Assembly: GCA_016212295.1 (NCBI GenBank)
Contig: JACRGO010000056.1
Coordinates: 1-27,239 of the forward strand
Reading direction: 5' to 3'
DNA: 27,239 nt
Origin: Nitrospinota bacterium
GTDB taxonomy: Bacteria > Nitrospinota > Nitrospinia > JACRGO01
Shown: piece by piece, positions 1 to 27,239 of the stretch
How positions within the stretch are numbered: position 1 is the first letter of the stretch
How the letters are laid out: each line of letters starts with the position of its first letter
The notes under the pieces: generated by a model
Told to the model about the DNA's origin: nothing
What the model saw: the letters and a program-made list of their open reading frames with translations, nothing else
The model's database searches: none
Made by a program: the position numbers and the translations under genes

Positions 1-23
1 AAGACTCTCAAGGAAAATTGGTG

Positions 24-73
24 TTCCCTTCTTCGCCGCCCCCAATTTGGGTGGGGGGCGGCTTCGAAGGGAA
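24..73. other. GC-rich imperfect hairpin, terminator-like
   Basis: The arm GCCGCCCCC at 35-43 pairs perfectly with GGGGGCGGC at 54-62. After a short mismatched bulge the stem extends outward with TTCCCTTC against GAAGGGAA. A short T-containing stretch (GAAGTTTTATCC) follows on the plus strand. It could terminate a plus-strand gene lying left of the window, or be a dispersed palindrome. No coding region is visible in positions 1-287. Confidence 0.4.
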
Positions 74-171
74 GTTTTATCCTAAACCCGGAAAAAACGG
101 CCTTTTCGCGCCTTGCTTGACATTTGGCCTCATAGCAGCAGGATGACATAAACGCAAACATACAGAGCCTG

Positions 172-219
172 CCCTGAACTCGTTTGAACCGGCTTGTCAC
201 CCTGAACTCGTTTCAGGGT
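172..219. repeat. Direct repeat plus small hairpin
   Basis: The 14-mer CCCTGAACTCGTTT occurs at 172-185 and again at 200-213, a 28-base period. The second copy lies in a hairpin whose arms ACCCTGAA (199-206) and TTCAGGGT (212-219) pair perfectly around a 5-base loop. It sits downstream of the minus-strand exonuclease-like gene but has no T-tract on that strand, so it is called a dispersed intergenic repeat rather than a terminator. Confidence 0.5.
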
Positions 220-287
220 CTAATTTTCTCGCGCTTTTTGGAGACGCTGAATACTTACAATTTTTGGCCTTGCCCGAGCATAACGTC

Positions 288-1865
288 TCAGGCGATCTCG
301 ATCCTCTCCCCTTTTTGAGGGACAAAGGCTTGGCGCCCTTCGCCGGCCAGGTATCTTGAAAAGGCCAGGGATTGGGATTCCTCGCCATGCACCAATGCGA
401 TCCTTTTGGCCCTCAAATTGGAATTCCTGACCAGCTTCGCGAGCCCGCGCTTGTCAGCATGGGCGCTGAAGCCATCCATCCTCGCCACCCTGGCCTTCAG
501 CGGGTATACCTTGTTCAGGATTTTCACCACCGGCGGAGGTCCGGCGCGCCCGGACCTTTCATACTCAAGACCCAACTCCAGCATCTTTCTCCCCAAGGTG
601 TTCTCAGCCATGAAACCCACGGCCAGTATGGTGTTGCGCGGATCATGGACCTTGTAGCGCAGGTGGTGGAGTATCCTCCCCATTTCGCACATGCCGGAGG
701 CGGAGATCACGATGTGCGGCGATTCGTCCTTCATCAGGTCCATTGATTCCTCCACGCTTGGGGTAAAGCGCAGTTGATCGAATAAAAAGGGATTTTTCCC
801 CTTTTCCAGGAACCGCTCATGGATGGCGGCGTCATAAGTCTCTGGATGGGCGCGCGTAACCTCGGTGAGATTGATGGCAAGGGGGCTGTCCACGTACACC
901 GGCACTTTGGGGACCTCGTTCCGGTCGTAAAGCTCCCGTATGTAATAAAGGATTTCCTGGGTCCGGCCAAAGGCGAAGGCCGGGACCACAACGGTCCCCC
1001 CCTGGCTGAAGGTCTGGATAAGGACCTCGCGCAGTTTTTCCATCAAGTCCGCCCCGGCCTCATGCTCCCGGTCGCCGTAAGTGGTCTCCATGATGAAGAG
1101 GTCCACGTCCCTGTCCTCCTCCCGGAATTCCAGGGTGGGATCTCTCAGGATCGGGGTGTTGAACCTTCCAACATCGCCAGTGAAGCCGATGGTGTAATTG
1201 CGCCCGTTTTCCTTTATCCGCAAGAAGACAAAGGCGGAACCGAGGATATGTCCAGCGTCATAAAACGAGCAATAGACGTTATCTCCCACCGGGACTGGAT
1301 AGTTATAAGGATACCCTTCCAGACATCCCAGGGCCCTTTCAGCGTCCCCGATTGTATATAGCGGCGTGACTCTTTCCAGTTGATGCCTCTCCTGTAATTC
1401 CCTGATGCACTCCACGTCGAGTTCATGGGCGCTTTTCTTCAGCATGGCCCTGATGTTTTTTTTCTCCCTTTGGGAAATGGAGGGGTCAGCGGAATTCACC
1501 TGCCCGTGCAAAAAGGAGCGCAGTATTTTGTAGTTCAGATAGTTCGCGTCCGACTCCTGTATCTTGGCGCTGTCCATTAGCAGATATTTGCAGGCGTCGG
1601 CTGTTGGGCGGGTGCAGGTGACTCTTCCGGTGAAATTGGAGCTGGTGAGCAGGGGAATGCGCCCGGAATGGTCGATGTGGGCGTGGGACAACACCACGTG
1701 GTCCACAGTGCCGCCGTCAAAGGGGAATGACCGGTTTTTTTCGGCGCTTTCCTTCCTGCGTCCCTGGAAGAGTCCGCAGTCAAGCAAAATACGCGAACCG
1801 TTGGCCTCCACCAGGTGCATGGAGCCGGTGACCTCCCGGACCGCGCCGTGAAAGGTGATGTGCAT
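288..1865 (-). CDS. Beta-CASP metallo-beta-lactamase-fold RNase / mRNA 3'-end processing-like exonuclease
   Basis: A 525-residue cytoplasmic protein of the beta-CASP branch of the MBL superfamily (CPSF73-like, COG1236 type). The N-terminus carries the zinc motif SHAHIDH (H61, H63, D65, H66). An insertion of about 80 charged residues follows, then the second MBL half (DAGHILGSAF). The beta-CASP domain (PAFAFGRTQEIL and SGMCEMGRILHHL) comes next, and the C-terminal RNA-specificity motif is GFSAHADKRGL. Family members are single-strand RNA endo/exonucleases using two zinc ions, so the same activity is expected here. It is transcribed alone on the minus strand and its stop lies at 288. The start ATG at 1865 fits the conserved N-terminus (ITFHGAVREVTGS), although no strong Shine-Dalgarno is evident. 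The family is clear; the exact substrate (mRNA, tRNA or quality control) cannot be told. Confidence 0.9.
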   Translation of the reverse strand: MHITFHGAVREVTGSMHLVEANGSRILLDCGLFQGRRKESAEKNRSFPFDGGTVDHVVLSHAHIDHSGRIPLLTSSNFTGRVTCTRPTADACKYLLMDSAKIQESDANYLNYKILRSFLHGQVNSADPSISQREKKNIRAMLKKSAHELDVECIRELQERHQLERVTPLYTIGDAERALGCLEGYPYNYPVPVGDNVYCSFYDAGHILGSAFVFLRIKENGRNYTIGFTGDVGRFNTPILRDPTLEFREEDRDVDLFIMETTYGDREHEAGADLMEKLREVLIQTFSQGGTVVVPAFAFGRTQEILYYIRELYDRNEVPKVPVYVDSPLAINLTEVTRAHPETYDAAIHERFLEKGKNPFLFDQLRFTPSVEESMDLMKDESPHIVISASGMCEMGRILHHLRYKVHDPRNTILAVGFMAENTLGRKMLELGLEYERSGRAGPPPVVKILNKVYPLKARVARMDGFSAHADKRGLAKLVRNSNLRAKRIALVHGEESQSLAFSRYLAGEGRQAFVPQKGERIEIA

Positions 1866-1910
1866 AGCCGGATATTATAAGGCGGGCCGCGACGGATAAC
1901 AATGCGGGGA

Positions 1911-2040
1911 ACAGGTTACAGGGATCAGGTGTCAGGGACCGGGGGGCAGGGAGCAGGGGATGCGAGTGGCTAAAGTTGATGAAATTGATTTTAGATTTGC
2001 GATTTTCAATCTAAAATTTGAAATCTGAAATTTAAAATAT
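1911..2040. repeat. Intergenic word-repeat block (two families)
   Basis: Positions 1911-1960 contain a G-rich short-period run (CAGG/GGGA/CAGGG words). Positions 1989-2040 contain the AT-rich family built from TTTAGATTT, AATCTAAAA, GAAATCTGAAA and similar words. Within it TTTTAGATT (1989-1997) pairs with AATCTAAAA (2008-2016). The same AT-rich family recurs at 2925-3006, 12275-12300, 14449-14476 and 26119-26150. No gene is visible here. Confidence 0.7.
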
Positions 2041-2060
2041 CTTTATCCTGCCCCCTGTCT

Positions 2061-2906
2061 TTACGCCTTTATATTCAGCAATTGCCCCACCATGTTCATC
2101 CTGGATTGGGCAATTGATGAGATGGAGGCTTGCTGCTGCACCTGGTTCTTGGAGAAAGCCGATGTCTCCGTGGCGTAGTCCAGGGCCTGGATGCCGGCGG
2201 CGGCGGAGGTGAAGTTTTCAATGGATATTCCCATGTGGGAAGCGGCCTGGGCGAACCTGCCGGTCAGCGCGCCGATGTTTGAGCGGTTGGCTTGAACCTG
2301 ATTGGACGCCTGGCCCAGGGCGCCGAGGGCCTTTTGAGCGTTTTCCCTGGTCAGGATGTCAGTATTTTGAAGCCCCAACTGAGAGGCATTGGACCCCTCT
2401 ATTACATTTATATTGACTTGATTCGCAGGGTTAGACGGAGAGCCCACGCTGACATTTACCCGATTGGAGGAATTCGGAGCGAGGTCCCCATTTAGCAATT
2501 TCTGGCCATTAAACTCAGTTGCGCCGGCCAAGCGGCTGATCTCGTTTTTCAATCCTTGAAACTCGGAATTCATGGCTTTCCTGCTGTTGCTATCCACCGT
2601 GCCGTTAATGGATTGCATGGCCAGGTCCTTGGCCCTGGTGAGGATTCCGCTTATCTGGCTCAACCCCCCTTCGGCAACGCTCATCATGGAAGACGCCCCA
2701 TGCAGGCTTTCCAGGGTATTTCGTAAGCCCGACGCGCTGGATTCCAGGCTGTTTGCCACGGCAAGACCCGCTGGGTTGTCCGCCGCCTGGGTTATGCGGG
2801 CTCCAGTGGATAGTTTGTTGATGTTTTTAAGCAGCCTTTTATTGACCTTGTTAAAATCATTGGAAAGGCGCATGTTCAAACCGTCATTGGAAATTCCCGT
2901 TGGCAT
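2061..2906 (-). CDS. Flagellin (short, D0/D1 type)
   Basis: Structural subunit of the flagellar filament. The first start in the frame would be five codons upstream. ATG at 2906 is preferred because AAAGGAGG lies just upstream on the minus strand with proper spacing, giving 281 residues beginning MPTGISNDG. The N-terminal D0/D1 signature is present (KLSTGARITQAADNPAGLAV), as is the C-terminal coiled-coil half (SAFSKNQVQQQASISSIAQS, then MNMVGQLLN). The middle is short, about 60 residues, so the variable surface domain is minimal. No other flagellar gene is in the window. The gene is flanked on both sides by the same AT-rich word repeats. Export would be by the flagellar type III apparatus with a FliS-type chaperone, neither of which is seen here. 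Confidence 0.93.
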   Translation of the reverse strand: MPTGISNDGLNMRLSNDFNKVNKRLLKNINKLSTGARITQAADNPAGLAVANSLESSASGLRNTLESLHGASSMMSVAEGGLSQISGILTRAKDLAMQSINGTVDSNSRKAMNSEFQGLKNEISRLAGATEFNGQKLLNGDLAPNSSNRVNVSVGSPSNPANQVNINVIEGSNASQLGLQNTDILTRENAQKALGALGQASNQVQANRSNIGALTGRFAQAASHMGISIENFTSAAAGIQALDYATETSAFSKNQVQQQASISSIAQSRMNMVGQLLNIKA

Positions 2907-2924
2907 AAAACCTCCTTTCAAATT

Positions 2925-3465
2925 AATTTTAGATTTGCGATTTTAGATTTCAGATTTGTGGTGGATTTTTTTCTTTTTATCTTCTTCCAATCTGAAATCT
3001 GAAATATCCTTTGACTGCCTTTCGTCCCTCTTTAAAAACAATATATTACCCAATTCCCGGCGTGTCAATGATTTTTGATAATTGCTCACGGTTTCAGGTT
3101 CAGGGTTCCGGGTTTTATAAAACCCTGTACCCACGCAGATTTTTGTTGAGCGGCGCTATAACCAAGGTGGAATGCCCTAAAAATCCCTTGCAATATTGCC
3201 GTGATTCACGCCCTTTTTCAACCTTGAACCCTGAACCCGTGAACGGCTACTTTTAAATTTTGGTGAATTGAATAACGAATATCGAACAAGGAACCGCGGA
3301 ATTTTGAAGGTTTTCCTTCGACATTCGTTATTCCTTGTTCGATATTCCGCGGTTCTACAAGCCTGAATTATAAATTGTGATAGACGAATGAACGTGTAAG
3401 TATCTAAAAGAAGCTTTGCGCGCGCTATTAACCGTAAACCGTGAACTGATAACCGTGAACTTGCC
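2925..3465. repeat. Gene-free stretch made of four repeat blocks
   Basis: Positions 2907-3530 hold no convincing gene. The stretch contains: the AT-rich family TTTTAGATTT/AAATCTGAAAT at 2925-3006; an inverted pair of TTCAGGGTT-type words at 3086-3115 and 3219-3246; a block at 3265-3357 in which modules such as AATAACGAAT, ATCGAACAAGG and AACCGCGGAAT occur once direct and once inverted but in permuted order; and a tandem AACCGTGAAC-like run at 3429-3460. Any promoter for the flagellin or for the downstream flavoprotein gene must lie within this DNA, but no clear -10/-35 was found. Confidence 0.65.
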
Positions 3466-3530
3466 GTACATGGCGAGATGGCGGCAACGCTTGTTTATTT
3501 CATCATCCATACTTTATAATCGGAAGCATA

Positions 3531-4637
3531 ATGCGACTAAACGAGTTAAAAATAGGCGGCCTTACGATAAAGGTCCCCATCTTCCAGGGGGGGATGTCCG
3601 TGAAGGTTTCAACCGCGCCCCTTGTGGCGGCCGTGGCGAATGAAGGGGGAGTGGGCCTTATAGGGGGGACCGGCATCTCCGTGGCGGAATTGGAGGACCA
3701 GATCCGCCGGACCAGGGAATTGACCAACGGGATTTTCGGGGTCAACGTAATGGTGGCCATCGATAATTTCCTTGATATCGTCAAGGCATGCGTCCGGGAA
3801 AAGGTGCACATGATCGCGGTGGGCGCGGGTTTTTCCAGGGAAATTTTCAAGCTGTGCCATAATACGGGCGTGGAAGTGGTCCCCATTGTTTCCTCGGCCA
3901 AGGCGGCCAAGATGTCGGAAAAACTCGGCGCGAACGCCGTTATAGTTGAAGGAGGGGACGCCGGAGGGCATCTTGGCACGAACATCCCGGTCTGGGACCT
4001 GATCCCTGAGACAAGGGCCGCTGTTAAAATCCCGGTCATCGCGGCCGGCGGCTTAGTGGATGGAGGGGACATCGCGGAGATGATTTCCCTGGGGGCGGAC
4101 GGGGTCCAACTGGGAAACCGCTTCGTGCTGAGCGACGAATGCGACGTCCACCCCAACTTCAAGAAGGTTTTCCTGGAGGCCCGCGAGGAGGACATGACCA
4201 CCATCAGGAGTCCGGTAGGATACCTCGGCAGCGCCGTAAAAACGCCCTTCGTGGAAAAGTTCCTCAAGAACGAGTTTGTCAAAATCACCCAATGCACGAA
4301 TTGCCTGAAGGTTTGTTCCAGAAGCTTTTGCATTCTTGAGCGCTTGAAGATGGCCAGGGACGGCGACATAGAGAACGGCCTCTTTTTTGCCGGGCGTAAT
4401 GTTTATAAAATCAAGGACATTCTCCCGGTCAAGGAAATATTCCGCAGGCTTGTGGAAGAAACGAACGAAAAACTCGCGGCCTTGGAATCGACCGGTGAAT
4501 TGCCGTCCCACAAGCCGCATGAAAAACCGGATTTAGCTTCCTCGGAAAAAATTCCCTCGCAATTCCGTAAATTAAGAAAAAACTCTCCGCGCAGCCAGGA
4601 TAAAACCCCGCTCCCAAAGGAAACTCCGGTAGCATAG
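3531..4637 (+). CDS. NAD(P)H-dependent flavin oxidoreductase, nitronate monooxygenase / FabK family, with Cys-rich segment
   Basis: A 368-residue TIM-barrel FMN protein of the 2-nitropropane dioxygenase family. The N-terminal strand and glycine loops (PIFQGGMSVKVSTAPLVAAV, NEGGVGLIGG) are typical. The segment VEGGDAGGHLG includes the His usually assigned as catalytic in nitronate monooxygenases. AAGGLVDGGDIAEMISLGAD and VQLGNRF form the FMN-phosphate site. A CX2CX3CX4C cluster (C255, C258, C262, C267) follows the barrel core. Homologues described as YrpB-like often carry such a Cys set, possibly for metal or an Fe-S cluster. The C-terminal 45 residues are low-complexity and charged. Roles could be nitronate oxidation or enoyl-ACP reduction. 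No fatty-acid genes are adjacent, so the substrate is undecided. The start ATG has a weak GGAAG upstream. Confidence 0.85.
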   Translation: MRLNELKIGGLTIKVPIFQGGMSVKVSTAPLVAAVANEGGVGLIGGTGISVAELEDQIRRTRELTNGIFGVNVMVAIDNFLDIVKACVREKVHMIAVGAGFSREIFKLCHNTGVEVVPIVSSAKAAKMSEKLGANAVIVEGGDAGGHLGTNIPVWDLIPETRAAVKIPVIAAGGLVDGGDIAEMISLGADGVQLGNRFVLSDECDVHPNFKKVFLEAREEDMTTIRSPVGYLGSAVKTPFVEKFLKNEFVKITQCTNCLKVCSRSFCILERLKMARDGDIENGLFFAGRNVYKIKDILPVKEIFRRLVEETNEKLAALESTGELPSHKPHEKPDLASSEKIPSQFRKLRKNSPRSQDKTPLPKETPVA

Positions 4638-4642
4638 AGTAT

Positions 4643-4767
4643 ATCGTGATTCGTGGATCGTAATTTGTACTTATGGCCTATGTACGAATCACGAATCACG
4701 AACCACGAACCACGAATCACGAACCACGAACCACGAACCACGATACACGAATTAACGAACCACGAAA
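4643..4767. repeat. Tandem 9-bp-period word repeat with inverted copy
   Basis: ACGAATC and ACGAACC words alternate at a 9-base period through about 4685-4767, with roughly nine units. Upstream, at 4643-4660, the inverse words (CGTGATTCGTGGATCG) allow a foldback. The block ends just before the Shine-Dalgarno of the DUF1015 gene. The period is too short and the units lack spacers, so it is not CRISPR. It could fold in RNA and affect translation of the next gene, but that is inference. Confidence 0.8.
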
Positions 4768-4778
4768 CAGGAGAAATC

Positions 4779-6098
4779 ATGGTTGATATAAAAGCATTTC
4801 GAGGCATTGTTTATAATCCGGCTAAAATAGCCTCCATGGAGGACGTTGTGGCCCCTCCTTATGACGTGATTGACGAGGAAAAGCGGGAGACCCTTTACAA
4901 TCAACACCCCAAGAACATCGTCCGCTTGATACTCGGAAAGGATTTCGAGGGCGACAACGGGAATGTCAATAAATATACAAGGGCATCCGGTTTTCTTTCC
5001 GATTGGCTGGAGGACGGCAGCCTGGCCAGGGACGAAAAGCCGGCCATTTACCTGTACCACCAGACCTATTCCTCTGGCGGCGCCACCAAGGTCCGCAAGG
5101 GATTCATGGCAGCGGTCAAGCTGGAGGCGTTTGAGAAGGGAATAGTGCTTCCCCACGAAGCGACCCTTGCGAAGCCGGTGGAGGACCGCTTGAAATTGTT
5201 CCGCGCCACCCAATGCAATCTCAGCCCTGTCTTCGGGCTTTACGCCGACAGGGAAGAATATCTGGATGATTTACTGGATAAGGCGGCGAAGGGCCTGCCT
5301 CCGGTTTCATTGAAGGAAGTGGACAGTTCGACGCATGACATGATGAGGTTGACGGATAACGCGATAATCAGGCAAGTCGCGGAATTCATGAAGGAGAAAA
5401 AAGTGGTGATAGCCGACGGCCACCACCGCTACACCACGGCCTTGGCCTACAAGAAGGAGATGGACGAAAAATCCGGGGCCGATCCCGATGCCCCGTACAA
5501 TTATGTCCTGATGTTCCTGACCAATATGTACGGCAAAGGCATTTCAGTGGGGCCCATCCACCGCTTGATCCACGGGGTGGAGATCCAGCGCGGCCATTTG
5601 AAAAACACCCTTGGAGATGTGTTCGACGTGGAGGAGACGCGGACCGCCCAGGACGGCAAGATACCTGAAGCCCTGTTCCAGAAATTAAAGGACTCAGCGC
5701 GTCTCGGCGTTTCTTTTGTCCTCTATTTCGGGAAAGGAGAATATTGGCTCCTTAAAAAAAAACCCGGAGTGAATCTTGCCGCGAAAATTCCCGTTGACGG
5801 CCCGGATGAGTTGAAGCTCCTTGATGTGTCGGTTGTCCATTCGCTCCTCATAGAAGGGGCGCTTAAGATAACCAAGGAGGACGTCAAGAGCCAAAAAAAT
5901 ATAATCTACACCAAGAACGTCGCGGAGTCTGTCCGCCTTGTGGACAAAGGAGAAGCGGACATGGCCTGCCTCATGAACGCCACGCGGGTGGAGCAGGTGG
6001 AGGCCATAGCGGGCAAGGGTTATCTTATGCCCCAAAAGTCCACTTTTTTCTATCCTAAGCTTTTGAGCGGACTTGTCATATCACCTATCGGGCGGTAA
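4779..6098 (+). CDS. DUF1015 family protein
   Basis: A 439-residue cytoplasmic protein matching the conserved DUF1015 (COG4198) pattern. The N-terminal segment is IKAFRGIVYNPAKIASMEDV followed by APPYDVIDEE. The central signature IADGHHRYTTALAY has H215, H216 and R217. The family is widespread but its biochemical role is not established in anything I can see here. Proposed relations to ParB/sulfiredoxin-like folds would be inference. The frame is open upstream through the tandem repeat. ATG at 4779 is chosen because AGGAG precedes it by a few bases and the family homology starts there. It runs the same way as the preceding flavoprotein (141-bp gap) and the PTPS gene (81-bp gap), with repeats in both gaps. 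Confidence 0.85.
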   Translation: MVDIKAFRGIVYNPAKIASMEDVVAPPYDVIDEEKRETLYNQHPKNIVRLILGKDFEGDNGNVNKYTRASGFLSDWLEDGSLARDEKPAIYLYHQTYSSGGATKVRKGFMAAVKLEAFEKGIVLPHEATLAKPVEDRLKLFRATQCNLSPVFGLYADREEYLDDLLDKAAKGLPPVSLKEVDSSTHDMMRLTDNAIIRQVAEFMKEKKVVIADGHHRYTTALAYKKEMDEKSGADPDAPYNYVLMFLTNMYGKGISVGPIHRLIHGVEIQRGHLKNTLGDVFDVEETRTAQDGKIPEALFQKLKDSARLGVSFVLYFGKGEYWLLKKKPGVNLAAKIPVDGPDELKLLDVSVVHSLLIEGALKITKEDVKSQKNIIYTKNVAESVRLVDKGEADMACLMNATRVEQVEAIAGKGYLMPQKSTFFYPKLLSGLVISPIGR

Positions 6099-6112
6099 TA
6101 TTAATTGATAGT

Positions 6113-6164
6113 ACATGCGTCATGTGTCATGAGCGCATGACTCACCACCCATGACTCATGACAT
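6113..6164. repeat. Short-period CATGAC/GTCATG word repeat
   Basis: The block contains GTCATG, CATGAC, CATGACTCATGAC and related words in both orientations. It ends immediately before the AGGAG Shine-Dalgarno of the PTPS gene. The same family reappears at 24508-24547 around the end of the GGDEF-like gene. It can fold on itself through the CATGA/TCATG complementarity. Confidence 0.7.
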
Positions 6165-6179
6165 TAGGAGCGCCACGCT

Positions 6180-6602
6180 ATGGTATATGTCACCCGACAA
6201 GTGGAATTCTGCGCCTCGCACCGTTTGAATAATCCGGCCCTCTCCGATTCCGAGAACCGGCGTATTTTTGGAATATGCAACAACCCAAACGGACACGGGC
6301 ATAATTATGTCCTGGAGGTGACGGTGGCCGGGGAAATCGACCCCAAAACAGGCATGGTCATCAACCTGACCCGCTTGAAGGCGCTGGTGGACAAGGAAAT
6401 CGTTAAAAAAGTGGACCATAAAAACCTCAACCACGACGCGCCGTTTCTAAAGGGAGTCATCCCAACCGCCGAGAACCTTGCCATAAAATTCTGGGAGGTC
6501 CTGGCCCTGAAAATAAAGCCGGGCAGACTGCATGAAGTGAAGCTCTACGAATCTGAAAAAAATTTCGTCGTTTACAGGGGAGAGGGAAAATTAAAAAGCT
6601 GA
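6180..6602 (+). CDS. 6-pyruvoyl-tetrahydropterin synthase (PTPS)
   Basis: Converts 7,8-dihydroneopterin triphosphate to 6-pyruvoyl-tetrahydropterin. The 140-residue protein has the zinc ligands H14, H39 and H41, catalytic C33 inside [11 protein letters not shown], and the D79-H80 pair in VDHKNLN. Spacing from the catalytic Cys to the HGH motif (CX5HGH), together with [13 protein letters not shown] and [10 protein letters not shown], resembles eukaryote-type PTPS (EC 4.2.3.12). The bacterial QueD pattern has a shorter CX3HGH spacing. The ATG at 6180 follows AGGAG at 6166-6170. It is the first gene of a cluster with GTP cyclohydrolase I and an SDR, which are the other two steps expected for tetrahydrobiopterin. 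Family confidence is high; the distinction from QueD rests on motif reading. Confidence 0.9.
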
Positions 6603-6613
6603 TTAAGGATTTA

Positions 6614-7144
6614 TTGCTTCGCATCGGGGAAGACCCGGAACGCGAGGGTCTGAAGAAGACGCCGGAAAGGGTGGAGTCCTTGTACCGGAGCCTCACCATC
6701 GGCTACCACGCCGACGTGGACAAGATAATCAACTCCGCGCTGTTCCATGAGGAGTGCGACGACATGGTGGTCTTGAAGGACATCGAGATGTACAGCCTGT
6801 GCGAGCACCATCTCCTTCCCTTCTTCGGGAAGTGCCACGTGGCCTACATCCCCAAGGGTAAAATCATAGGCTTGAGCAAGGTCCCAAGGATAGTGGACGT
6901 CTTCAGCCACAGGCTGCAAGTCCAGGAACGCCTCACCGGCCAGATAGCCGACTGCCGGGAAAAGGCCCTTCAGCCAGAAGGGGTGGCGGTGGTCATCGAG
7001 GCCGTGCACCTGTGCATGGCCATGCGGGGGGTCCGCAAGCAGGAGGTCTTCACCACCACCAGCGCCATGCGGGGCGCCTTCAAAAAGGACCCTAAGACGC
7101 GCTCCGAATTCCTGAGCTTTATCCATTCCAATAACAGGACATGA
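6614..7144 (+). CDS. folE: GTP cyclohydrolase I
   Basis: Catalyses GTP to 7,8-dihydroneopterin triphosphate plus formate, supplying substrate to the PTPS encoded just upstream. With the TTG start used here the protein has 176 residues. Zinc ligands are C63 and H66 ([18 protein letters not shown]) and C134 ([10 protein letters not shown]). The segments [11 protein letters not shown] and [10 protein letters not shown] and the C-terminal SEFLSF are typical. The frame stays open upstream and family-like sequence ([20 protein letters not shown]) extends about eight codons beyond the TTG, overlapping the PTPS stop. The real start may therefore be a non-ATG codon inside the PTPS end; TTG at 6614 has AAGGA close upstream. 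The stop overlaps the next ATG as ATGA at 7141-7144, implying translational coupling. Confidence 0.93.
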
Positions 7145-7842
7145 GCAACAAAACCGCCGTCATAACCGGGGGCAGCAGCGGCATCGGTTATTCCATCGCG
7201 GAAAAACTCTCCCAAAACGGTTTTCGCGTCATCATCACCGGCAGGAATGAAGGAAAGCTCCTGAAAGCCGCTGAAAAGCTAAGGGCAGGGGGCCGCGATG
7301 TTGTGCCTGTGGTGTGCGACGTTTCCAACCCTGGCGAGGTGGACCTTTTTTTCCGCGCGGAAGGGTTGGAGCGGCTGGACGTCCTTGTTAATAACGCGGG
7401 CGTGGCGGGTTTCGCTCCAATAGAGCAGACTTCCCTGGAAGATTGGAACAAGTGCCTTGCCATAAATCTCACAGGCGTTTTCCTGGTCACACGCAGGGCC
7501 ATTCCCCTGTTGAAAAAAACCGGGGGCCACATTTTTAATATTGTCTCAGTGGCCGGGAAAAAGGGGTTCCAGAATTGCGGCGCCTACAGCGCCTCCAAGT
7601 TCGGCCTGTACGGGTTCACGGAGGTGCTCAGGGAAGAGATGCGGCCAAACGGGATCAAGGTCACCGCCATTGTTCCAGGCGCGGTGGACACCCCTTTATT
7701 TGACGGGGTGGATGGAAACTGGGACCGGGGCAAGATGGCGCGTCCCTCGGATATCGCTGATACCCTATGGCTCGCCTTGAACCAATCCCGCGCGGCCCTG
7801 ATGGAGGAAGTTATAGTCGCGCCCGCATGCGGCGCCCTGTAA
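7141..7842 (+). CDS. Short-chain dehydrogenase/reductase, candidate pteridine (sepiapterin-type) reductase
   Basis: A 233-residue classical SDR. The cofactor motif TGGSSGIG is at residues 9-16, NNAG at 84-87, and the catalytic S136, Y149 and K153 lie in IVSVAGKKG and YSASKFG. R35 at the end of beta-2 suggests NADP(H). The gene starts inside the folE stop (ATGA), so it belongs to the same transcript as PTPS and GTP cyclohydrolase I. A reductase of this superfamily is the third enzyme of tetrahydrobiopterin synthesis, so 6-pyruvoyl-tetrahydropterin or sepiapterin reduction is the leading hypothesis. This rests on context, since many SDRs share these motifs. A generic SDR with another substrate remains possible. 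Confidence 0.88.
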
Positions 7843-7888
7843 AAAAAGAAATTTCACCACCTTCGCTGCAGGCGGTAAGTTTGAGTTT

Positions 7889-7930
7889 AATCCGTGAAAT
7901 CCGAGTGGTTTCCGCGTTTATCCGCGTTCT
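7889..7930. repeat. TCCGTG/TCCGCG word repeat
   Basis: A run of ATCCGTGAAATCCG and TTCCGCGTTTATCCGCG words lies in the 115-bp gap before the membrane kinase gene. The complementary family (CCACGGATTTCACCG, ACACGGATT) appears at 26825-26855, and a short version (GCGGATAACACGGA) at 20200-20213. Confidence 0.6.
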
Positions 7931-7957
7931 ATTTTTATCGGTTAAGAGGCTGCAATC

Positions 7958-9271
7958 ATGCAATTCAACGAAAACAAACGCCAGTGGGAGCACATAACGC
8001 CGGTCCTTGGCGCCTTGCTCCTCAGGTGGCTGGAGTTCAAGTGGGCCCTGGCCTTCGGGCTAGGCGGACTCCTCTATGGGGCCTTCGGGTCCAGGTTGAT
8101 CATGAAAAACACCCACAGGCCGGAGGACGAGGCCAAGGGCTATTCCTTGGGAAAAATCACCTACGGAATTTCCATCATCCTCCTGATCCTGCTTTTTTAT
8201 GACAAGCGTTACGTGGTTGCCGGGGGATGGGCCTTGCTCTCACTGGGGGACGGATTTTCCACCCTGGCCGGGAAAAATTACGGAAAGACGAAACTTCCCT
8301 GGAACCCTGATAAGAGCTGGGTGGGGAGCGCGGCCTTTGTCCTCTTCGGAGGGGCTGGCGCTTTCCTGGTCATGGCCTTTGTTCTTGGGGGCCAGCCTGA
8401 ACTTGCTCTTGGTTATAGTGAACTCTGCTGGACAGCCTTCGCCGCGGCCTTTCTTTGCGCGGCCCTGGAATCCCTTCCTCTTAAGATCGACGACAACATA
8501 ACCATCCCGCTTGCGGGCGGTTCCTTTATTTACGCCGTTTCCATTCTCAGCCTTCAAAATTTCTCCCACGCGCACGGACTGGCTGAGGGGCTTCTGCTGA
8601 GTCTTTCCCTTGGGACCGCCGCTTACTTCCTGAAAATGGTGTCAGCATCCGGCTTTCTCGGCGGGACCGTCATAGGGACCCTGATCTACCTGGCCTTGGG
8701 TTGGCAGGGGTTCATCATCCTCGCCCTTTTCTTCTTGGGGGGAAGCCTTGTGACCAAATTCGGGTACGCCAGGAAAAGCGCATTGGGCATAGCCCAGGAG
8801 GCCGGGGGAAGGAGGGGATCGAAACACGCGGCCGCGAAATGCTCAGCCGGACTGATAATGGCCTGTCTCGCCCTCTTCGCTGACTCGCCCCTGGTTTTCC
8901 AGGCGGCCTTCGTTGCCGCCTTTGCCACAGCGCTGTTCGACACGGTGTCAAGCGAGATCGGGCAGCTTTACGGGAAAACGCCCATCCTGCTGACATCATT
9001 AAAGATTGTGCCGGTGGGGACCGAGGGAGCTGTTTCCCTGGAGGGGACGGTGTGCGGGATTCTGGCCTCGGCGCTCATGGCCCTGGCCGGGATGGGCGTG
9101 GGGCTTATCCCCTTTGAAGCGGTCCTGGTGGTGATGGGCGCGGCCTTCCTCGCCAATATCCTTGAAAGCATCCTTGGGTCCACCCTGGAACAGGCCGGGA
9201 AGATCGGCAACGAGGGGATCAACTTTCTCAATACCCTGTCCGGGGCCGTCTTCTGCCTGCTGCTGATGTAA
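7958..9271 (+). CDS. Fused isoprenoid-alcohol kinase: phytol kinase (VTE5/SEC59-like) plus DUF92 (VTE6-like phytyl-phosphate kinase)
   Basis: A 437-residue polytopic membrane protein. The N-terminal half, about residues 1-210, has the dolichol/phytol kinase pattern, with LLSLGDGFSTLAGKNYGKTK and NPDKSWVGSAAF as the nucleotide-binding signature. The C-terminal half, about 225-437, matches DUF92: SGFLGGTVIGTLIYLALGWQ, then an AQEAGGRRGSKH loop, FDTVSSEIGQLYGK, VPVGTEGAVSLEGT and a final hydrophobic segment. In plants VTE5 phosphorylates phytol and VTE6 (DUF92) makes phytyl-diphosphate. The fusion therefore suggests two-step conversion of an isoprenoid alcohol to its diphosphate in one protein. 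It is the next gene after the pterin cluster, but a 115-bp repeat-containing gap leaves cotranscription uncertain. The substrate chain is unknown. ATG at 7958 follows AGAGG. Confidence 0.82.
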   Translation: MQFNENKRQWEHITPVLGALLLRWLEFKWALAFGLGGLLYGAFGSRLIMKNTHRPEDEAKGYSLGKITYGISIILLILLFYDKRYVVAGGWALLSLGDGFSTLAGKNYGKTKLPWNPDKSWVGSAAFVLFGGAGAFLVMAFVLGGQPELALGYSELCWTAFAAAFLCAALESLPLKIDDNITIPLAGGSFIYAVSILSLQNFSHAHGLAEGLLLSLSLGTAAYFLKMVSASGFLGGTVIGTLIYLALGWQGFIILALFFLGGSLVTKFGYARKSALGIAQEAGGRRGSKHAAAKCSAGLIMACLALFADSPLVFQAAFVAAFATALFDTVSSEIGQLYGKTPILLTSLKIVPVGTEGAVSLEGTVCGILASALMALAGMGVGLIPFEAVLVVMGAAFLANILESILGSTLEQAGKIGNEGINFLNTLSGAVFCLLLM

Positions 9272-9273
9272 CT

Positions 9274-9462
9274 ATAGTCAACGCTTTTTAAAAAGTGCCA
9301 TAATTTTTCAGGCAAGGAAGCGGATAGTAAACGCAAAAAATAAGTATACATGCTGAAACGCCCCAATTTTATTGATAAATTAAAGGCGCTTTTTTAAAAA
9401 GCGTTGACTATCCAGCCGGATGCGAGAGCGGCTCATGTCTACTTATTTTTTGCGTTTACTAT
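9274..9462. repeat. Interleaved inverted-repeat element
   Basis: Two inverted pairs are interleaved. Arm L1 (9274-9299, starting ATAGTCAACGC) pairs with R1 (9385-9411, ending GCGTTGACTAT). Arm L2 (9324-9352, starting ATAGTAAACGC) pairs with R2 (9434-9462, ending GCGTTTACTAT). The order is L1-L2-R1-R2, so in one RNA molecule the two helices could form only as a pseudoknot or as alternatives. The outer ends of the two pairs are related to each other. The last 48 bases (9415-9462) recur at 22838-22885 with 43 of 48 identical. The block begins two bases after the kinase stop and ends one base before the MBL start codon. Confidence 0.85.
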
Positions 9463-9463
9463 A

Positions 9464-10318
9464 ATGAAAATAAAAATCGGCCAGTGGAAAGTGCACATAC
9501 TGAGCGGGGGAAAATTCCTTCTGGACGGAGGGACCATGTTCGGCGTGATACCCAAGTCCCTTTGGGCCAGGAAGATGGAAGCAGACGCGGAAAACAGGAT
9601 ATTGATGGAGACCAATTGCCTGCTGGCCCGGGACGGGTCCAAGACGGTGCTGATCGAGGCCGGGATCGGTTACGATTTTTCAGAAAAAGAAAGAAACATA
9701 TACGGAATACGGGAAGGGGACAATATCCTCCGGTCCCTGAGGGAAACAGGGGTTTCCCCGGAGGAGGTGGACTTTGTTTTCCTGAGCCATCTGCATTTTG
9801 ACCATGCCGGAGGGACGGTCCGGGAAGGGAAGGACAAAAAGCTTGTCCCTGTTTTTCCAAATGCAAGGCATCTAGTCCAGAAGAGGGATTGGGAGGATGC
9901 GATGGAAAATTACGGCGTCATGAAGTCTTCCTACCAGCCGGAAAGATTAAAAACCCTGAAAGACCACGGCATCATTGATTTGATTGATGGGGATTGCGAA
10001 CCGGTTTCCGGAATAAAGTGCGTTGTTTCTCCGGGCCATTGCAGGGGGCACCAGATAATTTTTCTACAGTCTCAGGGCCAAACCCTTCTTTTTTGCGGGG
10101 ACCTGTTCCCCACGTCTTTCCATTTGAAACCGTCCTGGATAATGGCTTATGACCTTTTTCCTTGTGATATTTTAAGGGAAAAAAGGAAGGTCCTTGAATC
10201 CGCCGTGGAGGAGAAGTGGATTTTGTCCTTTTACCATGATCCAGCGGCCAGGGCGGCCATGATTGAGAAAACGGTTAAAGGGGATTACACTATGGTTTAT
10301 GGGCTTTCTGGTTTTTAA
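9464..10318 (+). CDS. MBL-fold metallo-hydrolase
   Basis: A 284-residue cytoplasmic metallo-beta-lactamase-fold hydrolase. The di-metal motif LSHLHFDHAGG gives H109, H111, D113 and H114. Further metal ligands are expected in SPGHCRGHQ and FCGDLFP. The overall pattern is that of the lactonase/hydrolase group with an N-terminal beta-sheet starting MKIKIGQWKV. Substrate is not deducible; family members include acyl-homoserine lactonases and other ester or lactone hydrolases. The frame is open 60 bases further upstream, but that part is repeat sequence, so ATG at 9464 is chosen. It has no visible Shine-Dalgarno because the repeat element abuts the start codon. The 3' end overlaps the DUF3147 gene by 20 bases. 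Confidence 0.88.
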   Translation: MKIKIGQWKVHILSGGKFLLDGGTMFGVIPKSLWARKMEADAENRILMETNCLLARDGSKTVLIEAGIGYDFSEKERNIYGIREGDNILRSLRETGVSPEEVDFVFLSHLHFDHAGGTVREGKDKKLVPVFPNARHLVQKRDWEDAMENYGVMKSSYQPERLKTLKDHGIIDLIDGDCEPVSGIKCVVSPGHCRGHQIIFLQSQGQTLLFCGDLFPTSFHLKPSWIMAYDLFPCDILREKRKVLESAVEEKWILSFYHDPAARAAMIEKTVKGDYTMVYGLSGF

Positions 10319-10634
10319 AATTTTGGTGTCGGCCGTTGTTATAGGATTACTTAGCGAACTGGCCAAAAGGCTTCCGGTTTTGAGCGGCCTCCTCACTGCC
10401 ATGCCCCTCACCACCTTGCTGGTCCTGCTCTGGTTGTATGTGGAAGGGAAGGATTCCCGCCATCTTTCTGATTTTTCAGTCTCGGTTTTTTGGGGCATTT
10501 TTCCGACTCTTTTTTTCTTTTTGGGAATGATTTATGGATTTAAAAAAGAGATGGGTTTTTGGGTCTCATTAGGATTGGGTTTTTCCGTATGGCTTGTTTC
10601 GGCCATGATGCACATCAGATTGCTGCAAAAATAA
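10299..10634 (+). CDS. DUF3147 family small membrane protein
   Basis: An inner-membrane protein of 111 residues with four predicted hydrophobic helices: FLVFKILVSAVVIGLL; GLLTAMPLTTLLVLLWLY; VFWGIFPTLFFFLGMIYGF; and WVSLGLGFSVWLVSAMMHI. The segment ELAKRLPVLSGLLTAMPLTT is the family hallmark. No function is established. An upstream TTG at 10263 is in frame, but ATG at 10299 gives the usual family length and begins at the first helix. It overlaps the MBL gene by 20 bases and ends two bases before the ruvX start, so the three are probably cotranscribed and coupled. Confidence 0.8.
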   Translation: MGFLVFKILVSAVVIGLLSELAKRLPVLSGLLTAMPLTTLLVLLWLYVEGKDSRHLSDFSVSVFWGIFPTLFFFLGMIYGFKKEMGFWVSLGLGFSVWLVSAMMHIRLLQK

Positions 10635-10636
10635 TA

Positions 10637-11140
10637 ATGGAAAAAATCTTGGCCCTGGATGTGGGCGAAAAAAGAATAGGGATCGCGGTCAGCGACACGC
10701 TCTTCATAACAGCGCAAGGGGTCACTACCCTGGAGCGGACAAACTGGAGGGAGGACGTGAAGGCGATACGGGAACTCATAAAAAAACACGAGGCCACTGA
10801 AATAGTCGTGGGAATGCCCAAGGGCATGGACGGCTCCATCGGCCCCAGCGCGCTGAAGGTGCGGGAATTCATAGCGAAGATGGCGCGCTTCATCACATTG
10901 CCCATCATAGAGTGGGACGAAAGGTTTTCCACCGCCGCAAGCGAGCGTATGCTTATAGACGCCGATGTGCGAAGGGACAAAAGGAAGAAGGTGATAGACA
11001 AGCTGGCGGCCCAATTCATTCTGCAAGGATATATGGATTTTAAGAGAAACATAGAGCAGGACGGACGCAACCAAAGGGAAAACAAAAACCCAAATGACAA
11101 ATTACAAATAAATTACAAATTACAATTACCGAATGGATAA
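10637..11140 (+). CDS. ruvX: Putative pre-16S rRNA nuclease / Holliday junction resolvase RuvX (YqgF)
   Basis: An RNase H-fold nuclease implicated in 16S rRNA 5'-end maturation. The N-terminal strand ILALDVGEKRIGIAVSD contains the first catalytic Asp. VVGMPKGMDGS follows, and DERFSTAASERML plus KKVIDKLAAQFILQGYM supply the remaining acidic residues. ATG at 10637 is used because homology begins at MEKILALDVG; an upstream in-frame start would overlap DUF3147 wholly. The protein has 167 residues, longer than the roughly 140 usual. The last 30 residues (from about KRNIEQDGR) are encoded partly by an intergenic AT-rich word repeat (CAAATTACAAAT words), so the tail is probably not functional. MltG follows, a common ruvX neighbour. 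Confidence 0.92.
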   Translation: MEKILALDVGEKRIGIAVSDTLFITAQGVTTLERTNWREDVKAIRELIKKHEATEIVVGMPKGMDGSIGPSALKVREFIAKMARFITLPIIEWDERFSTAASERMLIDADVRRDKRKKVIDKLAAQFILQGYMDFKRNIEQDGRNQRENKNPNDKLQINYKLQLPNG

Positions 11141-11220
11141 AACAATTCCATTTCCTTGTTTGTTCTTTGTAATTTTGGTTATTGATATTTATTTGTGATT
11201 TGACAATTGTGATTTGGATT
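11093..11220. repeat. AT-rich ACAAATTACAAAT / ATTTGTGATTTG inverted word repeat
   Basis: The left half (11093-11130) is a short-period run of CAAATTACAAAT words. The right half (11165-11220) carries the complementary TTTGTAATTTTGG and ATTTGTGATTTGACAATTG words, so the block can fold back. The left half lies inside the 3' end of the ruvX frame. A short related sequence is at 26933-26955. Confidence 0.65.
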
Positions 11221-11234
11221 TTCATATAACCAAA

Positions 11235-12260
11235 ATGCTTTCTATCAAAAGAACAATATGGGTTCTCGCGGGTTCTGTTTTTTTTGTCTCCGCTATGGTC
11301 CTGTCGGGACTTTTTTATTTTTACCAGGATGTTATTCATTCGCCGGTTTCCCCTTCTCCCGGTCCTGCCGTAATCTTTCTTATCCCCAAGGGAGCTTCCT
11401 TTTCTTCAGTGGCCGCTGACCTGAAGAAAAACGGCCTGCTCCCGCATCCATATTTTTTTGATTTATTCGCCCGGCGCCAAAATAAAAGGGGCAGCCTAAA
11501 GGCTGGAGAGTATTCCCTGGACTCCGGCATGAGCCCGGCCCAAATATTGGATATTTTAACCGAAGGCAGGTCCATTCAATTGAGCCTGACCGTGCCGGAG
11601 GGGTTTAATCTAAGGGAAATCGCGGACCGGCTGGAAAAAATGGGGGCCGGGAGCGCGGAAGAATTCCTGAAGGCCGCCAGGGACCGTGAAATTCTCGAAC
11701 GGCATGGAGTTCCGGCCTCCTCGTTTGAAGGATACCTCTTCCCGGACACATACAATTTTTCACGCGGGACCAGGGAGGCCGATATTTTAATTCAGATGGC
11801 CGGCCAATTCGTGAAAAAAGCCAGGACAGAGGATATTTCGCGCGGCGTCGCGGAGTCCGGTCTCACCTTCCATGAGGTGATCACCCTGGCCTCTTTGATA
11901 GAAAAGGAAACGGGGCTGGAGGAAGAAAAGTCTTTTATCGCCGCTGTTTTTCTGAACCGGTTGAAAAAAGGCATGCTGTTGCAATGCGATCCAACGGTAA
12001 TCTATGGAATCGAAAATTTTGACGGGAACATCAGAAAAAAAGATTTGAAGATAGACTCTCCATATAACACCTACCGCTATAAAGGGCTGCCCCCCGGCCC
12101 CATAGCCAACCCAGGCTTGGGATCCATTAAAGCGGCGCTGAATCCGGCCCCTGAAAAGTATATCTACTTTGTGTCCAAAAAGGACGGCGGCCACTATTTT
12201 TCCTCTTCGCTGGAGGAGCACAACCATGCCGTGGCGAAGTATCAATTGAATAAAAGCTGA
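11235..12260 (+). CDS. mltG: Endolytic murein transglycosylase MltG (YceG-like)
   Basis: Cleaves nascent glycan strands at the inner membrane and helps set peptidoglycan chain length. The 341-residue protein starts with a cytoplasmic KRTIWV segment and a single TM helix at about residues 8-30, followed by a LysM-like and YceG domain. The catalytic Glu is E223 in ASLIEKETG. LQCDPTVIYG and SPYNTYRYKGLPPGPIANPG are family signatures. Length matches characterised MltG proteins. A TTG 21 bases upstream is in frame, but ATG at 11235 gives the normal N-terminus. The upstream gap is an AT-rich repeat without an evident Shine-Dalgarno. It lies downstream of ruvX, a conserved gene order. Confidence 0.95.
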   Translation: MLSIKRTIWVLAGSVFFVSAMVLSGLFYFYQDVIHSPVSPSPGPAVIFLIPKGASFSSVAADLKKNGLLPHPYFFDLFARRQNKRGSLKAGEYSLDSGMSPAQILDILTEGRSIQLSLTVPEGFNLREIADRLEKMGAGSAEEFLKAARDREILERHGVPASSFEGYLFPDTYNFSRGTREADILIQMAGQFVKKARTEDISRGVAESGLTFHEVITLASLIEKETGLEEEKSFIAAVFLNRLKKGMLLQCDPTVIYGIENFDGNIRKKDLKIDSPYNTYRYKGLPPGPIANPGLGSIKAALNPAPEKYIYFVSKKDGGHYFSSSLEEHNHAVAKYQLNKS

Positions 12261-12269
12261 CAAAAGATA

Positions 12270-12511
12270 TTTTAAATTTTAGATTGCGGATTTTAGATTG
12301 GAAAATATAAAACAAAATATCCTGTCTATCCTTGCTAAATTTTTTGGCATGGATGGACAGGATAATGAAATGTGCGGGATAAATTCCCGGAATAGGCGAG
12401 TAAGTATCTATAGATAGAGAAAAAGCGCGGTAAGAAGAAGGATGAGCATCCGTATTGTTCGCATGTATTCATTTAGCGTCATATCAATATAGAATCTTTA
12501 GCCTTTTAATT
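12270..12511. repeat. Convergent intergenic region with word repeats and hairpins
   Basis: Between mltG and the minus-strand SspB-like gene lie three recognisable pieces. The AT-rich family (AAATTTTAGATTGCGGATTT) is at 12275-12300. A foldback ATCCTGTCTATCC / GGATGGACAGGAT, pairing 12 of 13 bases, is at about 12320-12364. A TCTATAGATAGA palindrome is near 12407. No gene was found. The GTAAGTATCTA word near 12402 also occurs near 3396. Confidence 0.55.
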
Positions 12512-12542
12512 CTCACACGAAGCCACTGTGCCTCCGTGTGAG
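12512..12542 (-). terminator. Hairpin downstream of the SspB-like gene
   Basis: CTCACACG (12512-12519) pairs perfectly with CGTGTGAG (12535-12542) around a 15-base loop. It begins three bases past the minus-strand stop at 12546. The bases after the stem on that strand are AATTAAAAGG, not a strong U-tract, so a terminator role is only likely. Its loop resembles the GAGGCACAG dispersed word family. Confidence 0.35.
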
Positions 12543-12545
12543 ATA

Positions 12546-13052
12546 TCATTTTATGACGCGCAGATGGCCTTTTTGCTTCCCCTTCTTGCGTGAGGGGTGG
12601 CCGGGGTCCAGGCCGGAGGATTTCTGGGTGGATTGATTTGGGACCAGTTTAAGAGGAATTTTGTCAGGCATCGGCGCTGCGGTGGCCGAAGAAAGGTCCT
12701 TGGTTTTCCCGAGTTTTTGCAGGACTTCTTCAGGGACGCTTCCTTGCCAGATTTGTCCCATGCCGGTGGCCGGATTGAACGCGGCCCATATTGCCTGCAT
12801 GGGAACGACGCAGGTAAAGGGGCGGCCTCCGAAGGACAGTGTAGCGAGGATGCCTTCCTCCTTGATCTCCATCGGGCGAGGGAAATTCAAATTGAGCACG
12901 AGATTGAGGGAATGGTTGCGTTGATGTTCCCTGGGAACAATAACGCCTGGTTCACGGGCGTCCAGGCAGATCATGGCGTCCCCTTCCTCCAAAAGGGAAC
13001 AAATGAAATCATGTTTGATTTTATTGGTATCGGATAGTATAGGAATTTCCAT
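12546..13052 (-). CDS. SspB-like ClpXP adaptor
   Basis: A 168-residue protein resembling stringent starvation protein B, which tethers ssrA-tagged substrates to ClpXP. The globular domain, about residues 10-110, contains MICLDAREPGVIVPREHQRN, LSFGGRPFTCVVPMQAIWAA and the GMGQIW turn, matching the SspB core in order. A flexible linker rich in Ser, Pro and Lys follows. The last residues are GHLRVIK, closely resembling the ClpX-binding tail LRVVK of SspB proteins. The complete architecture (substrate domain, linker, XB tail) argues for a working adaptor. The start ATG at 13052 has no strong Shine-Dalgarno. It stands alone on the minus strand between repeats. Assignment is by motif and layout. 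Confidence 0.85.
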   Translation of the reverse strand: MEIPILSDTNKIKHDFICSLLEEGDAMICLDAREPGVIVPREHQRNHSLNLVLNLNFPRPMEIKEEGILATLSFGGRPFTCVVPMQAIWAAFNPATGMGQIWQGSVPEEVLQKLGKTKDLSSATAAPMPDKIPLKLVPNQSTQKSSGLDPGHPSRKKGKQKGHLRVIK

Positions 13053-13087
13053 TTTTAGTCTTTAAAAATGAGATAGGGATATGAATC

Positions 13088-13164
13088 ACACCCCCCTTGC
13101 TCCCCCCTTGCCAGGGGGGAATTTTTGAGGTATTCCCCCGTAAACAGGGGGCCAGGGGGATGTC
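13088..13164. repeat. CCCCCTTGC/GGGGG inverted repeat
   Basis: Two self-complementary C/G-rich words face each other: ACCCCCCTTGCTCCCCCCTT with CAGGGGGGAA on the left, and TTCCCCCG with CAGGGGGCCAGGGGGATGT on the right. This is a divergent copy of the perfect 34-base arms at 24220-24253 and 24291-24324. It lies upstream of both the SspB-like gene and the nucleotidyltransferase, which are divergently transcribed. Confidence 0.7.
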
Positions 13165-13293
13165 AATTTTATAGGTTGCGGCGAAGTAGGGAACGGCTTC
13201 AAACCGTTCCTTGCCCGGTGCTCTATTTTCAGTCCGCCCGAAGGGCGATAAGTTTAAAAGTAAGTATACTTCAATTTCAAGCAAAGGCTCAAT

Positions 13294-13343
13294 ATATTAT
13301 TACGTACAGAAATTTATTTTGGTTGAGGTCATGCCGCGCTATG
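13294..13343 (+). repeat. Dispersed repeat ending in a start codon (copy 1)
   Basis: The 33-base core at 13311-13343 begins AATTTATTTTGGTTG and ends GCCGCGCTATG. Related 33-base copies are at 20216-20248 and 24382-24414. The final ATG of this copy is the start codon of the nucleotidyltransferase. The 22 bases at 13294-13315 (ATATTATTACG, then a variable base, CAGAAATTT) recur with one mismatch at 14978-14999. Confidence 0.75.
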
Positions 13344-14447
13344 TCCTGGTCCGTTGAAGAAAAGTTTCTTTTGCATATCCCGGGCAAGAGGGAGGCCCCA
13401 TTTCCTTTTTTGCCACAAATAGACCCTCAGCGCCTCTTGGATGTCTCCCTGAAAGAGGGAATGGCCGGGTTCTGCTACCGGTGGTTCAGGGAGTGCGGCT
13501 TTCCGGACCATTTCCCGGAGGACTTTAAAAAGGAATTCGAGCGGATTTATTTCAGCGTCCTCGCGAAAAACCTGCTCATGAAGAAAGAGTTCGATTCCCT
13601 TCTCTCCCTGTTTTCCAGGGAGGGTATACCTGTTATCCCTATCCAGGGGTTTTCCCTGCTGGATTCCCTTTACGATGATTATGGATTGAGGCCCCTGAGC
13701 GATATGGACTTTCTATTGCCCTCTTCCTCGATCAACAGGGCCATGGAAATTTTATCCGGGCAAGGATATGTGTCCCCTCCCAATTATCCGTTAATTTTCA
13801 TCAAGGAAGATTTTCAGGTGGACCTGCATGAGGACATCCTGAACGTCTCGCGCATAAGCGGGAGAAAGAAATACGTGGACCTGAGATTTGAAGACCTGGC
13901 GGGGCGTTATGCAGAGGAGGTCCCTGAATACCGGATGGTTTACCGGTTGAAGCTGGAGGCAAATTTTCCCCTGCTTGCCGCCCATCTGGTCAAGCACTCC
14001 TTCAGCCGCCTTATATGGTTCGTGGACCTGTTGCGGATTTTGGAATTGAGAAAGACTAAGTTCAATCCGGAGGATATGGCGGAGACCGCGGAGCGTTGGA
14101 ATCTGCTCCCTTCCGCCCTGATACCTGTCCTTTTCATCAAGGAGCGTTTTCATATAAACGTGCCGGCGGTACTGGAAAAACGAATCAATAAGGCCGGACT
14201 GCAAGGGAATTTCATTGCGCGGCTGGTTTTGAATAACCACCGCTCCCAAGGAATCGGTAATTATTTCACCGCCTCTCAAATTGGAGGCGTCATGAGCAAG
14301 GCCAGGTTTATTTGGGAATTTTGTTTCCCCAGGCGGGAGGTCATGGCTCAGATTTACCCGGAGTTGAAGGAAAGGCCGATGAAGGCGTATTTTTTGAGGG
14401 CCACGGGTTTGATATCAAGGACCTTAAGGACTATTTTTAGCCGGTGA
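13341..14447 (+). CDS. Uncharacterised nucleotidyltransferase (PF14907-like)
   Basis: A 368-residue cytoplasmic protein with a minimal nucleotidyltransferase fold. The central motif YGLRPLSDMDFLLP gives the metal-binding pair D121 and D123. A third acidic residue, D161, lies in FQVDLHEDIL. The C-terminal half is alpha-helical (HLVKHSFSRLIWFVDLLRIL), as in the family that is often encoded near polysaccharide or peptide-modification genes. No such genes are next to it here, so the substrate is unknown. The frame is open 72 codons upstream, but that part is repeat DNA; ATG at 13341 is chosen because helix-forming, family-like sequence (MSWSVEEKFLLH) starts there. The start codon is provided by the dispersed repeat, with GAGG 12 bases upstream. 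Confidence 0.8.
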   Translation: MSWSVEEKFLLHIPGKREAPFPFLPQIDPQRLLDVSLKEGMAGFCYRWFRECGFPDHFPEDFKKEFERIYFSVLAKNLLMKKEFDSLLSLFSREGIPVIPIQGFSLLDSLYDDYGLRPLSDMDFLLPSSSINRAMEILSGQGYVSPPNYPLIFIKEDFQVDLHEDILNVSRISGRKKYVDLRFEDLAGRYAEEVPEYRMVYRLKLEANFPLLAAHLVKHSFSRLIWFVDLLRILELRKTKFNPEDMAETAERWNLLPSALIPVLFIKERFHINVPAVLEKRINKAGLQGNFIARLVLNNHRSQGIGNYFTASQIGGVMSKARFIWEFCFPRREVMAQIYPELKERPMKAYFLRATGLISRTLRTIFSR

Positions 14448-14448
14448 T

Positions 14449-14476
14449 TTCAAATCTGAAATCCAAAATCTAAAAT
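14449..14476. repeat. AT-rich AAATCTGAAATCC word repeat
   Basis: Three tandem words (AAATCTGAAAT, CCAAAATCTAAAAT) follow the nucleotidyltransferase stop. This is the same family as the blocks flanking the flagellin gene. No terminator signature beyond this. Confidence 0.6.
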
Positions 14477-14556
14477 ATTACTTGCCCTTCCCCTCTTCGG
14501 CGGATATTATATAAGGAAAATCTGTATGGAGCGCACTTTTTTTCAGGAGGAAAAGC

Positions 14557-14910
14557 ATGGAAAAGATCACCATGGTCATCACGGAAGGGCCTGGAAGTTT
14601 AAAGGCGTGGAACGGACTGAGGGCAGCGGCGGCCTTCAGGGGGGTGGATTTGGCGGTCACGGTTTTTTTGATGGACGACGGGGTCTACAACGCGAAGAAG
14701 GGACAGGAGCCTGTGGATGGCCTGAGGGAATTGGACATGGCGAAAAAATTGAAAGAGCTTCAGGGCATCGGCGTGGACGTGATCGTTTGCGGCACTTGCC
14801 AGAAGGCCAGGGGACTTCAGGCCGAGGAATTCGTGGACGGCGTAAAGCTTGGAAGCATGATGGACATGGCCAAATCCGTGAAGGAGAGCAAGACCGCCAT
14901 GACGTTTTAG
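14557..14910 (+). CDS. DsrE/DsrF-like small sulfur-relay protein
   Basis: A 117-residue cytoplasmic protein of the DsrE-like alpha/beta fold. The segment ITMVITEGPGSLKAWNGLRA is followed by VTVFLMDDGVYNAKKGQ and the Cys motif VIVCGTCQKARGL (C78 and C81). In the family the first or second Cys can carry a persulfide for sulfur transfer. Single-gene homologues of unknown partner are common. The start has an excellent Shine-Dalgarno (CAGGAGG) at proper distance. It is convergent with the cytochrome gene, and no other sulfur-relay or Dsr gene is in the window, so the physiological role is open. Confidence 0.82.
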   Translation: MEKITMVITEGPGSLKAWNGLRAAAAFRGVDLAVTVFLMDDGVYNAKKGQEPVDGLRELDMAKKLKELQGIGVDVIVCGTCQKARGLQAEEFVDGVKLGSMMDMAKSVKESKTAMTF

Positions 14911-14989
14911 GGGCGGGGTTAGCAATCTCAAGCCTAAAGAGCGTAGCGAAGGGTCTCGTAGTTCGTTGGTTTTATTTATATTATTACGT

Positions 14990-16036
14990 TCAGAAATTTG
15001 CGTTTACCAGGGCTTTTTTCTTCACGGACGACCCTGCCCTTTTTTTCAAATAAATCGTCAGGTCCACTGGATTATTGGGGTCCATTCTGAAATCCTCAAT
15101 GTCCGTATAGTAATCCTTTTGTAAAACCGTCACCTTATATAATCCAGCCTTCACTTTAGGAATGGCGAAAGTCCCCTTTCTGTTGCTTTGGACTTCATAT
15201 TGCTTAACCTTTCCCTTGCTTAAGGTTATCTTGGCGAGAGGGACTGGGCCCCCGGAATTCAAGGCGGCCTTTTCCATGGCATTATAAGATACGATCCAGT
15301 CCTTGATGGTTTTAAATTGGGCTTCATCGTTCAAGTAGGGCCACATGGTGCCGGCTTTGGAGGAACTGTCAAGTTTCTGGATTAAAAGCGAATCCACGCT
15401 GCCTGGGGTCAGCAGACTTGAACTCGTTGCCTCGGCGTATGTGGCCATTGGAGAAGAATTTCTCATGCCTGAAGTATTGTGGCACATGGTGCATTTTTGG
15501 GCCAGTATGGGCTTAATGTCCCGCTCATAGCTTATATCCTGGGTCCCCTCCACGGATTCAATCACCGAGCCTTTAAGGTAGTGGTCCTGCTCATTAATGA
15601 AAATCGCTCCGGCGGCATACGCTGATCCCTGGACATGGCAAGCATTGCACCCTCCGTAACCGGACCTGTTCCTCATTATCACCTCCCGGTTGTTGTAAGT
15701 GACCGTTATAGTATAGGGCGATGTAATATAATCGTTGGTGCCGAAATTGCCATACTCGTTGGACCACATGTAACTCACATAGCCGTTAGCGTCCTCTATC
15801 TTTATGTCCGCTCCTGGCAATGGAGAGCGTCCATCCTTGTCCTGGTATATAGTTCCAGCGACGGAAAACCAATGGCAGGAGAGGCAGTCATAACCGGCGT
15901 AGGAATTGTGGCATTCCCCTATGCCCTCCCCCAGAAAAAAGGCCAGGAGTAGTAAAAGGGTAAGAAGGAACGGGAAACGGAAACATAATAGCGCTGAAAC
16001 CTTTGTGGCTTTTGCGTCTCTGCGTGAATTTTTCAT
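14990..16036 (-). CDS. Secreted tri-haem c-type cytochrome with carboxypeptidase-regulatory-like domains
   Basis: A periplasmic or exported protein of 348 residues. An N-terminal signal segment (about 13-36, LLTLLLLLAFFLG) precedes three CXXCH haem sites: CLSCH at 51-55, CNACH at 130-134 and CTMCH at 182-186. Between haems 1 and 2 lies a beta-sandwich like carboxypeptidase regulatory domains (GADIKIEDANGYVSY). After haem 3 comes a cytochrome-c-like stretch (ERDIKPILAQ before CTMCH, and IKDWIVSYNA), then a second regulatory-like domain (GTFAIPKVKAGLYKVTVLQK). Role is probably electron transfer; partners are unknown. ATG at 16036 is preferred over a GTG seven codons upstream. Residues 1-12 (MKNSRRDAKATK) are encoded by the dispersed GCAGAGACGCAAAAG-type repeat, and the last codons by the 14978-14999 repeat. 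Confidence 0.85.
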   Translation of the reverse strand: MKNSRRDAKATKVSALLCFRFPFLLTLLLLLAFFLGEGIGECHNSYAGYDCLSCHWFSVAGTIYQDKDGRSPLPGADIKIEDANGYVSYMWSNEYGNFGTNDYITSPYTITVTYNNREVIMRNRSGYGGCNACHVQGSAYAAGAIFINEQDHYLKGSVIESVEGTQDISYERDIKPILAQKCTMCHNTSGMRNSSPMATYAEATSSSLLTPGSVDSLLIQKLDSSSKAGTMWPYLNDEAQFKTIKDWIVSYNAMEKAALNSGGPVPLAKITLSKGKVKQYEVQSNRKGTFAIPKVKAGLYKVTVLQKDYYTDIEDFRMDPNNPVDLTIYLKKRAGSSVKKKALVNANF

Positions 16037-16305
16037 TTTTGGCTCAAGATGATGCACTTGCTTTTATATACAATAAACATACCGTTAACTTGCTTATGGT
16101 GGGGTTTGATGAATAATAAAATACAGAGAGAGATGCTTTGTCACTAACTATATGATTTTAAAAGCTTTATAGCTACGCCATTTCCTGTCGCCGGCCCTTA
16201 TAAGCATTTTACGGAATTAGGGGCGGTGCTGAATATGTCTTTTTAAAAAACAAGGTGTCCGCGCTTATAGACAAAAAGAGAGGGCGGAATGAATTCCATA
16301 TCCAA

Positions 16306-16602
16306 TTAACTGATATGCACGGCAAAGGCGACCATTTTCTCTTTCGCCCTGATCCCCCTCGTTTCACCAGCCTCGACAAAGACCATGTTTCCCGCCTCCA
16401 CGTCAACCTCTTTGCCGGCTATGGTCATGGTCGCGCTGCCGCTGATAATGTAGAATACGCCTGTGGCGCTTGGATGCGGGGGAATCTCCTGGCCTGGCTC
16501 CATGCAAATAAGCGGCACTTTAAACTTCGCGTCCATCCTTAATATCTGAGGGGCGAATTGCGGGGAAAACCTGGTCCTCTCCTTGATATCTATCAGTTCC
16601 AT
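16306..16602 (-). CDS. Small single-domain cupin
   Basis: A 98-residue conserved-barrel cupin. Motif 1 is represented by PPHPSATGVFYIISGSATMT and motif 2 by AGNMVFVEAGETRGIRAKE. Some canonical metal-binding residues are missing: motif 1 has one His and motif 2 lacks the usual His. Metal-dependent activity is therefore uncertain. ATG at 16602 is supported by AGGAG a few bases upstream on the minus strand. Possible roles include ligand sensing or sugar/nucleotide isomerase-like chemistry. Nothing in the neighbourhood decides. Confidence 0.78.
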   Translation of the reverse strand: MELIDIKERTRFSPQFAPQILRMDAKFKVPLICMEPGQEIPPHPSATGVFYIISGSATMTIAGKEVDVEAGNMVFVEAGETRGIRAKEKMVAFAVHIS

Positions 16603-17165
16603 ATTGATCTCCTGGCCCGGACAAGCCGGGACTAAAGGGTTTTTAATAATTTAAATTTTTGGAAAATAAAAACTTTAACCGCGGAGGCGCAAAGAGTTGA
16701 TATTAATCACTGACACGATCACGGGAAAAAGTATAGCTTAGGATACCCCCCTTCCTGGATGAAGTGCAACATGGAGGGGGCTCCAATTTTCATTGCCTTT
16801 CCGCTTTATTCCGTTAACATAAGCCATTGCCATTATATAGAAATTTCATTAACAGGGAAAGCAGTGGCGCATGGCAAGTTCCGCAAAAGCTTGCAGACCA
16901 TGCAAAAACTTGCAATGTTATGAAAAATTTGTTATTTTTTCTTATTTTTCAAGTAGTTAGACAACTATACATGGAACCCGGTAAAGCAAAAAATAACGAT
17001 AAAGTGAAAGTTTTTTCAGCGCCAGGATTTGTTCAATGTTAAAAAATCATTTAAAAACAGCCACATTTATTTTGGTACTTTTATTGCGCTTATATTGGCT
17101 TTCGATATGGCGTCCCTATAAAAAACCGGGCATGTGGCGCGCACATCTTTTCAGGAGAACTCAAG
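16603..17165. other. Gene-free AT-rich stretch upstream of the sigma-54 regulator
   Basis: No convincing gene. A 71-codon frame at 16827-17042 lacks a Shine-Dalgarno and any recognisable motif. The stretch contains a CCGCGGAGGCGCAAAGAG word near 16679, related to the cytochrome-start repeat. It also has a C-rich/G-rich foldback near 16745-16785 and the 13-base direct repeats described separately. It must hold the promoter of the regulator, but no firm -24/-12 or -35/-10 was recognised. Confidence 0.5.
16883..16914. promoter_or_regulatory. Pair of 13-bp direct repeats, possible operator
   Basis: GCAAAAGCTTGCA (16883-16895) and GCAAAAACTTGCA (16902-16914) differ at one base and are offset by 19 bases, close to two helical turns. 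The first is centred on the palindrome AAGCTT. They lie about 250 bases upstream of the response regulator. A role as protein-binding sites is inference. Confidence 0.25.
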
Positions 17166-18599
17166 ATGATTGATGAATTTCCGAAGCAGGAATGTTTAGC
17201 TTTTGAAGTCAAAGAGCGGACGGCTTTCTGCTCCACCCCACCAGCGCTGGATGCCATATTGGTCATTGACGATGATGATCTGTGGAGAGACGCGATGATG
17301 GATCTTATAAACGGCAATAATTTCAGCGCGATAGGGGCTTGCCGCGCGCGGGAAGGGCTTGGTTATTTGCGGTCGCAAAATAATATCTCCATGGTGATCC
17401 ATGATCTCAAGCTTCCGGATGTAAAGGGATTTGAGGCGCTTGAGGCAATAAAGGACATTAATTCAGATATGCCGGTTGTCATGTTGAGCGCGCATGGAAA
17501 CGCTCCCTCCATAGTGGAATGCATGAAACGCGACGCGTATGATTTTATTGAAAAAGGAGGAGATTTAAACAATATTCTTGCCGCCGTCAAGAGGGTCATA
17601 AGGGAACGGAACCTTAAAAATGAGATAAAGAGCCTGGAAAAAGCAATCGACCGGTCGCTGGTTGATATTATAGGCAGGAGCAAGTCGTTGGAGAAAATAA
17701 AAAGGGACGCCAAGCAAGTGGCCCAGACGGATCTTTCAGTGATAATTCATGGAGAAACAGGGACAGGAAAGACCGTCCTGGCCAGAAAAATCCATGCGCT
17801 CAGCAACCGCTCGAATAGACCATTTCTAAAGGTGGATATAGGAACTCTTACAGAAACCCTGATCGAGAGCGAGTTGTTCGGACATGAAAAGGGGGCTTTC
17901 ACCGGCGCCGCCTCAAGGAAAAAAGGTTTTTTCGAGGCGGCCAATACCGGGACCCTGTTTATAGACGAGATAGAAAACATGTCGCCTCTGGTCCAATGCA
18001 AACTTCTAAGCGTGGTGGAGGAAAAAAAGTTTTATCCGGTAGGCGGCAGCCTGCCGATGAATATAGACGTGCGCCTGATTGTCGCCACCAACCAGGATCT
18101 GGAAAAAAGCGTATCGGAGAAAAAACTCAGGCAAGACCTTTATTACAGGCTGAATGAATACAGCATTTATATGCCCCCATTAAGGGAACGTGCAGATGAC
18201 ATTGCCTTTTTCACTGATAAATTCATCGCCGAATTTTGTGATGACAGTAAAATTCCGAAAAAGGAAATAACGCCGGAGGCACTGAAAACCCTGACTGCCT
18301 ATTCATGGCCCGGCAATTTAAGGGAACTGAAAAACGTCTTGAGAAAGGCCGTCTTTTTTTCGCCCGCGAAATTCATAGACGCAAAAAATATAAGTGATTT
18401 TATAGCTCCGGATAGCGGCAAGGATGAATCGCCGCTGGGCCTGCCTCTTTCCCTGAAAGAGGCGATGAAAAGGCACGAAATGGAAACCATTAAAAAGGCT
18501 TTGCGCATCGCGAAAGGAAATAAAGCCAAGGCCGCCTCCATTCTGGAAATAAGTTGCCGTGGACTCTATATAAAAATAAAGGAATACGGCATTCAATAG
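17166..18599 (+). CDS. NtrC-type sigma-54-dependent response regulator
   Basis: A transcription activator of 477 residues. The receiver domain is at about 28-148, with an acidic pocket (VIDDDD), phospho-acceptor D80 in VIHDLKLPDVKG, and the conserved Thr/Ser and Lys (VMLSAHG, DFIEKGG). The AAA+ domain is at about 172-400: Walker A GETGTGKT (196-203), the sigma-54 contact loop GAFTGA (243-248), Walker B TLFIDEIENM, and WPGNLREL. A Fis-type helix-turn-helix ends the protein (AKGNKAKAASILEISCRGLY). All motifs needed for sigma-54 activation are present. The first 27 residues before the receiver are unusual. AGGAG precedes the ATG. The nearest kinase is the hybrid sensor at 20767-22836 in the same orientation. 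Pairing is inference. Confidence 0.95.
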   Translation: MIDEFPKQECLAFEVKERTAFCSTPPALDAILVIDDDDLWRDAMMDLINGNNFSAIGACRAREGLGYLRSQNNISMVIHDLKLPDVKGFEALEAIKDINSDMPVVMLSAHGNAPSIVECMKRDAYDFIEKGGDLNNILAAVKRVIRERNLKNEIKSLEKAIDRSLVDIIGRSKSLEKIKRDAKQVAQTDLSVIIHGETGTGKTVLARKIHALSNRSNRPFLKVDIGTLTETLIESELFGHEKGAFTGAASRKKGFFEAANTGTLFIDEIENMSPLVQCKLLSVVEEKKFYPVGGSLPMNIDVRLIVATNQDLEKSVSEKKLRQDLYYRLNEYSIYMPPLRERADDIAFFTDKFIAEFCDDSKIPKKEITPEALKTLTAYSWPGNLRELKNVLRKAVFFSPAKFIDAKNISDFIAPDSGKDESPLGLPLSLKEAMKRHEMETIKKALRIAKGNKAKAASILEISCRGLYIKIKEYGIQ

Positions 18600-18647
18600 A
18601 CTCTTGCCCGCCTGTTCTGTGCTGCAAATCCATCAGACTACCTTAAA

Positions 18648-18770
18648 AATGAACCGCCGAGACACAGAGGCGCGGAGATTTTCGTAAAATGTTTATCTGT
18701 TGGGGCACGATGCATCGTGCCCTTACCTTTCTCAGCGTCTTCGCGCCTCAGTGGTAAATAAATTTTAAGA
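18648..18770. repeat. Dispersed palindrome cassette, copy 1
   Basis: A GAACCGCCGAGACACAGAGG word leads into a perfect 20-base palindrome, GGGCACGATGCATCGTGCCC (18703-18722). After it come the complementary words CTCAGCG, CGCGCCTC and AGTGGTAAA, so the whole unit folds back. A second copy is at 26156-26255. The rest of the gap 18600-19092 shows only an ACCACAGAGTCCAAGG word near 19046 and no gene. Confidence 0.8.
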
Positions 18771-19092
18771 TTTAAATATAAGGGAAATTTCCTGCGAACC
18801 AGTGAATTAAATTTCAACTGTCTTGACCCCTTCATTTTAAAGGCGCAAATGGAAGTTTGCATTTCCGCGCTCGAAATTCCATTCAACATCTTCTCCCTTC
18901 TTTAATTCGAATTGCTTGAAAAATTAACGTCCTCTGTTTTGGCATTGATCATGCAACCATATTAATAACCTCACGGCCTTTGCCGGCAGCAAGAATTTTT
19001 CCACAGTCCGGCTTAAGGATAACAAAGTTTTTAAAAGTATTTTTAACCACAGAGTCCAAGGCTTTTAAACTTTTTTTTGAAAGGAGGCCCGC

Positions 19093-19425
19093 GTGTGCTG
19101 CATCCAGGAAATGATTTTCAGCTTAAAGGGCGGGATTAGCGACCCGCATTGGGTGAAAATCTCAATTAATGAAGTTAAAAATTCCATCCAGGTCATGATG
19201 GGAAATGAGCGCATACAAAGGATCATCATCAGCCCTTGCGTTGGAAATGGGGAGGCAGCGAAATGCTCCCGTTGCGCGGATTCATCGGGCGCGGCGTTTG
19301 GAACGGGAGAATTCGACATGGAAACCTGGCTGAAGGCCATAGCCGTTTATCTTTTCCCGGATATTTTTTCTTCAAACCCATTAAAAGAGGAGGCTATAAG
19401 AGTCCATCATGAAAAACTCTCATGA
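19093..19425 (+). CDS. Hypothetical 110-residue protein with Cys motif
   Basis: Not recognised. A GTG start at 19093 follows a strong Shine-Dalgarno (AAAGGAGG, ending five bases upstream), which is the main evidence that it is real. The protein has a predicted alpha/beta N-terminus (IFSLKGGISDPHWVKISINE), a Cys-containing centre (SPC, then CSRC) that could bind metal, and a hydrophobic helix AIAVYLFPDIF. It lies directly before, and overlaps, the cheW remnant, so it may be an accessory of the former chemotaxis or signalling cluster. Function unknown. Confidence 0.6.
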   Translation: MCCIQEMIFSLKGGISDPHWVKISINEVKNSIQVMMGNERIQRIIISPCVGNGEAAKCSRCADSSGAAFGTGEFDMETWLKAIAVYLFPDIFSSNPLKEEAIRVHHEKLS

Positions 19426-19607
19426 ATCGCCGGCTTCAGGCCCCGTGGAGGCGTTGGCCCTGGATGGAATGGCCGGAAAATACCTTACCTTCAAACTCGC
19501 TCACGGCGATGGGAAAGGTGGGGAACAAGGTGCTGACCCTGCTGGACATAGACTGTGTCTTCAGCGAAATGGAAATCGAGACCGTGGCGGACGCGATTGA
19601 AAATTGA
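19409..19607 (+). pseudogene. cheW: Collapsed cheW remnant
   Basis: CheW couples chemoreceptors to the kinase CheA. Frame 1 from ATG 19409 encodes an N-terminal piece ending GKYLTFKLAH, matching the first strand of CheW. A different frame, shifted by one base relative to it, then encodes MGKVGNKVLTLLDIDCVFSE and ends at 19607, matching the CheW C-terminus (GKVGD-V-ILLDID-V). About 100 central residues are absent, and the two ends meet near 19500 in different frames. This fits an internal deletion followed by, or creating, a frameshift. The N-terminus overlaps the upstream hypothetical gene by 17 bases. The identification rests on two short but ordered motifs. Confidence 0.65.
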
Positions 19608-19684
19608 TGATTGACAATTGAAAGTTAAAAATCATCAATTGAACAATCATCAATCGTGAATTAAACAATCGACAATCGTAAATT
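19605..19684. repeat. ATTGATGATTGACAATTG word repeat
   Basis: Short-period words in both orientations (TGATGATTGACAATTG, ATCATCAATTG, CAATCATCAATCG, CAATCGACAATCG) fill the gap between the cheW and MCP remnants. It can fold through ATTGATGATT/AATCATCAAT. This is a further intergenic word family in the window, found only here. Confidence 0.7.
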
Positions 19685-19878
19685 ATGCAGTTGGCGGGGG
19701 AGGTTTCCAGCGCAACCGAAGAGCAGGCAAAGGGGATAGAGCAGATCAACGTGGATTGCTTCACCGCAAGGAAGGCGCGCAAAAGGGACTCAAAACGGCC
19801 GGTAAACCTGTTCACAGGGAGATCAGGCCGGACGACGTCATACCCATGTATGAAGATGGAGACTTCAAGGAGTTCTGA
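19685..19878 (+). pseudogene. Collapsed methyl-accepting chemotaxis protein remnant
   Basis: One frame (from 19685) encodes VSSATEEQAKGIEQIN, the hallmark MCP signalling-helix segment. A different frame then encodes EIRPDDVIPMYEDGDFKEF and stops at 19876-19878, matching the acidic C-terminal tail seen in many MCPs. The segment between is short, so a large part of the receptor has been lost, including sensor, TM, HAMP and most of the coiled coil. Downstream a third frame runs open to a TAA at 19989-19991 that overlaps the next ATG (TAATG). It may be residue of another cluster gene but was not identified. Confidence 0.65.
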
Positions 19879-19990
19879 AAATAAAGGTCAAGGCTCCATG
19901 CCCGCCAGCGGTGGCCAAGGAAAAGCCGTTGCGTAAATTCCTGCGGGATGTTTTAAGTGTGGAAATTATTATCATGGAGGAACCAAAATA

Positions 19991-20197
19991 ATGGACACCT
20001 GCGTTATATGCAGTGAAAAAATTAGAGACATGCGTATCAAGGTTTTTCATGATGTTGCGTGCTCGCTGAACTGCGCGGATGAATACTCGCTCGTATATGA
20101 AGAACCTTTCAAATCATCCAATGGGTTTTCTTTCACATGGCTGAACCCGCCCGCCGCTCATCGCGGGCAAACCTCAAAGTCCGCGGAACTGAAATAG
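19991..20197 (+). CDS. Small CxxC protein, possible zinc-binding
   Basis: A 68-residue protein with CVIC near the N-terminus and CSLNC about 20 residues later (MDTCVICSEKI, then VACSLNCADEY). This spacing is compatible with a zinc ribbon or a shortened treble-clef fold. GGAGG at 19976-19980 is a plausible Shine-Dalgarno. The start ATG overlaps a TAA stop of the preceding open frame. The last 15 or so residues run into intergenic repeat-like DNA, so the functional part is probably the first 45 residues. Not recognised as a known family. Confidence 0.45.
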   Translation: MDTCVICSEKIRDMRIKVFHDVACSLNCADEYSLVYEEPFKSSNGFSFTWLNPPAAHRGQTSKSAELK

Positions 20198-20215
20198 AAC
20201 GCGGATAACACGGAA

Positions 20216-20248
20216 AATTTATTCTGGTTGCGGCCGTGCCGCGCCATG
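20216..20248 (+). repeat. Dispersed 33-base repeat (copy 2)
   Basis: This copy runs AATTTATTCTGGTTG to CCGCGCCATG and contains the hairpin GCGGC-CGT-GCCGC. Its terminal ATG (20246) is in frame with the kinase fragment. The GGAGG that overlaps and follows it is the Shine-Dalgarno for the next in-frame ATG at 20258. Confidence 0.75.
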
Positions 20249-20257
20249 GAGGATGCC

Positions 20258-20770
20258 ATGAAAAAAAATCTTGGCGGTTTGAACAGGATAAAGCGTGAGC
20301 ACTTCGATAAGTCATTGAAGGCCCTTGATTCCGCGCTTACGAATTGCGAAAGCGGCGAGTTGTGCAGGACAAGCGCGCTAAAGCTTTTCAAGGCTGTAAA
20401 AAAACTACGGATTAATTACGAGAAGCTGGAAAAAAGCATCATTGAGAGAAACGCCGAACTCGCGGAGACGAACAATAATCTTATCAGGGAAATCGCGGGG
20501 CGAAAGAAGACGGAGGACGAAATGCGGTCGGCAAAGGAGAGGGCGGAAGAGGCCGTGAGGCTGAAGGACCAATTCGTTTACATAGTCGCCCAAGACCTTC
20601 GCGCGCCGCTTCTTTCCATATTAGACTGCATGGACCTGTTGCTGAAGGATGAAACGCACCCGCTCTCCTTGAGGCAAAGGGAAGTCATCGAAAAAGCCAT
20701 GGCGGGCGGAGGCTGGATGCTTGATTATATAAACCAGCAAGACAAACGCTTTTTAAGGCATGAAACATGA
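20258..20770 (+). CDS. Truncated histidine-kinase-like protein: coiled coil plus HisKA with His replaced by Gln
   Basis: A 170-residue cytoplasmic protein. A helical coiled coil (IIERNAELAETNNNLIREIA) leads into a HisKA-type dimerisation helix. The H-box reads FVYIVAQDLRAPLLSILD, so the phospho-acceptor His position is Gln (Q112). No HATPase catalytic domain follows and the protein ends after RQREVIEKAM and about 20 more residues. Compare the downstream hybrid kinase, which has FVSLVAHDLRSPFNSIMG in the same context. The two are evidently paralogous. ATG at 20258 is chosen for GGAGG at 20248-20252; ATGs at 20246 and further upstream are in frame. The stop overlaps the hybrid kinase ATG (ATGA at 20767-20770), implying coupled translation. 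It could act as a dimerisation partner or decoy, or simply be a relic. Confidence 0.8.
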   Translation: MKKNLGGLNRIKREHFDKSLKALDSALTNCESGELCRTSALKLFKAVKKLRINYEKLEKSIIERNAELAETNNNLIREIAGRKKTEDEMRSAKERAEEAVRLKDQFVYIVAQDLRAPLLSILDCMDLLLKDETHPLSLRQREVIEKAMAGGGWMLDYINQQDKRFLRHET

Positions 20771-22836
20771 AAAGAGAAAACCAAGCGGTTAAAACCGCAC
20801 AGGGGCCTGGGAAAAACGGCATATTGGCGGCTTTGCCGCAAAAGGAAAGCTTCCGCCTGCCTGGAGTCTTATGGATTATCGCGTCCTTGATTGTTCCGCT
20901 CTCAATAGGTGAAGGCGGCCTGGCCGCCATGACTCATTTTTGGTTGTCCCCTGTTTATGCCGCCGCCATTCATTTCCTGAATATTTTTTTAGTATGCCCG
21001 TTTATATCCTTCACCGTAATATACTATTTTTTTTACAAGCCGGTGAAAGCCAACTTGGACCGTCAGGCTGAAAAAAAAAGGGCATATTATAAGTCGTGCA
21101 GGTCCCTGATGGCGCTGTCCGACACAAATCACGCCTTGGTGCGGGCCAAGGCCGAACAGGAATTGTTGGATGAGGTTTGCCGGATTATCGTGGAAACCGG
21201 CGAATTTCAAATGGCCTGGGTGGGATACGCCGGCCAAAACGGCAAGGAGATTGTCCTGAAATCGGAATGGGGCGCCAAGGGCCAATGCATCGTATCGGAC
21301 AGCGATTGGATAAAAATGGACAGCGGGCATGGGCCTATCGGGAGGGCGCTGAAAACCGGACAGCCTTACGTGACAAGCGATATTTATCAAAACCCTAGAT
21401 TTGAACGCTGGCGCGAAGAGGCGCTTAAGTGGAACCTCAGATCAGCCATAGTGCTGCCCCTTATCAGCAATGGAACCGTATTCGGGGCGTTGACCGTCTT
21501 CGATTCAGAGGTGGACTCCTTCAATCATGGGGAAATACAACTTCTGTCCGAGATAGCCGGCGATTTGGCCTTTGGGATCGCCACGCTGCGGTCCAACTGC
21601 GAGAAAGAGCAAATGAAGGAAGCTATTATTGAAGCCAACGAAAGAATCAAAAGACAAAACGAAATATTGGAAACCAAGGTGGCTGAACGCACAAAAGAGC
21701 TATGTGAAATCAATGATAAACTGTCGCTGGAAATCGCCGAGCGCAAAAAAGCGGAGGACGATCTGCTCCAGGCCAAGGAGAAGGCGGAGGAAGCGACCAA
21801 GCTCAAGGACAAATTCGTGTCGCTGGTGGCCCACGATTTAAGGTCCCCTTTCAATTCCATCATGGGATATCTGCAAATCATCATGAACGACACCGATACT
21901 CCCATGTCCCCGGGGCATAGGGAAAAAATCATGAAGGTTTTCGAGGCTGGGGCCGGATTGCTTAAAATGACCGATGAACTGCTGAACATATCCAGGCTTC
22001 AAACCGGAAAAATCCAGCCGATATTTAAGTTTTTCGACGCCTACCTCGTCGCGCTTTCAGTCAAATCAAAGATGGAATACCTGGCGCAGGCAAAGGGAGT
22101 TGAGCTGCGCTGCGAGGTCCGCGGGGGAACCATGATATACGCCGACCTTGAGCTTTTCTCGGAAGTGATACTGAACCTTGTTTCAAACTCCATAAAATTT
22201 TGCATGAAAGGAGATTCTATCACGCTTTCCATTGTACAGGACAAGACTATCGGCATGGCTGTCAAGGATACAGGCACAGGGATCCGCGAAGAGCATCTGC
22301 CGGACCTCTTCCGCCAGGACGTAAAGACCACAACCAAGGGTACCGCCGGGGAAAAGGGCACGGGCCTGGGGCTTCCTTATTGCCAGGAAATAATGCGGGC
22401 CCATGGAGGAGATTTGTCGGTGGAATCGACCGTCGGCCAGGGGAGCGTTTTTTACGCCAGGCTGCCCATTGCCTTCCCGTTGGTTTTGCTGGTTGAGGAT
22501 GACCTGGTCCAGAGGGGAGTCGTAAGGGATTTCCTGCAAGGCGTCCACGTTGATTTAATTGAAGCCGAAAACGGAAGGGAGGCATTGGAAATAATGAAAA
22601 ACAGGCCGCCCCACTTGATAATTTCCGATGTTCTTATGCCTGAAATGAACGGATTTGACTTTCTTGAACGAATCAGGGAAAACAATGACACCAAGTCCAT
22701 TCCATTCATCATGGTCACCGGGGACGGCAATGTTGAAACACGCGATATGGCGTTCAGGAAGGGGGCCAACGATTTTATAAACAAGCCCATGAAGGCTGAG
22801 GACTTTATCCCAAGGGTGAAAAGATATTTGAGTTGA
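20767..22836 (+). CDS. Hybrid sensor histidine kinase (2 TM, GAF, HisKA, HATPase, REC)
   Basis: An inner-membrane sensor kinase of 689 residues. Two TM helices (about 33-55 and 67-89) are followed by a GAF-like domain at about 110-280 (VCRIIVETGEFQMAWVGYAG and VTSDIYQNPRFERWREEALK). A coiled coil leads to HisKA with H356 in VAHDLRSP. The HATPase N-box has N470 and N474 in NLVSNSIKF; G boxes are DTGTGIREEHLPDLF and GTGLGLPYCQEIM. A C-terminal receiver has D621 in ISDVLMPEMNG and a Lys in FINKPMK. All catalytic motifs are intact. It is translationally coupled to the upstream HisKA fragment. Output may go through its own receiver to an unseen Hpt, or to the sigma-54 regulator about 2 kb upstream. 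Ligand unknown. Confidence 0.93.
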   Translation: MKRENQAVKTAQGPGKNGILAALPQKESFRLPGVLWIIASLIVPLSIGEGGLAAMTHFWLSPVYAAAIHFLNIFLVCPFISFTVIYYFFYKPVKANLDRQAEKKRAYYKSCRSLMALSDTNHALVRAKAEQELLDEVCRIIVETGEFQMAWVGYAGQNGKEIVLKSEWGAKGQCIVSDSDWIKMDSGHGPIGRALKTGQPYVTSDIYQNPRFERWREEALKWNLRSAIVLPLISNGTVFGALTVFDSEVDSFNHGEIQLLSEIAGDLAFGIATLRSNCEKEQMKEAIIEANERIKRQNEILETKVAERTKELCEINDKLSLEIAERKKAEDDLLQAKEKAEEATKLKDKFVSLVAHDLRSPFNSIMGYLQIIMNDTDTPMSPGHREKIMKVFEAGAGLLKMTDELLNISRLQTGKIQPIFKFFDAYLVALSVKSKMEYLAQAKGVELRCEVRGGTMIYADLELFSEVILNLVSNSIKFCMKGDSITLSIVQDKTIGMAVKDTGTGIREEHLPDLFRQDVKTTTKGTAGEKGTGLGLPYCQEIMRAHGGDLSVESTVGQGSVFYARLPIAFPLVLLVEDDLVQRGVVRDFLQGVHVDLIEAENGREALEIMKNRPPHLIISDVLMPEMNGFDFLERIRENNDTKSIPFIMVTGDGNVETRDMAFRKGANDFINKPMKAEDFIPRVKRYLS

Positions 22837-22837
22837 C

Positions 22838-22885
22838 GCCGGATGCGATAGCGTCTCATGCCTGCTTATTTTTCGCGTTTACTAT
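22838..22885 (+). repeat. Solo 48-base copy of the 9415-9462 repeat
   Basis: Begins GCCGGATGCGATAGCG two bases after the hybrid kinase stop and ends GCGTTTACTAT. It matches 9415-9462 at 43 of 48 positions without gaps. The partner arm (ATAGTAAACGC) is absent here. It lies in the convergent gap between the kinase and the 2'-5' RNA ligase-like gene. Confidence 0.85.
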
Positions 22886-22890
22886 ACAAA

Positions 22891-23472
22891 TCAACAAATT
22901 TTTCTACGCGCCAGGCTGAAAGAGGCGAGGACAGAATGGACCGCGCCCGTTGGCTTCAACTCGCTTTTGTATAATTTCACGTCCTCAACCAGAGCTTCAT
23001 CGCAATAGAGCATCCTCTGTGACTGTATAATTTCCATCAATTTATTTTTTCCCTTGTGGGATTTGATTCGTCCAAGGGTGATATGAGGGGTGAATTTTTT
23101 CTCCTCCTTGGGAAAACCCAGGGTCTCCATCTCCGCTGAGATCCGGTTTTCCAGGTTTATCAGGGTGCGGGTGGGTTCGTCCACCCCCATCCAAATGACC
23201 CTTGGGAATTTGATGTTGGGGAAAACGCCCACTTCGTTGATGTTCATGGAAAAGGCCCTGGCGCCGCCGATGGCCTTTTCCAACGCCTTGCCTATTGGGC
23301 CGATTTTCTCTTCCTCCACATTTCCAAGGAATTTTATGGTGAGATGGACGTTCTGGGGCTGGACCCAACTGATGGAGGCTTCGCATTCCCGGAAACGTTC
23401 CCGGACCTGGACACCCAATTCCTGGACATGGGGTGGTAAGCTGATGGCGATGAAGGCGCGGACTATGCTCAT
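22891..23472 (-). CDS. thpR: RNA 2',3'-cyclic phosphodiesterase / 2'-5' RNA ligase family
   Basis: A 193-residue two-histidine phosphoesterase of the LigT/ThpR family, which opens 2',3'-cyclic phosphates on RNA. Both HXT motifs are present: H43-L-T45 in NVHLTIKFLG and H130-I-T132 in FTPHITLGRI. The N-terminus RAFIAISLPP is typical. Length is slightly above the E. coli protein. The ATG (minus strand, 23470-23472) overlaps the stop of the NarL-type regulator gene (ATGA). The two should be cotranscribed and coupled, an unusual pairing. Confidence 0.92.
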   Translation of the reverse strand: MSIVRAFIAISLPPHVQELGVQVRERFRECEASISWVQPQNVHLTIKFLGNVEEEKIGPIGKALEKAIGGARAFSMNINEVGVFPNIKFPRVIWMGVDEPTRTLINLENRISAEMETLGFPKEEKKFTPHITLGRIKSHKGKNKLMEIIQSQRMLYCDEALVEDVKLYKSELKPTGAVHSVLASFSLARRKIC

Positions 23473-24128
23473 AAAAGGGGTTCATGCTCCCGCGCGAACT
23501 GCAGGAGTTTATTCGCGCCCTTGAGATTGAGTTTCATGCATATATTGTTGCGGTGTTTTTCAACTGTCCTGTGGCTTACCTTCAGTTCATCCGCTATTTC
23601 CTTGCTTGTTTTGTAAGCGGCGATAAGTTTCATGATTTGCTTTTCCGACGCCGTAAGCAGGGTGAGGGCCGGCGTTTTTTTTCTCAGGGACTCCAGCCTG
23701 GCGTGCCTCTTCACCATGTATCCCGAAAGCAGGGGGCTTATGTAATGCTTTCCCCCGGCCACGCTCTTAAGGCACGCCAATAGTTCATCGAAGGTGTTCT
23801 CCTTCAACAGATATCCCCTTACTCCTATGTCCATCGCCCTGTTGAAATACTGTTCCTCCTTGTACATGGTGAGCAGCACGAATTCCGTGGGCAGTTTCCC
23901 TTCCTTGCATTTCAGCACGATTTCCAGTCCGTTCAGGCCGGGCATGTTGATGTCGAGAAGGGCAATATCCGGCCGCAGCTTTTCAATCAGGCCCATGGCC
24001 TCCTCTCCGTTCCCGATTTCGCCGACGATTCTGAACGACCTGTCGTCTTCGATCTGCCGGACAATGCCCTGCCGGAACATGGGATGGTCGTCCGCGACTA
24101 TGATGCTCTTTTTTTCTTGTGTGTTCAT
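23469..24128 (-). CDS. NarL/FixJ-type response regulator
   Basis: A 219-residue DNA-binding response regulator. The receiver, about 1-125, has D13, D14 and phospho-acceptor D59 (IALLDINMPGLNGLEIV), Thr in FVLLTMYKEE and Lys in GYLLKENTFDEL. The C-terminal LuxR-type helix-turn-helix is LTASEKQIMKLIAAYKTSKE followed by IADELKVSHRTVEKHRNN. The frame is open upstream to 24449 through repeat DNA. ATG at 24128 is chosen because it begins MNTQEKKSIIVADDHPMFR. It is coupled to the RNA ligase-like gene by ATGA. No cognate kinase is adjacent on this strand; the hybrid kinase lies just across on the other strand. Confidence 0.93.
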   Translation of the reverse strand: MNTQEKKSIIVADDHPMFRQGIVRQIEDDRSFRIVGEIGNGEEAMGLIEKLRPDIALLDINMPGLNGLEIVLKCKEGKLPTEFVLLTMYKEEQYFNRAMDIGVRGYLLKENTFDELLACLKSVAGGKHYISPLLSGYMVKRHARLESLRKKTPALTLLTASEKQIMKLIAAYKTSKEIADELKVSHRTVEKHRNNICMKLNLKGANKLLQFAREHEPLL

Positions 24129-24156
24129 TATTATAATCGCACGTTTGAATACGTCG

Positions 24157-24386
24157 AAATTTAGTAACTGTTCACGGAGTGTCATGGAAAACGGCTTCAC
24201 GCTCAATTGCAGAGGGAAGTACATCCCCCTTGGTCCCCCTTTGCCAAGGGGGAATACGGGAAACACCCCTAAAACGGGTTCTGTTTTAATTCCCCCTTGG
24301 CAAAGGGGGACCAAGGGGGATGTAAAAAATAGCCAATGAAGCTTTCTCCGGTTTTCATGGTAACCCCGTGAACGGTTACTAAATTT
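24157..24386. repeat. Nested inverted-repeat element of about 230 bp
   Basis: Outer arms (24157-24177, AAATTTAGTAACTGTTCACGG, and its inverse at 24366-24386) match at 20 of 21 bases. Inner arms are perfect over 34 bases: 24220-24253, starting TACATCCCCCTTGG, against 24291-24324. Between the inner arms is a 37-base spacer. It sits immediately upstream of the NarL-type regulator start and may include its promoter. The inner arms belong to the same family as 13088-13164. Confidence 0.85.
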
Positions 24387-24414
24387 ATTTTGGTTGCGGC
24401 CATGCCGCGTTATG
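24382..24414 (+). repeat. Dispersed 33-base repeat (copy 3)
   Basis: Runs AATTTATTTTGGTTG to GCCGCGTTATG with the perfect small hairpin GCGGC-CAT-GCCGC. It overlaps the right end of the nested inverted repeat by five bases. Unlike copies 1 and 2 it does not lead into a gene on the plus strand. Confidence 0.75.
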
Positions 24415-24465
24415 CCCGAAAGTATATGAAAACCGGCATGGGAAGGCAAGAGCGGACTTTAAAGA

Positions 24466-24547
24466 ATTAACATCGAACATCGAACACTGAACATCGAACG
24501 CTGAAATGAGTCATGCGTCATGGATGGTGCGTCATGCGCTCATGACA
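24466..24547. repeat. CATCGAACA and GTCATG word repeats
   Basis: Positions 24466-24503 carry CATCGAACATCGAACACTGA-type tandem words. Positions 24508-24547 carry GTCATGCGTCATGG and GCGTCATGCGCTCATGAC words of the 6113-6164 family. The second block overlaps the 3' end and stop codon of the GGDEF-like gene. Confidence 0.65.
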
Positions 24548-26117
24548 CACTTTCCACCGGTCCCGCGCTCCGGTTCCCGCCGCTGCTCTTCACGCTCGAC
24601 ATCAATTCCATGAGGCGTTTCAAGGCCGGCTCACCTGATTCCCCATCGGACGGCCTGATGGCCGCGACCGAGGCCGTAAGGTGGAAGGTCTGGGTCTTGA
24701 GCACGAATTCGTGGGATTGAATTGTCTCCCGCAGCCTCTCGGAAAGGCCCTTCAATTCGGCCCCGTCCCTTTTTTGTGATATAACGGCGAAGGAGTTGTC
24801 TCCAAACCTCGCCAGATAGTCCTCTTTCCGCAACTCGTCCTTGATGTCGCTTGCCAGGGCCTTCAGCATTTCGTCCCCCGCCGGCTTGCCGTAACGCATT
24901 CGAGCGGCGGTGAAGCGGTCCAGGTCGCAGAGCACAAGCCCTGCAAGCTCCCTGTCCGCCGCCCCTGGCGCTAGCGCGGCCTCCAGTTTCTCCTCAAAGG
25001 CGGCCCGGCTGTAAAGGCCGGTCAAGGGGTCGCGCATGCTTTCCTCCCTGGCCTTTTGCAATTCCTCCTCCATGGACTTGATGGCCGCCCTCGCGGTGAG
25101 CAGTTTTTTCTTGATATTGTTGATCTCGCCCTCAAGGCCCTCGGTCTTCTTTCGGAGCTTCCCGACCTCTAAAACAATCCCGGACTTGATCTTTTCGATG
25201 TCCTTGAGGTCCTCCGCCTTTTCCAGGGCCCCGGCGTATTCATCAACGTGGTCCATGAAGACATGGTTCCTCTCCGCCACGTCCTGTATGGTGCGGACAA
25301 GGGCCACGATGATGGATTTCAGTTTTTCCCGCTCCCGGCCCAGGACAAACATCTCCTGCTGCTTGCTGAAGAAAAAGCTCTTGGCGCTTGCCGCCAGGTC
25401 CTTGAGCATCCACGGGTCGGAGATAACCCTTTCCGGCTCCAGGGCCCTTTGTATCTGCTTCTCGATGATGGAGTTTTTATCGACCAGAAAAAGGAACCCC
25501 TCCATTGTGGCCTGGAACACGCGCTTGTAGAGCTCCGTTAATTTATCCTCCAGGAATGCCTTGTTGTACTGGACCTCCTGGACCTCTTTCTCGAACGCCT
25601 CCCATTCATCTATCCGCTTGATAAGGGGCGTCCGCTCAATCAGGGAATCGATGCCCCTGAGAGTTTTTTCATCCGAGGAGGCGCTTTTGAGTCCGTTCAG
25701 GAGTTTCTTGAACAGGTTTCGGAAGCGGTTAAGCAGCTCTGCTTCCTCCATTGCCCCCAGGTCCACCGGCTCCGCGTTTCTGAGGCTTGGCCTCTCCATT
25801 GGGGCCGCTGTCTGGATGACGATTCTCTCCCTGGCCGGTGGCGCGGCCGTTGAAACCAAGGGGACCGTTTCAGAGTCCCGCCCCGGCTTCTTTTCATCCT
25901 TGGCCGCGGAAGTCTCCAGTTGGCGCAGCACCTTTCTGTATTCCGCCTTGAAATCAGCGATATCGTCTGGGGACTCCGCCCGTTTTATCTGCTCCGAGAT
26001 CAGGAGGAGCTTGTCCTTCGCGAATTTATCCGGCATGAAGGTCGCCAGTTGGCGCAAGGACGAGGTCAGGAAGTCCGTGAGCGCCATGGCGGCTTCTTTG
26101 TAAGGATCTTGGGCCAT
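24540..26117 (-). CDS. Coiled-coil protein with degenerate GGDEF domain
   Basis: A 525-residue cytoplasmic protein without TM helices. Residues 1-110 are helical and end in a Pro/Ala-rich linker. Residues about 110-360 are long helices with coiled-coil character (KIKSGIVLEVGKLRKKTEGL). A GGDEF-fold domain starts near 365 with RDPLTGLYSRAAFEEKL. The phosphate-loop motif DLDRFTAARMRYGKPAGDEM is recognisable, but the signature GGDEF is GDNSF (439-443). The catalytic acidic residue is thus lost, while the inhibitory I-site RKED (430-433) and the following YLARF keep normal spacing. Diguanylate cyclase activity is therefore unlikely; binding of c-di-GMP at the I-site or of GTP is possible. Start: ATG 26117 lacks a Shine-Dalgarno; ATG at 26087 (residue 11) is an alternative. 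Confidence 0.85.
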   Translation of the reverse strand: MAQDPYKEAAMALTDFLTSSLRQLATFMPDKFAKDKLLLISEQIKRAESPDDIADFKAEYRKVLRQLETSAAKDEKKPGRDSETVPLVSTAAPPARERIVIQTAAPMERPSLRNAEPVDLGAMEEAELLNRFRNLFKKLLNGLKSASSDEKTLRGIDSLIERTPLIKRIDEWEAFEKEVQEVQYNKAFLEDKLTELYKRVFQATMEGFLFLVDKNSIIEKQIQRALEPERVISDPWMLKDLAASAKSFFFSKQQEMFVLGREREKLKSIIVALVRTIQDVAERNHVFMDHVDEYAGALEKAEDLKDIEKIKSGIVLEVGKLRKKTEGLEGEINNIKKKLLTARAAIKSMEEELQKAREESMRDPLTGLYSRAAFEEKLEAALAPGAADRELAGLVLCDLDRFTAARMRYGKPAGDEMLKALASDIKDELRKEDYLARFGDNSFAVISQKRDGAELKGLSERLRETIQSHEFVLKTQTFHLTASVAAIRPSDGESGEPALKRLMELMSSVKSSGGNRSAGPVESVS

Positions 26118-26155
26118 GAATTAGATTTATGATTTAAGATTTCAGATTAAAAAAA

Positions 26156-26255
26156 ATGAACCGCTGAGACGCGGAGATTTTTATAAGATGTTTATAGGTG
26201 TTGGGGCACGATGCATCGTGCCCTTACATTTCTCCGCGCCTGTGGTTAAAAAGTT
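26156..26255. repeat. Dispersed palindrome cassette, copy 2
   Basis: Contains GAACCGCTGAGACGCGGAG, the perfect palindrome GGGCACGATGCATCGTGCCC at 26204-26223, and the inverse words CTCCGCGCC and GTGGTTAAA. Same layout as 18648-18770. The right end overlaps the nicotinamidase stop codon (26246-26248). The AT-rich AGATTTATGATTTAAGATTT words (26119-26150) sit between it and the GGDEF-like start. Confidence 0.8.
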
Positions 26256-26806
26256 TTTAGTTTTGCCCCCGCCCTTTTCATCTCCTCCAAGGCCCTTTGG
26301 CTGTCACCGGGGGTTGCATCCACGCCTTTGACGCAGTCCGTCAGCACGAACACCTCGAATCCCTCCTTCAGGGCGTCCAGGACCGTGGCCTTCACGCAGT
26401 AATCAGTGGCAAGGCCCCCGACCCAAAGGGTCTGGACCGATTTTTCCCTGAGCAATCGGGCGAGGCCGGTCCCCTCAAAGCCGGAATAGGCGTCCTTTTC
26501 CCTGTCCCCGGCCTTGGAAATGATCGAGTCCAGCGACGGGTCTATCTTGAGGCCGGGATGAAACCCGGCGCCGCTGGTTTCCCGGACGCAGTGGACCGGC
26601 CACTGGCCGCCGCGCTCCAGGAAGGAGCAATGGTCCGGTGGATGCCAGTCCCGCGTCGCGAATACCGGCATTTTACTGTCCCTGCATTTTTCGATCAACA
26701 GGTTGAGTGGGGCTATGATTTTGTCCCCTTCCGCCACGGCAAGGGCTCCGCCGGGGCAGAAGTCGTTTTGGACGTCAACGATAAGAAGAGCGGTTTTTGG
26801 GTTCAT
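26246..26806 (-). CDS. pncA: Nicotinamidase / pyrazinamidase
   Basis: Hydrolyses nicotinamide to nicotinate and ammonia in NAD salvage. The 186-residue isochorismatase-fold protein has the catalytic triad D11 (LIVDVQNDFCPGGAL), K98 (ISKAGDREKDAYSGF) and C137 (GLATDYCVKATVLDAL). Metal ligands D53, H55, H59 (TRDWHPPDHCSF) and H72 are present. The cis-peptide region WVGGLATDYC is typical. All active-site residues are intact and the length is normal. The stop codon lies in the palindrome cassette that separates it from the GGDEF-like gene, so the two need not be cotranscribed. Confidence 0.93.
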   Translation of the reverse strand: MNPKTALLIVDVQNDFCPGGALAVAEGDKIIAPLNLLIEKCRDSKMPVFATRDWHPPDHCSFLERGGQWPVHCVRETSGAGFHPGLKIDPSLDSIISKAGDREKDAYSGFEGTGLARLLREKSVQTLWVGGLATDYCVKATVLDALKEGFEVFVLTDCVKGVDATPGDSQRALEEMKRAGAKLKTF

Positions 26807-27197
26807 ATGAAAATATTTTTTTAAACCACGGATTTCACCGATTACACGGATTTTTTAAAAAATAATTTAATCTGTACTACAAATCCATAACGCTTTGTTT
26901 TTTTTAGCAAAGTTTTATGAAACTCCAAATAACAATTGTCAAATAACAAATAAATCTCAATAGAGTCTGTTGCACAAACCTTAAAATTCTATAATTTTAA
27001 ATAGTGATTATTTCACAGAGTGATTCAAAGCCAAATAATTGTTTCTGAAAAAAACTGAATTGCTGATTAATAAGTATATTTGAGTGTCAATATTTCCACT
27101 CCCGCGCGCTACCGGCTATTGCAACACTTGTAGATAGAAAAAGCCACGCGAGGTAAGCTACGTTCTTCGTATTGTGCCACAACACAAGGAGAACGAC
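26807..27197. other. Gene-free stretch leading into the IS30-like element
   Basis: Holds CCACGGATTTCACCGATTAC words (26825-26855) and a CAAATAACAATTGTCAAATAAC run near 26930. After about 26955 it is AT-rich with unfamiliar composition (GAGTCTGTTGCACAAACC near 26962; CTATTGCAACACTTGTAG near 27115). One of the two TTGCA-containing sequences may be the terminal inverted repeat of the insertion sequence, but the other end is outside the window. Confidence 0.4.
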
Positions 27198-27239
27198 ATG
27201 GCTTACACACGCGTGACCAAAGAAGAACGCAATCTCATG
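27198..27239 (+). mobile_element. Start of an IS30-like transposase (partial)
   Basis: ATG at 27198 with AAGGAG a few bases upstream opens a frame MAYTRVTKEERNLM that runs off the window. The opening (Tyr, then a TKEER-type helix start) resembles the N-terminal helix-turn-helix of IS30-family transposases. Only 14 residues are visible, so the family is tentative. The upstream DNA lacks the word repeats seen elsewhere, which fits a recent insertion. Confidence 0.5.

Follow-up and report, generated by a model that had tools for sequence, protein, structure and literature searches.

A truncated HisKA-only reading frame with a His-to-Gln H-box, probably a decaying paralogue, ahead of a hybrid histidine kinase in a Nitrospinota bacterium

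Closest described systems

DivL, the pseudo-histidine kinase that controls CckA in Caulobacter, carries a tyrosine in place of the phospho-acceptor histidine, and works without that histidine as well as without the CA domain (PMC4211667). In Corynebacterium glutamicum, a laboratory-arisen ChrS kinase that lacks the CA domain through a frameshift (ChrS_CA-fs) alters HrrS-dependent signalling and may act through the paralogous kinase (PMC9491836). In the RetS-GacS heterodimer, the pairing of two kinases through their DHp domains serves as a control device.

The locus described here lies in a stretch of 27,239 nucleotides (the window) from a Nitrospinota bacterium, and consists of a short HisKA-only open reading frame (the fragment) directly followed by an intact hybrid histidine kinase (Table 1). 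As in DivL, the histidine of the fragment is replaced within a recognisable DHp domain. However, DivL, a protein with known partners that is conserved throughout the alphaproteobacteria, still has its transmembrane segment as well as its PAS and CA domains, whereas the fragment comprises 170 amino acids without a sensor or CA domain and is known only once. With ChrS_CA-fs the fragment has in common that it is a CA-less kinase paralogue, but the ChrS variant retains its histidine and its membrane sensor, and its binding to HrrS went undetected in a two-hybrid assay. RetS-GacS is among the nearest structures to the predicted model of the fragment, but RetS and GacS are both full kinases with sensors, whereas the fragment is a single domain. 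Searches of the literature on HisKA-only proteins and degenerate kinases yielded these precedents and no closer match; by analogy they make a pseudokinase role reasonable, but they are not evidence for such a role of the fragment itself.

Table 1. Features at and upstream of the fragment-kinase pair (positions in the window)
Feature	Position	Strand	Basis or remark
NtrC-type response regulator (REC, sigma-54 AAA+, Fis HTH)	17166..18599	+	Pfam; nearest intact gene upstream
cheW remains: pieces of the N- and C-terminal ends, without the middle and with a broken frame	19434..19607	+	Sequence comparison
mcp remains: two short stretches from the C-terminal end, with the bulk of the gene missing	19685..19881	+	Sequence comparison
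Dispersed intergenic repeat AAATTTATTYTGGTTGCGGCC...	20209..20248	+	Ends ~10 nt before the fragment ATG
GGAGG, Shine-Dalgarno-like	20248..20252	+	Sequence; 5 nt 5' of ATG 20258
HisKA-only open reading frame (fragment), 170 aa	20258..20770	+	Sequence, Pfam, AlphaFold2 model
Degenerate H-box segment VAQDLRAP	20585..20608 (approximate to a codon or two)	+	Sequence, alignment
Intact hybrid histidine kinase, 689 aa	20767..22836	+	Sequence, Pfam

The HisKA-only frame and its predicted fold

The fragment starts at ATG 20258 (in-frame alternatives being ATG 20246 and TTG 20228), and its TGA at 20768-20770 overlaps the ATG of the kinase at 20767 as ATGA, just as the earlier note on this DNA had read it. 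The probability of 170 open codons at the local base composition is about 2e-4. In-frame codon usage scores 0.363 bits per codon, versus 0.349 for the kinase and -0.161 for the other forward frames, and the synonymous codon bias exceeds that expected from composition alone (z 4.7) and matches that of the genes in the window. The open frame is therefore not due to chance, and since both measures are gene-like, the fragment is, as judged by its codons, a gene now or was one until recently. No stop or frameshift interrupts its 170 codons. In simulations of neutral drift, which counted substitutions and no indels, 17% of the outcomes were still free of stops at 0.1 substitutions per site and ~3% at 0.2, which leaves two options: a fairly recent truncation, or selection acting to preserve the open frame. 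The fragment is truncated relative to the intact family copies in the same genome, which have open frames of roughly 380-980 aa, and sensor, HATPase and receiver are all missing from it.

The encoded protein consists of an N-terminal helix (residues ~1-56), a coiled coil (~50-100) and the DHp helices alpha1 and alpha2, of which alpha1 has Q in place of the phospho-acceptor histidine and alpha2 has diverged at its end. HisKA is the sole Pfam match (residues 103-160, 22.6 bits, E 1.1e-4) and falls below the curated cut-off of PF00512 (26.9 bits), while a genus-specific family profile matches the fragment clearly (69 bits). Neither an HATPase_c match nor a sensor domain or transmembrane segment was found in the protein, in line with the earlier description of a HisKA-only protein with a coiled coil and no ATPase domain. 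The first 56 residues are without significant kin. An N-terminal HAMP remnant, to which an ungapped match with a G001 kinase had pointed, was rejected, since Pfam detects no HAMP and a shuffle test on the local alignment gave p 0.46.

The H-box reads VYIVAQDLRAP in the fragment versus VSLVAHDLRSP in the downstream kinase, so that the difference between VAQDLRAP and VAHDLRSP pointed out in the earlier note was confirmed. The glutamine codon is CAA and the family uses CAC or CAT for histidine, which makes the replacement a single transversion. It is also a unique one: the histidine is present in 43/43 intact reference copies (drawn from both genomes of the genus) and in 5/5 other stumps, leaving the fragment as the only one of 49 aligned family sequences with glutamine.

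The AlphaFold2 model, calculated from 35 aligned sequences, has a mean pLDDT of 92 and an intact two-helix hairpin, with helices at residues 2-29, 34-130 (the coiled coil continuing as DHp alpha1) and 138-169 (alpha2). The top Foldseek matches were the GacS kinase, the ERS1 DHp domain and the RetS-GacS DHp complex; the nearest solved structures are thus DHp domains, at weak scores (E 0.01-0.2, none below 0.01). High AlphaFold2 confidence is common for long helices and is no test of function, but the model does indicate that the DHp hairpin of the fragment can exist.

Kinase family, relatives and surrounding DNA

The family to which the fragment belongs corresponds to HisKA, HATPase and receiver, which make up the C-terminal half of the kinase downstream, and is present in the same genome as a dozen intact copies, each with a family score of at least 279 bits, next to four stumps: the fragment and those on contigs C111, C189 and C199. 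Further copies occur in the second genome of the genus at 44-53% identity, compared to at most 36% outside the genus, which makes the family a lineage-specific expansion. Its copies are 40-60% alike, and several show internal deletions. The C111 stump (G000:C111, L127:2246-3004) resembles the fragment in having lost its HATPase while its frame remained open. In this stump an in-frame deletion has removed the HATPase and the first part of the receiver, including the first acidic residues of the latter, so that HisKA continues directly into the second receiver part and a frame of 253 aa is left. Unlike the fragment, it retains its histidine and part of the receiver and does not lie upstream of a kinase. 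Because the C111 frame is open despite this deletion, an open frame is no sign of function in this family. The C189 stump consists of a HisKA stump followed by a receiver end that is out of frame, and that of C199 measures 75 aa; both have also kept the histidine.

Conservation within the fragment is uneven. Up to the alpha1-alpha2 loop it keeps 15/21 strongly conserved columns (third-lowest of 47 sequences), while at the end of alpha2 it keeps 1/5 (the lowest of the 47). The losses include the histidine, the threonine and lysine before it and the glycine after it, whereas the hydrophobic alpha1 core (F, V, V, L and P around the H-box) is kept. The HisKA branch of the fragment is the third-longest of 47 in FastTree, but was not flagged as long in an IQ-TREE run. 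Read from the alignment, these losses would fit relaxed constraint on catalysis, and they could also suit a role in dimerisation only.

The downstream kinase combines a transmembrane segment, GAF, coiled coil, HisKA (with the histidine), HATPase_c and receiver (Response_reg). It is the best match of the fragment within the genome (41% over the 129 residues 28-156, 83.8 bits), which is due to the coiled coil that is also common to both; other family copies are equally or more similar over shorter stretches, and for HisKA alone identity is 49% to the adjacent kinase versus up to 58% to other copies. A sister pairing of the two is neither supported nor rejected (AU p 0.64), in a tree with few supported branches. 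The earlier description of the kinase as the intact paralogue of the fragment is therefore to be read with caution. An identity of just 41-49% rules out that the fragment is a recent tandem copy of this kinase. No frameshifted HATPase remainder was seen in any frame between the stump and the kinase start; the final part of the stump matches the family in none of the frames, and its junction with the start of the kinase is clean. As for a promoter between the two, consensus sites occur at chance level only. The kinase has a weak Shine-Dalgarno sequence of its own (AAGG at 20755-20758), compared to the GGAGG of the fragment.

Among 77 genomes of the class, no second HisKA-only frame was found: all other matches at E<=1e-7 lie in open frames of at least 253 aa, the 75-aa C199 stump falling just outside this threshold. 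A search for orthologues of the fragment found none, either in the single further genome of the genus or in the remaining class genomes covered. The full downstream kinase has no orthologue in that same-genus genome either, and its relatives in genome_contigs are only 23-32% identical and come from other phyla.

Upstream, the 1.66 kb between the NtrC-type regulator, which is apparently not part of the fragment-kinase pair, and the fragment contains no intact gene of a known family. What it does contain, within 0.45 kb (19434-19881), are the collinear remains of a cheW and an mcp gene, each of which has lost its middle. Positions 19504-19595 are 80% identical to an intact cheW (G000:C222:4863-4953), and the two mcp pieces are collinear with an intact 679-aa MCP on the same contig, at 82% and 80% identity. 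The intact paralogue of this cheW-mcp operon extends over G000:C222:4438-7120 (L195), to which the surviving pieces in the window show 80-82% identity. Running from a repeat to the start codon of the kinase, and with two shredded genes before it, the fragment thus lies in a setting that is the strongest argument for decay.

Several further elements were observed in the intergenic DNA. The AAATTTATTYTGGTTGCGGCC repeat has additional copies at 24381-24417 and 13310-13346 as well as on several other contigs, on which it is also found close to several of the family's kinase genes. Another dispersed intergenic repeat, with ~20 copies genome-wide, occupies 18645-18773 and 26152-26264 of the window, the former copy carrying the perfect 20-base palindrome GGGCACGATGCATCGTGCCC. 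The copy at 18645-18773 and the AAATTTATTYTGGTTGCGGCC copy at 20209-20248 bracket the cheW and mcp remains. A small open frame at 19991-20197 has a zinc-ribbon-like CxxC start (MDTCVICSEKIRDMRIKVFHDVACSLNC...) and no convincing Pfam match, and may be a remnant. Upstream of a gene for a LuxR-type regulator, a self-complementary stretch of ~230 bases (24157-24386, 71% identical to its own reverse complement) looks, from its sequence, like a hairpin or MITE-like element.

Origin and possible role of the fragment

The earlier note had offered two readings of the fragment, i.e. a phosphorylation-dead dimerisation module that could form heterodimers with the kinase, or a duplicate in decay. Of the two, the genomic data tend to favour the second, while the first keeps the open frame and the intact predicted hairpin on its side. 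In our judgement the fragment is probably an old, truncated paralogue in decay, which is probably still translated ahead of the kinase. Its source would be an expanded kinase family that is shedding copies within the genus; one such copy would have lost its sensor end, ATPase and receiver domains and been left directly before another member of the family, the order of these events being our reconstruction. Given the open frame and the good ribosome-binding site, translation ahead of the kinase via the ATGA overlap probably continues, and the resulting protein would be a catalytically inactive, helical DHp hairpin, the persistence of which would most economically reflect incomplete decay rather than selection for a role in signalling. 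Decay is favoured because of the cheW-mcp graveyard, the other family stumps, the unique His-to-Gln replacement, the lost conserved columns and the long branch, as well as the lack of recurrence in the 77 genomes and an N-terminal part without kin. Against it speak the open 170-codon frame, its gene-like codon bias and the kept alpha1 core, and also the pLDDT of 92 with an intact hairpin and the tidy arrangement of ribosome-binding site and ATGA overlap.

The same features could be those of a functional pseudokinase, which would be made together with the kinase, form four-helix DHp heterodimers with it (or bind the receiver or another partner) and damp or gate autophosphorylation. Besides the coding-like frame with its ribosome-binding site and overlap, the confidently predicted hairpin, with the GacS kinase and the RetS-GacS DHp co-complex among the nearest structures, and the 41% identity to the kinase over coiled coil and alpha1 are in its favour, as are the precedents of DivL and ChrS (PMC4211667, PMC9491836). 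Nevertheless, we consider it unlikely: the fragment is unique, the conserved residues at the end of alpha2 are gone, its neighbourhood is a graveyard with family stumps elsewhere in the genome, and a HisKA identity to the adjacent kinase no higher than to other copies gives no indication of specific pairing. Moreover, long helices usually score high in AlphaFold2, and for the truncated ChrS no binding was detected by two-hybrid (PMC9491836). That a stand-alone, phosphorylation-dead DHp module, co-translated with the kinase, sets the output of the latter through DHp heterodimers, i.e. acts as a dedicated dominant-negative subunit, is distinctly unlikely.

It could also be that the protein is useless and that the frame is kept as a leader cistron, since ribosomes that finish the fragment would start on the kinase by coupled translation, in which case stops or frameshifts in the fragment would lower kinase output. 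Such coupling, read from the sequence, would suit the ATGA overlap, the weak Shine-Dalgarno sequence of the kinase compared to that of the fragment, the lack of an above-chance promoter-like site between the two, and a frame that is intact though constraint on its conserved residues looks relaxed. However, a gene-like synonymous bias is also expected of a recently dead gene, and we regard this explanation as quite improbable. Far less credible is an assembly artefact, in which collapse or misjoining of kinase copies would have created the truncation. The genome is in 237 contigs and several family copies have internal deletions, but copies that are 40-60% alike are too distant for easy misjoining, the stump end has no family match in any frame and passes cleanly into the kinase start, and such an error cannot yield a histidine-to-glutamine change.

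Should the fragment be a remnant, it would join several other signs that a sensor-kinase family in a little-known lineage undergoes rapid birth and death, and would warn against taking an open frame and a neat ATGA overlap on their own as proof of function. Should it be functional, a minimal pseudokinase subunit would be within reach of evolution in very few steps, and the locus would serve as a natural test case for the control of a partner kinase by a DHp hairpin alone.
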